Positions 1-64,000 of a stretch of DNA of 64,000 nt are shown here, one piece after another. Source of the stretch: Pseudoalteromonas sp. XMcav2-N (GTDB lineage: Bacteria; Pseudomonadota; Gammaproteobacteria; Enterobacterales; Alteromonadaceae). The stretch lies in assembly GCF_024124545.1 (NCBI RefSeq), contig NZ_JAMXSF010000011.1:62001-126000 (forward strand), in the 5' to 3' direction. The position numbers and the translations under genes were made by a program. The notes beneath the pieces are model-generated. The model saw nothing but the letters and a program-made list of their open reading frames with translations. It did not search any database and was not told where the DNA came from. Numbering within the stretch: position 1 is the first letter of the stretch; every line of letters begins with the position of its first letter.

Positions 1-852
1 TGAGCCTGGTAACTCGGGAGCATGGGTATTTTTAATCTCACAAGGTACGCCTGCCTTAGCACAAGGTAAGATCGTTTTCGGGTGCAAGACTTTGGCGCCA
101 AAATACGACAGTTCCATGGCTTCTTTGTATGATAAGCGATTTACTTTTGTGGCTTTTTTAATCAGTCGAGGGTCTGCGCTGTATACCCCATCTACATCAG
201 TCCAGATTTGGCAGACGCTAGCCTGAATACACGCAGCAGCAATGGCAGCAGAATAGTCTGAGCCGTTGCGCCCCAAAGTCGTTAACTCGCCTGCACCATT
301 GCGGCCAGTAAAACCGGGCATAATATAGAAGTTTGCAGAGTGCGCTTTGAGCTGCGCCGCAAAACACGCGCGGCTATCGTCAAGCAAGGCTTCAGCATCC
401 AGATAAACATCGTTGGTTACAATGCAGTCTGTCGCCTCAAGATAGCAGGCTTTGTCCGTGCCAAGCATAGCCACCATTAACGCAACACTCACCCGTTCAC
501 CAAAACTGATCACATAAGCCTGAATCGCATCGGGACACTGTTTGAGCAGCTTAACACCAGCTAGCTTGTCAGCCAGCGCAGCAAAATCTGGCCATTGAGT
601 CACTTGGTTGAATTCAGCTTCAACCTGTACTTTCAATCCATCCAGGCGTTCTGTCAGGGCATCCCATTGTAGGTTGTAATCTAGTCCTTGGCGTGCCAGC
701 TCACACAACTCGACCAACTTATCCGTTACACCACCTGGTGCAGATAGAACCACTAAGGCCTCGTAATTACCCTGAGTCAGGATCAGCTCCCGTACTCGTT
801 GCAGACAGGCGTAGTCGGCCAGGGATGACCCACCAAACTTCAATACTTGCAT
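1..852 (-). CDS. thrA: ThrA, aspartokinase/homoserine dehydrogenase I, N-terminal part
   Basis: The minus-strand frame from ATG at 852 is open to the window edge, giving the first 284 residues; the rest lies outside. It begins MQVLKFGGSSLAD, the aspartokinase nucleotide-binding motif, and later has GRNGSDYSAA, WTDVDGVYSADPR and SYFGAKVLHPKT, all diagnostic of the kinase half of ThrA-type enzymes. It phosphorylates aspartate in the first step of threonine/methionine synthesis; the homoserine dehydrogenase half is expected beyond the edge. The thr leader peptide and attenuator directly upstream support ThrA over a monofunctional LysC, and a separate LysC is encoded at 38793-40013. thrB and thrC would be expected further left, but this cannot be seen. 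Confidence 0.93.
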   Translation of the reverse strand, partial: MQVLKFGGSSLADYACLQRVRELILTQGNYEALVVLSAPGGVTDKLVELCELARQGLDYNLQWDALTERLDGLKVQVEAEFNQVTQWPDFAALADKLAGVKLLKQCPDAIQAYVISFGERVSVALMVAMLGTDKACYLEATDCIVTNDVYLDAEALLDDSRACFAAQLKAHSANFYIMPGFTGRNGAGELTTLGRNGSDYSAAIAAACIQASVCQIWTDVDGVYSADPRLIKKATKVNRLSYKEAMELSYFGAKVLHPKTILPCAKAGVPCEIKNTHAPELPGS

Positions 853-880
853 GTTTATTTTCCTCATTCCAAAAACAAAA

Positions 881-915
881 AAAAGGCCTGTGCTCGAAGT
901 GAGCACAGGCCTTTT
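881..915 (-). terminator. thr operon attenuator hairpin
   Basis: A perfect 15-bp inverted repeat (arms 881-895 and 901-915, five-base loop) is followed on the minus strand by a T-rich tract down to about 871. It lies between the leader peptide and thrA, exactly where a transcription attenuator is expected. Stalling at Thr/Ile codons in the leader would allow an alternative fold and read-through. Confidence 0.93.
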
Positions 916-938
916 CTAAAACGCACCGACCTATGCCA

Positions 939-995
939 CTATCCCGTTAGGATGGTGGTGGTAATAATGGTCGTGGTGTTAATAATCTTTTTCAT
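939..995 (-). CDS. thrL: thr operon leader peptide
   Basis: This 18-residue ORF on the minus strand reads MKKIINTTTIITTTILTG and ends in TAG. Seven of its residues are Thr and five are Ile, the amino acids that control the thr operon in enteric bacteria. It starts 78 bases upstream of the centre of the attenuator hairpin and ends 24 bases before it. In E. coli thrL, a peptide of similar length and composition senses charged tRNA-Thr and tRNA-Ile through ribosome stalling; the same role is inferred here. The sequence differs from the E. coli peptide, but the composition and position make the call secure. Confidence 0.93.
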   Translation of the reverse strand: MKKIINTTTIITTTILTG

Positions 996-1026
996 AGACT
1001 TTAGACTGCCTGAACATTCAATAAAC

Positions 1027-1032
1027 TGTCAA
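1027..1032 (-). promoter_or_regulatory. possible -35 box of the thr operon promoter
   Basis: TTGACA is present on the minus strand upstream of thrL, but a good -10 at 16-18 bp is not obvious. A second candidate further upstream is TTGCAT with an ATTAGA-like -10. The promoter must lie within about 1000-1100, but its exact position is unresolved. Confidence 0.3.
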
Positions 1033-1189
1033 GCACAAAAATCTAATTTGCGGGGTAAAAATCTATGCAAAAAACTCAAGTTGTGAACAGCAATGAGCAA
1101 AATCTATGTTGGAATGAGTCGGACACTGATGTAGTAAGCGAACAGACGAGTGTAAACAAATACATTAAATGTTTACAAATAAGCGGAGG

Positions 1190-1555
1190 TTAGCGGATCC
1201 CGAAGCGACTAAGGGTTGCCTGCAAAGCTTCCGGTTTAACCGGCTTTTCTAAAAATTCGAGTGCACCCAGTTTGGCCACCCGCGCCTTCATTTCACCTTG
1301 AATATCAGCAGAAATAACCACCACATAGGTTTCTATCACCTGCCGTTTAATGGCCTCCAGCACCGCAATACCATCCATTTCCGGCATGGTCAGGTCAAGA
1401 CAGACTAAATCGATGTGGCGTGTCGCCAGCACATCGAGTGCTTCGCGCCCGTTAGTGGCCTGACAAATATCGGCATCCAGCATACCGCTTAGACAGCGGA
1501 TCACTTGTTTGCGGGCAACGACTGAATCGTCACAAACTAATACAGAGTAGCTCAT
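1190..1555 (-). CDS. single-domain response regulator (CheY-like receiver)
   Basis: The protein has 121 residues and contains only a receiver domain. The acidic pair is Asp9-Asp10, the phosphoacceptor is Asp54 in CLDLTMPEMDG, and the conserved Lys lies in the LEKPVKP motif near the C-terminus. There is no DNA-binding or enzymatic output domain, so it should act by protein-protein contact. The start at 1555 places MSYSVLVCDDS at the usual receiver N-terminus; the frame stays open upstream to 1663, but that extension does not resemble a receiver. No strong ribosome site is visible. It is divergent from the histidine kinase at 1773, a plausible but unproven partner. Confidence 0.88.
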   Translation of the reverse strand: MSYSVLVCDDSVVARKQVIRCLSGMLDADICQATNGREALDVLATRHIDLVCLDLTMPEMDGIAVLEAIKRQVIETYVVVISADIQGEMKARVAKLGALEFLEKPVKPEALQATLSRFGIR

Positions 1556-1772
1556 AGGGTGAATTGTCAAATAATCTTTATTGTTCTGATCTGGGATAAA
1601 GGTTATTGTTGTGATTAAACTTATAACATAATAATCCTCGTCCAGTAAGTGGCAGAGGAACAAATTCCTTGCGATATCAGATTGAGATTAATATTTATTT
1701 TTAGCACTTTATTGGCTAACTTTAAGTGTATTAAACGCGCACAAACCCGTTGTTAGGAGCAAAGAACACTTC

Positions 1773-3533
1773 ATGCTGCAAAAAAGTCTGTCAAAGAAGC
1801 TGCTCACAAACGTCTTGTCGGTTTACTTTTTGCTTACCTTCGTCGTTACCTGTGGACAGGTGGTCGCTGAGTATGTCAATACCAAGGACTATATTCGCAA
1901 CGAGTTAACCATGCTGCAAAAAACCTTTAGTCGCAGTCTGACTCGGGCGATATGGGAGCTCAACACCAAACAAACCGTCACGACCGCTGAAGGTTTATTG
2001 GCGATCCCGATGATCGAAGGGATCATAGTGCGTGATGACAGCGGTGAAATAATTTCCCAACTGGGCCGCTCACTGAATATCCATGAGTTATACAGCCAGC
2101 AATTAGTGCAAGAAGAAGCATTGATTGAAGACACCCCTTCAGGTTTATTTGGCTACACCTTTCCCCTGATCTTTGAGTTTTCCGGGCGCGCTACACAGGT
2201 AGGTGACGTCACCTTGTTTTCGAGTCGGGAAGTGGTATTCAGCCGCATCATGATATCCATTTATTTTCTGATCGGTAATGCCATGGTCAAGACCACCTTT
2301 TTGATCATCTTGTTTTTACTTGCATTCAGAAAGTTGCTTACCGAACCCCTGACCGATCTGACTGAGCAAATTGATGACTTTGAAATAGATAATGTTGATG
2401 GCCATAAAATTGATATAGATACCACGGAGCGCAACGAGCTCAAGGTCATGGAAGAGGCCTTTAACAAACTCATTGACCGAATTGCTGATTACCGCAAAAA
2501 ACTGGATCAGGCCCAGAAAGAGCTTTTGATCAGTAACGAAAAACTGGACCAGCACAACATCCAGCTGGAGCAGGAAGTGGCGCGTAAAACGTCAAACTTG
2601 TCCCAGGCAATGATGGATCTGCAGCAACAAAAGTATGAGCTGGAAAAACAAAAACTTACGCTCACCGAAGAGATTGATCTGAGACGCCAAACCGAAGAAG
2701 AGTTACTCACCAAGCAAAAAGAGCTGGAAAAATATGTTGATGAGCTCAATATGGCACAAGAGCGACTGGTCGGCTCAGAGAAAATGGCTGCGCTGGGTGG
2801 CCTCGTGGCTGGTATTACCCACGATATAAATACCCCCGTTGGAATTGGGGTAACCGCAACATCATTCTTACAGGAACGCTTAGAGCGCCTTGAGTCAGCC
2901 TATCGGGATAAAACCTTATCGCCCAAAGCGCTGGAAGAATTTATCAATGAAGCCAAGCAAAGCACCAGCCTGCTCACAACTAACCTCGACAGGGCCTCAG
3001 AGCTGGTGGCCAGCTTTAAGCAGATTGCAGTTGATCAGGCCAGTGAAGCCGTTCGCACCATTAATTTTAAACAGTATCTGGGCGAGGTGATCCGCTCTTT
3101 ACATCCCAAACTCAAGAAAACCGCCCACATCGTTAACGTTGATTGTCCGGAAGAGCTTACTCTGCACCTCCCGGCTGGTGCTATCAGTCAGATTTTCACC
3201 AACCTGATCATGAATTCACTGATCCATGGTTTCGAAGGTATCGCTCAGGGCACCATCGACATTGAGATCAGAGAAGAAAACAACGACGTGTTTATTGTTT
3301 ACAAAGACAATGGTAAAGGTGTCAGCAAAGCACAACTGGAGAAACTCTTCGACCCCTTCTTTACTACCAAGCGAGAACAAGGCGGCAGTGGTTTAGGCAC
3401 TCACATCACTTTCAATCTGGTGAAGCAGACGCTCAATGGAGACATTGAAGTCAATTCCGAAGAAGGCAACGGCCTGACCTACTATATTCGCTTCCCAAAA
3501 GAGCTACAAAAGAGCGTCGCGATGTTCAGTTAA
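1773..3533 (+). CDS. membrane sensor histidine kinase
   Basis: The protein has 586 residues. A transmembrane segment lies near residues 12-32, an extracytoplasmic sensor region follows to about 155, and a second transmembrane segment lies near 160-185. Next come a HAMP-like linker (LLTEPLTDLTEQIDDFE), a long Gln/Glu/Lys-rich coiled coil to about residue 330, the dimerisation/phosphoacceptor helix with His350 in GITHDINTPVG, and an ATPase domain with N box (NLIMNSLIHGF), DNGKGV and GGSGLGTHI. The HDxNTP form of the H box belongs to a subgroup of kinases common in marine gammaproteobacteria. A GAGCAAAG-type ribosome site precedes ATG 1773. The signal sensed is unknown; the divergent receiver at 1190-1555 may be its partner. 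Confidence 0.9.
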   Translation: MLQKSLSKKLLTNVLSVYFLLTFVVTCGQVVAEYVNTKDYIRNELTMLQKTFSRSLTRAIWELNTKQTVTTAEGLLAIPMIEGIIVRDDSGEIISQLGRSLNIHELYSQQLVQEEALIEDTPSGLFGYTFPLIFEFSGRATQVGDVTLFSSREVVFSRIMISIYFLIGNAMVKTTFLIILFLLAFRKLLTEPLTDLTEQIDDFEIDNVDGHKIDIDTTERNELKVMEEAFNKLIDRIADYRKKLDQAQKELLISNEKLDQHNIQLEQEVARKTSNLSQAMMDLQQQKYELEKQKLTLTEEIDLRRQTEEELLTKQKELEKYVDELNMAQERLVGSEKMAALGGLVAGITHDINTPVGIGVTATSFLQERLERLESAYRDKTLSPKALEEFINEAKQSTSLLTTNLDRASELVASFKQIAVDQASEAVRTINFKQYLGEVIRSLHPKLKKTAHIVNVDCPEELTLHLPAGAISQIFTNLIMNSLIHGFEGIAQGTIDIEIREENNDVFIVYKDNGKGVSKAQLEKLFDPFFTTKREQGGSGLGTHITFNLVKQTLNGDIEVNSEEGNGLTYYIRFPKELQKSVAMFS

Positions 3534-3542
3534 TACCCACGT

Positions 3543-3597
3543 AAACCGACACGGCAAATTATCTGCCAAGAGCCTTTGCCCGAGGGCGTGTCGGTTT
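3543..3597 (+). terminator. long hairpin after the histidine kinase
   Basis: Arms 3543-3553 and 3587-3597 form an 11-bp perfect stem around a 33-base loop that itself contains a small GGCA/TGCC hairpin. It lies between the kinase stop and rdgC. No long T tract follows, so termination is possible but not certain. Confidence 0.45.
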
Positions 3598-3637
3598 GCT
3601 ATGATGCGGGTCGATTTTACTCTTCGGAACCTGTTCT

Positions 3638-4546
3638 ATGTGGTTTAGCAATCTTATCTGTTACCGATTTAAACAAGACGTCTCCTACGCTCAGGAAGAC
3701 TTTGAAGCGGCACTGGAGCACGACGTATTTCGTCCGTGTGGTAGCCAGGACATGAGCACTTTTGGCTGGACCAAAGCACTGGGCAAACATGGCCAGACAT
3801 TGAGTCATTTCTCTCAGCACTGTATTTTGGTTTGTGCAAAACGAGAAGAAAAAGTACTGCCGGCTTCCGTCATCAATGAGATGGTCGCTGAGAAAATCGA
3901 ATCGATCGAGCAAGAAGAGAATCGCCCGGTCAAGAAAAAAGAAAAAGACGAAATAAAAGAAAACATCACTGCGACACTGTTACCTCAGGCATTCAAAAAA
4001 TCCAGTTTGCAGTTTGCCTTTATTGACCAGAAAAACGGCTGGTTAATCGTCAACAGTGGCAGCTTCAATAAAGCGGAGGAGTTGACGGCCCTGCTACGTA
4101 AATCTCTGGGTACTCTGCCCATTGTTCCGGCATTCGCCAATTACGATCTGGATCTGTTCCTGACTGACTGGCTGACTCAGTTTGCAGTACCTGAGGGCTT
4201 TGCGATCGGCTCCGACGCCGAGCTTCAAGAGGCCGATGACAATGGCGCACAAGTAAAGCTGAAACAGCATGACCTGGCCAGTGATGAAATTAAACTTCAT
4301 TTGGAACACGGTAAGCGCGTGACAAAGCTGGGCATGGACTGGCGTGAGCGTGTTCAGTTTACCCTACAAAATGATGGCTCCCTCAAGCGCTTAAGCTTCA
4401 GCGATACATTAAAAGAGCAAAATGCGGATATTCCTAAAGAAGATATGGCAGTCAAATTAGACGCCGACTTTATTTTGGTGTCTGAAGAAATCAAAGAGCT
4501 GCTGGAAGAGTTGTCCCAGGGCCTGGGTGACCAGGAAGACCTGTAA
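3638..4546 (+). CDS. rdgC: recombination-associated protein RdgC
   Basis: The protein has 302 residues, close to the 303 of E. coli RdgC. The N-terminus MWFSNLICYRF and the region PCGSQDMSTFGWTKALG are characteristic of the family. RdgC forms a ring-shaped dimer that binds double-stranded DNA non-specifically and limits RecA access; it acts on the nucleoid. It appears monocistronic, with convergent HDOD gene 4592-5431 downstream. No SOS box was seen upstream. Confidence 0.95.
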   Translation: MWFSNLICYRFKQDVSYAQEDFEAALEHDVFRPCGSQDMSTFGWTKALGKHGQTLSHFSQHCILVCAKREEKVLPASVINEMVAEKIESIEQEENRPVKKKEKDEIKENITATLLPQAFKKSSLQFAFIDQKNGWLIVNSGSFNKAEELTALLRKSLGTLPIVPAFANYDLDLFLTDWLTQFAVPEGFAIGSDAELQEADDNGAQVKLKQHDLASDEIKLHLEHGKRVTKLGMDWRERVQFTLQNDGSLKRLSFSDTLKEQNADIPKEDMAVKLDADFILVSEEIKELLEELSQGLGDQEDL

Positions 4547-4575
4547 AAGAAGGCAGGATGCGACAGCCTCCTGCC
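4545..4575 (-). terminator. terminator of the HDOD gene
   Basis: A 7-bp stem (4552-4558 with 4569-4575) is followed on the minus strand by TTCTTTT. It lies in the 45-base gap between the convergent rdgC and HDOD genes; the T-rich side favours minus-strand termination. Confidence 0.5.
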
Positions 4576-4591
4576 CTGCTCACTATCGCGG

Positions 4592-5431
4592 CTATGAAAA
4601 GGCCGCCTTGATGTCGTTCAACATATCCTGATATTCATCGTCGTAAAACATGTCGACTGATCCCAGCACACCTTTTTCCTCATAAACATGTAATGCCGCC
4701 GCTTTGTCGGATACCTGCAATATCCCCTCAACAATAGCGCCAACTCGGATAAAGTCCACATAGCATACATGTCCAGGTTTATAGTTTGGATTGGCCCAAC
4801 TTTCAGCCACCTCAACAAACTCTTCAGTAAAGCCCCACTCACGCATAATAGCACCACCAATTCGGCCACCGAGCTTTTGAATTGCATGTGCCAGAAAGCT
4901 TGGGTTCGCAAAGACTTCCGGGTGGTGCTCTGCTTCTGTCAGGATAGGCAACACCCCAATGTTAAAGACCAAAGAAGCCAACGTGATGGTGTCTTTGTTT
5001 AGCGATGTATGTTTATTTACCCGCAGATAGAAGTCCATTGTGGTGATTGCCTGACAGGCCACTTTCAGGGTTTTTTGCCAGGCTTTGTCCATGTAGGTTT
5101 TGATCAGTTTGTTCTGCGACACAAACAACTGCTCCATCGCCATAGCCGTCGCGACATTCTTTACCTGTCGCAAGCCGATGCGAGTGACCGCCTGATTAAG
5201 CGTATTCACCTTCACAGTACGACCTAAAAATGCACTGTTCGCGACTTTAATCATACGTGCAGCCAGCGCTGGATCATGGGAGATCACCTCTGCCATTTGC
5301 ATAAGATTAACTTCCGGGTCATCCGCAGCCTGACGGACCCGAACGGCAATTTCGGGCAGGGTAGGCAAAACCAGGGTATCGTTATTTATTTTATCAATCA
5401 AAATCGTCAACAAGGCATTTTCAGTAGACAT
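4592..5431 (-). CDS. HDOD-domain signalling protein
   Basis: The protein has 279 residues and is almost entirely an HDOD domain. Diagnostic stretches are LPTLPEIAVRVRQAADDPE, ISHDPALAARMIKVANSAFLG and NTLNQAVTRIGLRQVKNVATA. HDOD is related to HD phosphohydrolases but usually lacks the metal-binding HD residues and is thought to act as a regulatory scaffold in motility, c-di-GMP or stress signalling. No second domain is visible. It is transcribed alone, divergent from the peptidase gene at 5760. The specific role is unknown. Confidence 0.88.
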   Translation of the reverse strand: MSTENALLTILIDKINNDTLVLPTLPEIAVRVRQAADDPEVNLMQMAEVISHDPALAARMIKVANSAFLGRTVKVNTLNQAVTRIGLRQVKNVATAMAMEQLFVSQNKLIKTYMDKAWQKTLKVACQAITTMDFYLRVNKHTSLNKDTITLASLVFNIGVLPILTEAEHHPEVFANPSFLAHAIQKLGGRIGGAIMREWGFTEEFVEVAESWANPNYKPGHVCYVDFIRVGAIVEGILQVSDKAAALHVYEEKGVLGSVDMFYDDEYQDMLNDIKAAFS

Positions 5432-5759
5432 ATTGGTTCAATCCTCGAATTTATTGGCCTCTGGTGCGCAGCATCTGTCTTTTGCGCCAGACAATGTGCT
5501 GTTCATGCTATTAGTATTGTCTAACTTAAAGAGTAAGTTAAGAAAAGTATAAAAATTATTCGTGACATGCGACACACATCCAACCATTCACCTGAGATAA
5601 AATATTCCCTCACTTTATATTATGAAGGCAGCAAGTTGCGCAGAATTCATGTAATGTATACACCCGACATAATAATACGGACAATCTATGCGCCACTTAT
5701 GCTCGAGTGTTGTGGCGTCGTAGAAGACAGTCCGACGCACCCTCAATGAAGGAAAAATG
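5432..5759. other. intergenic region between divergent genes
   Basis: About 330 bases, AT-rich, separate the HDOD gene (minus) from the M49-like peptidase gene (plus). Promoters for both must lie here. A short plus-strand frame at 5567-5749 has no ribosome site or recognisable sequence. The only clear element is the AAGGA ribosome site at about 5749-5753 for the peptidase. Confidence 0.6.
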
Positions 5760-7448
5760 ATGAAACGCGCAATGTTACCCACAGCCATCATGCTGGCTTG
5801 TGGCGTTATGCTCAGTGCATGTTCTGAGCCACAAAAACCATCAAGTACCGAGGCTCAGCCACAGGCAAATAACTCAGACACCGGATATCAGCTGAAAGAC
5901 TTGTCGCCTGCCCGACTGGATATCTATACTGAAGTTACGCTCAATAGCGATCTCTCGCACCTCACTGATAACCAGAAAAAAATGCTGGGCCTGTTGATCG
6001 AAGCCTCGAAAATCATGGACGATCTGTTTTGGCAGCAAGCCTTCGGCATGAACAAAGCCGAGTTTCTGGCAAATATCAAAGATCCGAAAGTGCGCCAGTT
6101 CGCCGACATTAACTATGGCCCCTGGGATCGTCTTAATGGCGACAAGGTCTTCCTGGAGGGCTTTGCAGACAAAGCGCCCGGTGCTCAATTCTACCCAAGC
6201 GATATCAGCAAAGACGAGTTAAATCAGGCTGATGTGAAAGATAAAGCCGGTTTGTATTCTCTGATCAAACGTGACGCACAGGGTCAGCTTTATAGCGTAG
6301 CTTACTCAGAAGCTTATCAGACAGAGCTGGATACTGCGGCTCAGCTACTACGCGATGCCAGTAAGTTAGCAGTCGATAAACAGTTTTCCAAATACCTGAA
6401 CCTCAGAGCGGATGCACTGGTCAACAACAGTTACCAGAGTTCAGACTTCGCCTGGATGGATATGAAAAATAACCCCATCGACGTGGTGATTGGTCCAATC
6501 GAAACTTACGAAGATCAGCTGTTTGGCTATCGCACAGCATTTGAGTCTTATGTCTTGGTCAAAGACATGGCCTGGAGCGAACGTCTGGCAAAATTTGCTG
6601 CATTCCTGCCCGAACTGCAACAAGGGCTACCGGTTGATGCGAAATATAAGCAAGAGGTGCCTGGCTCAGATGCCGATCTTAATGCGTACGATGTGATTTA
6701 CTACGCCGGCCACTCTAATGCGGGCAGCAAAACCATTGCTATCAATTTGCCAAACGATGAAGAAGTACAGTTGCAAAAAGGCACGCGTCGCCTGCAGCTG
6801 AAAAATGCCATGCAAGCCAAATTCGACAAAATCCTGGTGCCTATTGCAGACCAGCTGATAGTGCCGGAGCAGCGTAAACACATTACCTTCGATGCATTCT
6901 TTGCAAATACGATGTTCCATGAAGTTGCCCATGGTCTGGGTATCAAAAACACCATTACTGGTAAAGGGACTGTTCGTCAGTCACTTCAGGAACATGCCAG
7001 TGCACTGGAAGAAGGCAAAGCCGATATTCTGGGCCTCTACATGGTTGAGCAGCTATTGAAAAAAGGCGAAATCAGCGAAGGAACACTGGAAGATTATTAT
7101 GTGACCTTTATGGCGGGTATTTTCCGCTCTGTCCGCTTTGGTGCCTCCAGCGCCCATGGTAAAGCGAACATGATCCGCTTTAACTTCTTTAAGCAGGAAG
7201 GGGCATTTTCGAAAAACGCCGATGGTCTGTATCAGGTCGATATGGCCAAAATGGGTGCTGCAATGGAAAAACTATCTAATTTGATCCTGACCCTGCAGGG
7301 TGATGGTGATTATCAGAAGGTCGATCAATTGCTGGCCACTCATGGTGACATTAAGGCTGAACTGCAAGCGGATCTCGATAAGCTGGCAGCTGCCAATATT
7401 CCGGTCGATGTGACTTTTAAGCAAGGCAAAGCAGTGTTAGGACTGTAG
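5760..7448 (+). CDS. M49-like zinc peptidase lipoprotein
   Basis: A type II signal peptide ends in the lipobox LSAC followed by Ser, so the mature protein should be lipid-anchored. Near residue 387 is HEVAHGLG, an HExxH zinc site, and about 30 residues later EEGKADILGLY supplies the likely third ligand. This layout matches the dipeptidyl-peptidase III-like (M49-related) bacterial family; classical DPP III has HExxxH and EECRAE, so this is a divergent branch. The protein has 562 residues. Two adjacent ATG codons are possible; the second (5760) is chosen because it lies six bases from AAGGA. It sits among several other peptidase genes, which suggests peptide use, but the substrate is unknown. 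Confidence 0.75.
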   Translation: MKRAMLPTAIMLACGVMLSACSEPQKPSSTEAQPQANNSDTGYQLKDLSPARLDIYTEVTLNSDLSHLTDNQKKMLGLLIEASKIMDDLFWQQAFGMNKAEFLANIKDPKVRQFADINYGPWDRLNGDKVFLEGFADKAPGAQFYPSDISKDELNQADVKDKAGLYSLIKRDAQGQLYSVAYSEAYQTELDTAAQLLRDASKLAVDKQFSKYLNLRADALVNNSYQSSDFAWMDMKNNPIDVVIGPIETYEDQLFGYRTAFESYVLVKDMAWSERLAKFAAFLPELQQGLPVDAKYKQEVPGSDADLNAYDVIYYAGHSNAGSKTIAINLPNDEEVQLQKGTRRLQLKNAMQAKFDKILVPIADQLIVPEQRKHITFDAFFANTMFHEVAHGLGIKNTITGKGTVRQSLQEHASALEEGKADILGLYMVEQLLKKGEISEGTLEDYYVTFMAGIFRSVRFGASSAHGKANMIRFNFFKQEGAFSKNADGLYQVDMAKMGAAMEKLSNLILTLQGDGDYQKVDQLLATHGDIKAELQADLDKLAAANIPVDVTFKQGKAVLGL

Positions 7449-7472
7449 TCCTAACACCACACATCTACCGGA

Positions 7473-7877
7473 TCAGGCGCTCACTTCGAGCGCCTTTTTT
7501 ATTTCGCTAATCTGTTGTTCGCTGTATGGCACCGCGGGCAACACACCCCATACCGGTTTTGGCCAGGCAGCATCGTGCTCAAAACGCGCAATATGATGCA
7601 CGTGCAGCTGAGGCACCATATTGCCCAGTGCAGCTACATTCAATTTATGCGGGTTAAACACATCTTTAATTAAGCGGCTTAGTTTGGCTGATTCCTGCCA
7701 AAACTGCAGTTGCTGCTCTGTCGTCAGGTCAATGATCTCTCGCATGCCCGATACTCGCGGTACCAGTACAAACCAAGGGTATTGACTATCATTCAATAAC
7801 AATAGCTTACATAAAGGCCAGTCTGCTAATTCTATGCAGTCACGTTGAAGTTCCGGCGCCAGTTGAAAAATGCTCAT
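7473..7877 (-). CDS. HIT-family protein
   Basis: The protein has 134 residues with the histidine-triad motif QLHVHHIAR (H-x-H-x-H). HIT proteins hydrolyse or transfer nucleotides from phosphoramidate or dinucleotide substrates using the central His. The N-terminal LLLLNDSQYPWFVLVPR fits the HIT subgroup common in proteobacteria. It converges on the M49-like peptidase gene, and that gene's terminator lies inside the last codons here. Substrate unknown; cytoplasmic. Confidence 0.88.
   Translation of the reverse strand: MSIFQLAPELQRDCIELADWPLCKLLLLNDSQYPWFVLVPRVSGMREIIDLTTEQQLQFWQESAKLSRLIKDVFNPHKLNVAALGNMVPQLHVHHIARFEHDAAWPKPVWGVLPAVPYSEQQISEIKKALEVSA
7477..7501 (+). terminator. terminator of the M49-like gene, inside the HIT gene
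   Basis: GGCGCTC (7477-7483) and GAGCGCC (7489-7495) form a 7-bp stem with loop ACTTC, followed by a run of T to 7500. It is a strong plus-strand Rho-independent terminator and it overlaps the C-terminal codons of the convergent HIT gene. Confidence 0.88.
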
Positions 7878-8057
7878 CGTATTCTATCGGGTCTGTGATC
7901 TGTGGCCTCACTGTAGCGAACTTCCACAGCAAAATCGACCAGATAAAAGGGATTCGCTTCACTATACCTCGTCTGTCGGATTTTATTGCCATCCAGAAAC
8001 ACAGTCTTTACCATCAACGCTCTTAAACCAAATCAACACAACTAAAAAGGTGACTCT

Positions 8058-10283
8058 GTGCGCAATCTGTTATCTTACGCAGCGTTAGCCGCTGGCTTGC
8101 TAGCCACCAGCCAGTTGGCTGTGGCTCAACCACTGACGCTGGAACGTATCTTTGATGACCCAACGTTAGCGGGAAAGGCGCCCGTTAAACTGAAGTTTTC
8201 ACCCGATGGTACGCGGGTGACTTACCTGCAGGGAAAAGTAGACGACTACAACCGGTATGATCTGTGGGAATACAATATTAAAGCTGACACCAATCGACTA
8301 CTGGTGGATTCTCAGGCACTTTTCTCGGGCCCAGAAACATTGTCTGATGAAGAAAAAGCACGCCGTGAACGACAGCGCATCTTTGGTCGCGGGATCCTGG
8401 AATACAAATGGTCAAAAGATGGTAAAGCACTGCTTTTCCCACTCAATGGGGATCTTTACTATTACGAACTAAGCACAGGTAAGAGCCGTAAGCTTACCAA
8501 TACCGAGGCCTTTGAAACCGATGCCCGTTTTTCACCTAAGGGCAACTATGTTTCCTTTATTCGTGAACAAGACTTGTATGCACTGGAGCTGGCAACCGGT
8601 CAAGAGATCCGTCTAAGCAAAGATGGGGGCGGCGTCATCAAAAACGGCATGGCTGAGTTTGTCGCACAGGAAGAAATGGGACGGATGACGGGCTACTGGT
8701 GGGCCGGCGATGAAAGCAAGATTGCCTTTACCCGCATTGATGAAAGCCCGGTACAAGAAGCCATTCGCAATGAGATTTATGCGGACGAAGTTAAGCTTTT
8801 TAACCAGCGCTATCCTTTCACCGGCACAGATAATGTTCGCATCGATCTGGGTGTGGTGACACTGAACAACCAAAAAATTGATTGGGTCGACCTTGGTAAA
8901 GACAAAGACATCTACATCGCACGCGCAAAATGGTTGGAAGATGACACAACCTTATCTTATCAATGGCAAAATCGTTCTCAACAAAAGTTGGAACTCAGAT
9001 TCTATAACGCCAGCAACAAACAGCAGCGCGTTGCCCTGACAGAAACCAGTGATACCTGGCTGAACCTGCATTTTGACCTGCACTTTCTTAAAGATAAAAA
9101 GCACTTTGTCTGGGCGTCGGAGCGTGATGGCTACAAGCACCTCTATTTGTATCGCACCAGTGGCCAGCTGGTTCGTCAGCTGACCAAAGGAGAATGGGTC
9201 ATCGATAAGCTACAGGGCATCGATGAAAAAAAAGGCCTGGTGTATTTCTCAGGCCGTAAAGACACCCCATTAGAAAGCCATTTATATTCAGTCCCTCTAT
9301 TCAAGAAGGGCAATATCAAGCGGATCACTGAAGCCGGCGCCTACCATAAAGTAGTGATGGCCGAGGATAACCGCACCTTCATCGACAGTAAGTCCTCTGT
9401 GAATCAGCCTGCGTCTGTATCGCTGCGTAAATCCAATGGTGAGTTCATTACCTGGCTGGAGCAGAACAAACTGGATGACCTGCACCCACTGACGCCTTTC
9501 CTGAACGATCTGGCGACGCCCGAGTACGGTACTCTCAAAGCTGAAGACGGCCAGGTGATGCATTACCGCCTGTTTAAACCAAAGCACCTGGAAAAAGACA
9601 AAAAGTACCCAGTGATCGTTAATGTCTACGGGGGCCCACATGCCCAGCGTGTTACCAACAGTTGGCGCAGTAAAAATCTGTATTTCCAGTACATGGTGCA
9701 GCAAGGTTACATTGTCTTCCAGTTAGACAACCGAGGCTCGTATAACCGGGGTAAGCGCTTTGAAGACCCTATCTATAAACACTTAGGGGAAGTGGAAGTC
9801 GCCGACCAGATCCGTGGTGTAGAGTTTTTACGTACACTAGATTATGTCGACCCTGCTCGAATTGGTATTTATGGACACAGCTACGGTGGTTATATGGCGC
9901 TGATGACTATGTTCAAAGCTGGCGACTACTTCGCAGCCGGCGTATCTGGTGCACCGGTAACCGACTGGGCTCTGTACGATACACATTACACAGAGCGTTA
10001 CCTTGGGCACCCTGAAACCAATGCTAAAGGTTATGAGCAAAGTGCCGTCTTCCCGTATGCTGACGGCCTCAAGGGACCTTTGATGATCTACCACGGTATG
10101 GCAGATGACAATGTACTGTTTACACACGCCACCAAACTGTTCAAACAGTTACAGGATGAAGCCAAGCCATTTGAGATGATGACTTACCCGGGCTCCAAGC
10201 ACAGTCTGCGCGGTAAGAAAGTGCAAACCCATTTACATCAGACGATTACCAATTTCTTTAATCGTCACTTTGAGGTGAAATAA
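8058..10283 (+). CDS. secreted dipeptidyl peptidase IV-family serine peptidase (S9)
   Basis: The protein has 741 residues with a signal peptide ending near AVAQP. An eight-bladed beta-propeller fills the N-terminal two thirds and contains the EEMGRMTGYWW segment that holds the Glu motif binding the substrate N-terminus. The C-terminal alpha/beta hydrolase domain has the nucleophile Ser608 in GHSYGG, Asp683 in GMADDNVL and His715 in GSKHS. It should remove X-Pro or X-Ala dipeptides in the periplasm or outside. The start is GTG at 8058, with AAAGGTGA five bases upstream. Neighbouring peptidase and peptide-transport genes fit growth on peptides, though no operon is evident. Confidence 0.93.
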   Translation: MRNLLSYAALAAGLLATSQLAVAQPLTLERIFDDPTLAGKAPVKLKFSPDGTRVTYLQGKVDDYNRYDLWEYNIKADTNRLLVDSQALFSGPETLSDEEKARRERQRIFGRGILEYKWSKDGKALLFPLNGDLYYYELSTGKSRKLTNTEAFETDARFSPKGNYVSFIREQDLYALELATGQEIRLSKDGGGVIKNGMAEFVAQEEMGRMTGYWWAGDESKIAFTRIDESPVQEAIRNEIYADEVKLFNQRYPFTGTDNVRIDLGVVTLNNQKIDWVDLGKDKDIYIARAKWLEDDTTLSYQWQNRSQQKLELRFYNASNKQQRVALTETSDTWLNLHFDLHFLKDKKHFVWASERDGYKHLYLYRTSGQLVRQLTKGEWVIDKLQGIDEKKGLVYFSGRKDTPLESHLYSVPLFKKGNIKRITEAGAYHKVVMAEDNRTFIDSKSSVNQPASVSLRKSNGEFITWLEQNKLDDLHPLTPFLNDLATPEYGTLKAEDGQVMHYRLFKPKHLEKDKKYPVIVNVYGGPHAQRVTNSWRSKNLYFQYMVQQGYIVFQLDNRGSYNRGKRFEDPIYKHLGEVEVADQIRGVEFLRTLDYVDPARIGIYGHSYGGYMALMTMFKAGDYFAAGVSGAPVTDWALYDTHYTERYLGHPETNAKGYEQSAVFPYADGLKGPLMIYHGMADDNVLFTHATKLFKQLQDEAKPFEMMTYPGSKHSLRGKKVQTHLHQTITNFFNRHFEVK

Positions 10284-10489
10284 TTCAACATGCGGGCCTG
10301 TGTTGGCTCGCACGCCACCCTCCTGCATCCAGCTGTGGTATTCGACAAATAGCTAATTGCCTAAATCTTTCCTCGCTAAATATATTATTCACTTGATTTA
10401 GAACAAATTTCACCTGCACTTTTATTGCAATATAGACAATTAAAGTCCGTTCAGCGCACAATCTTGTGCCTTCAAGAGGAGCCACAGAT

Positions 10490-12124
10490 ATGGCATTTCT
10501 GAGACAGTTCACCATTTTTGGCCGCCTTGCAATGCTGGTGGGAGTCGTCATTCTGGGTTTGGCTGCACTGGGTGTGATGAATCTGCAACAGCAATATCAG
10601 GCACTGAGCGAACAGCAATATGAAAAAACTAAAAACCTGGTGGAAACCGCGCACAGCCTGGTTACCCATTATCATCAGGCCATGCGCCAGGGCATACTCA
10701 GCGAAGATGACGCCAAAGCCGCTGCACTGGATGCGTTGAAAAACCTAAGATACGATGAAAACAATTATTTCTGGGTCAATGATCATTTCCCTCGCATGGT
10801 GATGCACCCTTTTAAGCCGCAGCTCAACGGACAGTCGGTCAGAGACAGTAAAGATCCCGACGGTGTGGCATTATTTCAGGAAATGGTGGCGGTTGTAGAC
10901 GCTCAAGAAGCTGGCTTTGTTCCCTATAAATGGCCTAAGCCAGGTAAATCCGACCCGGTCGATAAGATCTCCTATGTAAAAGGCTTTGCGCCCTGGCAAT
11001 GGATCATCGGCTCCGGCGTTTATCTGGATAGTATTGACGTGCAATTTGCGCAGCTGCGCAATCAAATGCTTTTCAATATTCTTGCTCTCCTGGTCGTGCT
11101 CATTGCACTTAACTTCTTTATCAGCAATAGCATTTTACAACCCATTCGCACCGCCTCTGACATGATGCGTGATATTTCTCAGGGGGAAGGGGATTTGACA
11201 CAGCAACTTGATGAACATGGCCGAGACGAAATCTCCCACCTGTCGCGTTTTTTCAATGCCTATACCGAAAAAATGCGCAGCTCGATTGCCTCTGTTGCCA
11301 ATAATGCAACCGAAGTAGAAGCCCTTGCTAACCGGGTCGACAATACAGGCGAAGTCAACCTGGAGTATATAGAAAGGCAGAATGACAGTAGCCGTCAGGT
11401 TGCCACAGCTGTCGAGCAAATGAGTGCTCAGATACAAGAGATAAGCCAGCATGCCGAAGCCGCTGAACAGGCTGCAGGAGAAGCGATGCATACCAGTGAA
11501 ACGGGCAAAGCCACGATTGCTACAACCATTGATGCCATAGGTACGCTCTCTGATACCATTGAGGAAGTCAGCGTTGTGACACAGGCGCTGGCCGAAGAAA
11601 GCCAGCATATTGGCTCAGTACTGGACGTGATCCGAGGTATTTCAGAGCAAACTAATCTGCTGGCGCTCAATGCTGCAATTGAGGCCGCACGTGCCGGGGA
11701 GCAAGGTCGCGGGTTTGCGGTAGTCGCCGATGAAGTGCGTACACTGGCGAGTCGTACCGGACAGAGTACCGATGAAATTCAGGCCATGATAGAGAAGCTA
11801 CAAAAAGGTGCTCAGGCAGCCGTGGATGCAGTACAAAACAGCCAGCGCCTGTCAAACAATACGGTCAGCCAGGTACATGATGCCGAACAGGCACTGAATG
11901 AAATTGAGCGGCTGATCACCGTGATCCTGGACATGAATGGCCTGATAGCCCGAGCAACGGAGGAGCAAAGCAGTGCAGCAGCCGACGTCAATGTGCGCAT
12001 TGGCGATTTGTCGGACGCCACCCACCACTCACTGGACACTACACAGCACTTGTCTGAGGCCAGCAAGGAGCTGAAGCAGGCAAGCCATCAGCTTGCCCTG
12101 ATTGTGGAACGCTTTAAGGTTTAG
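10490..12124 (+). CDS. methyl-accepting chemotaxis protein with single Cache domain
   Basis: The start at ATG 10490 follows AGAGGAG by eight bases; an in-frame GTG at 10466 lacks such a site. The 544-residue protein has a transmembrane helix near 10-30 and a periplasmic sCache_2-type domain containing NNYFWVND and the WIIGSGVY segment. A second transmembrane helix lies near 185-205, followed by a HAMP domain and the methyl-accepting signalling domain with the tip sequence [20 protein letters not shown]. sCache_2 receptors often bind small organic acids; the ligand here is not known. It should signal to CheA/CheW. Its stop codon overlaps that of the convergent aminopeptidase gene by three bases. 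Confidence 0.93.
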
Positions 12125-13653
12125 CGGCAGTAACGCGCAAACAAACTACTCACGGTTGCGGCTGTCGGCTTACCATGCTGCCAGTCACCGCCTTCAACAC
12201 CACTGCCGGCAATGTCCATGTGAACATACGGCAGAGGTAGCTCAGCATCACAGCCATGTTTGTCCAGACCGCCAACAATTGCCAAAAAGGCCATTGGAAA
12301 CTGGTGACCACGGGCAGTAACTGCTGACGGTGCGTTGTTACTCGACAGTACGTCATCTGCCAGAGTGCGAGGCTGAACAAAGTCGTAGTCCTCGCGGCGA
12401 CTACGCGACACTTCAGCGCAGTCAGCCCACAAATCACCTAAATCGGCAAGCTGGCGAGATACCTGTTGGGCGCGTGCCGGACCATTTTCAACATAGGCGC
12501 TATATGGACCCATTGCGCGTGCTGCGTGGCCAGTAAGTGTTGCTACGGTAAAGAGTTCCGGGTTCACCTCATGCTTGGCCAAATCTTTTAGCTCGCTCAG
12601 CAGATCACCCATTGCCAGACGCCCTTCAGCATCGGTATTGCCAATCCGTACTTTAACCCCTTCACGGCAGGTGATTATCTCATCCGGAACAAAACAGTCA
12701 GAGCCAATTGAGTTACGTACCACTGCCAGGTAGGCAATCACTTTAACGCCTTTAGGCTGGAAGTCTGCCACAGACTTCATAAAGCCCGCCACAGAAGCCG
12801 CACCACCTTTATCTCGGCTCATCCCGGCCATAAAGCCACCGACTTTGAGATCAGCACCACCCGTATCATACACCAGGCCCTTGCCTACAAACATCAGCGT
12901 ACGCTCTACCTCTCCTTCTGGTGTGTATACCAACTTCACCACTCGCGGGTGATGACGCTCTACCGCATACGATGCGCGGGCAACGGTACCCAGCATAGGA
13001 TAGTCCTGATCGATAGTCGCAGGATCTGCCACAACTTCAACACTAACACTTGTGCCCTTGAACAGCTCAACACAGTAATCTGCAAACTTAGGGGGAGCCA
13101 TACGCTCAGGCTCTGTACCACACAAATCACGGGCCGCATACTGACCCGCTGCAATGGCATTAAGCTGTCGACACTGTTCTTCACTTGCTCCCAGCAGCGC
13201 GATTGATTCGACGGGCTCAATGGAAGGGCCACGGTATTCACGTGCCTCAAGAGGCTGCCACAGTGCCTGACAGGCTCCCAGGTAGGTCACTTCAAGCGCA
13301 TTCTGATATCGAGCTTCACCGGGTACTCCTGCAACAACCAGAACAGGTTTAACAGCACCTGAGGCCTTAGCTTCCTGGATACCCGCTTTGCCCGCCTCAA
13401 AAAAGCGACGTACATCGTCATAATCACGGTTAAGAGGGCCTGTCGGTGACACAATAAGGCGCTTGCCAGGCACACCTTCAGCCAGTAGTACACTCGCTTT
13501 GGTGCGTAGTCGTGCATCAACAGCCAGGTAAGGTGCCGCGGCGCTATTTAGCTCAGAAAAAGCGAGTTCAGACACATCGGAAGTGACGACGATGACGGCA
13601 TCGGCGTCCTGAATTTGCCAGTCATTGACCGACAGAGCAAGAGGGAAAGACAT
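12121..13653 (-). CDS. M17 leucyl aminopeptidase-family protein
   Basis: The protein has 510 residues. The C-terminal catalytic domain carries [14 protein letters not shown], a metal-binding Asp and active-site Lys motif, and the family signature [14 protein letters not shown] with the catalytic Arg. M17 enzymes are hexameric two-metal aminopeptidases in the cytoplasm that release N-terminal residues from peptides. The motifs differ somewhat from E. coli PepA, so this is a PepA/PepB relative rather than PepA itself. An AAGGG site lies about ten bases before the ATG. It is on the same strand as, and 158 bases from, the CstA-family transporter upstream, fitting peptide uptake followed by hydrolysis. 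Confidence 0.9.
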
Positions 13654-13811
13654 ATAATCAGCCCTTGGTTATTTTAATCCTGAGCTGATTATCGGTTATT
13701 TACTGGCAAGAACCAAGACTATCAAGGTGAATAGGTGCTTAAGCACAGGATAATGCGCTATCACGTTGAATAGCGCTGACACTCAGCACCTTTCCACCCT
13801 GCTCCTGTCAT

Positions 13812-15503
13812 TCAGTCGGGCTGCGATGTCGTCTCAGTGTCTTTTTGTAACTTGAGTTTACTGACCACAGACCAGGCTTCAAGCATGACCAGTACACTGA
13901 CAACAAGTACCACAATATCGAGGCCAACCAATAGCCAGTTACCCTGTTCATAGTATTCACCCAGCTTGATCACCCCGGCGAAGAAAGCCATCAGAATCAC
14001 AAAAGTCATGGGGATCAGGGTAAACTTGGCAGGGCGACCCAGTTTAATCAGATACACAGAAATTACCAGTAAAGTCAGACTTGCGAGGATCTGGTTGGTG
14101 GAGCCAAACAGTGGCCAGATAATCATACCGCCGCTACCCGATGCCCCACCGGCACCAAATGCCAGCAACAAGCAACACCCGACAGCAACCAAAGTTGCAA
14201 GTACGCCATTTTTCAGAGCATTCAGTTGGTAGATCTCTCCCCATTCCTGAATAATATAACGCTGTAGGCGTACACCAGAGTCCATCGTGGTACCCGCAAA
14301 TAACACCACCATCACCGCCAGCAGGGTCGAAGCGATTTCCACCGATAATCCCCAGCCATTGCTGATCAGATTCGCGCCCCCCTGAATAAAAGCGCCCACA
14401 CTACCAGCGCCAAGGTGACTGTATATTTCATGCCACTCTTCAGGCGATACCGCCAGCATAACACCACTTACGGCCACCAAAGTGATCAGAGCCAGCGACC
14501 CCTCACCCACAGCCCCCAGATAACCAACAAAACGGCCATCCGTCTCTTTGTCTAGCTGTTTGGAACTGGTGCCAGAGGATACAATTCCATGAAATCCGGA
14601 TACGGCTCCACAAGCGATAGTGACAAACAACAAAGGAATAATACTCGGTGTATCCACTGCCGTCTGAGTATTAAATGCCGGCGCCGTAATATCAGGCATC
14701 ACCACAAACACCGCACCATACAACAGCACCAGACCGACCAGCAGTTGCATGCCATTAATGAAGTCTCTCGGCTGCAGCAACATCCAGACAGGTAATAAAG
14801 ATGCAACGGCGGCATAAATAAACAAGATAATGATCCAGTTTGCTTTGTCGGCCAGACCAAACAACTCACTGGGCAGTGCCAGCGGCATACCCGACCCCAC
14901 ATAAATACTAGCATACAAGATGGCGACCCCGATCACACACAAGGGCACCAACGGCACCTGGCGTTTGAGCAACTGGCCAATGACCAGTGCTACTAAAATC
15001 GCAGCCCACGCGGGGAATACCGCACTGGGGTTGGCAACAAAAGAGTTGGCAATCACCACCCCGAATACCGCATTGACCATCAACAGGACCAAAAAGACCA
15101 CAATCATAAATAATGACCGGGTGCGTTTTCCTATCACAGTTTCAGACAGGGCACCCATAGACTTGCCTTTGTGACGGGCACTGGCCCAAAGGGCACCCAT
15201 ATCGTGCACACCAGCAAAAAAGATGGTGCCAAACACCACCCACAAAACGGCTGGCACCCAGCCCCAATATACTGCTATGGCTGGGCCAACAATAGGCGCC
15301 GCCCCGGCTACAGATGTGAAATGGTGTCCCCAGAGTACGACTTTGTTGGTTGGTACATAGTCGACTCCGTCGTTTAACTCATGCGCCGGTGTCACGAACT
15401 TATCGTCCATTTTAAATATTTTTTCGGCGATGAACTTTGAATAGACAAACCAGCCAAACAGCATACCCAGTATGCCAAACAGCACGATCATGATTGACTG
15501 CAT
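13812..15503 (-). CDS. CstA-family peptide transporter
   Basis: A very hydrophobic protein of 563 residues with about 15-16 predicted membrane segments. The N-terminal GWFVYSKFIAEKIFKMDD and the WGHHFTSVAGAAPIVGPAIAVYWGW block are diagnostic of the carbon-starvation CstA family. Family members CstA and BtsT in E. coli import peptides or pyruvate; this protein is shorter than both (about 700 residues). AGGGGG precedes the ATG by about seven bases. The M17 aminopeptidase gene downstream on the same strand suggests a peptide substrate, which is an inference. E. coli cstA is CRP-controlled; no convincing CRP site was identified here. Confidence 0.9.
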   Translation of the reverse strand: MQSIMIVLFGILGMLFGWFVYSKFIAEKIFKMDDKFVTPAHELNDGVDYVPTNKVVLWGHHFTSVAGAAPIVGPAIAVYWGWVPAVLWVVFGTIFFAGVHDMGALWASARHKGKSMGALSETVIGKRTRSLFMIVVFLVLLMVNAVFGVVIANSFVANPSAVFPAWAAILVALVIGQLLKRQVPLVPLCVIGVAILYASIYVGSGMPLALPSELFGLADKANWIIILFIYAAVASLLPVWMLLQPRDFINGMQLLVGLVLLYGAVFVVMPDITAPAFNTQTAVDTPSIIPLLFVTIACGAVSGFHGIVSSGTSSKQLDKETDGRFVGYLGAVGEGSLALITLVAVSGVMLAVSPEEWHEIYSHLGAGSVGAFIQGGANLISNGWGLSVEIASTLLAVMVVLFAGTTMDSGVRLQRYIIQEWGEIYQLNALKNGVLATLVAVGCCLLLAFGAGGASGSGGMIIWPLFGSTNQILASLTLLVISVYLIKLGRPAKFTLIPMTFVILMAFFAGVIKLGEYYEQGNWLLVGLDIVVLVVSVLVMLEAWSVVSKLKLQKDTETTSQPD

Positions 15504-15622
15504 TGTATTCCCCCTGTTGTTGTCCTGTTGTTGTTATTTATAGTCTCTTTATATCTGTTCGTTATTGCTCAGCACACAACCCGCTCAGTCATACAACAGA
15601 CAAAAGTCACTAAAGCACAGTT
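15504..15622. other. upstream region of the CstA-family gene
   Basis: About 120 AT-rich bases before the MITE-like element. They should hold the transporter promoter; no clear -35/-10 pair was picked out. Confidence 0.4.
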
Positions 15623-15832
15623 ATACCAATTTGTTTAATTAAGTGTTCTATTTTGAGGCGAGAAAATATCGTTAATAACACCGCTCTCGCGTCCTGCTAT
15701 CGCTGAGGCAACTACATCCATATAGGCGAGGCAAAAATTTCGCTATTTAGTTGTTCTAAATGAGAAATTTTTAACACCGTTAGCGGCATGTTTGCTCCTT
15801 CAAATTGAACAGGTATTAAGTGAAATTGGTAT
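15623..15832. repeat. MITE-like intergenic repeat with terminal inverted ends
   Basis: The left end reads ATACCAATTTGTTTAATTAA and the right end, on the other strand, ATACCAATTTCACTTAATAC, giving imperfect terminal inverted repeats about 210 bases apart. Inside, a hairpin pairs AAAATTTC-x2-TATTTAG with CTAAATG-x-GAAATTTT around TTGTT (about 15736-15780). No ORF of useful length is present. A 21-base match to one end recurs at 63561-63581. Such non-coding elements with inverted ends are typical of MITEs mobilised by a transposase elsewhere. No target-site duplication could be established. Confidence 0.65.
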
Positions 15833-15985
15833 TATTATCGTCTCACCATCAGGTTTAGCCTCGCCAGTGAGATTAAACACATCTGGCAACGGGCCATAAC
15901 CCACGAAACGACGTTTCTGTTAAATCGGTTTGCTAATACCCTAGCACACAGGCGTATAATCGCAGAGTAGTGACACAGTTATCTT
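15833..15985. other. intergenic tail of dinB
   Basis: About 150 bases between the repeat and the dinB stop. It has short inverted repeats (CTCAC...GTGAG at about 15842-15871, GAAACGACGTTTC at about 15905) that might end dinB transcription, but no stem with a clear T tract. Confidence 0.35.
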
Positions 15986-17056
15986 TTAGTCTAAGGTCGG
16001 AACGTCAAACAGGCCTAATTGGGCCTGGCCGGATGAACTCTCACCTAGACCCAACTGAATGCCGATCAGCCTGACCGGTTTACTGCCAAAGCGTTCTACA
16101 GCCTGCTCCAGCAAGGTGAATAGCACGCCCTCATCAATCTCATGATACTGGCATTCTTTGGTGGTTTGCGAAAAGTCATAAAACTTTACTTTAACGCCCA
16201 GCTTATTAAAGGTTCTCGTCCCGCGATAGGGCTCAGAACGCCGGTGTAGTTCAGGTAATAAACGCTGGCGAAGAATCTCTTTTAGCGCATCCAGGCTTTG
16301 AATGTCTTTTTCAAACGTGGTCTCAACCCCTACTGATTTACGAACACGCTCAGTTTCTACTTTGCGCTCGTCTATCCCCTGACAACGCCGCCACAGTACA
16401 TCACCAAATTTGCCGAAGCGATCCGTCATCTGTGCGCGACTCATGGCTTTAACATCCCGGCCATATTGCAGCCCCATAGCCAGCAGTTTTTCATGGGTGA
16501 CTTTACCCACACCCGGAATTTTTTTCAGTGGCAGTGTATCGATAAACGCAGCCACGTCATTGGGAGTGATCACATACTGGCCATTGGGTTTGTTTTCATC
16601 ACTGGCAATTTTGGCCAGGAATTTAATGGGAGCAATCCCGGCAGAGGCGGTTAAGCCTGTTTCGTGAAAAATGTCACTGCGGATCCGCTGAGCAATTAAT
16701 GTGGCGCTTCCCTGATACAAAGCGCATTCCGTTACATCCAGGTAGGCTTCATCCAGGGACAATGGTTCAATCAACTCGGTATAGCGGGCAAAAATTGCTC
16801 GTATTTGCGCCGACACCGCTTTGTAAACTGACATCCGGCCCGGCACAATCACCAGCTCAGGGCACAACTGTTTGGCCTTATAGTTAGACATAGCTGAGCG
16901 CACCCCATATTGGCGGGCAATATAATTGGCTGTCGACAGCACACCACGATGGCTGTTCCCTCCAATCGCAATGGGAACATCCGCAAGCGCAGGGTTGTCT
17001 CGCATTTCTACGGCGGCATAAAAGCAGTCCATATCAACATGGATAAACTTACGCAT
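15986..17056 (-). CDS. dinB: DNA polymerase IV (Y family)
   Basis: The protein has 356 residues, near the 351 of E. coli DinB. MRKFIHVDMDCFYAAVE holds the first catalytic Asp pair, and SLDEAYLDVT holds the Asp-Glu pair of the palm. The fingers motif and the helix-hairpin-helix PGVGKVTHEKL follow, then the little finger domain. The C-terminal QAQLGLF resembles a beta-clamp binding motif. It performs error-prone translesion synthesis. A LexA-type box lies 12 bases upstream of the ATG, so SOS induction is expected. Confidence 0.95.
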   Translation of the reverse strand: MRKFIHVDMDCFYAAVEMRDNPALADVPIAIGGNSHRGVLSTANYIARQYGVRSAMSNYKAKQLCPELVIVPGRMSVYKAVSAQIRAIFARYTELIEPLSLDEAYLDVTECALYQGSATLIAQRIRSDIFHETGLTASAGIAPIKFLAKIASDENKPNGQYVITPNDVAAFIDTLPLKKIPGVGKVTHEKLLAMGLQYGRDVKAMSRAQMTDRFGKFGDVLWRRCQGIDERKVETERVRKSVGVETTFEKDIQSLDALKEILRQRLLPELHRRSEPYRGTRTFNKLGVKVKFYDFSQTTKECQYHEIDEGVLFTLLEQAVERFGSKPVRLIGIQLGLGESSSGQAQLGLFDVPTLD

Positions 17057-17067
17057 GATCTCGAAGA

Positions 17068-17083
17068 CTGGTTATTTATACAG
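17068..17083 (-). promoter_or_regulatory. LexA (SOS) box of dinB
   Basis: On the minus strand the sequence is CTGTATAAATAACCAG, fitting the gammaproteobacterial LexA consensus CTG-N10-CAG with an AT-rich centre. It ends 12 bases before the dinB start codon, so LexA would sit over the transcription start or early leader. Confidence 0.8.
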
Positions 17084-17248
17084 TTATTATGTGCAAAGAA
17101 TCTCACTATGGCAATACGATTGAATATTTTTTGTCACCACATACGATCTGTATTTTATTTGGAAATACTCTAAACTGGTCAGACAATGCCTGCGTATCTA
17201 TCGCTTACTAAGCCGATACGCCAGACCTATTCAACACAAGGAGCATTT

Positions 17249-18301
17249 ATGAAGTACAGCCGCCTGGGTCATTCCAATTTAGAGGTGTCACGTGTCTGTC
17301 TGGGCAGCATGACATGGGGTGTGCAGAACAATCAGCACGACGCCGATGAGCAAATTAACTATGCACTTGCACAGGGTATCAATTTTATCGATACCGCAGA
17401 GATGTATGCCGTTCCTCCCTCGCCTGATACCTATGGTAAAACCGAGGAAATTATCGGAGACTGGTTGCGTCGTCACCCGGAAAAACGCCAGGATATCGTC
17501 ATCGCAACCAAAATTGCGGGCTCGGGATTAGTCTGGATCCGCGGTGGTGCGCCTATCTCGGCAGAGGCCATAGTGCAGGCTGTGGATGCCTCACTAAAGC
17601 GCTTACAAACCGACTACATAGATGTTTACCAGTTGCATTGGCCAAACAGAACATCCCCACACTTTTCCAAACACTGGCCGGGGATGATCACTTTCAGTGA
17701 TGTGTCTACAGAGCAGCACAAAGCAGACATGCTTGAGATCTTGAAGGCCCTAAAACAGTGCATCGATGCAGGTAAAATTCGCCACTGGGGACTGTCTAAC
17801 GACACACCATGGGGGATCAACACTTACCTGCAGTTGGCACAACAGCACCAACTACCACGGCCCGTTTCCATTCAAAACGAATTCAACCTGCTACATGCCA
17901 AAGACTGGCCATATATTATTGAGAACTGCGTGCATGAAGACATTGCTTACCTGCCCTGGTCACCTATTGCAGGCGGTGCATTGTCAGGCAAGTATCTGGG
18001 CGGCGCAAGGCCGGAGGGCTCACGTTGGACCTTGATCCAGCGCAATGGCCTCTTCCGTGATACCCAGTTTGCCCAGGAAGCCACTGCCGCCTACCTGGAG
18101 ATTGCCAAAGAGCATCAAATTAGCGCCGCACAACTCGCACTTGCCTGGTGTAATCAAGTCGATGGCGTCACGTCGACTATCATAGGCGCAACCACCATGG
18201 CGCAGCTAAAAGAAAATATCAAAGCATTCGATATGAGCCTGCCGCCAGAGGCATTAGCTGAGATTGATACGGTACTTAAGACTTACCCGCTGCCCTATTA
18301 A
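17249..18301 (+). CDS. tas: Tas-like NADPH-dependent aldo-keto reductase
   Basis: The ATG at 17249 follows AAGGAG by six bases; the frame upstream to 17186 has no such site. The 350-residue protein matches E. coli Tas in length and in AEMYAVPPSPDTYGKTE, LKRLQTDYIDVYQLHWPNR and IIGATTMAQLKENI. The aldo-keto reductase tetrad is present (Asp-x-x-x-Tyr in DTAEMY, Lys in ATKIAG, His in QLHWP). It is a cytoplasmic TIM-barrel oxidoreductase; the physiological substrate is not established for the family. It seems to be transcribed alone. Confidence 0.88.
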   Translation: MKYSRLGHSNLEVSRVCLGSMTWGVQNNQHDADEQINYALAQGINFIDTAEMYAVPPSPDTYGKTEEIIGDWLRRHPEKRQDIVIATKIAGSGLVWIRGGAPISAEAIVQAVDASLKRLQTDYIDVYQLHWPNRTSPHFSKHWPGMITFSDVSTEQHKADMLEILKALKQCIDAGKIRHWGLSNDTPWGINTYLQLAQQHQLPRPVSIQNEFNLLHAKDWPYIIENCVHEDIAYLPWSPIAGGALSGKYLGGARPEGSRWTLIQRNGLFRDTQFAQEATAAYLEIAKEHQISAAQLALAWCNQVDGVTSTIIGATTMAQLKENIKAFDMSLPPEALAEIDTVLKTYPLPY

Positions 18302-18318
18302 CACGTACCCGAACAAAC

Positions 18319-18347
18319 ACATGCCCGGCTGAGCCTGCTGGGCATGT
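18319..18347 (+). terminator. hairpin after the tas-like gene
   Basis: ACATGCCC (18319-18326) pairs with GGGCATGT (18340-18347) just after the stop codon. The T tract after it is short and interrupted, so the terminator is moderate at best. Confidence 0.6.
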
Positions 18348-18395
18348 TTGCCTTCTCTAAATGTGCTAGAATCGGCGCTTTTTGTGGACTTAAAA

Positions 18396-18914
18396 ATGCG
18401 CGTTCTTAATCCAACCCCTGCGACGCCTTTGCCGGGCAGTTGCTTTATCCGCCCGGCAACACGAGCAATCATCACCAGTCAGTCGCGAATATTGCTACTC
18501 TATACACAAAGATATGACGACTACTCTTTGCCTGGTGGTGGTGTTGATGAAGGTGAATCTCTGACCGATGCGCTAGTACGTGAAGTCAAAGAGGAAACGG
18601 GTGCCCGTACCGTCACTAACGTGGTTCCTTTTGGTGTTTACGAAGAGTATCAACGCTGGCACAAACCGGACTATGATACTGTCCATATTATTTCTCATTG
18701 CTACGTATGTGATATTTGCGGTGAATTTGATGAGCCCGAGATGGAGCACTATGAAGTAAGTAATGGTATGCAACCACAATGGGTTGAGATTGCTCAGGCA
18801 ATTGCGCACAACGAACGTGTGCTGGCCAGCAGCGATAAACAAGGACAATCATTACTGCGTGAAACGCGGCTACTGCGGATGATTGCAACTGAGCTGATGC
18901 AACTGAACTTTTAA
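18396..18914 (+). CDS. Nudix hydrolase
   Basis: The Nudix box reads GGVDEGESLTDALVREVKEE plus TG, matching Gx5Ex7REUxEExGU, so it should hydrolyse a nucleoside diphosphate linked to another group using Mg2+. From ATG 18396 the protein has 172 residues; the frame extends upstream to a TTG at 18348, but no ribosome site supports it. A pair of Cys residues (CYVCDIC) follows the Nudix box. The substrate cannot be told from the sequence. Confidence 0.85.
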   Translation: MRVLNPTPATPLPGSCFIRPATRAIITSQSRILLLYTQRYDDYSLPGGGVDEGESLTDALVREVKEETGARTVTNVVPFGVYEEYQRWHKPDYDTVHIISHCYVCDICGEFDEPEMEHYEVSNGMQPQWVEIAQAIAHNERVLASSDKQGQSLLRETRLLRMIATELMQLNF

Positions 18915-18985
18915 CAAAGGACAAGGTCATATCTGTGTTTTGAATATAAACCAGAATCATAAAAATAATACACTAAGGAAAAGTG

Positions 18986-19711
18986 ATGCGTTCGTGGGTC
19001 GTTGCAATTGTTGTGTCTGTTGCCAGCCATCTGGGCTTGTTGTGGCTACTTGCTCAGCACACTGCGTTTGTCCCCACTATCCCCCCTACCAAAAGTATTA
19101 AAACGTATCTGGTGGTCGAACAACCAAAAAAAAGCACGCCAATGGTTGCTTCAGACCCTGATACTAAAGAACCGGAACCCGCACATGACGCAGAGGAGTC
19201 TGCAGAGCAATTAGTGGCACCGAAAGAGCCATCCTCTACTGTCAAAGCAGTGGCTGTAAGCCCGATCAAATCAGTCGCTGAGAACAAAGCCACAGAGACG
19301 GCGCAATCGCTGCAACAGAGCGAGGCGTCGGGCAATACAAACAAAGACCAACCGTACAAACACATCGACCCCGCACTTGGGCTGTCTCGCCTGCGTTTGC
19401 AACAGCAGCAGCTCAACCAGCAAATAGCAGGAGACGCGCCCACAGGACAGCCTCAACCTCATCGCCTGGGTGTGCCCAAATCACACCATCTCAGAAATCA
19501 AACACTGCGCCAAGTCGAATCTCAAAACCAAATTTTTACAGAATATCGCGAGAGAGACCGGTGCTACAAAGAAGTTCAGGGCGATCCCAATAACCCACCC
19601 CCCGAGGGGTTTGCCAAGAACTGGCTCACGATGAGCAGCACCTGCGACAAAAATGCCATCACGGATGCCTATGATGCAGCGATGGGGAAATGGTTGGACA
19701 AAAACCGCTAA
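18986..19711 (+). CDS. TonB/TolA-like anchored periplasmic protein of unknown function
   Basis: I do not recognise the family. The N-terminus has one membrane segment (residues about 4-22, VVAIVVSVASHLGLLWLLA), then an extended region rich in Pro, Glu, Ala and Lys to about residue 110, a Gln-rich stretch near 135-150, and a C-terminal part with two Cys (DRCYKEVQGDP and SSTCDKN) that may form a disulfide. This architecture resembles TonB or TolA: inner-membrane anchor plus a periplasm-spanning linker. The typical TonB C-terminal motif is not seen and no exbBD genes are near. ATG 18986 is preferred over GTG 18983 because AAGGA lies six bases upstream. Confidence 0.6.
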   Translation: MRSWVVAIVVSVASHLGLLWLLAQHTAFVPTIPPTKSIKTYLVVEQPKKSTPMVASDPDTKEPEPAHDAEESAEQLVAPKEPSSTVKAVAVSPIKSVAENKATETAQSLQQSEASGNTNKDQPYKHIDPALGLSRLRLQQQQLNQQIAGDAPTGQPQPHRLGVPKSHHLRNQTLRQVESQNQIFTEYRERDRCYKEVQGDPNNPPPEGFAKNWLTMSSTCDKNAITDAYDAAMGKWLDKNR

Positions 19712-19853
19712 CCCTGATGGCACTTGTTTCGTCATTTTAGGTTGGCGAGTGCACTCAGATCAAAACAATGCCTGCTTTAACTCGCAACCTGTCCATAAAG
19801 CGATTAATATTTAGCAGATAACCCGCCATCATTAGGCAAGTCAAGGAGTTAGT

Positions 19854-22529
19854 ATGAGCATTAAGCGGATAAATCAGTTCTTTAACCCCCGCTCGGTGGC
19901 TGTGATTGGCGCTTCCAGCAACCCTGATAGAGCAGGTAACGTCGTGATGCGCAACTTGCTGCATGGCGGCTTCAAAGGCCCCATCATGCCCGTCACGCCA
20001 AAGTACTCAGCCGTTCAGGGAGTGCTCGCCTACCCGACGATCGCCGACTTGCCACAGGTACCGGATCTGGCTGTTATCTGTACCAATAAATCCACTCTTA
20101 TACAGGTACTGACAGACCTCGCAGAACGGGGGTGTAAAAATGTCATCATTGTCGCAGCCGGGCTGGATAGCGACCAAAAGGCACGAGTACAGGCACTGGC
20201 AAGAGAAAAACAGATCACCCTGCTTGGCTCTAACAGCCTGGGAATGCTGGTTCCCCACCTGGGGCTGAATGCCAGCTTTTCTCACACCACCGCTGATGCA
20301 GGTAAACTGGCCTTTATCTCCCAATCTGCTGCGGTGTGCTCAACCATACTGGACTGGGCAAAAAGCAAACACATCGGGTTTTCTTATTTTATCTCTTTGG
20401 GCGACAGTCTGGATATTGACTTTGACGAATTGCTCGATTTGTTTGGGCGGGACGCAAAAACCAAAGCCATCTTACTGTACATAGACAACATCAAAGACGT
20501 CCGCCGCTTTATCTCTGCTGCACGGGCTGCAGCCTTCAGTAAACCCGTGATCGCAACCAAGACTGGCCGTACTCAGGCAGGTGCGCAAGCTGCAATGATC
20601 CATACTGGCGGGTCAACCTCGGACGACGCGGTGTACGACGCGATGTTTCAGCGCGCGGGCATGCTCAGGGTCACCGATCTGAGGGAGTTGTTTGCCGCCA
20701 CGCAAACTTTGGCGCTGCATCCTAAACTGTTGCAAATCGAGCATCTGACCATTCTCACCAACGGTGGCGGCCCGGGTATCATGGCTGTGGATACCTTATT
20801 ACAGCGCAGTGGCAAGCTCGCGGAGCTCAGTGACAAAACCATCGCGGCGCTCAATGCCGTGATCCCTCAGTCCAACCACACCGCGAATCCCATCGATATT
20901 TTCGGTGATTCTGCTCCCCACCGCTACAAGCAGGCACTTGAAATTTTACTCAAGGCCGATGAGGTTAAAAACCTTTTGATCATTCACACACCGTCAGCGC
21001 TCGCCCCCAGTGAAGCTTACGCAGAGATCATTGCCCAAACCCTCAGTACCTTGCCCAAAATGGCCCGTCCTTTTGTCATGACCAACTTTATGGGTGAAGA
21101 GGCAGCGTATGAAGCCCGTGACGTCTGTGTCCGACACGGTATCCCAACCTACCGCACACCGGAAGGGGCGGTTGGTGCGTTTATGCACTTAATCAGCTAT
21201 CGTCGCAACCAAAAGCACCTCACTCAGACACCGGAATCAGTCAGCCAGGATGAACTGATCAACAGCGCCCATGCCAAAGCACAGACAGATGCCTTCCTGA
21301 AACAAGATCTCACTCAGCTCTCCACTCACCAGGCCGGTAAAATCCTCTGCCACTACGGGATGGAGTGCATAGATACAGACATTGCGTTAACACCCAGTGA
21401 AGCAAAAGAACAAGCACAAATACTCGGCTTCCCGGTTGCACTCAAGCTAATTAGTCCAAGCATCCCGTCTAAATCTGAAGTAGGTGGCGTGGTCCTGAAC
21501 CTTAATGATGCAGATGAGGTAGAACAAAGTGCATTTGCTATTCTGCTGCGTATCAAGCAAGCCTATCCAGATGCCATCATCGAAGGTTTCTCGTTGCAAA
21601 AAATGGCGCCCCGGGCTGGTAGTCAGGAACTGCGCATCGCCGTCAAAACCGAACCGGATGTCGGCCCTGTTATTTTGCTGGGCGAAGCGGGTACCGGGTT
21701 CAATTTTAATCAGGCTGCCGTCGCTCTGCCCCCACTGAATATGAATCTGGCCAAATATTTGATAGCCGCGGCCTATGACAAAGGCGTATTGAAAGAGCGC
21801 CTGCTACCAGAGAAAGTCGACAAATATCGTCTCTGTGCACTGCTTACCCGCGTCTCACAGCTGGTCGTTGATCAGCCGGATATTCAGGCAGTGGAACTCA
21901 ACCCAATCCTGGCCACGGATGGACACTTTTTAATTCTGGATGCCAGCATTGACTTGCAACGATATGAGCCCCTTCCCGGTCGCAAGCGACTGGCCATCAA
22001 ACCTTATCCCAAAGAGTGGGAACGCGCGGTTACTCTGAAGAACGGGGTTGAAGCACACCTGAGGCCGATTCGCCCGGAGGACGAACGCAACCACCAAGAG
22101 TTCGATCAATCCCTCAGTAAAGAAGACAGATATCGTCGATTTTTTGGTGAGCTTCCCCAGTTTACCCACGAACAATTGGCTAAAATGACACAGATAGATT
22201 ATGACCGTGAAATGGCGTTTATCATTACCGAGCCATACAAAAGTGCCCAGCGCACTCTGGGCGTTTCCCGGGTGCTCATGGACCCAGACAACTTACTTGC
22301 AGAGTTTGCTGTAGTGGTGCGCTCCGATTGCCAGGGCCTTGGCCTGGGTAAGTTACTGATGGAAGCTGCTATTGCCTATTGCAAGCGTCAACGGGTGGGA
22401 TGTATTGAAGGGATCACTCTACCGGAAAATACCGGTATGATCGGACTGGCTAAAAAGCTGGGATTCGCTGTCAGCAGGGATTTTGAAGAAGGGACTGTTG
22501 TTATGAAAATGCCACTGACAGTTCAGTAA
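19854..22529 (+). CDS. pat: protein lysine acetyltransferase Pat (ADP-forming acyl-CoA synthetase-like/GNAT fusion)
   Basis: The protein has 891 residues and two parts. Residues 1 to about 700 resemble ADP-forming acyl-CoA synthetases: FFNPRSVAVIGAS opens the CoA-binding domain, SQSAAVCSTILDW and IDIFGDSAPHRY lie in the ligase domains and an ATP-grasp-like region follows. The last 150 residues form a GNAT domain with VRSDCQGLGLGKLLM, the acetyl-CoA binding motif. This matches YfiQ/PatZ of E. coli and Pat of Salmonella, which acetylate lysines, notably in acetyl-CoA synthetase. AAGGAG precedes the ATG. The channel gene follows after a short gap. Confidence 0.93.
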   Translation: MSIKRINQFFNPRSVAVIGASSNPDRAGNVVMRNLLHGGFKGPIMPVTPKYSAVQGVLAYPTIADLPQVPDLAVICTNKSTLIQVLTDLAERGCKNVIIVAAGLDSDQKARVQALAREKQITLLGSNSLGMLVPHLGLNASFSHTTADAGKLAFISQSAAVCSTILDWAKSKHIGFSYFISLGDSLDIDFDELLDLFGRDAKTKAILLYIDNIKDVRRFISAARAAAFSKPVIATKTGRTQAGAQAAMIHTGGSTSDDAVYDAMFQRAGMLRVTDLRELFAATQTLALHPKLLQIEHLTILTNGGGPGIMAVDTLLQRSGKLAELSDKTIAALNAVIPQSNHTANPIDIFGDSAPHRYKQALEILLKADEVKNLLIIHTPSALAPSEAYAEIIAQTLSTLPKMARPFVMTNFMGEEAAYEARDVCVRHGIPTYRTPEGAVGAFMHLISYRRNQKHLTQTPESVSQDELINSAHAKAQTDAFLKQDLTQLSTHQAGKILCHYGMECIDTDIALTPSEAKEQAQILGFPVALKLISPSIPSKSEVGGVVLNLNDADEVEQSAFAILLRIKQAYPDAIIEGFSLQKMAPRAGSQELRIAVKTEPDVGPVILLGEAGTGFNFNQAAVALPPLNMNLAKYLIAAAYDKGVLKERLLPEKVDKYRLCALLTRVSQLVVDQPDIQAVELNPILATDGHFLILDASIDLQRYEPLPGRKRLAIKPYPKEWERAVTLKNGVEAHLRPIRPEDERNHQEFDQSLSKEDRYRRFFGELPQFTHEQLAKMTQIDYDREMAFIITEPYKSAQRTLGVSRVLMDPDNLLAEFAVVVRSDCQGLGLGKLLMEAAIAYCKRQRVGCIEGITLPENTGMIGLAKKLGFAVSRDFEEGTVVMKMPLTVQ

Positions 22530-22568
22530 CACAAGACAACCTACTATCACAAGGTGAACAGTACATTT

Positions 22569-23516
22569 ATGGATCTGACACTCAGACAAAAAACCGCAGG
22601 ACTACTGGAAGCCAGTGGTCGATTCAGAAAAGCCGGACATACAATTGATGTATTCCTGATCACCTTGATCATTGCCAACGTGATAGCCATTGTACTTGAA
22701 TCCGTGCCTGCTCTGGCCACTCGCTATCACAGTTTATTTTTCTACATCGAAGTGATCTCAGTCGCCATTTTTACCATTGAATACCTGCTGAGGTTATGGT
22801 GTTGTGTGGATAAGCTCGAATTTAAACACATCTCAGGCAGCAATATTAGAAAACGCCTGCGTTATGTGTTCTCTCCTTTAGCCATTATCGATCTGCTGGC
22901 AATTCTTCCTACCCTGCTAATGGTGTTCTTCTCTTTTGATCTGCGCTTTTTACGGGTATTCCGGTTGCTACGTATCTTTAAACTTACCCGTTACTCCCGC
23001 GCAATGCAGTTACTGCTGGCTGCATTCAGAGAAGAAAGCAGTTCACTCCTTGCCGCTTTTTTTATTATGTCACTGGTGCTGGTTGTGGCCTCGTGTGGTA
23101 TTTATCTGATCGAGCACGATGTACAGCCCGACAAGTTTGGATCTATCCCTGCCGCTATGTGGTGGGCTATGGCCACCCTCACAACTGTAGGTTATGGTGA
23201 CGTCGTACCCATTACGCCATTAGGGCGCTTTTTCGGTGGTGTGATCACTTTGCTGAGTATGGGGATGGTCGCTATTCCCACAGGTCTGCTGGCATCAAGT
23301 TTTGCGGATCAACTCAGAAAGCGTCGGGATGCATTCAACGAAGCGGTTCTGCACTCTCTGAGCGACGGTAAGGTCGATGAACAAGAAAAAGAGCACCTGG
23401 AAGCCCTGCGAATTGAGCTGGGGCTCAGTGCCGTAGAAGCAAATCAGGCCATTAAAATAATGACCAGCCAGCGTGTGCACGACCACTATTGCCGCCATTG
23501 TGGTGGCAAGTTATAG
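22569..23516 (+). CDS. voltage-gated potassium channel-like protein
   Basis: Six membrane segments are evident. The S4-like helix LRFLRVFRLLRIFKLTRYSRA has Arg/Lys at regular spacing, and the pore loop carries the potassium filter TVGYGD (TLTTVGYGDVVP). The protein has 315 residues. After S6 comes a cytoplasmic tail with DGKVDEQEKEHLEALRIELG, similar to short TerB-like or SHOCT-like helical tails, and the C-terminus ends HYCRHCGGKL, a CxxC that could bind metal. The start is uncertain: GTG 22554 and ATG 22569 are both possible and neither has a well-spaced ribosome site. It may be cotranscribed with pat. Confidence 0.85.
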   Translation: MDLTLRQKTAGLLEASGRFRKAGHTIDVFLITLIIANVIAIVLESVPALATRYHSLFFYIEVISVAIFTIEYLLRLWCCVDKLEFKHISGSNIRKRLRYVFSPLAIIDLLAILPTLLMVFFSFDLRFLRVFRLLRIFKLTRYSRAMQLLLAAFREESSSLLAAFFIMSLVLVVASCGIYLIEHDVQPDKFGSIPAAMWWAMATLTTVGYGDVVPITPLGRFFGGVITLLSMGMVAIPTGLLASSFADQLRKRRDAFNEAVLHSLSDGKVDEQEKEHLEALRIELGLSAVEANQAIKIMTSQRVHDHYCRHCGGKL

Positions 23517-23564
23517 ACGCAATCTGGCCCGCTTTATACGGGCTACTGCATATCACTAATATGG

Positions 23565-26500
23565 TTAACTGGCCCGGGTAAAGACCTGGTGCCAGTTACG
23601 CATTAATAATTCGCCGGCCTCCGGTGCCGGTAATGCCTTACTGAATAAATAGCCCTGAAAACGCTCACACCCCAACATCCGCAGGAAAGATAACTGTTCC
23701 ATATGTTCTACCCCTTCGGCAACACAGTACTTACCCAGGCTATGCGCCAGTGACAGGGTCGAGTGAATAATCACTTCATGCTCTTTATCCCGGCCAATGT
23801 CGCTGACAAAACTACGGTCAATTTTAAGTGCATCGACTGGATATTGTTTGAGATAGGTCAGTGATGAATAGCCTGTGCCAAAATCATCCATATAGAGACG
23901 GCACCCCAGAGCTCTGAGTTCATGCATCCGCGAAATGGCCTGCTGAGCGTCTGCCATCATCACGGATTCCGTAATTTCAAATACCAGATAACGGCCATCA
24001 ACCTGATTGCGTATCAGGATTTCCTTGATCCGCACCAGTAAGTCATCATACTGAAAATCCAACGCCGACAAATTGACCGAAATATACAGTTCAGGATGAG
24101 ATGCATGCCATTGTTTCAGATCAGCAAGTGCACGCTCCAGAGTCTGAAGCATAACCCGGGTAATAATCCCTGTCTGTTCAGCAGTATGAGCAAGCTCTTC
24201 AATACTGTAGCTGGGATCTTGTGGCCAGCGCAACAGCACTTCAAAGCCTTCTACTGACATATTGCTGGCGTTAATGATAGGCTGGTAATGATTGCGAAAC
24301 GCTTCTTCCTGATAGGCCTTTAACAAAGCTTGCTCTATCGCCAGGGCACGCTGCACTTGTTCATTTATTTCGCGATGGTAAAACTGATAGTCAGTCATCA
24401 GAGACTGCCTTGCATGGTTCAGGGCCGTTTCGGCAGCCTGATTCAGGTCAAACGCATCGCAGGCATCTTCCGGGAACATCGCAATACCCAATTTCGCTTT
24501 AACATGTACCTGTTGCTGTTCAATCTCAAAGCCTTTTTCGAAGCGCTCAAGCAAACAGTGGATATAGCGCATTACCTGCTCCACGCCCGTAAGCTGCTCC
24601 ATTAATATATAGAAGTCTCTTTCATTACCAATTGCCAGGCTATCGACTTCGCGAAAACAACACTGAAGATTGGTCGCCAGTTTCTGAGTCACTAACGCTA
24701 GAAAGTCATTGCCGTAGGTGTCAGCAAAACGCTGCAATCGACTAAATTTAATCGCGATGATGGCCAAGGGCTGCCGTGACAAACGCGCTTGCTCAATCGC
24801 GTGCTGCACACGGTCCATAAATAGCACCTTGTTTGGCAGCTTTGTCAGGGCATCATAATTTGCCAGCTGGTAAAGTTCTTTCTCTGTGCGTTTTTGCTTG
24901 CTGATATCAGTCAGCACCAAAATGTAGTGTTTGTCTTCTGTGGCACTGATTTTAAGCAGTACTTGCCGCTTTTCACCACTTGGCAATCGCAGTGTCTCTT
25001 CTGCAACATACAACTCACCTACCTTCAGTTTGCTGATCTCACGTAAATACTTCATTCTGACATGACGTTCAAGGCCCAGTGTCACACTGGTACTTGAGGA
25101 CGGCGCCTCACTGACAGAAAAAGCACTTTGCAAAGCTTTATTGCAGGCCAGGATCCGCAAATGCTTGTCAAAAATCATTACCCAGTCTCGCGTCTGTTCA
25201 AACGCCGCACCAAATAGAGTTGCACGTTCCTCAAATACCCGCTCTCGCGTCAGGTTAGTGTAGGTTCCGGCAACCTGTACCGGCACCCCATCCTGCCAGG
25301 ACATCACTTTTCCGTAGTCTTTATACCAGCGCCATTGCCCGTTGATGTGCCGTAGGCGATAGGTACAGTCAATAAAGCCTTTTTCTGTCGACACAAATTC
25401 AAGCCATTCAATACGAAACAAAGCGCGATCCTGAGGGTGGATCAGCTCAAGATACTCATCTAATACAATACTATCGTTGCTATAACCCAGGTCGCTAACC
25501 AATCGCGGCTGATAAACAAGGTGGCTGCCGGACTGCCAGTCCCACACTCCTGAATTGCTCCCTTCCAGGGCCATCTTAAGACGGGTTTCACTGTTTTGTG
25601 TTTCACGGTGAGCAGCCAGGATCATGCCTGCGACTTTGTTCTTCCTGTGAACCCAAAATGCAAATAATGCTGCGCCCAGTAGCACATAACAAAATAGCGC
25701 CCATGGTGCGCGCCACACAGGATAATGCACGGCGATTTCTAACTGCGCAGGCGGGGTATAATCGCCCGTCAATGGATCTTTCGCCCACACCTTCAGGCGG
25801 TAATTACCCGGGCTAAGCTTAGGAAACACCACTCGATTACTGTTGCGACTGAGAATACGCTGCTCACCTGAAAGTTGATACTCATAGACTATGCGCTCCT
25901 GTAACGTGAACGCCATGGCTGAAAACGAGACTTCCAGACCAATGTCATCGTGGTTGAGTTCAATATAGGAAAACGATTTAAGACCGGAAGGCAGAATATC
26001 CCGAGACATCAAGTCCACATCTGTGATATTAACCTTGCTTAACAAAGATTTAGTTGGGCGATGCACTTCGGGATCAAACAAAGTAAAGCCCTGTAATGAA
26101 CCGTAGCCAATACGACCATCCGCAAGCTTTACAGAGGCTCCACCGTTAAATTCATTGCTCATCAACCCATCAGCCGTTGTAAAACCCTGAAGGTGAAAGT
26201 TATCCGGGTCCAGCCGCCAGATCCCCTGATGTGACGACATCCAGATCATACCCACATCATCCTGGACCATTTCGTACAGAATATTATTGGTCACAGTGTG
26301 CTGCTCATTTGGCATGGGCAACAACTCATATCCATCAGCAGTTAGTCGTACCAGGCCATGCCTGGCGAAAGACAACCATAAAACATTGTGCTTATCTATG
26401 GTGTAGCTTAGCAGGTCGACTGCACTTTGTTTGTGCGCCTTGGGTACCTGATAAATCTCAACCAGTCTGTGTGCCTGGGTGTCATAGCGAAATAACCGAC

Positions 26501-28028
26501 CTTCACTGTAAAAGACCGGATCCTGCGGGTGCGTGCTGAGAGGCTTATAAAAGCCGTAACTCAGGAAAGGGTCAAACCGATCAAACTCCTCTCCCAGCTT
26601 GGTCAACCTGGCTGTATTAATATCAAACACATAAAAACCGGTTTTCTCATCCACCAGATACAGCTGCCCGTCACCTACAATCACAGCCCCTTTGACAAAT
26701 CCCGACAATACCGACGTGGCCGCTTCATCCTGAGCCTGAGGCCGATAAATCTCTTCAGAGTGTGGTTCAAACACAAACAAGCCACGGTTACTGCTAAGCC
26801 AGAGCTTGTCCTGATAGTTCAGCAACCCAAAAATAGTGAACTCGGGATAAAAGCCGTCCCCCAGAAAACCGGCCAAATACTGTTCTGACTCACGGGACTG
26901 AGGATCGTAACGGGTTAAGCCATCTCGAGTCCCTGCCCAGATATAGCCATCGTACTCGACCAGCCCCCAGACAGTACCTTTAGAAAAGCGGCCCTGAACA
27001 TTACCCGGGTGGACGTTGTCAAACCCCTGGGATTCAGCGGGCAAATAAAAAGCACCGTCTTTTTTCGTTGCAATCCAGATCCCTCCAAAGTCATCCCGGA
27101 TAAAATAGATCACACTGCTATCTGAAACGGCATAACGACTGTCGGTCAGGCGCATATCACGCTGTACTTGACCACTGGCGATATCATAGTGCATTAACCC
27201 CAGATCTGTCCCAAGTAAGAGCTGTGTACCATTACGTTCTATTTGCCAGATATTGAGCTCTTCGATAAGGGTTTTATACGGAACCTCAGCATCAAAATCG
27301 CGGCGCAAAGCGGCTATATCTAATTGATACATGCCTATGACGGCACCCAATATCAGGGTGTTGTCATCCAGTAAATGCAGAGATTTGGTATTGGTTTGAA
27401 AAGGGTGCGTGATCTGATCTCTGTGCTTAAGCGTACGCAGTTCATCCGTTTGAATGTTATATACAAACAAACGTTCTGCAGATGCAATAAAGAGTAAATT
27501 CTCATGTTTAAGCAGGCCGCGTACCGCCAATTGTGGATCTTCTACCGGCAACCTTATTTCTTTAGTGATTTCACCGGTCCGAGTATCCATTACAGCAACA
27601 TTTTGTGCTCGTCCCAACCAAAGTTCATGTTTACTCTTACTGAGCATCTGGAATACGCTATTCTCAAAGTAGTCTTCTTCTGACTCAGGAGCAGAGGTAT
27701 AACGACGATAGCTATCTTGGTCAGGATCGTAGCTAAACAGTCCAGCTCGCCCTGAGGCAATCCAGATAAGGCCACTTTCATCCTGATATATGCGGTCTAT
27801 CTGCATTTTATTCAGGTCCTGATTAGGCCCTCCGACCTCCAATACCTGATAACCGTCATACCGATTCAGTCCACCTTCCGTTGCCAGCCAAAGGTAACCG
27901 TTATCATCTATCAGTAAGGTATTGACATAGCTTTGAGACAGCCCTTCTGCGGGAGACAAGCGTGCTACCTGTGCCTGAGGCACAGACGCAAATATAAGAA
28001 GGATAAAACTGAGGATTATTCGCAACAT
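23565..28028 (-). CDS. beta-propeller sensor with PAS, degenerate GGDEF and EAL domains
   Basis: The protein has 1487 residues, starting at ATG 28028. A signal peptide is followed by about 12-14 Reg_prop repeats (such as DNGYLWLATEGGLNRYDG) and a Y_Y_Y-like domain around 650-745, forming a two-component-type periplasmic sensor. One membrane segment lies near 750-770 (FCYVLLGAALFAFWV). In the cytoplasm are PAS/PAC domains, a GGDEF domain whose signature is changed to GNERDF, and an EAL domain with EVLLRW, NLSALDFQ, EITES, DDFGTGYSSL, KIDRSFV and AEGVE. The catalytic residues of c-di-GMP phosphodiesterase are kept while the cyclase site is lost. It should hydrolyse c-di-GMP in response to an outside signal, perhaps a glycan as in some Reg_prop sensors. 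It ends an operon with the GNAT gene two bases upstream. Confidence 0.92.
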   Translation of the reverse strand: MLRIILSFILLIFASVPQAQVARLSPAEGLSQSYVNTLLIDDNGYLWLATEGGLNRYDGYQVLEVGGPNQDLNKMQIDRIYQDESGLIWIASGRAGLFSYDPDQDSYRRYTSAPESEEDYFENSVFQMLSKSKHELWLGRAQNVAVMDTRTGEITKEIRLPVEDPQLAVRGLLKHENLLFIASAERLFVYNIQTDELRTLKHRDQITHPFQTNTKSLHLLDDNTLILGAVIGMYQLDIAALRRDFDAEVPYKTLIEELNIWQIERNGTQLLLGTDLGLMHYDIASGQVQRDMRLTDSRYAVSDSSVIYFIRDDFGGIWIATKKDGAFYLPAESQGFDNVHPGNVQGRFSKGTVWGLVEYDGYIWAGTRDGLTRYDPQSRESEQYLAGFLGDGFYPEFTIFGLLNYQDKLWLSSNRGLFVFEPHSEEIYRPQAQDEAATSVLSGFVKGAVIVGDGQLYLVDEKTGFYVFDINTARLTKLGEEFDRFDPFLSYGFYKPLSTHPQDPVFYSEGRLFRYDTQAHRLVEIYQVPKAHKQSAVDLLSYTIDKHNVLWLSFARHGLVRLTADGYELLPMPNEQHTVTNNILYEMVQDDVGMIWMSSHQGIWRLDPDNFHLQGFTTADGLMSNEFNGGASVKLADGRIGYGSLQGFTLFDPEVHRPTKSLLSKVNITDVDLMSRDILPSGLKSFSYIELNHDDIGLEVSFSAMAFTLQERIVYEYQLSGEQRILSRNSNRVVFPKLSPGNYRLKVWAKDPLTGDYTPPAQLEIAVHYPVWRAPWALFCYVLLGAALFAFWVHRKNKVAGMILAAHRETQNSETRLKMALEGSNSGVWDWQSGSHLVYQPRLVSDLGYSNDSIVLDEYLELIHPQDRALFRIEWLEFVSTEKGFIDCTYRLRHINGQWRWYKDYGKVMSWQDGVPVQVAGTYTNLTRERVFEERATLFGAAFEQTRDWVMIFDKHLRILACNKALQSAFSVSEAPSSSTSVTLGLERHVRMKYLREISKLKVGELYVAEETLRLPSGEKRQVLLKISATEDKHYILVLTDISKQKRTEKELYQLANYDALTKLPNKVLFMDRVQHAIEQARLSRQPLAIIAIKFSRLQRFADTYGNDFLALVTQKLATNLQCCFREVDSLAIGNERDFYILMEQLTGVEQVMRYIHCLLERFEKGFEIEQQQVHVKAKLGIAMFPEDACDAFDLNQAAETALNHARQSLMTDYQFYHREINEQVQRALAIEQALLKAYQEEAFRNHYQPIINASNMSVEGFEVLLRWPQDPSYSIEELAHTAEQTGIITRVMLQTLERALADLKQWHASHPELYISVNLSALDFQYDDLLVRIKEILIRNQVDGRYLVFEITESVMMADAQQAISRMHELRALGCRLYMDDFGTGYSSLTYLKQYPVDALKIDRSFVSDIGRDKEHEVIIHSTLSLAHSLGKYCVAEGVEHMEQLSFLRMLGCERFQGYLFSKALPAPEAGELLMRNWHQVFTRAS

Positions 28029-28030
28029 AG

Positions 28031-28459
28031 TCAATTCTTATCGGGTTTTATATATTGCATTGCCTGGAGTTTACGGCCTTGCGCAACATATGTGTGGTAT
28101 TTCTCTGCCAGCGCCTGAGGCAACTCCTCAGGCTCAATTTCTTCAAAACCTAACCCTGCATAAAAAGTAGCAAGATGACGATAAGCAAAAGTAAATAAAG
28201 GGGTGTGCTGCTGAGCCAGCACCGCCACTAATAACTGCCGGGCCAGCCCTTTGCCTCTGTGCTCGGGGACAACCAAAACCGTGGATAACAAATCACTGCC
28301 TGCAACGCATTGCACTCTGCATGCCGCAATAATTTCTGTGCTCTTTAGCACCCAGTTTTGGTCCTGTCGGGTCGCCTTTCCCCTCGCCTTATGGGCTTGG
28401 TAAAACTTATTCACCAGTGGCGTCTGAATAGCAGGTAAAATCCCAGCAATGATCTCCAT
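28031..28459 (-). CDS. GNAT-family N-acetyltransferase
   Basis: The protein has 142 residues. The core motif VLVVPEHRGKGLARQLL fits the acetyl-CoA binding motif A (R/Q-x-x-G-x-G/A) and FYAGLGFEEI the C-terminal motif. The substrate is unknown. The gene lies in a tight operon: two bases separate its stop from the start of the large EAL sensor, and two bases separate it from the small gene upstream. Confidence 0.85.
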   Translation of the reverse strand: MEIIAGILPAIQTPLVNKFYQAHKARGKATRQDQNWVLKSTEIIAACRVQCVAGSDLLSTVLVVPEHRGKGLARQLLVAVLAQQHTPLFTFAYRHLATFYAGLGFEEIEPEELPQALAEKYHTYVAQGRKLQAMQYIKPDKN

Positions 28460-28461
28460 GG

Positions 28462-28665
28462 CTATGCCAGCATCAACCCCAGGTAAAACTCAAACTTTTC
28501 CTTCAATACCGTCTGCTCAGAGATAGGACGTTGATTAATGGCGTCATAAATGGCCTCTCGGCTATTTTTACCGCGTTTTATTTGATAGGCCCAGAATGAC
28601 GCCTCGTACTCTAACTGAATTTGATATTTATCTTGTCGTGATAAATTACACAGGTTATAGCTCAT
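28462..28665 (-). CDS. small conserved protein, possibly DUF3283 family
   Basis: The protein has 67 residues, starts MSYNLCNLSRQDKYQIQLEYEA and is rich in charged helices, with no membrane segment or Cys cluster beyond one Cys. The start and overall pattern (N-terminal NLCNL, a central Lys-rich KRGKNSREAI, C-terminal KEKFEFYLGL) recall the DUF3283 family of Vibrio and Shewanella; I am recalling that and could not check it. It is the first gene of a three-gene operon with the GNAT and EAL sensor genes. Function unknown. Confidence 0.7.
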   Translation of the reverse strand: MSYNLCNLSRQDKYQIQLEYEASFWAYQIKRGKNSREAIYDAINQRPISEQTVLKEKFEFYLGLMLA

Positions 28666-28823
28666 AGTAAATTTGGTTACAGCAATCTCTGTAAAAAGTG
28701 TATCATAATTACGCTAAGGTGTATCCGATCATGCAAAATGTGCCGCCATCGAGTAAGCAAAATTGCTTCGTCTCGAAGGCAAATAGCGTGACAGGATGGT
28801 TCGATTTTCAATAAGGAGATCCA

Positions 28824-29507
28824 TTGCGAATTTTCAGCTTGATATTGCTTTACTGTCTGAGTTTGAAAAGTATGGCATCAGATAACCGGACACTCTACTT
28901 CAACCGTCCGGCCGATACCCCCCAGGCCAGGTACGTTATCGAATTACTGCAAACCGCTTATCAACAGTTGGGGTACCAACTTGAGCTGGTCGATTTCAAC
29001 CGGCAAAGTGCATTAATTGCAGCCAATGATGGCGCTTTGGATGGCCAGCTTGGTCGGATCCATGGTGTAACTCAGGCTTACCCGAACCTACTTAAAGTTC
29101 GTTTTCCTCTATACACGTTTAATCTACAGTTGCTAAGCCGTTGCCTGAGTTGCACATTCCAGCAACTTGACTCTTTGGTCATACAGAGTGGTTATCTGGT
29201 TGCCAATCAGTACCTGGAGACGACTCCGTTTAATGGCCAGCTAATAGAAGTAAAAAACAACATTACTCAGCTTAATCTGGTTACTCAGGGCAAAGTACAG
29301 GCTGCACTGGTCGTTGACTTTCACTTGCGTGAGTACCTTGCAGACATTGATTTAGAGTCTTTTAAAATAGAAACCCTGTTGACCATCGAGACTTTTCACT
29401 ACTTGCATCAAAAACATAAAACGCTGATCCCACAACTAGAACAAGCATTGAATCAACTGGCTAAGAAAGGAACGGTAACCATGTTAAAAGCTAAGTATCA
29501 GATTTAA
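28824..29507 (+). CDS. periplasmic solute-binding protein, family 3-like
   Basis: The protein has 227 residues with a signal peptide ending near MASDN. The repeat of alpha/beta segments, VIELLQTAYQQLGYQLELVDF near the N-terminus and VTQGKVQAALVVDFHLREYL later, resembles short SBP_bac_3-like proteins found singly in marine gammaproteobacteria. No permease or ATPase genes are next to it, so it may be a sensor accessory rather than a transport component. The start codon is TTG at 28824, five bases after AAGGAG. Its 3' end overlaps the convergent DUF1289 gene by 17 bases. Confidence 0.75.
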   Translation: MRIFSLILLYCLSLKSMASDNRTLYFNRPADTPQARYVIELLQTAYQQLGYQLELVDFNRQSALIAANDGALDGQLGRIHGVTQAYPNLLKVRFPLYTFNLQLLSRCLSCTFQQLDSLVIQSGYLVANQYLETTPFNGQLIEVKNNITQLNLVTQGKVQAALVVDFHLREYLADIDLESFKIETLLTIETFHYLHQKHKTLIPQLEQALNQLAKKGTVTMLKAKYQI

Positions 29508-29760
29508 AGAAATCGTCTTGCTCTGCCGCTTGTTCTGCGCCTTTTGATGGCATGTCACTATGGCGTTTTTTCGCTGCCATCACACGTTTTTGTCGCTGCG
29601 CACACAGCTCGATCACTTTGCGTTTTTGTTGCTCAGTTAGGGCATGCCAGTGAAAGCGCTCTTCACGACTGCGAAAGCACCCTTTACAGTAACCCCGGTT
29701 GTTCACTTCACAGATCCCGCGGCAAGGGCTGGGGATCTCAAAAATCTCAATCTGTTCCAT
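29491..29760 (-). CDS. DUF1289 family protein
   Basis: The protein has 89 residues with four Cys in SPCRGICEVNNRGYCKGC, then CFRSREERFHWHALTEQQK. This pattern is diagnostic of DUF1289 (YdhL-like) proteins, which probably bind a metal or Fe-S centre; the function is not established. The C-terminal 30 residues are polar and likely disordered. It overlaps the convergent solute-binding protein gene by 17 bases at the 3' end. Confidence 0.85.
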   Translation of the reverse strand: MEQIEIFEIPSPCRGICEVNNRGYCKGCFRSREERFHWHALTEQQKRKVIELCAQRQKRVMAAKKRHSDMPSKGAEQAAEQDDFFKSDT

Positions 29761-30188
29761 ATGGACTCAAAAACGTGCGCTTAATTCGGCCTGCAGCCAA
29801 ATTGACGCCCGGTTAATGCCTAGCCGAATTCATTTTTGATTATAATACATACCGTAAACCGCATTGTATAATTAGGATAAAGCGACTCATGAAAAATGGC
29901 TTGCCTTTTTCTGCTTTTTGCCTTGTATTGCTTGAGCAGATTTTCACAGTGGCAATATTGAAATGATAGCAATGAGATATAATGACTAAACAATCTCTAT
30001 TGGCCTTGAAGGGGCAGCACAAACAGACGGTAAACAGGTTTCTGCCTTGATCGAAGCAGGGCCTCATTCAGTGAAGAGTTTTCGTTACTTCTGTCGGCCA
30101 AAGCCCAAGGGAAAGCCGGAGCACCTCAAATGGACGAAACCACCTGTGTTGTCAATGCGATGAATGAAAGGTAAGTAAAGCAGAAAGT
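29761..30188. other. long intergenic region before the tRNA-Phe/Thr cluster
   Basis: About 430 bases hold no gene I can support. Near 29982 a 22-codon plus-strand ORF starts MTKQSLLALKGQ, and in another frame codons from about 29996 to 30163 stay open for over 50 residues without a start. This could be a decayed gene or chance. No terminator or promoter pair was assigned apart from the tRNA terminator at the right edge. Confidence 0.4.
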
Positions 30189-30216
30189 AAAAAGCCCCGC
30201 TAATGCGAGGCTTTTT
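30189..30216 (-). terminator. terminator of the tRNA-Phe/Thr operon
   Basis: Arms 30189-30200 and 30205-30216 form a 12-bp stem around TAAT. In the minus-strand RNA the one mismatch becomes a G-U pair, and the stem is followed by a U tract. It directly follows the last tRNA-Phe. Confidence 0.9.
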
Positions 30217-30221
30217 AATAA

Positions 30222-30297
30222 TGGTGCCCAGAGGCGGAATCGAACCACCGACACGAGGATTTTCAATCCTCTGCTCTACCGACTGAGCTATCTGGGC
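30222..30297 (-). tRNA. tRNA-Phe (GAA), copy 1
   Basis: 76 bases including encoded CCA. The minus strand starts GCCCAGATAGCTCAGTCGG and has anticodon GAA in the loop TGAAAA; the T arm is GGTTCGATTCC. It is the last gene of a six-tRNA operon and identical to three other copies. Confidence 0.98.
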
Positions 30298-30302
30298 TTA
30301 AA

Positions 30303-30378
<76 letters not shown>

Positions 30379-30392
30379 GCACCTTTTAAAAA

Positions 30393-30468
30393 TGGTGCCC
30401 AGAGGCGGAATCGAACCACCGACACGAGGATTTTCAATCCTCTGCTCTACCGACTGAGCTATCTGGGC
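30393..30468 (-). tRNA. tRNA-Phe (GAA), copy 2
   Basis: Identical in sequence to copy 1, with encoded CCA. It is separated from the downstream tRNA-Thr by 14 bases. Confidence 0.98.
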
Positions 30469-30529
30469 TTAAATTGGTTATATTGTGCTGCTTTAAAGCA
30501 AGAATCTGAATTTCAGACTCAAAATATAA

Positions 30530-30605
30530 TGGTGCCCAGAGGCGGAATCGAACCACCGACACGAGGATTTTCAATCCTCTGCTCTACCGACTGAGCTATC
30601 TGGGC
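30530..30605 (-). tRNA. tRNA-Phe (GAA), copy 3
   Basis: Identical to the other tRNA-Phe copies. A 61-base spacer (30469-30529) separates it from copy 2 and marks the junction of the two Phe-Thr-Phe blocks. Confidence 0.98.
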
Positions 30606-30610
30606 TTAAA

Positions 30611-30686
<76 letters not shown>

Positions 30687-30700
30687 GCACCTTTTAAAAA

Positions 30701-30776
30701 TGGTGCCCAGAGGCGGAATCGAACCACCGACACGAGGATTTTCAATCCTCTGCTCTACCGACTGAGCTATCTGGGC
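30701..30776 (-). tRNA. tRNA-Phe (GAA), copy 4
   Basis: First gene of the operon, starting ten bases after the promoter -10 box. Identical to the other copies. Confidence 0.98.
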
Positions 30777-30785
30777 GTGCGGCGT

Positions 30786-30814
30786 ATTAAACGGGTTTTG
30801 CCTTGTTAAGTCAA
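30786..30814 (-). promoter_or_regulatory. promoter of the tRNA-Phe/Thr operon
   Basis: TTGACT (30809-30814) and TTTAAT (30786-30791) are separated by 17 bases on the minus strand. The GC-rich discriminator ACGCCGCAC that follows is typical of stable-RNA promoters under stringent (ppGpp) control. Confidence 0.88.
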
Positions 30815-30929
30815 CTTTTTTTTTAAACTCCGTGTTTGACTGAACACTATTCCGACAAAACACGTTTAATCGATTAAATTTCCCGCTTTATTTGGCAATT
30901 TAAAGCCCTTTGTAACCTGGTTTTATCAC

Positions 30930-30942
30930 TTACCTTAGGTAA
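30930..30942. promoter_or_regulatory. palindrome upstream of the hybrid kinase
   Basis: TTACCTTAGGTAA is a near-perfect palindrome about 85 bases before the hybrid kinase start. It may be an operator; no factor is suggested by the sequence. Confidence 0.25.
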
Positions 30943-31026
30943 AAACGGGGAGAATTCATCCACTATAGGTGGTAGGATTGCACCAACAAAGAAACATAGC
31001 ACAAAAGTTGGGTTCGGAATCACATA

Positions 31027-33996
31027 ATGGAAAACTCGTCTCATACGAATATAAAGGGGTTTGTGCCTCTATTTATCGTCGTTACTATCATTATTGCAGC
31101 TATCTCGGCGGCCGCTGCCTTCACATGGCCAAGTAAGAACCAGGATAAAGCAGATTCCACCCCGCGGCCCGACCTTGTTTTGTTAGCCAAGGACATCTCA
31201 ACGCCATTGTCACACGCGATGATGAAACTTGGGTACAATTATGCCAAACAGATACTCTCGGCATTTGAAGCCAGCAATCCGGACATAGAACTTTATCTAT
31301 ATAGTGACAGTGGCATAGGGCAACCTAGTCTGGTGTACCAAAGTAATGAGCAAAGTATTGCACCAATAAAACGACAGGCCAAAGTAGACCAGGGTGGGGA
31401 GCTCGTTGTACATCAACCTCTGGTATTGGATGACTTACCCGTTGGAGAACTGATTTTAAGATACGCCCCACAGCAGAGCGTCTCGAACGCAACGCCTGTA
31501 ACCAGCATGTTGTTAGCCGTTTGTGCTTTGATCCTGACCATCGCCTTTGGCCTGTTTCTGAAACGCCAGATCATTGGCCGCCTGAGTAAAGACCTGACCG
31601 AGCTCAACGAAGAACTACAGCACCTGCTGGACCAAAAGTCTTACGATATTCATGTCACAGAGAAACTAAGCTTTGGATTGTCAAAAACAGCGATTGGCAT
31701 CAATCAGCTGATCAATCAGATCCGTGATATTATTCAAGGTAATCAGGCTGCGCAAAGAGAGTTAAAGCAGCTACAAACCAGTTTAGAGTCTGAAGTTCAG
31801 GCCAGAACGCTGGCGCTGGAAAAAGCCACATTAAATGCCGAACGCGCCAGTGAAGCGAAAACAACTTTCCTCGCGACCATGAGCCACGAGATAAGAACCC
31901 CCATGAATGGTGTTATTGGCACCATTGACTTGTTGCGTCAGACTGAATTGGACGGCGCGCAACATCGCCTGACCACTATTATTCGTGATTCCGCTTTCTC
32001 GTTACTGGGAATACTCGACGACATACTCGATTTCTCTAAAATTGAAGCCGGTAAGCTTCAGATGGACAATAGCGCGTTTTCTGTGGCGGAGACCATAGAA
32101 GAAGTGGCACGAGTCCTCTCATCCGTGGCCAGAAAACGTAAGCTGGATCTGCAATTGTCTGTTGCACCAGATATCCCCAACAATCTGGTAGGTGATGCAG
32201 TGCGCGTTCGTCAGGTACTATACAATCTGTGTAGTAACGCGATTAAGTTCACGACCTCAGACGACGCAAGACGCGGCTTTGTAAAAATTGCGGTAGAAGT
32301 AGCGCAAAACACCTCTGAACACTACACCTTGCGCTTTACCGTCACCGATAACGGCAAAGGCATGACCCAGGCGCAGCTTAGGGAGATTTTTAACCCCTTC
32401 ATTCAAGCCGAAGGCTCTATTACCCGAGAGTATGGCGGTACGGGACTGGGCTTATCAATCTGTAAAAGTCTGGTTGAACTGATGCTGGGATCCATTCACG
32501 TGAGTTCTGACATCGGTATGGGCAGTGAATTTGTAGTAGAACTGCCATTTAGCGTCAAAGGTAAAATCGCCTATGCAAATAAAGCGGTACTAAACAATCA
32601 AAGGGTTGTGGTACTGACCCATGCCCAGGCTCGCCGCAACATTGTTGGCCGTTACTTGTCATTTATGGGCGCAGATACTGTAGTGCTAAAAGAGGCCGAC
32701 GAGCTCAGCGAATATCAATACGACAGCGATGTGATCTGGATACTGGACGGCCTGGATGGCATGGACAAAGTAAATGGCCAGCTGCGCGATTTACTCTACT
32801 CAATCGAACACAACAATCAACAAGTCATTGTGCTTAGCACTATGGATGAGCCTGCGCTCAACCATGACCGTATCTTCTATCTCAACGCTGCGCCTTTGTG
32901 CAAATCGAGCTTTATGACAGCCGTACTGGTCGCTGCGGGTCTTCATCAGCCTAAGAAACTCAAGCCTTCACGCTCATTGAACAAATACCTGAATGTCGAA
33001 GATGCCAGAGCTGCTAATAAGCTGGTGTTGCTGGTAGAAGACAATGTACTGAATCAGCAGGTACTGACCGATCAGTTACATTTACTAGGCTATGGCGTAG
33101 AAGTCGCTGAAAACGGTGAAGAAGGCCTGGCTCGCTGGCAACAGTCCCATTACCCCATTATTCTTACCGATCTGCACATGCCAAAAATGTCAGGCTACGA
33201 CATGGTTGCTAAGATCCGTGAAGAAGCGGAACAAGCAGAAGACATCAATGCTCAGCCTTATATCATTGCCATCACGGCCAATGCCCTGAAAGGTGAGCGT
33301 GATCGCTGCCTGGCAGCCGGTATGAATGATTACATCACTAAGCCGGTCGAGCTCAATGTACTGGAGGCAACACTGGACACCTGGCAACAATCAACAGGTG
33401 CAGCACAAAAACAACCTCACACAGAACAAGCAGAGGTGAGAAGATCCAAAGCTGCGGCCACTGAGCCGGCAAGTCCACCTCTTCAGCAAGCACAGGAACC
33501 AAAGGTTCCAGAGAAAAAGCAGGAATCACAGCCGCAAAATACAGAGTCGGAGACTGTCGAGCAGCAGCGCGTTGACCCAGTAGATGAGAGCACAGTGGCG
33601 GAGGAGCCTGACGACAGTGCAGGACCTGCTCAATCAGCGCCAGAGGAGCCAATTGATTTGGCGCAACTGGATAAGTATGTCAACCATGACGCCAATAAAC
33701 GATTGCGGTTTTTCCGGATGTATCTCGAGCAAAGTAGTGAACTGGCCAGAGATATCAATGGCGCCGTCATTTCTATGAGTCAGGAAGAAATAGTCGAAGC
33801 CTGCCATCAGCTCAAATCCATATCAAAAACCATTGGTGCACACCGTGTTGCTGATATGGCCACCCAGTTTGAACATCGCTGTAAAAATGAAGAGCTGACC
33901 AGTGATGAGCTGATCCACTTGCGTGACGCACTTGAAACAGAGTACCAGCAAGCAACGGAATTTATTCAGCGTTACTTGCAATCACAAGTCGATTAA
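31027..33996 (+). CDS. hybrid sensor histidine kinase with receiver and HPt domains
   Basis: The protein has 989 residues. A membrane segment lies near 12-32, a short periplasmic region follows, and a second segment lies near 158-178. A HAMP-like/coiled-coil linker leads to the phosphoacceptor His287 in TMSHEIRTPMNG, then the ATPase domain with DNGKGM and GGTGLGLSI. A degenerate receiver-like stretch covers about 515-640. A true receiver follows with Asp715 in TDLHMPKMSG, then a Pro/Glu/Gln-rich linker of about 110 residues, and an HPt domain with His927 in CHQLKSISK. The order matches BarA/ArcB-type phosphorelay kinases, but the sensor region is not recognisable. No cognate regulator is adjacent. 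Confidence 0.92.
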   Translation: MENSSHTNIKGFVPLFIVVTIIIAAISAAAAFTWPSKNQDKADSTPRPDLVLLAKDISTPLSHAMMKLGYNYAKQILSAFEASNPDIELYLYSDSGIGQPSLVYQSNEQSIAPIKRQAKVDQGGELVVHQPLVLDDLPVGELILRYAPQQSVSNATPVTSMLLAVCALILTIAFGLFLKRQIIGRLSKDLTELNEELQHLLDQKSYDIHVTEKLSFGLSKTAIGINQLINQIRDIIQGNQAAQRELKQLQTSLESEVQARTLALEKATLNAERASEAKTTFLATMSHEIRTPMNGVIGTIDLLRQTELDGAQHRLTTIIRDSAFSLLGILDDILDFSKIEAGKLQMDNSAFSVAETIEEVARVLSSVARKRKLDLQLSVAPDIPNNLVGDAVRVRQVLYNLCSNAIKFTTSDDARRGFVKIAVEVAQNTSEHYTLRFTVTDNGKGMTQAQLREIFNPFIQAEGSITREYGGTGLGLSICKSLVELMLGSIHVSSDIGMGSEFVVELPFSVKGKIAYANKAVLNNQRVVVLTHAQARRNIVGRYLSFMGADTVVLKEADELSEYQYDSDVIWILDGLDGMDKVNGQLRDLLYSIEHNNQQVIVLSTMDEPALNHDRIFYLNAAPLCKSSFMTAVLVAAGLHQPKKLKPSRSLNKYLNVEDARAANKLVLLVEDNVLNQQVLTDQLHLLGYGVEVAENGEEGLARWQQSHYPIILTDLHMPKMSGYDMVAKIREEAEQAEDINAQPYIIAITANALKGERDRCLAAGMNDYITKPVELNVLEATLDTWQQSTGAAQKQPHTEQAEVRRSKAAATEPASPPLQQAQEPKVPEKKQESQPQNTESETVEQQRVDPVDESTVAEEPDDSAGPAQSAPEEPIDLAQLDKYVNHDANKRLRFFRMYLEQSSELARDINGAVISMSQEEIVEACHQLKSISKTIGAHRVADMATQFEHRCKNEELTSDELIHLRDALETEYQQATEFIQRYLQSQVD

Positions 33997-34005
33997 TCAT
34001 ACTAA

Positions 34006-34035
34006 GTGCACTCAGCAGCTTGCTACTGAGTGCAC
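34006..34035. terminator. hairpin between hybrid kinase and the 59-residue gene
   Basis: A 10-bp perfect stem (34006-34015 with 34026-34035) lies between the two convergent stop codons. There is no T tract on either strand, so it may block exonuclease or act with Rho rather than terminate alone. Confidence 0.5.
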
Positions 34036-34039
34036 ACCA

Positions 34040-34219
34040 TTAGCCCTGCACCATCCCGTATATCAGACGAATCACGATAGAAATCATCACCAGGGGTAAA
34101 ATATACTTCCCGTATTTCTGCATTTTATCGAGCCCAACTCGACTTTGGTACTTTTCGAGTAATGGGATCAGGATCAGCAAGGCGACAATCAAGCTTGCCA
34201 GAATTATCAGAACATTCAA
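34040..34219 (-). CDS. 59-residue membrane protein of unknown function
   Basis: The minus strand encodes 59 residues from TTG 34219, nine bases after AAAGGAG, to TAA. The product begins MNVLIILASLIVALLILIPL, has a positively charged middle (EKYQSRVGLDKMQKYGKY) and a second hydrophobic segment ILPLVMISIVIRLIYG, so it should form two membrane helices with a charged loop. It lies 143 bases downstream of oadB, beyond that operon's terminator, so it is probably transcribed separately. I do not recognise the family. The good ribosome site and two clean helices make it a likely real gene, although the start codon is not ATG. Confidence 0.65.
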   Translation of the reverse strand: MNVLIILASLIVALLILIPLLEKYQSRVGLDKMQKYGKYILPLVMISIVIRLIYGMVQG

Positions 34220-34317
34220 AACTACGCGCTCCTTTTATTAATGGTGTTACCATGCCATAGCAGTGGCCAGTTTGCCAAGTGTCGGGCGGTGTCTAATTTG
34301 AGGGTCCAGAGCACGGA

Positions 34318-34346
34318 AGAAAAAAGCGCGAAGCATAACTTCGCGC
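34318..34346 (-). terminator. terminator of the oad operon
   Basis: GCGCGAAG and CTTCGCGC (34326-34333 and 34339-34346) form an 8-bp stem followed on the minus strand by a T run (34319-34325), 17 bases after the oadB stop. Confidence 0.9.
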
Positions 34347-34362
34347 AACAGGTTGGAGAGTG

Positions 34363-35499
34363 TTAACCGACAAGTGCAAGCAAAATGCCTGCGGCAACGG
34401 CGCTTCCAAGTACGCCTGCCACATTGGGACCCATTGCATGCATTAATAAAAAGTTGTGTGGATTGCTTTCCAGACCAACCTTATTTACAACCCGGGCAGC
34501 CATAGGTACTGCGGATACGCCAGCAGCCCCAACAAGCGGGTTAATCGGGCTGTCACCAGCAAAGCGATTCATCATCTTCGCCATATAGACGCCAGAGGCT
34601 GTACCTATGCTAAAGGCCACCGCACCCAGCACCAGGATCCCTATGGTCTCTACGGTCAGAAACTGATCTGCAGCCAATTTAGAGCCCACTGCTAATCCAA
34701 GGAAAATGGTTGTAATATTAATAATTTCGTTCTGGGCAGAATTGCTCAGACGATCAACCACCCCAGACTCTTTCATCAGGTTACCCAGGCAAAACATGCC
34801 AACCAGTGGGGTTGCAGCAGGCAGGAATAACAGTGTCAGTGTCAGAACGCCCAGAGGAAACAGGATCTTCTCCTGCTTTGAGACAGCTCTCAACTGTGGC
34901 ATCGTAATATTGCGCTCCTCTTCTGTGGTCAACAGACGCATAATGGGTGGCTGAATAATCGGCACCAGCGCCATATAAGAATAAGCAGCAACCGCAATGG
35001 CCCCTAGCAATTCCGGAGATAAGCGCGATGCAAGGAAAATTGCAGTCGGGCCATCAGCCCCTCCGATAATGGCAATCGCGGAAGCATCTTGCAGGGTAAA
35101 CTCGAAGCCAGGTACATAGTTCAGTAAGATGGCCCCAAATAAAGTCGCAAAAATACCAAACTGAGCAGCCGCCCCCAACAGCAACATCCTCGGGTTGGCA
35201 ATTAAGGCACTAAAATCCGTCAATGCGCCGACGCCCATAAAGATCAGTAACGGAAACACACCACTGTCTATACCTATATAGTAAACGTAGTAGAGCAGCC
35301 CACCAGGATCTGCCAGACCCGCGACGGGTATATTGGTCAGAATGGCACCAAAGCCAATTGGCACCAGCAATAAAGGCTCAAATCCTTTTGCAATTGCCAG
35401 ATATAGTAGCCCACAGCCGACCGCAATCATTGCCAACGCTGGTAAAGTCAGGTTGGCCAGCCCAGTCGCTGACCACAGGTTAAATAGTCCATCCATCAA
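34363..35499 (-). CDS. oadB: oxaloacetate decarboxylase, beta (sodium pump) subunit
   Basis: The protein has 378 residues, with about nine to ten membrane segments. The blocks [29 protein letters not shown] and the [14 protein letters not shown] loop, holding a key Asp in the sodium pathway, are diagnostic of the beta subunit of sodium-pumping decarboxylases. With OadA and OadG it should couple decarboxylation of oxaloacetate (or a related carboxybiotin acid) to Na+ export across the inner membrane. It is the last gene of oadGAB, seven bases after oadA. Confidence 0.95.
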
Positions 35500-35506
35500 A
35501 CATCTC

Positions 35507-37279
35507 CTAGGCCAGCTCTACAATGGCATCGCCAGCCGACACTGAGTCACCTTCGTTAACCAGGATATCGGCAATCTTACCGCTGTGGGTCGCCCGCACT
35601 TCGGTCTCCATCTTCATCGCCTCCATAATCAATACCAGATCGCCCTGCTCTACTACATCCCCTCGTCGAGCATGCAATTTAAAAATATTACCCGCCAAAG
35701 GTGCGTTTAGCGTTTCACCACTGCTGACCGATGCCGATTGTGGCATTAGCTCACTGTCCTTCACCGCGACTTCCTGTAATTCCCCACCAGGTGCTACCAA
35801 CACGTTATACACTTTTCCATCCACCTGGACGCTATAACGCTCCTGCGCTGATTTCGAGCGTGTCGGTTTAGGTGCCGCAGAGTCACTCTGTACCAGCTCA
35901 GGTTTAGGCTCGAATGCCTCTGGGTTATTTCGGTTTTGTAGAAATTTCAGGCCAATTTGCGGAAACAAGGCATAAGTAAGCACATCATCAACCACGGCTT
36001 CACTAAGACTCAACTGCAGACTGCTCGCCTTCTCCAGTAAGTCAGATTCAAGCTGTGCCAGCTCTGGCTCGATTAGGTCTGCCGGGCGGCAGGTGATCGC
36101 TTCAGCTCCATCGAGTACACGCTGCTGCAAAGCTTGGTCGACCGGTGCGGGTGTTTTCCCGTATTCGCCTTTGAGGACACCCGCGGTTTCTTTGGTGATG
36201 GTTTTGTAGCGCTCTCCTGTCAGGACATTCAGTACCGCCTGAGTTCCGACGATTTGAGAGGTCGGTGTCACCAACGGCAAAAAGCCCAAATCTTGACGTA
36301 CAGATGGGATTTCCTTGAGCACCTCATCAAGACGGTCTCCAGCTCCTTGCTCTTTGAGCTGATTTTCCATATTGGTCAGCATACCTCCCGGAACTTGCGC
36401 CGATAAAATACGCCCATCAACCCCTTTTAGACTGCCCTCAAAAGCTGCGTACTTTTTACGGACATCACGGAAGTAAGCGGCAATTTCTTCAAGTTGCAAT
36501 AAGTCCAGTCCGGTATCCCGTTCAGTGCCCTCAACGATCGACACCAAAGTCTCTGTGGCACTGTGACCATAAGTCATACTCATGGACGAGATGGCGGTAT
36601 CCAGCATATCGATGCCTGCATCCACCGCTTTTTGGTACGTTGCGGTACTCAGGCCCGTAGTAGCATGACATTGCATGGCGATTGGAACAGACACCGTGTT
36701 TTTCAGTTCACGGATCAACACTTCAGCATCATAAGGTTTTAGTAAACCTGCCATGTCTTTAATACAGATTGAATGGCACCCCATTTGCTCCAACTGCTTC
36801 GCCTGCGCCAGCCACATATCCAGGGTATGTACCGGGCTGACCGTATATGAGATGGTACCCTGCGCATGTGCCCCCACTTTAATGGCTGCACGTATAGCGG
36901 TTTCCAGGTTGCGTACATCGTTCATAGCATCGAAAATTCGGAATACATCGACACCATTGTGGTGAGCACGCTCAACAAACTTTTCAACGACATCGTCAGC
37001 ATAATGCCGATATCCCAACAAGTTCTGGCCACGCAACAACATCTGTTGCTTAGTGTTGGGCATAGCCTCTTTTAGAGCGCGGATCCGATACCAGGGATCT
37101 TCACCCAAATACCGTATACAGGCATCAAAAGTGGCTCCTCCCCAGGATTCGACTGACCAGTAACCAATCTGATCCAGTTTCTCAGCAATTGGCAGCATAT
37201 CTTCCAGGCGCATACGAGTGGCTAATAGCGATTGATGTGCATCGCGCAGTACCAGTTCAGTAAGTTTGAGCTGTGGCAT
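35507..37279 (-). CDS. oadA: oxaloacetate decarboxylase, alpha subunit
   Basis: The protein has 590 residues. The N-terminal carboxyltransferase TIM barrel begins [19 protein letters not shown] and has the metal-binding QCHATTGL motif. The C-terminal 70 residues form a biotinyl domain with the attachment Lys556 in EAMKM, after a Pro/Ser-rich linker. It moves the carboxyl group of oxaloacetate to biotin, which OadB then decarboxylates. It is the middle gene of oadGAB, with a 14-base gap from oadG. Confidence 0.95.
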
Positions 37280-37293
37280 AAAGGACCCCTTGA

Positions 37294-37554
37294 TTATTTT
37301 TCTGATTGGAAGTGCTGATTGCGGTATTGTGAAATCGCAGCGCTAATAGCTGCCAGATGCTCACCGGGTACCTGTTCTTCACTCGTCGGCTTTGATTTAG
37401 TTCTCCGCGAACTTGGTGGTGTCTGTTCTGCCGGAGCAGCAAACCTGGATAACCCTTTCACTGCGATGATCAAAATAGACAAAAATACGAACACCCCGAC
37501 CATGCCGGTAAGCATTAAGTTGGCGGCCTGAGCCAGTAAGGCTGTAATGTCCAT
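37294..37554 (-). CDS. oadG: oxaloacetate decarboxylase, gamma subunit
   Basis: The protein has 86 residues: a single membrane segment near residues 12-35 ([22 protein letters not shown]), then a polar Pro/Ser/Lys-rich tail, and [13 protein letters not shown] near the C-terminus, where gamma subunits bind the alpha subunit. It is the first gene of oadGAB and starts about 80 bases from the probable promoter. Confidence 0.9.
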
Positions 37555-37641
37555 CTCTGCTCTCCCCTTGTTGTTAACATTTTTTACGTGACATCATGCA
37601 GATACAATAGATAGCCACAATTTATAGATATTTATGCAATC

Positions 37642-37669
37642 ATCATAGCAAAACAGGTCGCTTTGTAAA
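37642..37669 (-). promoter_or_regulatory. probable promoter of oadGAB
   Basis: TTTACA (37664-37669) and TATGAT (37642-37647) are separated by 16 bases on the minus strand, about 80 bases upstream of oadG. A PdhR-like palindrome lies just upstream of the -35 box. Confidence 0.65.
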
Positions 37670-37679
37670 CTCACGTGTA

Positions 37680-37696
37680 AATTGGTATTACCAATT
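37680..37696. promoter_or_regulatory. PdhR-like operator palindrome 1
   Basis: AATTGGTATTACCAATT is a perfect palindrome fitting ATTGGTnnnACCAAT, the site type bound by PdhR and related GntR-family regulators of pyruvate metabolism. It lies about 10 bases upstream of the probable oad -35 box. It could also be related to the ACCAATTT ends of the repeat at 15623-15832. Confidence 0.55.
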
Positions 37697-37852
37697 AAAA
37701 TAAACACATAAATTCAACCTGTTACAATATTCCAAATGAATATTTAATGAAAACAGCCAAATAAATATGAAAAATAGTCAAGATACCTGACAAAAATAGA
37801 GAGGTGGCATAAAAAATATTCACTGAGGCAGCGACCCAGAACAGAAACATAC
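37697..37852. other. AT-rich intergenic region between oadGAB and the YcxB-like gene
   Basis: This middle part of the 433-base gap between divergent genes is very AT-rich and holds no ORF. The two flanking PdhR-like palindromes and the two promoters account for the rest of the gap. Confidence 0.5.
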
Positions 37853-37869
37853 AATTGGTATGACCAAGG
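37853..37869. promoter_or_regulatory. PdhR-like operator palindrome 2
   Basis: AATTGGTATGACCAAGG keeps the TTGGTnnnACCAA core with one weaker flank. It is about 120 bases upstream of the YcxB-like gene and 173 bases from palindrome 1. Confidence 0.5.
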
Positions 37870-37987
37870 AAGGCATTTCTTTAGACTGTTAACAATTACC
37901 AAGCGAGGTAATCCGCAGTTTACGTAAGTCGCTCACGCAGGCGAATTAGAGGTATAATGGGAGGATGAGATAACTGGAGTTGTGTTT

Positions 37988-38458
37988 GTGTTTCACTGCG
38001 AATTTACACTGGATAAAAATTACTTTCGTGAATGTTTCGATCAATCATTGCCTTACAGCAACGTAAGCAAGCCCAAGTACGCTCTGGTCGCGTTCTTGTT
38101 CATTCTTGGCTGCGTTTCAATTTATGGCCTCAACAACGCATATTTAGGTAACTTTTTGATTTTGCTAGCCGTTTTAGAGTGCATTGCACACTATTATCGA
38201 CGCCCCTGGTGGGTAGCAAGGCAAATGGTTACCCGTGCCAGTGGCAGTAAAATAACACTGGAAATTGATGAGCAGGGGATCACAGCAACCAACCCTTATA
38301 AGTCATATCAGATACGTTGGGCGGATGTGAATGAGATCGCGGAAACGGAATTAGGTGTGGTTCTAGTACGAGCAGGTACAAATCAATACATCTCAAAAAA
38401 AGCCCTGTCCAGCGACGCACTAAATTTTATTCTGAGCAAAAAAAATAGCCACGAATGA
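37988..38458 (+). CDS. YcxB-like membrane protein
   Basis: Two adjacent membrane helices lie near residues 30-70 (YALVAFLFILGCVSIYGL and NFLILLAVLECIAHYY), followed by a PH-like C-terminal domain with KITLEIDEQGI and YQIRWADVNEI. This is the YcxB layout; the function is unknown. GTG at 37988 is chosen because GGAG lies eight bases upstream; an earlier GTG at 37982 is only two bases from it. The product has 156 residues. A TATAAT at 37953-37958 may be its -10 box. The terminator stem spans the stop codon. Confidence 0.75.
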   Translation: MFHCEFTLDKNYFRECFDQSLPYSNVSKPKYALVAFLFILGCVSIYGLNNAYLGNFLILLAVLECIAHYYRRPWWVARQMVTRASGSKITLEIDEQGITATNPYKSYQIRWADVNEIAETELGVVLVRAGTNQYISKKALSSDALNFILSKKNSHE

Positions 38459-38471
38459 GTGGCTACTTTCT
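38446..38471 (+). terminator. terminator spanning the YcxB-like stop codon
   Basis: TAGCCAC (38446-38452) and GTGGCTA (38459-38465) form the stem, and the TGA stop lies in the loop. A short CTTTCTC tract follows. Confidence 0.6.
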
Positions 38472-38510
38472 CGAATTCTACCGGGCATGGACGCCGGGAG
38501 TGGCCGTGTC

Positions 38511-38702
38511 TTACATATTACCCGTTGTTGGGTTAGACTTTTCAGCCTGAATACGCATGTAGATCTCTTCACGGTGTACAGAAACATCTTTAGGGGCGTT
38601 AACGCCAATACGAACTTGATTTCCTTTAACACCTAATACGGTTACAGTTACTTCATCACCTATCATTAGAGTTTCGCCTACACGGCGAGTTAGAATTAGC
38701 AT
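38511..38702 (-). CDS. csrA: carbon storage regulator CsrA
   Basis: The protein has 63 residues, starting [20 protein letters not shown] and with [16 protein letters not shown], matching E. coli CsrA almost residue for residue. It is a dimeric RNA-binding protein that blocks or activates translation at GGA motifs. AGGAG lies about nine bases before the ATG. It follows lysC on the same strand as in many gammaproteobacteria, with 90 bases between, so it probably also has its own promoter. Confidence 0.97.
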
Positions 38703-38792
38703 TCTCTTGCTCCTGTTATTCCAAAATTTAAAAGATTCCGCGTCTTGTTCATTTTAATGAAAAGTTTCCGTAAAAGTAAGCAAAATTATTGC

Positions 38793-40013
38793 TTAATCGT
38801 CACTTTCCAGCTTAAAAGCGTCATGCAGAGCACGCACTGCTAACTCAAGATATCGCTCATCGATTAATACTGAAATCTTTATTTCTGAGGTTGCAACTAA
38901 CAAGGGTGAAATATTCTCTGCCGCCAGCGCAGAAAAGAATGTTCCGACATTCGCTGAATGCGATTTTAACCCCATCCCTACCGCTGATATTTTTGCAACC
39001 GCTGAGTTACTGACGATTTCAACTGCCCCAAACGTATGCTGATGCGTCTTGAGCACATCCAGCGCCTGCAGATGATCATTGCTATGCACAGTTAAAGCAT
39101 AGTCTATTTTGCCAGTCTGTTGATTCATTTGACTGATCATGTCTACTTCTATGGCATATTCACCAAAGAGTGACAAGATTGCAGCCAAGGTTGCAGGGCT
39201 CTCAGGTACCTGTCTGACTATCAGTAGACACTCATCTTTCTGATGGGCAATCCCTGATACCACCTTATTATTCATGGGGTTGTCCTCGTAGTTTATCAAG
39301 GTCCCGGCATCTGGCTTAAAGGTAGATAAAACCCGCAATGGTAATTTATAACGCCCCGCGGCCTCAACTGAGCGTATCTGCAACACCTTAGCACCTAAAC
39401 TCGCCAACTCCAGCATCTCCTCAAAAGTGACCTGAGTCATACGGCGAGCTTTGGGTTCGATACGGGGATCACAGGTGTAGACACCATCCACATCAGTGTA
39501 GATCTGACACTCATCTGCACCAAGTGCGGCTGCTACTTCGACCGCACTGGTATCCGTTCCGCCCCGGCCCAGGGTGGTAATATTACCTTCCTGATCACGC
39601 CCCTGAAAACCAGCAATGATACTGATATGATGCTGCTCCAGCTCTTGACGCAGGCGAGCCGTTTCAATATGTGTGATACGCGCCCGGCCAAACATGTTGT
39701 CAGTGTAGATACCGACCTGTTCAGCCAGCATACTGATCGCGGAGTGGCCACGTTTGATAATGGCCATCGCCAGCAAAGCAATGGACACCTGCTCACCCGT
39801 AGTAAGCAGAACGTCGAGCTCTCTGGGATTGGGCTGTGTATCTATCTGTTTGGCAAGCTCAATCAAACGATTGGTTTCACCAGACATCGCCGACAGCACC
39901 ACCACAACTTGATGGCCAGCCTGTCGGGTTCTGACGACCAAGTCGGCGACCGCTTCGATGCGGTCAATAGACCCCACCGAAGTGCCACCAAATTTTTGAA
40001 CAATGAGCGCCAC
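38793..40013 (-). CDS. lysC: aspartate kinase, monofunctional
   Basis: The protein has 406 residues. VQKFGGTSVGS is the kinase motif, GRGGTDTSAVEVAAALGADEC and TDVDGVYTCDPR complete the active site, and two ACT domains at the C-terminus bind lysine or threonine for feedback control. The start is GTG at 40013, three bases after the alaS stop, and its ribosome site must lie in the end of alaS. No lysine riboswitch is possible in such a gap. It forms the alaS-lysC-csrA arrangement. Confidence 0.95.
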   Translation of the reverse strand: MALIVQKFGGTSVGSIDRIEAVADLVVRTRQAGHQVVVVLSAMSGETNRLIELAKQIDTQPNPRELDVLLTTGEQVSIALLAMAIIKRGHSAISMLAEQVGIYTDNMFGRARITHIETARLRQELEQHHISIIAGFQGRDQEGNITTLGRGGTDTSAVEVAAALGADECQIYTDVDGVYTCDPRIEPKARRMTQVTFEEMLELASLGAKVLQIRSVEAAGRYKLPLRVLSTFKPDAGTLINYEDNPMNNKVVSGIAHQKDECLLIVRQVPESPATLAAILSLFGEYAIEVDMISQMNQQTGKIDYALTVHSNDHLQALDVLKTHQHTFGAVEIVSNSAVAKISAVGMGLKSHSANVGTFFSALAAENISPLLVATSEIKISVLIDERYLELAVRALHDAFKLESDD

Positions 40014-40016
40014 GTG

Positions 40017-42620
40017 TTATTGCGTTTTCTCAGTCAACCACGCAGAGACACTGGCCAGAGCCGCATCCAGGTTGTGCGGTTCAGACCCTCCCGCCTGAGC
40101 CATATCAGGACGACCACCGCCTTTACCACCAACCTGAGCAGCCATATGATTAACCAGCTCACCCGCTTTTACACGGCCGACTAAGTCTTTGGTCACGCCC
40201 GCAATCAAGCTGACTTTATCACCATTGGCTACGCCCAGCGCAATAACCCCTGAGCCCATCTTGTTTTTCAGGTCGTCAACCATGCCACGCAGTGCTTTTG
40301 ACTCAGTACCAGCCACATTAGCGATCAACACTTTGATACCATTGATTTCAATTGCAGATTCAAGCAAAGATGCACCCGCAGCACTGGCCAGCTTGTCATT
40401 TAGCTGAGACACCTGCTTCTCCAGGCCCTTGGCTTTCTCGATCAGAGCTGAGACTTTATCCAGTGCGCTGCTATTATCGCCTTTCACTAACGCCGCAATC
40501 TCTGCCAGGGTTTGTTCCTGATTGGCCACATAATTAATGGCTTCAGCACCTGTTACCGCTTCGATACGGCGTACACCGGCAGCAATACCGCCTTCAGACA
40601 CAATTTTGAACAAGCCAATGTCACCGGCGCGTGATACGTGTGTACCACCACACAGTTCGATAGAGTAATCGCCAATCGATACTACGCGCACTTCGTCGTC
40701 GTATTTTTCGCCAAACAGTGCCATGGCACCCTTTTCTTTGGCCGCATCTATGTCCATTAACTCAGTATTGAGTGCGAAGTTGGTACGGATCTGGGCATTG
40801 ACGGTATCTTCAATCTCACGCAGTTGGGCTTTGCTCACCCCTTCGAAGTGAGAAAAGTCAAAACGCAGCTTGTCTGCCATGACCAAAGAGCCTTTTTGAG
40901 CAACATGCTCGCCCAGCGCCTGACGCAGCGCTTCGTGTAAAATATGTGTCGCAGTGTGGTTTTTCTTAATGTCTTCACGACGCGCGGCATCCACCTGCGC
41001 ATCCGCTTTGTCATTGACGCCGATGCGACCTGTCACCTGACCATGGTGCGCAATGGCATTACCCAGCTTTTGCGTGTCTGTAACAACAAACTCACCCGCT
41101 GCAACTTTCAGGTTACCTGTATCACCAACCTGACCACCTGATTCGGCGTAAAACGGCGTGCGGTCCAGTACCACAATACCCGTTTCACCGTCTTCAAGTA
41201 CTGAAACAGGCTGACCTTCTTTGAACAACTCCACCACAGTACCGGTGTAGTGAGTGGCATCATAGCCCTTAAAGTCTGACGATTTTTCAGATTTCAGCTG
41301 CTCGTTGTAGTCGGCACCAAATTTACCGGCCTGCTGAGCCATTTTACGCTGAGTTTCCATGCAGTCTTTAAAGCCGCGCTCATCGATAGTCATAAAGCGC
41401 TCACGGGCTACATCGGCGGTCAAATCCGCCGGGAAACCATAGGTATCATAGAGCTTAAACACCACATCACCCGGGATCACGTCACCTTCCAGAGACGCCA
41501 GGTGCTCTTCCAGGATAGCCAGACCACGGTCTAATGTCTTGCCAAACTGCTCTTCTTCAATACGCAGGACTTTTTCAATAATGGCACCTTGCTTGACCAG
41601 CTCAGGGTAAGCGTCACCCATCTGCTCACTCAGTGCACTGACCAACTGATAGAAGAATGCGCCTTTGGCACCCAGCTTGTTACCGTGACGTACTGCACGG
41701 CGAATAATACGACGCAATACATAACCGCGCCCTTCATTAGATGGCATCACACCGTCTGCAATCAAAAAGGCACAAGAGCGAATATGGTCAGCAATCACTC
41801 GCAGCGACTTATCTTCAAGGTCCTGTGCACCTGTGACCTTGGCAGCGGCAGCAATCAATGCCTGGAACAGGTCAATTTCATAGTTGGAGTGCACGCCCTG
41901 CATGATTGCAGAAATACGCTCAAGGCCCATGCCTGTGTCAACCGATTGCTTAGGCAGTGGCTCCATCGTGCCATCGGCATGACGGTTATACTGCATAAAT
42001 ACCAGGTTCCAGATCTCAATAAAGCGGTCGCCGTCTTCTTCCGGTGAGCCCGGAGGTCCGCCCCAGATCTCTTCGCCATGGTCAAAAAAGATTTCAGAAC
42101 AAGGACCACAAGGGCCTGTGTCACCCATCGACCAGAAGTTGTCCGATGTCGCGATACGAATGATCTTATCTTCCGGAACCCCCATCTCTTTCGCCCAGAT
42201 GTCGTACGCTTCCTGGTCTTCATGATAAACAGTCACCAGCAGCTTTTCTTTGGGAAGCTTGATTTCTTCTGTCAAAAACTCCCAGGCAAAACGAATGGCG
42301 TCTTTTTTAAAGTAATCACCGAAGCTAAAATTACCCAGCATTTCGAAAAAGGTATGGTGACGCGCGGTATAACCCACATTTTCCAGGTCGTTATGTTTAC
42401 CACCTGCACGCACACAGCGCTGTGAGCTGGTCGCTCGGTTATAAGGACGTTTTTCACCGCCTAAAAACACATCTTTAAACTGCACCATTCCGGCATTGGT
42501 AAATAACAACGTGGCGTCATTACCCGGGATCAGTGAACTTGAAGGCACCACCTGGTGTTGTTGTTTGGCAAAGTAGTCGAGAAAGCTCTGCCTTATCTGT
42601 GCGGTCGTCATCTGCTGCAT
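40017..42620 (-). CDS. alaS: alanyl-tRNA synthetase
   Basis: From ATG 42620 the protein has 867 residues, the usual length. [14 protein letters not shown] begins the aminoacylation domain, with [19 protein letters not shown] and [16 protein letters not shown]; the editing domain has [12 protein letters not shown] and the zinc motif [13 protein letters not shown]; the C-terminal part has [15 protein letters not shown]. It charges tRNA-Ala in the cytoplasm. The frame is open upstream to 42659, but AAGGG before 42620 decides the start; MTTAQ at 42611 is a weaker alternative. Confidence 0.97.
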
Positions 42621-42658
42621 GTGCTCATTACCCTTTTTTGCTGCTCTAGTGACAGACA

Positions 42659-43129
42659 CTACTCACTCTGTGAGTGTGTCTCAATAGCATAATCTATTTC
42701 GTCATAACGGAATCCGCGCGACATCATGTAGCGAATTCGTTTTGACTTTTCTTTGTAATCCAATTGATTTGTCGACCGGCTATATTTTTTTTCGTAGGCG
42801 CGTAATGCCACACTAAACCAGTCGACTTCTTGTTCTTCTATTAAGTGTTGTAAATAGGATTTATCGACACCTTTACGCTGTGCATCCATCATAACACGTT
42901 TTTCGCCCAACCCTTTGGCAACTTGCTGTGACAAAAAGCTGGCACTGTAGCGTTTATCATCGAGATAGCCCAACGACTCCAGCCAATCAAGCAGACGCGT
43001 AATATACGTCTCTTCAGCGTCTTTTGCCCGTAACTTTTGGGCCAGTAACTGACGTGAGTATTCCTGTCGGGATAACAACCAAAGTGCGTAATTCTTTAGC
43101 TTCTTTTCATGTTCCTGCTTTTCATCCAT
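42659..43129 (-). CDS. recX: RecA regulator RecX
   Basis: The protein has 156 residues with three-helix repeats; [30 protein letters not shown] and [11 protein letters not shown] are characteristic. RecX inhibits RecA filament growth. Unusually, recA is not upstream; instead the start overlaps the stop of a membrane-protein gene by one base (TGATG), which implies translational coupling. Confidence 0.93.
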
Positions 43130-43929
43130 CAGGCATCAAACCGGCCACTTTGTGTTTGTGACTGTGACGATGCATCATCAGTGGGAGCGGGTGGTTCCGA
43201 AGTGGAGACAATCGCCTGAAATGACACAAAAAAGCCAATGTAAGCAATCGGCATCACGACAATCAGCGGCACTAAAGACATGGGAATGCACAATAGCATG
43301 AGCATGGCAACCAAAGCACCAAACACCGTCAGTGGCGCCATATTACGATAAAACACGGTTAATGACTGCTTCATGGCCTGAATAATGCTCACTTCTCCCC
43401 GGAAGAAAACAAGAGGCAACGCATAGGCAAACGCCATCATAGCAACCGATTGCACCACGACGAAAATAGCCACATCCGCAAATGTTATCTGAGCAAGTAC
43501 TTGCGCAAACACATCAGCCTGCTCGCTCTGTTCATCAACGCTTTGTAGCATTTCCAGTGCAGGGCCAAATAATACACTCAGTAAGGCGCTCAAAAGCAGT
43601 GCCATGCCCATTTGGTACAAGCCGAATCGAAACAGATTCAGTCGCCGGCCTTTCGTAGAAAACGGAGCCAATATATCGGCCAGCGTAATGACCTGACCCT
43701 GCTGTTTTTTCACCACGGCCAGATAAAAGCCGGCAGTGAGAAACGGCGATGCTAAGACTGCAACCAGTTGCAACGGTGGAAAGACAAATGGCACCAGGCT
43801 CACAACAACCATGAGCAGGTGCATCATTACAAAAGTAACAGGTTGGGATTTGAAAATAATCCATCCGGCTTTAAGCCATTGCAAACCAAACCCTGCGGTA
43901 AACGTTTTAAATTCTGTTGGCATATTCAT
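43129..43929 (-). CDS. BPSS1780-like integral membrane protein
   Basis: Starting at ATG 43929 the protein has 266 residues and about six membrane segments. GLQWLKAGWIIFKSQPVTFVMMHLLM near the N-terminus, in which a WLKxGW element precedes the first helix, resembles the BPSS1780 family of conserved membrane proteins. The C-terminal 20 residues are polar. The start is uncertain: ATG 43929 and 43923 are both possible and no clear ribosome site is seen. It overlaps recX by one base. Function unknown. Confidence 0.75.
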   Translation of the reverse strand: MNMPTEFKTFTAGFGLQWLKAGWIIFKSQPVTFVMMHLLMVVVSLVPFVFPPLQLVAVLASPFLTAGFYLAVVKKQQGQVITLADILAPFSTKGRRLNLFRFGLYQMGMALLLSALLSVLFGPALEMLQSVDEQSEQADVFAQVLAQITFADVAIFVVVQSVAMMAFAYALPLVFFRGEVSIIQAMKQSLTVFYRNMAPLTVFGALVAMLMLLCIPMSLVPLIVVMPIAYIGFFVSFQAIVSTSEPPAPTDDASSQSQTQSGRFDA

Positions 43930-44075
43930 CAATTCGTTGTGAAACAAGTCGATTATACTGGGTCATAGAGGGACTTAAAAGCTCAGACTGGGGAAATTTC
44001 AACTCCTTGCCGACAGGCGAGTGAGCCGACACTGGTCAAACGGACAATTCGACCGGCCAGTGTCATAGCACAGAC

Positions 44076-44708
44076 CTACATTTCATCCTGTTTCTTGATC
44101 TTTTTTATATCAAGCATGTGCGACCCATGTTTAACCTTAGTTTCCAGATAGTTGCGATTCCCGGCAACACCCACTTTGACATGGGCATGGGTGCCCACAA
44201 CTTCTTCAACCTGGATCCCTGCCTCTCTTAGCGCATTGAGCTTACGGGGGTTATTTGTCATCAGACGAACATGATCCAAACCCAAAGCCTGTAGCATCAG
44301 AACTGCATCCGAAAAGTCCCGTAAATCATCAGCAAATCCAAGGTGGTTGTTAGCTTCATAGGTATTCATGCCCTGTGACTGCAAAACATAGGCATCAATC
44401 TTGTTATACAGACCAATCCCTCTGCCTTCCTGGCGCAAGTACAGCAAAACACCTCCCTGCTGGTGCATAGCTTCAATACTCTCGTTTAGCTGCTCGCCAC
44501 AATCACATCGTGATGAATGAAATACATCACCAGTCAGACACTCAGAGTGCATTCTGATCAGCGGTACTGGCTGCTCGCTGTCGGCACGATTAAACACCAG
44601 GGCAACATGCTCCTGGCCATCTTTTAACCCTTCAAATGAGACGATTTCTGCGGGGATATGACTACGCTGCCCAACATTCAGCTCAACTCTTGCTCTTACT
44701 TGTGCCAC
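44076..44708 (-). CDS. ribA: GTP cyclohydrolase II
   Basis: The protein has 210 residues. The zinc site is formed by Cys in [37 protein letters not shown] and the GTP-binding NPRKL follow. It opens GTP to start riboflavin synthesis. It is the monofunctional form without a RibB domain. No FMN riboswitch is seen upstream; it seems monocistronic. Confidence 0.96.
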
Positions 44709-44908
44709 GACTACAAAATACCTAATTGCAAAGATGTGATAATATCACAAAAAATACTATAACTGACTATATGGTGGCAAAGCCACCCACTTACAAGTCC
44801 TCAGACTAAATACTGGCAAATACACCGAACAACGCTAGGCTATTAAGAACTGCTCAGTGTCGCTCGCACTAGTGCATTTCTACTGAAATAATATCTTAAT
44901 GGTAACTG

Positions 44909-46138
44909 ATGCGCTCGAAAATTGTGATGTTTTTATACTTGGTCTGGGGCCTCTCAATACCGGCTCTGGCTAATGACGTCAAAGTGGATGGTTTTGCCAC
45001 CCTGGATATCAACATCAGCAACTCTCAAACTGCGGGGATCAGACACGTGATCTCTCAACCAGACGCTAGTTATCTGGGCGAACCCAGCTTGGCGAACTCT
45101 TCTATTGGGGTACAACTCGAATGGCAATCTTCTTCGCAACTACAATGGGTTGCACAGACTGTATTAAAAGAGCGTAAAGAGTACAAACTTGATTACCTCA
45201 TTCAAATGGCCTTTGCTCGTTATACCTTGACGCCTAACTGGCAGCTGCGTATTGGCCGGACAGGCCTTGAGCTGTATATGATGACGGAATTTCGGGATAT
45301 TGGTTATGCCTTCAATTACGGCCACCCTCCGACCGAGTTTTATGCGGTGGTTCCGCACCAAAACATGGACGGCATAGACATTACCTACACTTACCCTCTT
45401 GAGGAAAGTGTCCTGTCTTACAAGTTCTTTAGCGGAAAATCGAGCGCACCGATAATCAGCGACGATGACTTTATGTGGGATGTAGAATTAGACTCTATTT
45501 ATGGCTTAAGCCTGTCTGCGCAAACTGAAAATTGGTTGTTGCGCACCAACTACACCACAACCAAAGCCGGTAATACCAATGAACAACAGAAGCTATTGCT
45601 AAATGCGTTACAGCAAATACCACAAGCGATCTGGCCAACACGACAGGCATTAATTGACTCTCTCCAGATTAAAGGGAAGCGATTTAATTACTTTACACTC
45701 GGTGCCAAGTACGACGATAGCCATTGGATAATGCAAAGTGAGATCTCTTATATCGATTCAGACTCTGAGGTACTCAACCACCTGAAAGCCGGCTATATCA
45801 GCGTCGGTATGCACATCGATGACGACACCTGGCTGATGACATTAAGCGCAGCAAAATCAAATAATCGCATTGATCCTGGGCCTTTGCTCACCACGCCTCA
45901 ACTCACCAGCTTGTATCAAGGCGTGATCAGGCATACCAACTTCTATTTGATAGACCAGCATACCTGGTCTGTCAGTTGGCGCCGTAGTTTAACGTCGACG
46001 CTGGCTGCGAAAATTCAGCTGGACCATACCCAAGTAGAGCAACTGCCATCCGCATTCTATCTTCATAAAGAGTTATCTTCTGTAAACCATGACAACGACT
46101 TTCAGTCTCTGGGACTGAGTCTGAATTGGGTGTTCTGA
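44909..46138 (+). CDS. outer-membrane beta-barrel porin-like protein
   Basis: The protein has 409 residues, with a signal peptide ending near ALANDVK. The rest is rich in alternating polar/hydrophobic strands, with aromatic residues at strand ends (FARYTLTPNWQLRIGRTG, YTYPLEESVLSYKFFSG) and a C-terminal SLGLSLNWVF ending in Phe, the outer-membrane barrel signature. It should be a porin; the substrate is unknown. Its TGA stop shares one base with the ATG of the PstS-like gene, so the two and the following cyclase gene form an operon. Confidence 0.82.
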   Translation: MRSKIVMFLYLVWGLSIPALANDVKVDGFATLDINISNSQTAGIRHVISQPDASYLGEPSLANSSIGVQLEWQSSSQLQWVAQTVLKERKEYKLDYLIQMAFARYTLTPNWQLRIGRTGLELYMMTEFRDIGYAFNYGHPPTEFYAVVPHQNMDGIDITYTYPLEESVLSYKFFSGKSSAPIISDDDFMWDVELDSIYGLSLSAQTENWLLRTNYTTTKAGNTNEQQKLLLNALQQIPQAIWPTRQALIDSLQIKGKRFNYFTLGAKYDDSHWIMQSEISYIDSDSEVLNHLKAGYISVGMHIDDDTWLMTLSAAKSNNRIDPGPLLTTPQLTSLYQGVIRHTNFYLIDQHTWSVSWRRSLTSTLAAKIQLDHTQVEQLPSAFYLHKELSSVNHDNDFQSLGLSLNWVF

Positions 46139-46572
46139 TGCAGCTCTGGACACTCGTGCGTTTTGCTTTATGCGTGTTGTTGATTACCTGTACAGCAAAA
46201 GCCGCCGACTCGCTGGTAGTCATTGTACATCGTGATAATCCCAATCAACAGCTGTCTGACTATCAGTTAATTGACCTATATATGGGTAAATACACCGCTT
46301 TCCCGGATGGCACATTAGCCACCGTACTGGATTATGATCAGGGCCATCCGTTACGTGCAAAATTTCTCACTACACTAACGGGCCGCCCGATGAGCCAAAT
46401 CAACGCATATTGGTCACAGGTAAAATTTAGTGGTAAAGCCTCTTTTCCACAGGCGTATCAGTCAATCGAGGCTATACTTGAAGAGGTCGCATCTACACCA
46501 GATGCAATAGGTTATGTGCCCGAGGCGGCACTAACAGAGGACGTTAAAGTGGTGTATCGTTTTGTTCAATAA
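46138..46572 (+). CDS. short PstS-like periplasmic binding protein
   Basis: The protein has 144 residues. A signal peptide ends near AKAADS, then LVVIVHRDNPNQQLSDYQLIDLYMGKYTAFPDG resembles the substrate-binding proteins of phosphate transport (PstS), but the protein is only half their length and has one lobe. ATG 46138 overlaps the porin stop, and its end overlaps the start of the diguanylate cyclase gene by 11 bases. No transport genes are near. It probably serves as a periplasmic sensor part for the cyclase, an inference from the operon. Confidence 0.78.
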   Translation: MQLWTLVRFALCVLLITCTAKAADSLVVIVHRDNPNQQLSDYQLIDLYMGKYTAFPDGTLATVLDYDQGHPLRAKFLTTLTGRPMSQINAYWSQVKFSGKASFPQAYQSIEAILEEVASTPDAIGYVPEAALTEDVKVVYRFVQ

Positions 46573-48121
46573 ACACAGTTTGATCACACGGCTGACCCTT
46601 TTACTGAGTCTGATGACACTGCTCTTCAGTGTGATCTATGCCAAGCTGTATTATCGACATGTCTTTGAAGAAGAACTAGCCCGATCGAGTGGCATTGTTT
46701 TGCAGATTGGCAAAACAGTGTCTTCCACCGCATCTATCGCCGCCTATCTGGAAGACAAAGATTTAGCCACTGAAGTCGTTAATGGTTTGGTCAGCAACGA
46801 TATTATTTTATCTGCAGCTCTGGTCAGTAAAGACACCTTGCTGGCTAAGAGTATATTGCACAGTGGTCCTGGTAGTATCCAGATTAACCTCGTTAATCCC
46901 TTCTTCTTGTCTGAAAACATTGGCACCATACATATTGCTCCTAACACACAGATCATTGAGCAAAATGCTCGCAACATTGCATTAGGAGGCGTCAGAACCA
47001 TGCTCGTGGTGATCTTGCCTATCATCCTCTTACTAACAGCCCTGGTATACTGGCAGGTCACCCGACCTCTGAATCACCTTGGCAAGCAACTGGCAAGGAT
47101 CCTGCCCGGTAGCGCACAGCGCCTGCAGGTCGATAAACACGCTTGTCACAATGAGATTGGCCGTATTGAACTAGGCATTAATGCCCTGCTGGATAAAGCA
47201 GAAACCCTGTTTGAGCAGGAGCGAAGTCTGAGGGCAGAAGTCGTCGAGCTAGAGAAACGCTTCAGACTGATGTTTGAACAGTCTTCCTCTCCCACCTTGT
47301 TAGTCAAAGATGAGGGGGATATTTTGTTAATTAACGACGCAGCCAAAGATTTACTGGTGGGCATGGGTGTCGATGTAGACGAGCGTTTTCCGGAAAATCT
47401 GGGCCTGTATTGTAAAACACCAGATATCCTGTATACCTTCACCGAAAACAGTATCAAGCAAAAACAGGTAATGCAGTCTGAATTTGAGTTTATTAATCCA
47501 CTCACTCAGTCCACTGTCTGGCTAAGCATTATTATGCTCAATACCCTTAGCGACGGTAAGTGGTATTTTCAGGTATTTCTTGCCGACATTACCTTGCGTA
47601 AAACCATGCTGAACCAGCTCAACAAGCGTGCTCAGCGGGATAGTCTGACGGGGCTTTATAACCGTTACGGCGCAGAGCTCTTGCTACTGGACTGGATAGA
47701 CAATCAGTACACCTTTAGCCTGATGTTGATCGACCTGGATAAGTTTAAGCCCATCAACGACGTTTACGGTCATAATGCTGGAGACGCACTGCTCAAGCAC
47801 ATAGCCAGCCAGCTATCTGGCACTATGGATTCAACCGACCTGGTATGCCGCTGGGGAGGCGATGAATTTTTGGTAGCTCGGTTGGACATTACGCAGCAAG
47901 AGCTCACTCGTTTGGCCCAGACCCTGCTCGAATCAATTAATCAGCCTATGTCCTTTGAATACCGCGATGGGCAAACAGAACTGGCTGTGGGTGCCAGTAT
48001 CGGCATAGCGCATTTTCCTCAGCATGCGGAAAATCTGAAAGGCCTGGTGGAGTGTGCCGATGTCGCCATGTACAGCATCAAAAAAACCTCAAGGAACAAC
48101 TTCACTTTCTATTCCAGCTAA
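46562..48121 (+). CDS. membrane diguanylate cyclase with HAMP and PAS domains
   Basis: The protein has about 519 residues. A membrane segment near 8-26 and one near 145-165 flank a periplasmic region; a HAMP domain follows, then a PAS-like domain (MFEQSSSPTLLVKDEGDILLIND) and a GGDEF domain with RDSLTGLYNRYG and CRWGGDEF. The cyclase motif is intact, but the product-inhibition motif RxxD just before it is absent. It should make c-di-GMP. The start is taken as TTG 46562, overlapping the PstS-like gene; a later TTG at 46580 is possible. As the third gene of the operon it probably receives a signal from the two periplasmic/outer-membrane partners. Confidence 0.88.
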   Translation: MFNKHSLITRLTLLLSLMTLLFSVIYAKLYYRHVFEEELARSSGIVLQIGKTVSSTASIAAYLEDKDLATEVVNGLVSNDIILSAALVSKDTLLAKSILHSGPGSIQINLVNPFFLSENIGTIHIAPNTQIIEQNARNIALGGVRTMLVVILPIILLLTALVYWQVTRPLNHLGKQLARILPGSAQRLQVDKHACHNEIGRIELGINALLDKAETLFEQERSLRAEVVELEKRFRLMFEQSSSPTLLVKDEGDILLINDAAKDLLVGMGVDVDERFPENLGLYCKTPDILYTFTENSIKQKQVMQSEFEFINPLTQSTVWLSIIMLNTLSDGKWYFQVFLADITLRKTMLNQLNKRAQRDSLTGLYNRYGAELLLLDWIDNQYTFSLMLIDLDKFKPINDVYGHNAGDALLKHIASQLSGTMDSTDLVCRWGGDEFLVARLDITQQELTRLAQTLLESINQPMSFEYRDGQTELAVGASIGIAHFPQHAENLKGLVECADVAMYSIKKTSRNNFTFYSS

Positions 48122-48177
48122 AGACCTTGTGTCATACTTGCGCCGCTAAAATGCTTTTCTGCCTGCCCTCATATAGG

Positions 48178-48684
48178 CTAGAACTTTTCCAACAAAGAGG
48201 CGTCATATTGAGCCAGATCCAGCGTCACCTGATACTGTTTAGTCAGCGCATCAAGCTCCGCCTGCCAAATGCCCAGTTCTTCCATAGTCAACGTATTGTC
48301 GTCCAGCTGCCACAACTGACGTGAACCACTGTAACTAAACTGCATTGCTAGCATTGCATCTACATCACCTTGTTGCGCTGCTGTTTTTACCTTAGCCATT
48401 TTCCGGGTGACTTTATTGAGCGCCTGTTTGAGTTGCCAGACATAATTCACCTCATACATAAACGGGTGATACTGCACCTGTTTGAGCACCACAGCGATTA
48501 TCGCACACGTCAGCACCACCCCAGTCAGGTTCCAGTGAAAGTGACTGCCATCCGGATCCGGAAAGGCAACTATCAAAATCCGGGCAAACCCTAAGCTGCC
48601 CGCAACCAGAGCTACAATGCATACTGCAATCACTATGTTCAGGTGCTTTCTGTAACGTGTTTTATCTATATCCAGTAGTTGCAT
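48178..48684 (-). CDS. DUF3087 family membrane protein
   Basis: The protein has 168 residues from ATG 48684 (GGGAG six bases upstream). It begins MQLLDIDKTRYRKHLN, has two membrane segments near 15-40 and 55-75, and ends with a long soluble helical part. The start and layout fit DUF3087; its function is unknown. It converges with the diguanylate cyclase gene. Confidence 0.75.
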   Translation of the reverse strand: MQLLDIDKTRYRKHLNIVIAVCIVALVAGSLGFARILIVAFPDPDGSHFHWNLTGVVLTCAIIAVVLKQVQYHPFMYEVNYVWQLKQALNKVTRKMAKVKTAAQQGDVDAMLAMQFSYSGSRQLWQLDDNTLTMEELGIWQAELDALTKQYQVTLDLAQYDASLLEKF

Positions 48685-48874
48685 TTTTTCTCCCACATGC
48701 CGTAAAACTATCATGCCGGCCAAGCCATAAAGCCTTTTGTGATGACCAGATAGTCAGGTAAATCTGTTTCGCTATTTTGCGCATTCTAACGTAATCGGAA
48801 AAAAAAACGCTAACTAGTTCACCCCTTTTTGACCTCAGCACCGTTTTATAGATAAATCATCAAGGAGTATGCCT

Positions 48875-49522
48875 ATGAACGGTCAATTTTTAGCAGAACA
48901 GTCACCCCGCCCTTATCAAACACTGAATAAAGTTTTACTGTCGTTTATAGGTGCCTGTGGTGTCACCTTTGCTGCGTTTGCCTTTATGCAGCATCTGATC
49001 AGTCAGGAACTGGAGTTTAAACAAAATCCGATCACCTATACCCCGGTTTCTTTACCTACGCTGAAAAAAGATAGCCCGGTCGAAGTCAGAGACAAGCTGC
49101 CACCTCCACCAAAGCCTGTGGCCAAGGCCCCACCAAAGCCGACACTGAGCGCTGAAGAGCCGCTCATTGGTCTGGCCGGGTTGGGATCCGCGCCCACCAT
49201 AGAAACAGGTCCGATACAAATGAGTACCCTGATGACACCGACAGACAATCAGGCTACGCCGATCGTTCGGGTTGAACCACGCTATCCAGTCACCGCTGCG
49301 CGAGATGGCACACAAGGCTGGGTTGAGCTGCATTTTACAATTTCAGAAACAGGAACCGTCATCGATGCCCGGGTTGCCAATGCAGAGCCTAAGCGCGTGT
49401 TCAACCGTGAAGCGCTTAAAGCGTTAAAACGCTGGAAATATAGACCCCAAATCATCAATGGTCAGCCTCAACCACAGCCTGGACAAAAAGTCGTGCTGGA
49501 GTTCAAGCTCAACCAGAATTAA
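48875..49522 (+). CDS. TonB-family energy transducer
   Basis: The protein has 215 residues from ATG 48875, seven bases after AAGGAG; an ATG at 48869 is too near that site. A membrane segment lies near 20-38, followed by a Pro/Lys linker (KLPPPPKPVAKAPPKP), and a TonB C-terminal domain with RVEPRYPVTAARDGTQGWVELHF and ALKALKRWKYRP. It should transmit proton-motive force to outer-membrane receptors. No exbBD genes are adjacent; the ECF sigma gene follows on the same strand. Confidence 0.9.
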   Translation: MNGQFLAEQSPRPYQTLNKVLLSFIGACGVTFAAFAFMQHLISQELEFKQNPITYTPVSLPTLKKDSPVEVRDKLPPPPKPVAKAPPKPTLSAEEPLIGLAGLGSAPTIETGPIQMSTLMTPTDNQATPIVRVEPRYPVTAARDGTQGWVELHFTISETGTVIDARVANAEPKRVFNREALKALKRWKYRPQIINGQPQPQPGQKVVLEFKLNQN

Positions 49523-49596
49523 TATCAAGGCTGTGCACCAGTGTAAATCTGCCTGGTGCACTTGTTGGGCGCACACATAACAATAAGGAAACGCCT

Positions 49597-50151
49597 ATGC
49601 TACTTGCTCTAAAAAACTGGCTGACGGCAACCGAACCGGAGCCAGCAGATCCTTTACATGCGTTTAAACTGAGCGGAGAGAATAAGTATCTTGAACTGGC
49701 TATAGACAAATACAACCATGATTTATATCACTTTTTACTTACCCAAAGTGACAGTGAACTGGCTAAAGATGTGTGTCAGAAAACCTGGCTGACCGTTGTT
49801 GAGAAACGCCAGGCATATCATACCAGTCAGGCGCCCAAGGCCTTTTTGTTCAAAGTGGCCAGAAACGCGTTGATCGATGAGCTACGTCGACAAAACAAGT
49901 TAGCTTATATGGAGAGCCCAGAACAGCATATACCTGCTCTGGCAGAACACGAAACACGCTCACATCAGCCCTTGTACAACGCAATTCTGTCGCTGCCTTT
50001 AGCGCAAAGAGAAGCAATAAGCCTGCAACTGGAAGGATTTTCCCTGCAACAGATTGCCAGTATTACGGACTCTGCACAGGAAACCATCAAAACCCGACTA
50101 CGCTATGCGCGAGCCGCGCTGAAAAACGAATTAGGAGCAGATGATGAATAA
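49597..50151 (+). CDS. ECF-type sigma factor
   Basis: The protein has 184 residues with a region 2-like part (LELAIDKYNHDLYHFLL, KDVCQKTWLTVVEKRQAY, FLFKVARNALIDELRRQNK) and a region 4-like helix-turn-helix (LPLAQREAISLQLEGFSLQQIASI plus QETIKTRLRYARAAL). It should direct RNA polymerase to its own regulon. AAGGA lies nine bases before the ATG. The next gene overlaps it by eight bases, a common sigma/anti-sigma arrangement. Confidence 0.9.
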   Translation: MLLALKNWLTATEPEPADPLHAFKLSGENKYLELAIDKYNHDLYHFLLTQSDSELAKDVCQKTWLTVVEKRQAYHTSQAPKAFLFKVARNALIDELRRQNKLAYMESPEQHIPALAEHETRSHQPLYNAILSLPLAQREAISLQLEGFSLQQIASITDSAQETIKTRLRYARAALKNELGADDE

Positions 50152-50746
50152 CCAGTCACCAACAGAACAGCTCAAACAGGCTTATCAGCAAGCCAAGAAA
50201 CAAAGCAAACCGTCTGCATTTGATCAGCGACACCTAAAACACATTTGTCGCGCTGCGAACTCCGGCCCTAAGCAGATCAGCTGGTGGCAAAGAAGCCAGT
50301 GGATCCTGGCATGCGGCGCACTCATAGTGTTGGCTACGGTCATGATAACTCAGGAGCAATCTCAACATGCAGCATTGCCCGTGTACGCTCTGAGCTTTGA
50401 TGACTATGAGCAGGTCGAAACCCACAGTGTTGAGCAGGGCCATTATGTCACGCATATCCGGGAACAAAAACAAGCGCTTGATAAGCACTTTGACCAACAG
50501 CATCAGCAGCTCAACGAGCAACGCTTTTATGGTCGGCTGGTTCACAGTGATAATGATACCTGGTTTGTCGCTGACTGCCGTAGTAAGACCCTGTTAGAAA
50601 TTAAGCAGTCGGTGCTGAATGCACTGCAAGATGTAACCGAATTTTCAGAGCTGTCACAGGGTCAGATGTTAGCATTGGACAAAAACACAGAGGGTCATCT
50701 AACGACCATAATTCCTGCACCAGGTAATGTGTATGCTTGTCCTTAA
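50144..50746 (+). CDS. anti-sigma factor-like membrane protein
   Basis: The protein has about 200 residues with one membrane segment near 50-65 (WILACGALIVLATVMI). About 45 residues precede it in the cytoplasm and the remainder is periplasmic, with two Cys (DCRS and YACP). It is immediately downstream of, and overlaps, the ECF sigma gene, so it is probably the anti-sigma factor; a zinc-binding HxxxCxxC motif is not seen. ATG 50144 is preferred to 50141 because AGGAG then lies six bases away. Confidence 0.75.
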   Translation: MNNQSPTEQLKQAYQQAKKQSKPSAFDQRHLKHICRAANSGPKQISWWQRSQWILACGALIVLATVMITQEQSQHAALPVYALSFDDYEQVETHSVEQGHYVTHIREQKQALDKHFDQQHQQLNEQRFYGRLVHSDNDTWFVADCRSKTLLEIKQSVLNALQDVTEFSELSQGQMLALDKNTEGHLTTIIPAPGNVYACP

Positions 50747-50781
50747 CGTCGCCAGCCTGACTCGGCTGGCGAATGGCCAAC

Positions 50782-52158
50782 TTAAATCATCACCACGCTG
50801 GCAATAAAGAAGCAGATCAATGCCAGCGCTCCGCCCACCATAGCGTAAGGAAGTTGAGTTTTAACATGGGTCAGTAAATCACACCCAGAAGCCAGAGCAG
50901 AAACCGCGCTGGTGTCTGAAATAGGAGAACAATGATCACCAAAAATTCCCCCACTGAGTATCGCACCAACAACCAACGACGGTGGTAGCCCCAGAGTCTG
51001 GATCAATGGTACACCGATGGGGATCAAAATCGCGAAGGTTCCCCAGGAAGTACCTGTGGTGAAAGACATCACCGCACCAGTTAAGAACAGCACAGGCACA
51101 ATAAAGTACACAGGTAAGTAATCACCTACTAATGATGCCACAAACACTCCGGTACCCAACTCTTTTAGGCTTGCACCCAAAGTCAGAGACAGCAAAACAA
51201 TACTGACCAAAGGCAGTAGTTCACCCATGCCTTTAAAGCCCACATCAACCAGTTGTTGATGCGTAAAATGACGTGCCTTGAGTAGCAGTAAGTAAGCCAC
51301 TGCTGTTGCCAGGACCGTGGCATACAAGACAGACTTCGAGCCGCTGCCCTGAGCCAGTTCACCACCACCTGTCCACAACATAAAGCCAAGCATACTGATG
51401 ATGAGCGTAGCCAGTGGCACTAACATAAAGCGCGCCTTACTGGCGGCCGGGCCTTTGTCAATTTCCTGGTCCTGCTTTGCCAGTGCTTGTTCCGCCACTT
51501 TCATCGGACCATGGACTTTATCGAAAACAATGGTGTAAAAGACGATAAGCAAAGCGATAATGGCGTAAAAATTAAAAGCCACACTGCCCCACAAAATACT
51601 GACCGCAGACTGCTCCAGCTCATAGTTGCTCAGCAGCCCCAGTACATAAGCCCCCCAGCCATTGAGTAGAATAAGAATACACACAGGGGCACTGGTACTG
51701 TCGATGATATAAGCAAGTCGTGCGCGGCTCATTTTAAACTTGTCGAACAGCCCCCGGGACACGATCCCTGAAGTCAGCACACTCATGTTCGACTCTATGA
51801 ATACAGCCATACCAGTGAACATAGTCAACAGACCAACCTGGCGCTTGCTCTTTGCCACTCCGATATTGAGCAACCTGTTAACCGTTGCTCCGACTCCACC
51901 AGACTCTCTGATGTATGCCAGCAGCGCACCAATAGCGATACTAAACAACAGGATCCGGCTGTTTCCTGGGGAAGTTGCCACACTCACGATGCGCTCAATA
52001 CTATTAATAAAGGTGGTAAAAAGCGCATTACCCTCGCCATTGAGGGCAAGCAGAAATTCTGAAGAGATCAACGCCAGGATCAGCGCCACAATGACCTCTT
52101 TACGCCAGAACACCACGGCAATGGCTATCAAAGGCGGTAAAATCGAATACCAGGACAT
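50782..52158 (-). CDS. NhaC-family permease
   Basis: The protein has 458 residues from ATG 52158 (AGGGA four bases upstream; the frame is open to 52230). About 11-12 membrane segments are evident. MAVFIESNMSVLTSGIVSRGLFDKFKMSRARLAYIIDSTSAPVC and TGTSWGTFAILIPIGVPL are characteristic of NhaC/DcuC-related antiporters. NhaC members exchange Na+/H+ or amino/organic acids; in this locus, beside a MurR-like regulator and a muramidase gene, a role in amino-sugar or muropeptide uptake is an inference. It is divergent from the regulator. Confidence 0.85.
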   Translation of the reverse strand: MSWYSILPPLIAIAVVFWRKEVIVALILALISSEFLLALNGEGNALFTTFINSIERIVSVATSPGNSRILLFSIAIGALLAYIRESGGVGATVNRLLNIGVAKSKRQVGLLTMFTGMAVFIESNMSVLTSGIVSRGLFDKFKMSRARLAYIIDSTSAPVCILILLNGWGAYVLGLLSNYELEQSAVSILWGSVAFNFYAIIALLIVFYTIVFDKVHGPMKVAEQALAKQDQEIDKGPAASKARFMLVPLATLIISMLGFMLWTGGGELAQGSGSKSVLYATVLATAVAYLLLLKARHFTHQQLVDVGFKGMGELLPLVSIVLLSLTLGASLKELGTGVFVASLVGDYLPVYFIVPVLFLTGAVMSFTTGTSWGTFAILIPIGVPLIQTLGLPPSLVVGAILSGGIFGDHCSPISDTSAVSALASGCDLLTHVKTQLPYAMVGGALALICFFIASVVMI

Positions 52159-52217
52159 AGGTTCCCTATTACTAATTATTAGATCAAGCTGTAAACCCGT
52201 TAGCTTAAATAGTTGCG

Positions 52218-52240
52218 TGGAAAAATCCAAGCTTTTCCCA
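52218..52240. promoter_or_regulatory. possible operator between permease and MurR-like genes
   Basis: TGGAAAA (52218-52224) and TTTTCCCA (52233-52240) form an inverted repeat with an 8-base spacer, nested inside GTTGCGT/ACGCAAC arms (52212-52218 and 52254-52260). It lies between the divergent genes and may be a regulator site. Weak evidence. Confidence 0.3.
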
Positions 52241-52343
52241 GCTGAATTTACAAACGCAACAAAAAGAACTTATTTAGGTACCAACCAGATTAAAAAGCGC
52301 AATAATATATCTTTCCGATCTATCACATTGTCATCTTTGAACC

Positions 52344-52349
52344 TATAAT
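52344..52349 (+). promoter_or_regulatory. -10 box of the MurR-like gene
   Basis: TATAAT at 52344-52349 is a perfect -10 hexamer, but no good -35 is at 17 bases. Its position implies a transcript start near 52356, so translation should start at 52380 or 52389 rather than at 52350. Confidence 0.45.
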
Positions 52350-52388
52350 ATGGACATCTCTGTTAATACAGGTTACCAAGTGAAGCGC

Positions 52389-53237
52389 ATGTCTACTTTT
52401 ATTAAAATAAAGGCATTAAGGCCAACTCTCTCACAAAGTGAGGCAAAACTCGCCGACTTTACCCTTAGTTCGGGGACTCAGATACGTACCTTGTCGTCAA
52501 TTGAGCTGGCCAAAGCAGCCGGCGTCAGTCAGTCAAGTGTCGTAAAGTTTGCACAAAAATTAGGTTACCGGGGTTTCCCGGCGTTCAAACTCGCTGTTGT
52601 GGATGCCCTGAATGAGCAGGCTTCTGCTCAGGAGTCTCGCTCTACACAGTTTGAGCAGAATGACTCTTTGGCTGATATCAGCGAAAAACTCATTGCCAAT
52701 CAGCACAAAACCCTGACCGCAACGCAAAAGCTCAATAACGGTTCAGAGTTTGAACGCACGGTACAGATTCTGAAAAGCGCACGTAAGGTACTGATCTGTG
52801 CAAAAGGGGCGTCAGGGTCTGTCGCCCAAGACTTTTCATTTAAACTGCAAAAGGTGGGGATTTCAGCAGTCTGTCATAGTGATGAATACAGTGCTGCCAG
52901 CTATATAGCCTCACTGGGCAAAGAAGATTTACTGATAGTTATCAGCAATTCCGGTCAGACCAAGGCACTGCTTAAATTGGCCGAACAAGCGAAACTGAAT
53001 GAGTGCCGTTTATTTGCAATTACTCGCTTTGGCGACTCTCAACTGAGCGAACTCGCCGATCATGTACTCTACACCGTTCAGGAAACGGAGCCAGTTAGCC
53101 ACAGTGCGATACTCACACGTGCATCGCAGTGCTACCTGATAGATACGCTTTTTGTCTCTCTGGCACAGTCCAACCTACACTGGCAACGCCGCATTGATCG
53201 GGCCAATGATAATATGCGTGCTATTTTTCACGACTAA
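52389..53237 (+). CDS. RpiR-family regulator similar to MurR
   Basis: From ATG 52389 the protein has 282 residues, near the 285 of E. coli MurR. The N-terminal helix-turn-helix has AKAAGVSQSSVVKFAQKLGYRGF, closely similar to the MurR ISQSSIVKFAQKLG; the SIS domain follows with VLICAKGASGSVAQDFSFKLQKVG and LLIVISNSGQTKALLKL. MurR is relieved by MurNAc-6-phosphate, which fits the neighbouring muramidase gene. GTG 52380 is another possible start. Convergent with the NamZ-like gene, with a 7-base gap. Confidence 0.85.
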   Translation: MSTFIKIKALRPTLSQSEAKLADFTLSSGTQIRTLSSIELAKAAGVSQSSVVKFAQKLGYRGFPAFKLAVVDALNEQASAQESRSTQFEQNDSLADISEKLIANQHKTLTATQKLNNGSEFERTVQILKSARKVLICAKGASGSVAQDFSFKLQKVGISAVCHSDEYSAASYIASLGKEDLLIVISNSGQTKALLKLAEQAKLNECRLFAITRFGDSQLSELADHVLYTVQETEPVSHSAILTRASQCYLIDTLFVSLAQSNLHWQRRIDRANDNMRAIFHD

Positions 53238-53244
53238 ACTCATA

Positions 53245-54471
53245 TTATCGTTTATAAAGCAGGTAAGGCAGACGGCGTGTCTTAAACGTCTGTACTTCCT
53301 GCTGCCAGATAGCTTCTATCTGATGTGCTTTTAGACCTTGTGCCAGTGCCTGACGGACCACATCGGTTCCTGCCAACTTGTCAAAGAAGCCGGGAGAGTT
53401 AATCAGTACTTCATTGTGCTGCGTAAAAGCAGCTTGTGCCTGCACTAACCAGTTTAACGAGAATCCACGTTGTTCAGAATGCCGCAGATCCGTGGCGAAT
53501 ACAGCCTTTCCCTGTAACTTAGGATGAGCTGCGACACCAGGTATCGCACGCGGTGTAAAGGCCAATGAGCCAAGTCTGATTTGGTCGTGGCCAAAGACCT
53601 GGAATGGAAAATCACTCCCCCTTCCCACAGATACACGCGTAGCCTCAAATAGACACAAAGACGGGTAAAGGTGTATTGCCTGTTGATTGGGTAAATTGGG
53701 ACTCGGCGCGATAGGCAGCACATACTCATGCTGAGCACTGTAATCGGCAACGGGGACCACTGTCAGACTAAGAGCGCCATCACCGGCCAGCCATCTTTCA
53801 CCCACTATCATACGTGCCAGCTCACCCAGTGTCATCCCATGTAAAATCGGCACCGGGACCATGCCGACAAAGGAACGAAAGTGATTATCCAGAACAGGAC
53901 CCTCAACGTAGGCAATATTGGGGTTTGGTCGGTCTAACACCAGGTAACTGAGACCATTTTGCTGAGCCGCTTCCATGGTCAGAAACATCGTACTGAGATA
54001 TGTATAAAAACGCACGCCTACATCCTGGATATCGAATACCAGAATATCAATGTCTGTGAGTTGTTCAGGTTTTGGTTTTTTATTGGCGCCATATAAAGAG
54101 ACTATGGGTATCCCTGTTTTCGTATCCTTACCATCAGTAATGTAAACTCCTGCCCCCCTGTCTCCCCTAAAACCATGTTCAGGAGCAAAGATCCGAGCCA
54201 CATCGACCTGATGGTCTATCAGGTAATCCAGCAAGTGCTGGCCATGCGCTCGCGCACTTTGGTTAACCACCAGACCCACCCGTTTGCCTTTTAGTAACGG
54301 CAGATACTTGTCACCGCGCTCGGCGCCGACCTGAATGGCGTCGACCTGCCATGAAAAAGCCAGTGTGATGATGCTGATAGCAAGTATCAGGAAAGAATAT
54401 ATAGGCTGGCGCACAAAATGCCTGCTGAGAAAAACGAAGGGTACGAGAATTGTGTGTCGCCACCCCCTCAT
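53245..54471 (-). CDS. NamZ-like exo-beta-N-acetylmuramidase (DUF1343)
   Basis: The protein has 408 residues from ATG 54471. A hydrophobic segment near residues 23-40 acts as signal anchor. GKRVGLVVNQSA, APEHGFRGDRGAGV and DIQDVGVRFYTYLSTM are characteristic of DUF1343, whose founding member NamZ (YbbC of Bacillus subtilis) removes MurNAc from the ends of peptidoglycan fragments. Periplasmic action on MurNAc fits the MurR-like gene beside it. The start is unclear: no ribosome site precedes 54471, while an in-frame GTG at 54414 has AGCAGG upstream. No murQ or anmK is in the window. Confidence 0.85.
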   Translation of the reverse strand: MRGWRHTILVPFVFLSRHFVRQPIYSFLILAISIITLAFSWQVDAIQVGAERGDKYLPLLKGKRVGLVVNQSARAHGQHLLDYLIDHQVDVARIFAPEHGFRGDRGAGVYITDGKDTKTGIPIVSLYGANKKPKPEQLTDIDILVFDIQDVGVRFYTYLSTMFLTMEAAQQNGLSYLVLDRPNPNIAYVEGPVLDNHFRSFVGMVPVPILHGMTLGELARMIVGERWLAGDGALSLTVVPVADYSAQHEYVLPIAPSPNLPNQQAIHLYPSLCLFEATRVSVGRGSDFPFQVFGHDQIRLGSLAFTPRAIPGVAAHPKLQGKAVFATDLRHSEQRGFSLNWLVQAQAAFTQHNEVLINSPGFFDKLAGTDVVRQALAQGLKAHQIEAIWQQEVQTFKTRRLPYLLYKR

Positions 54472-54676
54472 TTGCAACTATTTAAGATAGGGCGACGCAG
54501 ACCGACGATTAATTATCGTCGCAGCTTGCTGAACGCGAGACATGGATGTCGATAACACGCGTTACGCGCTGGTAGCCCTTCATATGGACGTGTGTCCACT
54601 CGTACCAAACTACCCAAATTTCAGACACAAAAAAACCGACTTTCGTCGGTTGATTGCTCACTTCCTGAAGTGGAAG

Positions 54677-54753
54677 TGGCGGGCTCGGGACGTCTTTTGT
54701 GGAGAGTGAACCTCCGACCGCCTGGTTCGTAGCCAGGTACTCTATCCAGCTGA
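54677..54753 (-). pseudogene. decayed tRNA-Arg copy 1
   Basis: The anticodon arm (CCTGGCTACGAACCAGG) and most of the D arm match the intact tRNA-Arg, but the acceptor stem and T arm are replaced: the 3' half reads CGGGCTCGGGACGTC on the plus strand and the 5' end ends CTGAAGTAAC. The two halves no longer pair, so a functional tRNA is unlikely. Confidence 0.8.
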
Positions 54754-54827
54754 AGTAACTCACACCAAATTTCAGACACAAAAAAACCGACTCTCGTCGG
54801 TTGATTGCTCACTTCCTGAAGTGGAAG

Positions 54828-54904
54828 TGGCGGGCTCGGGACGTCTTTTGTGGAGAGTGAACCTCCGACCGCCTGGTTCGTAGCCAGACACTCTATCCAG
54901 CTGA
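54828..54904 (-). pseudogene. decayed tRNA-Arg copy 2
   Basis: Same altered acceptor and T-arm sequence as copy 1, 151 bases away, with a further change in the anticodon stem (GTAGCCAGACAC instead of GTAGCCAGGTAC). Confidence 0.8.
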
Positions 54905-54930
54905 AGTAACTCACACCAAATTTCAGATAC

Positions 54931-54953
54931 AAAAAAACCGACTCTCGTCGGTT
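54931..54953 (-). terminator. terminator after the last intact tRNA-Arg
   Basis: AACCGAC and GTCGGTT pair around a short loop and a run of T follows on the minus strand, 25 bases after the tRNA-Arg at 54979-55055. Copies of this hairpin lie in the two decayed units. Confidence 0.85.
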
Positions 54954-54978
54954 GATTGCTCACTTCCTGAAGTGGAAG

Positions 54979-55055
54979 TGGCGGACGCGGGAGGATTCGA
55001 ACCTCCGACCGCCTGGTTCGTAGCCAGGTACTCTATCCAGCTGAGCTACGCGTCC
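54979..55055 (-). tRNA. tRNA-Arg (ACG), copy 1
   Basis: 77 bases with encoded CCA. The minus strand starts GGACGCGTAGCTCAGCTGG; anticodon ACG lies in CTACGAA, which would be edited to ICG to read CGU/CGC/CGA. T arm GGAGGTTCGAATCCTCC. One of four identical copies. Confidence 0.98.
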
Positions 55056-55107
55056 GTTTCTTAAGTTTATACTCTTCAGCACTTCATGTTTAACCACTTG
55101 AAGAAAG

Positions 55108-55184
55108 TGGCGGACGCGGGAGGATTCGAACCTCCGACCGCCTGGTTCGTAGCCAGGTACTCTATCCAGCTGAGCTACGCGTCC
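55108..55184 (-). tRNA. tRNA-Arg (ACG), copy 2
   Basis: Identical to copy 1, with a near-identical 52-base spacer to it. Confidence 0.98.
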
Positions 55185-55236
55185 GTTTCTTAAGTTTTTA
55201 CTCTTCAGTACTTCATGTTTAACCACTTGAAGGAAG

Positions 55237-55313
55237 TGGCGGACGCGGGAGGATTCGAACCTCCGACCGCCTGGTTCGTAGCCAGGTACTCTATCCAGCT
55301 GAGCTACGCGTCC
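55237..55313 (-). tRNA. tRNA-Arg (ACG), copy 3
   Basis: Identical to copies 1 and 2, spaced 129 bases from copy 2 start to start. Confidence 0.98.
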
Positions 55314-55377
55314 GTCGTTCAATTCTATTTTACTACCTGAATTGCTGTAGTCTTTTTATTTAACCACTCAAGAGAAG

Positions 55378-55430
55378 TGGCGGACCGGGACGTACTTTAT
55401 GGAGAGTGAACCTCCAACTTCCTGAATCCG
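55378..55430 (-). pseudogene. tRNA-Arg 3'-end remnant
   Basis: Between tRNA-Arg copies 3 and 4. It has TGGCGGACCGGGACGT, then TGGAGAGTGAACCTCC, the same altered T-arm sequence as in the decayed copies at 54677 and 54828, and then loses the match. The shared alteration suggests a common origin of all three decayed segments. Confidence 0.7.
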
Positions 55431-55459
55431 ATTCCTTTTATTTAACCACTTAAGAGAAG

Positions 55460-55536
55460 TGGCGGACGCGGGAGGATTCGAACCTCCGACCGCCTGGTTC
55501 GTAGCCAGGTACTCTATCCAGCTGAGCTACGCGTCC
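55460..55536 (-). tRNA. tRNA-Arg (ACG), copy 4
   Basis: Identical to the other intact copies; it follows tRNA-Ser by 30 bases in the operon. Confidence 0.98.
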
Positions 55537-55566
55537 GTTTTACTACAAAGATACCATTTAAATAAA

Positions 55567-55659
55567 TGGCGGAGAAGGAGGGATTCGAACCCTCGATAGG
55601 GCTACAAACCCTATACTCCCTTAGCAGGGGAGCGCCTTCAGCCACTCGGCCACCTCTCC
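55567..55659 (-). tRNA. tRNA-Ser (GCT)
   Basis: 93 bases with a long variable arm, starting GGAGAGGTGGCCGAGTGGC on the minus strand; anticodon GCT in CTGCTAA; T arm GAGGGTTCGAATCCCTC; encoded CCA. First gene of the Ser-Arg operon. Confidence 0.98.
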
Positions 55660-55672
55660 GTCTTTGTGGGGC

Positions 55673-55702
55673 GTATAATATAGAACCGTGAAAATATGTC
55701 AA
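55673..55702 (-). promoter_or_regulatory. promoter of the tRNA-Ser/Arg operon
   Basis: TTGACA (55697-55702) lies 16 bases from TATTAT (55675-55680), or 18 from TTATAC (55673-55678), on the minus strand. The GC-rich ACGCCCCAC that follows is the stable-RNA discriminator type. Confidence 0.88.
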
Positions 55703-55790
55703 ATACTTTTCTTGTAAAAAAGCACTGTATGGTGATAGATTGTTCAGCTTGGTGTGTTTTACAGCGCTTTGCCGATTAATTTGTCATAAA

Positions 55791-55967
55791 TTAGTCACTT
55801 TTAGGATCTGACTGTATATTAAAGTGGTCCAAAAGGGATTGCTTGCGGGAGGTTTCTTCCGAAATAAAGGCATCTACATAGCCTAAACGCTGAAATTCAC
55901 TGATACAGCTACGGCAGTAATTCATCCTTGCCTGGTCGTGCTGTGCTTTTGACTTTTGTTGCGACAT
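55791..55967 (-). CDS. 58-residue protein with CxxC motif, unknown function
   Basis: The minus strand from ATG 55967 to TAA encodes 58 residues. It begins MSQQKSKAQHDQARMNYCRS and continues CISEFQRLGYVDAF, so a CRSC motif lies near residue 18. The remainder is polar and helical. I do not recognise it; CxxC suggests metal binding. The ribosome site is weak. Codon use and composition are like a real gene and no overlapping feature explains the frame, so I think it is coding. Confidence 0.6.
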   Translation of the reverse strand: MSQQKSKAQHDQARMNYCRSCISEFQRLGYVDAFISEETSRKQSLLDHFNIQSDPKSD

Positions 55968-56160
55968 GGTCAGAGGTCTTTTTGCATCCTTTCATAATCA
56001 CAGCAGTATAGGCAAAAGCGCTGGATATGCCAGCTGTTCTCAACGAACCCAAGTTTGGCCTACAGGGTTACCTGCTAAACTAATACCTGATTTTACTGTG
56101 CTTTTATAAATATCTTGAGACTTAAACGGGCTCATAGCAGAGATCTCTTACATACATAAA
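55968..56160. other. intergenic region upstream of the 58-residue gene
   Basis: About 190 bases between that gene and the lysS terminator. The promoter of the small gene should be here; nothing distinctive was found. Confidence 0.4.
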
Positions 56161-56185
56161 AGAAAAGCGCCAAAGGCGCTTTTCT
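56161..56185 (-). terminator. terminator of prfB-lysS
   Basis: An 11-bp stem (56161-56171 with 56175-56185) with loop AAA (TTT on the minus strand) and a following T-rich tract on the minus strand, 26 bases after the lysS stop. Confidence 0.9.
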
Positions 56186-56210
56186 AATTCGTTTGTTCTG
56201 AATGACTGGC

Positions 56211-57752
56211 TTAGTCAGCCTGAGGTCGCATATGCGGGAACAGGATAACGTCTTTGATAGTCGGAGAGTCAGTAAATAGCATCACCAGACGGTCAATACC
56301 AATCCCCTCACCTGCCGTTGGCGGCAAGCCGTATTCAAGTGCACGGATGTAGTCATCATCGAAGTGCATTGCTTCGTCATCACCTGCATCTTTTTCTTCA
56401 ACCTGACGGGCAAAACGCGCAGCCTGATCTTCGGCATCGTTCAGCTCCGAGAAACCATTTGCCAGCTCACGACCACCTACGAAGAACTCAAAGCGATCAG
56501 TGATAAACGGGTTTTCGTCATTGCGACGTGCCAGCGGCGACACTTCCCACGGATATTCTGTGATGAAAGTCGGCTGGATCAGTTTATGCTCCGCGGTTTC
56601 TTCAAAGATTTCACACAGGAACTTACCAGCACCCCAAACGCATTTCTCAGGGATCTTCACGTGTACTTTCTTCGCGTATGCGACTAGTTCATCAAAGTGG
56701 TTTTCTGGATCTTTAAAGATGTGCGCTGAGGCTTCAGCGTCCGGACCATACTTGATGATCGCATCCGCCATAGACAAACGCTCAAACGCTTTACCGAAAT
56801 CATACTCGATGGTTTCAAGCACTTCGCCTTCCGCGTTCTTCACCGTGTTAACCACAGTAGTAGTACCCAGTACGTCCTGTGCCACAGTACGCAACATGTC
56901 TTCTGTCAGGTTCATCAGATCGTTGTAATCTGCGTACGCCTGATAGAATTCAATCATAGTGAATTCCGGATTGTGACGAGTCGACAGACCTTCGTTACGG
57001 AAGTTACGGTTGATCTCGAAAACGCGATCAAAGCCGCCCACAACCAGGCGCTTAAGATAAAGCTCTGGCGCGATACGCAGATACATGTCGATGTCCAGCG
57101 CATTGTGGTGAGTCACGAACGGACGTGCTGTTGCACCACCCGGGATCACCTGCAGCATTGGCGTTTCAACCTCCATAAAGTCACGCTCAGCCAGGAAGCG
57201 ACGAATGCCTTCAATCACTTTAGAGCGAATACGGAAGGTCTCACGGGTTTCCATGTTGGTGATCAGATCAACATAACGCTGACGATACTTAGCTTCCTGA
57301 TCCGTTAAGCCGTGGAATTTCTCTGGCAGTGGACGCAGTGACTTGGTCAGTAGCTCGTACTGCACCATATCCACATACAAGTCGCCTTTACCAGATTTGT
57401 GTAGCGGACCAGACACACCAATGATGTCGCCGATGTCCAGCTGACCATATTTGGCTTTCAGCTCTTTTTGTACGTCTTTAGACGCATATGCCTGAATACG
57501 ACCTTTCATGTCTTGTAAAACAAGGAAAGGACCACGTTTGGCAAGGATACGGCCAGCCACAGAGACCTGATGATCTAACTCAACCAGCTCTTCTTTTGAC
57601 TTATCACCAAACTTAGCCTGTAGATCAGCCGTATAGTCTTCACGGCGGAAGGTGTTCGGATGGCCATTGGCGCTGCAATTATCACGAATTGCATCCAATT
57701 TAGCACGACGCTCAGCAATGAGTTTATTCTCGTCTTGGATTTGCTCTGTCAT
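56211..57752 (-). CDS. lysS: lysyl-tRNA synthetase, class II
   Basis: The protein has 513 residues. An N-terminal OB-fold anticodon-binding domain ([19 protein letters not shown]) is followed by class II motif 2 ([21 protein letters not shown]) and motif 3 ([24 protein letters not shown]). It charges tRNA-Lys. It follows prfB after 27 bases and should be cotranscribed, as in E. coli. Confidence 0.97.
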
Positions 57753-57779
57753 TTTTTAGCTCTTAGTTTAGCTTGTTGA

Positions 57780-58878
57780 TTATAGGCCTGATTTCAGGCT
57801 GGCTTCGATAAATTTGTCAAGGTCACCGTCCAGGACTGCCTGGGTATTACGGTTCTCAACACCGGTGCGCAGGTCTTTAATACGAGAGTCATCTAGTACA
57901 TAAGAACGGATCTGGCTGCCCCAACCAATGTCTGACTTAGCATCTTCCTGGGCCTGCTTTTCAGCGTTTTGCTTTTGCAGCTCCAACTCAAACAGTTTTG
58001 CTTTTAACTGTTTCATAGCCTGATCTTTGTTTTTATGCTGTGAACGATCGTTCTGACACTGCACCACGGTATTGGTTGGCAAGTGGGTAATACGTACCGC
58101 CGATTCTGTTCGGTTAACGTGCTGACCACCGGCACCCGATGCGCGATATACGTCGATGCGTAAGTCTGCCGGGTTGATGTCGATCTCAATGTTGTCGTCG
58201 ATTTCCGGATACACAAATGCTGAAGCAAATGATGTATGACGACGGCCTCCTGAGTCGAACGGGCTCTTACGAACCAAACGGTGTACACCGGTTTCTGTGC
58301 GCAGCCAACCGTAAGCATATTCACCGCTGACACGCAGTGTTGCCCCTTTGATCCCCGCTACGTCACCATCTGTTGCTTCAACGATTTCGGTTTTAAAGCC
58401 TTTCGCTTCCGCCCAACGCAGATACATACGCAACAACATGTTGCACCAGTCCTGGGCCTCTGTACCACCGGAACCAGCTTGCAGATCGAGATAGGCATCG
58501 TTGCTGTCTTGTGCGCCGGAGAACATACGACGGAACTCCAGCTTTTCAAGCTGGGCATTCAGGCCCTGTACTTCCTGCTCAGCTTCGGCAAAGGTTTCTT
58601 CGTCTTCAGCTTCAACAGCCAGCTCAACCAGGCCTTCGGCATCATCTGCACCGCTTACCAGATTGTCTATGGTTTCGACTATGGTTTCCAGGCTCGACTT
58701 TTCTCGGCCCAGCGCTTGTGCCTTTTCAGGCTCATTCCAGACGGCTGGATCTTCTAGTTCCGCATTAACTTCTTCTAACCGCTCTTGTTTCAGAGCATAG
58801 TCAAAGATACCCCCGAAGAAGTTCAGTACGTTCGCGAATTTCCTTGATTTGATTAATCACAGGATTCACTTCAAACAT
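57780..58878 (-). CDS. prfB: peptide chain release factor 2 with programmed +1 frameshift
   Basis: Frame 0 begins ATG 58878 and reads [20 protein letters not shown] plus LRGYL, ending at TGA 58803-58801. A +1 shift at CTT TGA C continues as [18 protein letters not shown] to the stop at 57780, giving 365 residues in total. The internal Shine-Dalgarno-like GGGGG three bases before the shift codon matches the known RF2 autoregulatory site. RF2 has GGQ in [12 protein letters not shown] and recognises UGA/UAA; low RF2 favours the shift. The next gene is lysS. Confidence 0.96.
58801..58818 (-). promoter_or_regulatory. prfB recoding site
   Basis: The minus strand reads CGGGGGTATCTTTGA, with slippery CTT, in-frame TGA and a following C. 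The SD-like G run differs from E. coli AGGGGG by one base. This controls RF2 synthesis. Confidence 0.93.
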
Positions 58879-59062
58879 TCACATTACTCCAATTTACGTG
58901 ATGGTGACGTAGCCAATGACAAAAATTGTGTGCCACTGGACTGAAAATAGTGTGACCGCTGTGTCTAAAGATTATATAAGCGGTCTAAACGGCCAATACT
59001 AACAAATAATAGGCATAGATATCAGCCCCAGATAAGAACATTTTGTGCCTTTATCGCAATTG

Positions 59063-60787
59063 TTAGCAGGCACGGATCTCTCTGACGATTAATTGCAGCG
59101 TAAACTTACCACGAAACTCGTTGATATCCAGCTGATAAGCCAGCTCTGCCGCCTGTGCAGCCGTGTTAGGCCAGGCACGCACATCGACGTTAAATGCAAT
59201 GGCATCTACCAGTTTACCGCTTGCGTGTTTAAGCACCAGCTTAAGGTGCTTATCGCCCACAATACGCTGCTGCACCAGCTCAAACACGCCACTAAACACC
59301 GGCTCAGGAAAATGCTGTCCCCAGGGGCCTGCCTGTTGCAGTAACATGGCAAAGTCCATATTAAAACACTCAGCCGGCAGTTCACCGTCGGTTAGTAATA
59401 CCGACTGCTTATGCTCTTCGCTGAGGGTTTCGCTGACCAGGGTTTCAAAGGAGTGTTTAAAGTCGCTAAAGTCTGCCTCTCTGATAGTCAATCCGGCCGC
59501 CATTGCATGACCGCCAAATTTAACGATTAAGTCCGGGTTACGGGTGTTGATCTGCTCCAGCAAATCGCGCATGTGTAATCCTTCAATCGAGCGGCACGAC
59601 CCCTTGATTTCGTCGTTATCGCCCTGGGCAAAAATAATCGCAGGACGGTGATACTTTTCTTTCAATCTGCCCGCGAGGATCCCAATAACCCCCTGATGCC
59701 AGTCGTCCTGATATAAACACACCGCATCGGGAATGCTTTGCTGGGCAGCGACCAGACGCTCTAGTACCGCCTGCGCTTCTTGCTGCATCCCCTGCTCAAT
59801 CTCGCGTCTTTCCTGGTTGAGGCTATCCAGCTGAGCGGCGATGCGCCGTGCCTGATGCTCTTCTTTGGATAACAGGCAAGCAATCCCCAGGCTCATGTCA
59901 TCCAGCCTGCCTGCGGCATTCAGTCTTGGCGCCAGTGCAAAACCAAAATCGCTGGCATTGAGCCTGGTCGCCGTGCGGTTCGCCACTTCAATCAATGCTC
60001 TGATCCCGGGCCGGGTCTGACCTTTGCGAATACGTGCCAGGCCCTGATGTACCAAAGTCCGGTTATTAGCATCCAGCGCAACCACATCCGCCACAGTGCC
60101 CAGAGCAACAATGTCCAGCAAGGACGCAAGGTTCGGCTGAGTGAGTCCCTGGCGCTCAAAATAGCCCGACTCACGCAAATGATGACGAAAAGCCACCAGC
60201 AGATAAAACGCCACGCCAACTCCGGCAATGGATTTTGAAGGAAACTGGCAATCATGGCGGTTCGGGTTAACAATGGCATCGGCATTGGGTAGTTGTTCGC
60301 CCTGTAAGTGATGATCAGTAACCAGTACCGAAATACCGGCCTGCTTAACGATATCTATGCCCGCGAGACAGGAAATTCCATTGTCGACCGTGATCACCAG
60401 TTGTGGTGCCAACTGAACAATTTGCTCTGCCAATGCAGGACTCAATCCATACCCCAGGCTGAAACGATCTGGCACCAGATAGTCAACCCGTTGCAACCCA
60501 AACAAGCGTAGCCCTTCCATTAACACCGCGGTGCTGGTTGCACCATCGGCATCGAAATCCCCGACAATTAGCACGCTTTGCTGCTGATGCAGCGCCGTTT
60601 CAAGCAAGGCACAGGCCTTGTCCATGTCACGAAACAACCGAAAATCCAGCAAAGTAGCCGCACTGTTATCAAGTTCTACGGCGTCTTTCACACCCCTTGC
60701 AGCATAAATCTGTTTAATAACCGGGTGAAGATGGGCGGGTAAATGACTGTCATCGACGCGTAATCTGGGCCGGATCTCTGTTTGCAT
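59063..60787 (-). CDS. recJ: single-strand DNA exonuclease RecJ
   Basis: The protein has 574 residues from ATG 60787 (AGAGAG upstream; the frame is open to 60829). Motifs of the DHH phosphoesterase family are VGDFDADGATS, VTDHHLQGE (the DHH motif), and GLTIREADF/HAMAAG near the DHHA1 end. It degrades single-stranded DNA 5' to 3' in mismatch repair and recombination. It sits in the conserved xerD-dsbC-recJ-prfB-lysS order; a terminator at 60836-60857 separates it from dsbC. Confidence 0.95.
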   Translation of the reverse strand: MQTEIRPRLRVDDSHLPAHLHPVIKQIYAARGVKDAVELDNSAATLLDFRLFRDMDKACALLETALHQQQSVLIVGDFDADGATSTAVLMEGLRLFGLQRVDYLVPDRFSLGYGLSPALAEQIVQLAPQLVITVDNGISCLAGIDIVKQAGISVLVTDHHLQGEQLPNADAIVNPNRHDCQFPSKSIAGVGVAFYLLVAFRHHLRESGYFERQGLTQPNLASLLDIVALGTVADVVALDANNRTLVHQGLARIRKGQTRPGIRALIEVANRTATRLNASDFGFALAPRLNAAGRLDDMSLGIACLLSKEEHQARRIAAQLDSLNQERREIEQGMQQEAQAVLERLVAAQQSIPDAVCLYQDDWHQGVIGILAGRLKEKYHRPAIIFAQGDNDEIKGSCRSIEGLHMRDLLEQINTRNPDLIVKFGGHAMAAGLTIREADFSDFKHSFETLVSETLSEEHKQSVLLTDGELPAECFNMDFAMLLQQAGPWGQHFPEPVFSGVFELVQQRIVGDKHLKLVLKHASGKLVDAIAFNVDVRAWPNTAAQAAELAYQLDINEFRGKFTLQLIVREIRAC

Positions 60788-60835
60788 AACACTCTCTGAA
60801 CTACCTGATAATGTGAAGGACAACTCCACAAAGCA

Positions 60836-60857
60836 AAAAAGGCCCGCAGGCCTTTTT
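60836..60857 (-). terminator. terminator between dsbC and recJ
   Basis: AAAAAGGCC and GGCCTTTTT pair around CGCA, with T tracts on both strands. On the minus strand it ends dsbC and lies 49 bases before the recJ ATG. Confidence 0.85.
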
Positions 60858-60883
60858 AGAAATGCTGAGAGTATACCTCAGAT

Positions 60884-61615
60884 TTAGGATTTTTTACTTC
60901 CCTGATTTAATATTTTTGCCAACGCGTCAGCCGGCTGATAGCCAGGGATCATGCTACCATCTTCCAACACGATAGCCGGAGTACCAGAAATACCAAAGCT
61001 CTGACCTAGCTGGTAATGCTCAGCAACCGGAGCCTGACAATTTTTAATGTCCGGTACCTCATTACCCGCCTTCGCTTCAGTCATAGCTGATGCCGCATCC
61101 TCAGCGCACCAGACGTTCATCAGACTCTTGTAACCATTACCACTGAGGCCGCCACGTGGAAATGCCAGGTACTTAACAGTAATACCGGCCGCCAGATAGT
61201 CTTCCAGCTCACGGTGTAGTTTACGGCAGTAGCCGCAGGTAATGTCAGTGAAAACGGTGATCTGGTGTTTTTCGTTCTCGGCTTTGTACACTATCATTGA
61301 ATCCTGATATTGTGCGACACCACTCTTACGTACGTCGCTCAACGCATCCTCAGTGATGTTACGGCGATTCGCTACATCAATCATAGTGCCCTGCACCAGA
61401 TATTGACCATTTGGACTGGCGTAGAATACGCCTTTGTCGGTGATCACAGTTTTAAGGCCCGTGATTGGACTGTCCGATACGCTCTTTACAGATAAACCCA
61501 GCTCAGCAAACTGAGACGCGATAGGGCTCACCGCCATCGGAGAGACTTCTTGTGTTGTGTCGGCAAAAGCACCCACACTGAAAGCAAGCGACGCTGCTAA
61601 AAGTAACTTTTTCAT
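60884..61615 (-). CDS. dsbC: periplasmic disulfide isomerase DsbC
   Basis: The protein has 243 residues with a signal peptide ending near GAFAD. The N-terminal dimerisation domain is followed by a thioredoxin fold with active site Cys127-Gly-Tyr-Cys130 in DITCGYCRKLH. It rearranges wrong disulfides. A second pair of Cys (WCAED and KNCQ) matches the structural disulfide of E. coli DsbC. It follows xerD after 61 bases on the same strand. Confidence 0.96.
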   Translation of the reverse strand: MKKLLLAASLAFSVGAFADTTQEVSPMAVSPIASQFAELGLSVKSVSDSPITGLKTVITDKGVFYASPNGQYLVQGTMIDVANRRNITEDALSDVRKSGVAQYQDSMIVYKAENEKHQITVFTDITCGYCRKLHRELEDYLAAGITVKYLAFPRGGLSGNGYKSLMNVWCAEDAASAMTEAKAGNEVPDIKNCQAPVAEHYQLGQSFGISGTPAIVLEDGSMIPGYQPADALAKILNQGSKKS

Positions 61616-61676
61616 GTTTTTCTCGTAAAATTGCTCTGGTTAATCACTAGGACCGGATTACTGCAAATAAATTCCA

Positions 61677-62603
61677 TCACGCCCTAGGATGATGTTGCTG
61701 ATGAAGCGTTTTCAGTCGCTCACTGGCAACATGCGTATAAATCTGGGTTGTCGACAAATCGCTATGGCCTAACATCATTTGTACAACTCGAAGATCCGCC
61801 CCATGATTTAGCAAATGTGTTGCAAACGCATGACGCAGCGTGTGTGGCGATAACGGTGACTTAACGTCTGCCAACATAGCATAGTGTTTGATGCGATGCC
61901 AAAAAGTTTGCCGCGTCATGCCAATCCCCCGTTTAGATGGGAAAACAAAGTCATTAGCGTGTTTGACCATCTGAGCACGACCAACCTTTAAAAATTGTTC
62001 GACCCAGCGCAATGCTTCTTCTCCCATCGGGACCAGCCTTTCTTTGCCGCCTTTACCTCGAACCAATAATACTGCTTGTCTCAGGTTTATTTGTTCCATC
62101 CGCAGGCCAACCAATTCAGTGACTCGCAATCCCGTTGCGTACAACAACTCCAGCATAGCTTTATCTCTGAGACCCATTGGGTCTTCAACATCGGGGGCAC
62201 TGAGTAAGGCCTCGACTTCCTCTTCACTGAGCGTTTTTGGCAGAGATTGCGATAATTTAGGCTGGGCAATGTGGGTCAGAGGGCTCGCTGCGATTGCCTG
62301 CTTAGTCACCCAGTAGGCATAAAAACGCTTGAGTGCACTCATTGCACGAGCCGTACTGCGTGGTTTGAGCCCTTCGTCTACCCGGTAGGCCAGATAGGCC
62401 TCTACATCCGCACCACTGATAGTTAACAGAGGTTTGTTATCATGATGCGCACTAACGTAACGTACAAACTTATCCAGGTCTGCACGGTAGGCAGCCAGGG
62501 TGTTGTCGCTGAGCCCCTGCTCCAGAAAGAGCATATCAAGGAAAGATTCTATCAGTTCACTATTGTTGTGCATGCTTGGGTCAGATATTTCTAAATCGGT
62601 CAC
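61677..62603 (-). CDS. xerD: site-specific tyrosine recombinase XerD
   Basis: The protein has 308 residues. The N-terminal SAM-like domain binds DNA; the catalytic Arg lies in YATGLRVTELVGL, the HxxR motif in LSPHTLRHAFATHLL, the His in MLGHSDLSTTQIYTH and the nucleophile is Tyr289. With XerC it resolves chromosome dimers at dif. The start is GTG at 62603 with AGGCGG three bases before; ATG 62573 is an alternative. It is divergent from fldB, as in E. coli. Confidence 0.96.
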   Translation of the reverse strand: MTDLEISDPSMHNNSELIESFLDMLFLEQGLSDNTLAAYRADLDKFVRYVSAHHDNKPLLTISGADVEAYLAYRVDEGLKPRSTARAMSALKRFYAYWVTKQAIAASPLTHIAQPKLSQSLPKTLSEEEVEALLSAPDVEDPMGLRDKAMLELLYATGLRVTELVGLRMEQINLRQAVLLVRGKGGKERLVPMGEEALRWVEQFLKVGRAQMVKHANDFVFPSKRGIGMTRQTFWHRIKHYAMLADVKSPLSPHTLRHAFATHLLNHGADLRVVQMMLGHSDLSTTQIYTHVASERLKTLHQQHHPRA

Positions 62604-62681
62604 GGGCCGCCTGTATCAATTCATTACACCATAAGGTAGACTTCGCGCCATATAATAACAGCCAATTGAGCGAAGACTACT

Positions 62682-63203
62682 ATGCAGATCGGGTTATTTT
62701 ACGGTTCAACTACCTGCTACACAGAAATGGCAGCAGAAAAAATGCAGGAGATCATAGGTAAAGACATTCTGTCGCTCCACAATATCAAAGATGAGCCGTT
62801 AAAAAACGCAGAGCAATTCGACTTTGTGATTTTTGGTATCTCAACCTGGGATTTCGGCGAGTTGCAGGAAGACTGGGAATCGCATTGGGATGATATCGAC
62901 GAGGTTGATCTCGCAGGCATAACCATCGCACTGTTTGGTATGGGTGACCAGCAAGGCTATGGACAGTGGTTTCAAGATGCACTGGGTATGTTGCACGATA
63001 AAATTGCCCCACAAGGTGTTAACTTTATAGGCTACTGGCCCAATACTGCCGATTATGAGTTTGAAGCATCTAAAGCACTTACGGAAGATAAAAGCCAGTT
63101 TGTAGGCCTTGCCCTGGACGAAGACAGCCAGTACGAAAAGAGTGACGAACGCATCGCTGTCTGGATTGAGCAAATCCTGACAGAATATAGCGAGTCGCTG
63201 TAA
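62682..63203 (+). CDS. fldB: flavodoxin FldB
   Basis: The protein has 173 residues, the FldB length. [14 protein letters not shown] forms the FMN phosphate loop, [16 protein letters not shown] and [18 protein letters not shown] are the flavin-contacting loops. It carries electrons in reductive enzymes. It is divergent from xerD, 78 bases away, matching the E. coli fldB-xerD arrangement. Confidence 0.94.
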
Positions 63204-63215
63204 CGCGTATCTCCT

Positions 63216-63243
63216 GATCTGCCAATCCCCTCCTTGGCAGATC
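63216..63243 (+). terminator. hairpin after fldB
   Basis: GATCTGCCAA (63216-63225) and TTGGCAGATC (63234-63243) form a 10-bp perfect stem. An A-rich rather than T-rich sequence follows, so it may only stabilise the message end. Confidence 0.5.
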
Positions 63244-63379
63244 AAAAACAATTCATTTACACTGATTAACATTCAACCTATACAACGAGCCATTTATAGT
63301 TCAGTATAAATTTTGCACAGCTCTGCAAACTAATTGTAGAGGCTGGCATATAATCAACTCAATTATAAAAGGACTAATC

Positions 63380-63562
63380 ATGAAGTTAACTCTGACCAAG
63401 AAGAACTACAAAAACCTGTCTCAGCAATCTCACACAATCAACAATAAGATGACGCCGCAAGTTGGTGGTGGTAACGGTGCATGCTCAGGTGGTGCGGGCT
63501 GTCATATGGACCAGCAGCCAGAACCTGGTACTGGCGGTGGCTCTGTGTGTATTACCTGGTAA
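63380..63562 (+). CDS. 60-residue peptide resembling a RiPP precursor
   Basis: The peptide has 60 residues. It begins MKLTLTKKNYKNLSQQ, which resembles the Lys/Leu-rich leader starts (KLxLxKKxxKxL) of class I lanthipeptide-type and related natural-product precursors. Next is TPQVGGG, a possible double-Gly processing site, then a short Gly-rich core with three Cys (residues 35, 41 and 57), Ser, Thr and a C-terminal ITW. AAAGGA lies seven bases before the ATG and TATAAT at 63349-63354 is a likely -10 box. No modifying enzyme is seen inside the window; it could lie further right or be encoded elsewhere. The call as RiPP precursor is an inference from the leader and core; the gene itself is well supported. 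Confidence 0.68.
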   Translation: MKLTLTKKNYKNLSQQSHTINNKMTPQVGGGNGACSGGAGCHMDQQPEPGTGGGSVCITW

Positions 63563-63581
63563 TACCAATTTCACTTAATAC
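63561..63581. repeat. solitary copy of a MITE-like end
   Basis: AATACCAATTTCACTTAATAC matches the right end of the element at 15623-15832, read on the opposite strand, over 21 bases. Its partner end is not seen nearby, so it is a partial or decayed copy abutting the small peptide gene. Confidence 0.6.
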
Positions 63582-63591
63582 TTCGGACAAC

Positions 63592-63608
63592 GGGGCTAAA
63601 AATGCCCC
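63592..63608. terminator. short hairpin between peptide and AraC genes
   Basis: GGGGC and GCCCC pair around a seven-base loop between two convergent genes. No T tract follows; weak evidence. Confidence 0.35.
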
Positions 63609-63625
63609 ATAGCCTGAGGCGGGCT

Positions 63626-64000
63626 TCAATTCTGTGGTTTATTACCACTGTGTTTTCTGAATGCCCCCGGTGAACACCCATACCAGCGCTTAAAGGCTTT
63701 GTTAAACGCAGCCTGTTCGTTAAACCCTAACTCCCTTGCCAATTCAGCCAGTGGCATAGTACCCAGCAAATCTTGAGTACGTCTGAGCCGCTCTTCAGTC
63801 AACAGCTGAGAATAACTGGTATCACATTGTTTTAACTGCCTTTGTATCTGACGTCCCGATTTATTCAGGGCTGCTGCTATCTCGCTCAACTGACACTGAC
63901 CCAGATCGACGCTGGCAGCCAGCATAATGCGGATCTGCATCGCAAGCGACTGGTGCTGTTGCAATTGTATCAGCGCCTTATCAGACAGCCGCAGCAGCTC
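63626..64000 (-). CDS. AraC-family transcriptional regulator, C-terminal part
   Basis: The minus frame is open to the right window edge and ends at 63626; the first residues lie outside. The visible 125 residues hold the two-helix-turn-helix DNA-binding domain, with LSEIAAALNKSGRQIQRQLKQ as the first motif and LAELARELGFNEQAAFNKAFKRWYGCSPGAFRK as the second, the AraC signature. The effector domain is outside the window. It converges on the RiPP-like gene and could control it or a neighbouring gene outside the window; no evidence decides this. Confidence 0.88.
   Translation of the reverse strand, partial: ELLRLSDKALIQLQQHQSLAMQIRIMLAASVDLGQCQLSEIAAALNKSGRQIQRQLKQCDTSYSQLLTEERLRRTQDLLGTMPLAELARELGFNEQAAFNKAFKRWYGCSPGAFRKHSGNKPQN

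Follow-up and report, generated by a model that had tools for sequence, protein, structure and literature searches.

According to the parts of the cited papers available to us, class I lanthipeptides are already known from the genera considered here. They include the viridisins of Thalassomonas viridans and thalassomonasins A and B of T. actiniarum (PMC11433236), pseudorosins A-C of Pseudoalteromonas flavipulchra S16, which has the dehydratase PsfB (PMC12819058), and PciA of P. citrea DSM 8771, a member of the same genus as the organism analyzed here (PMC9993889). PciA is reported to have required no additional tRNA-Glu (PMC9993889). A class I cluster has also been reported from P. viridis BBR56, the available sections of that report naming no precursor (PMC11015633). 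In the prochlorosin system of marine cyanobacteria, one synthetase, ProcM, serves many remote precursors that have a conserved leader and variable cores (PMC7268733, PMC11251773). The system described here is similar in having many dispersed precursors per synthetase, a conserved leader and a variable core. It differs in its components: prochlorosins combine a class II LanM with Nif11 leaders, whereas here LanB and LanC are combined with another leader. Promiscuous LanMs have a CCG motif (PMC12328550), whereas the LanCs here keep Cys-Cys-His motifs instead. We found no account of dispersed class I precursors in the literature searched. Since the original lanthipeptide papers (Vermeulen 2022, Thetsana 2022 and Wang 2023) lie outside that literature, the apparent novelty of a dispersed, prochlorosin-like class I repertoire is provisional.

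The window, a stretch of 64,000 nucleotides on contig C2 of the draft genome of Pseudoalteromonas sp. XMcav2-N, contains an open reading frame of 60 residues on the forward strand (63380-63562), which we read from the sequence as a real gene (Table 1). We consider, with a probability of roughly 0.86, that it encodes a class I lanthipeptide precursor, one of about sixty that are dispersed over the genome, share a leader, differ in their cores and are served by a single LanB/LanC pair. An earlier note on this DNA had described the reading frame with a good ribosome site, a double-Gly site and three core cysteines, all of which are present. AGGA lies at most 18 nt from the start codon in 47 of the 55 family members tested. 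The TATAAT that the same note regarded as a -10 box is there too, but its role as a promoter is unproven, because no well-spaced -35 element was found by eye upstream of the reading frame and TATAAT-like sites occur at expectation in relatives (a 5/6 match upstream in 39 of 55, against 39.6 expected). A common upstream motif or regulon of the precursors was rejected on the same grounds, the top 6-8-mers each being found in at most 9 of the 55 upstream regions. The peptide alone gave no match in Pfam and NCBIfam at E ≤ 10.

Table 1 Features of the precursor gene in the window and of the lan operon in the same genome (G000).
Feature	Position	Strand	Description and basis
Leader peptide	63380..63472	+	31 aa, MKLTLTKKNYKNLSQQSHTINNKMTPQVGGG, double-Gly cleavage site at its end; aligned leaders
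Core peptide and stop codon	63473..63562	+	29 aa: 3 Cys, 2 Ser, 2 Thr
Shine-Dalgarno-like AAAAGGA	63367..63373	+	Sequence reading
TATAAT, possible -10 box	63349..63354	+	Sequence reading; no family-wide enrichment behind it
lan operon: LanB, LanC, C39-peptidase ABC exporter, HlyD	G000:C5 146556-154529	-	Pfam domains

The gene is flanked by a flavodoxin gene (62682-63203) and by a gene for an AraC regulator that crosses the end of the window. Extension of the sequence to the right, as the earlier note had proposed, shows the AraC gene running on to a total of 366 aa. The maturation and export genes that might have stood just past the edge are located remotely, on another contig (C5), and profile searches found no LanB, LanC-like or C39 matches on the window contig. 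At the xerD-flavodoxin-araC site of P. rubra S2599 we found the same gene, with a core identical to that of the window although silent changes separate the two genes. The same site in P. rubra S2676 keeps araC and an apparent fragment of the distal core, left by a deletion, and the site in OOF1S-7 and S2471 contains no trace of a precursor, araC still being there. Twenty-nine genomes were examined, and in the remaining 25 neither a credible precursor nor an araC relative was seen at up to 1.5 kb from the flavodoxin gene. Because S2676, OOF1S-7 and S2471 retain the AraC gene at this position without an intact precursor, we rejected it as a partner of the system. It is probably not part of the peptide system, its place next to the precursor being incidental.

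The window peptide has 45 matches at E ≤ 10 in its own genome (G000, a draft assembly of 5.70 Mb in 44 contigs), nearly all of them within the leader half. A partial match on C18 was set aside as chance, as it sits within a larger reading frame (27639-30830) that is presumably RND-like by sequence. A leader profile (A2), built from 40 leaders, matched 62 places in the genome at E ≤ 0.01, a number that rises to 65 when the threshold is relaxed to E ≤ 1. The matches are spread over 20 of the 44 contigs, mostly singly with some small groups, and have the consensus MKLxLxKKxLKxLSxxxxxLxxxxTPQVAGG. This leader family is more than chance, since the 62 matches compare with none in 130 of 147 same-family genomes. 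The observed repertoire was characterized on 56 of the 62 members, six being omitted whose match starts inside the leader. Mean pairwise identity is 47% for the leaders and 18.7% for the cores, compared with 16.1% for shuffled cores; 8.5% of core pairs lie above the 95th percentile of the shuffles, so that a few cores are related, mostly those of neighbours. The cores are 14-51 residues long (median 27), with Cys accounting for 11.4% of core residues versus 0.2% of leader residues, and 54 of the 56 contain both Cys and Ser/Thr. The other two are without Cys, so ring formation is impossible for some members. At least three of the 62 matches look broken, those at C9:101070 and C3:146989 being out of frame with the likely start and that at C22:170097 having no start.

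When 36 members were compared with Pfam and NCBIfam, three matched NF038158 weakly (best E 3.9e-4) and one matched NF038153 weakly (E 0.044), both being NCBIfam models of class I lanthipeptide leaders. The remaining 33, the window peptide included, gave no match to NF038158 at E ≤ 1, and no Nif11-type leader was found among the 36 at the same threshold. Judged by these searches, the leader as such is without a good model in either collection. The closest core found to the window core comes from P. denitrificans (L167), where 0.7 kb separates its precursor from lanC. The two cores share 14 identities over 27-29 residues, and their alignment score of 64 was reached by none of 5000 shuffles. The RiPP-like leader and core shape proposed in the earlier note is borne out by the 62 leader matches and by lan-adjacent copies in relatives, and the reading of the window peptide as a leader-core RiPP precursor is supported.

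The observed enzyme set contains a single LanB, as PF04738 finds one gene in the whole genome, in the lan operon. Profile search shows this LanB to be full length (1049 aa) with both Lant_dehydr domains, PF04738 making up the glutamylation/elimination set with PF14028, and the RPTPFGLFSG motif is largely invariant among 10 LanBs. The stand-alone LanC (412 aa, PF05147) carries WCYG and CHG motifs, which we take to be zinc ligands. WCxG...CHG is kept in 76 of 76 LanC-like reading frames examined, a set that counts some genomes twice and includes a few from outside Gammaproteobacteria. In structure comparisons, LanB matched NisB and related proteins, and LanC matched NisC. In this genome lanB has no precursor nearer than about 8 kb, so the link between peptide and enzymes rests on the leader, on co-occurrence and on relatives. 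A precursor beside lanB/lanC is usual but not essential for class I, and its absence here is shared with the class II prochlorosins. PF03412 finds one further C39 exporter in the genome, on C24, where it is paired with an HlyD-like protein (L041, 1554-10021). Two leader-family members without Cys and a Trans_reg_C protein lie nearby, and there is no LanB at the locus. A 12-locus cluster of related ABC reading frames, considered as C39-type transporters near many precursors, was rejected; since the genome has only two C39 domains, most of the cluster must be other ABC proteins.

Comparison across genomes revealed a close association of the leader with LanB. The leader profile divided 147 same-family genomes into 17 with the leader and 130 without. 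LanB and a LANC_like gene accompany the leader in all 17, whereas 125 of the 130 have no LanB, the LanB-like genes of the other five each being divergent (E 1e-18 to 1e-35), and LANC_like was found in seven of the 130 (Fisher p for the leader/LanB association = 3.5e-18, relatedness not corrected). The same-genus genomes G064, G098 and G127 contain neither LanB nor leader. The check that the earlier note had suggested, for copies beside LanB/LanC in relatives, was positive: 13 of the 17 genomes with the leader have an intact precursor near lanC, lanB or the exporter. Because the same leader thus adjoins lan genes, we infer that the window gene is a remote substrate of LanB/LanC. The lan-adjacent copy in G042 is interrupted by TAG, the precursor in G018 lies about 8 kb from lanB, and no precursor was seen near lanB in G040. 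The G040 locus (L108, C229 10613-13877) has lanB split into several short frames and a short lanC frame, and one leader match persists in that genome.

The family might instead consist of unmodified or disulfide-bonded double-Gly peptides released through a C39 exporter, in the manner of class II microcins, with LanB/LanC acting on the adjacent few only. We consider this unlikely, although double-Gly leaders and C39 exporters are both present, a V at position -4 relative to the double Gly is as expected of C39 substrates, and the two Cys-free cores among 56 fit unmodified peptides. Microcins of this kind would have no modifying enzyme linked to them, whereas here LanB/LanC are found in the genomes that have the leader and lie next to it in relatives. 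The leader tracks LanB (17/17 genomes with the leader against 5/130 without), one leader profile is common to remote and lanB-adjacent precursors, and the cores are rich in Thr (10.5%) and Ser (7.2%, 56 members) besides Cys.

To place the system more widely, we scanned named genomes with a LanB profile and took the best 80 of 229 relatives, corresponding to 78 distinct loci. The genera among these best 80 are Pseudoalteromonas, Thalassomonas, Rheinheimera, Alkalimonas, Arsukibacterium, Colwellia, Shewanella, Bowmanella and others, followed by Myxococcales, Chitinophaga and others at about 31-34% identity. A leader search in 49 LanB-bearing genomes drawn from the same 80 found the leader in 45 of 45 gammaproteobacterial genomes and in 0 of 4 others. 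The number of matches in the 45 ranges from 1 to 76 per genome, with 76 in P. luteoviolacea H33-S, 70 in MMG020, 58 in P. rubra S2599, 44 in S2676, 21 in P. flavipulchra and 2 in each of three Rheinheimera. Exactly one PF04738 match was obtained in 39 of the 45 and more than one, some weak, in six; in both H33-S and MMG020 a single LanB is accompanied by a single LANC_like gene. The P. rubra-like loci L123, L124, L134 and L147 contain no precursor in the 7-8 kb flanks of lanB. A class-wide sample contained the leader in 2 of 369 genomes at E ≤ 0.001, one being G000 and the other having a LanC-like gene directly after the precursor (L312).

Our genome also encodes, on C25, a second PF05147 protein, a class III-like LanKC of 884 aa with RamC_N, kinase and LANC_like domains. 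It is accompanied by an ABC protein and an HlyD protein (L105/L116), and four leader matches, two of them weak, lie on the contig. Modification of the dispersed precursors by another enzyme, such as this LanKC-like synthetase, is very improbable: the LanKC and the second C39 exporter on C24 could serve some members, but P. rubra S2676 and P. luteoviolacea H33-S, for all their 44 and 76 leader matches, carry only one LANC_like gene per genome, adjoining lanB.

Several relatives show variations in enzymes or cores. In Colwellia sp. TT2012 LanB is present but a LANC_like gene was not found at E ≤ 0.001, and the one leader match in the genome (L169, precursor at 13847, forward strand) has a core without Cys. 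This is perhaps a dehydration-only peptide, a suggestive single case. Extra lanC genes are present in G013 (L110, 9800-11269), G061 (L109, 14929-16149) and G124 (L112, 8742-9962), within stretches that contain no lanB and, in G013, directly after a precursor; these may give different ring patterns. Bowmanella denitrificans encodes a 130-aa precursor (L099, 7356-7748 in G096; also L171) whose core has a run of GxTC repeats, making it a candidate for many small methyllanthionine rings. The first 1 kb of four loci from P. luteoviolacea strains and sp. SMS1 (L126, L127, L141 and L151) contains 3-4 neighbouring precursors with Cys-free cores, most of which are Ser/Thr-rich (SSDTSVT...), about 2 kb from exporter genes.

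The thalassomonasins and viridisins have the same leader profile and the same type of LanB/LanC as the system of the window genome. The peptide family that the earlier note suggested might be undescribed is not new in kind: it consists of class I lanthipeptide precursors, and loci that match the thalassomonasins are among its relatives. G061 and G095 each have two precursors beside lanB, with cores of 25 aa/3 Cys and 26 aa/2 Cys, in agreement with thalassomonasins A and B in length and Cys count as given in the part of the paper available (PMC11433236). G124 has three lan-side precursors with 4, 2 and 2 Cys, as given there for VdsA1-3, the first core being 26 aa by our count versus 25 for VdsA1 (PMC11433236). 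G095 corresponds to Thalassomonas sp. RHCl1, and G061 and G124 would be the two named species, T. actiniarum and T. viridans. In its available part, that paper covers in-cluster precursors only (PMC11433236), whereas G061, G095 and G124 have 29, 29 and 23 leader matches. A P. flavipulchra strain other than S16 (L145) has a LanB with 63% identity to that of the window genome.

The window genome is P. rubra-like, its LanB being 97% identical to those of S2676 and S2599. We recovered 62 members in our genome, 56 in S2599 and 44 in S2676, of which 60, 54 and 42 were delimited, all three being draft assemblies. Orthologue pairs, defined as reciprocal with at least 60% identity, numbered 40 with S2599 and 37 with S2676. 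Pooled pN/pS was 0.10 for the leader and 0.13 for the core versus S2599, and 0.12 and 0.16 versus S2676, values biased towards conservation by the choice of pairs at 60% identity or more. The low core values indicate that cores are held between orthologues though different between paralogues. Of our 60 precursors, 20 are unpaired versus S2599 and 23 versus S2676. Cores are conserved between the paired strains, and the repertoire itself turns over. The alternative that a spreading gene has left mainly decaying copies, few of which give functional products, is, in spite of the broken matches, the remnant that a deletion has left at the window site of S2676 and the rapid turnover between strains, hardly credible given these core pN/pS values among pairs so chosen and the identity of the window core in S2599 despite silent changes.

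Taken as a class I precursor family, the about sixty peptides are probably for the most part made into ring-bearing products by one remote enzyme pair. The shared leader would dock on the single LanB, which would dehydrate core Ser/Thr by tRNA-Glu-dependent glutamylation followed by elimination. LanC would then add core Cys to the dehydro residues to form (methyl)lanthionine rings, and the C39-peptidase ABC exporter, together with HlyD, would cut after the double Gly and secrete the product. We infer every one of these steps, from recognition of the leader to cleavage, as well as any biological activity of the products, with dehydration, ring closure and Gly-Gly cleavage taken from the established chemistry of the LanB, LanC and C39 families. 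The enzymes would be conserved, while precursors would come and go, purifying selection acting on those that are kept. Each strain would thus make its own blend, as in the class II prochlorosin system but with class I enzymes. We regard it as fairly likely, at a lower level of confidence than the assignment of the window gene, that the system is a class I counterpart of the prochlorosins, in which one LanB/LanC with canonical zinc motifs modifies up to about 76 cores genome-wide, encoded in gain-and-loss cassettes.

If this is true, the strategy of one enzyme and many substrates is not peculiar to class II LanM, and a LanB/LanC pair accepting dozens of unrelated cores would be a natural tool for ring libraries. 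Cluster-based genome mining would miss most of these lanthipeptides; since tools that inspect the enzyme neighbourhood see few or none of the precursors, the predicted lanthipeptides of common marine bacteria would multiply many-fold. With cassettes gained and lost, sister strains with near-identical enzymes would secrete different lanthipeptide blends. The purpose of prochlorosin repertoires is described as a question still open in the part of the literature available (PMC11251773), and strain-level turnover of the kind seen here would offer a way to probe the purpose of such repertoires.
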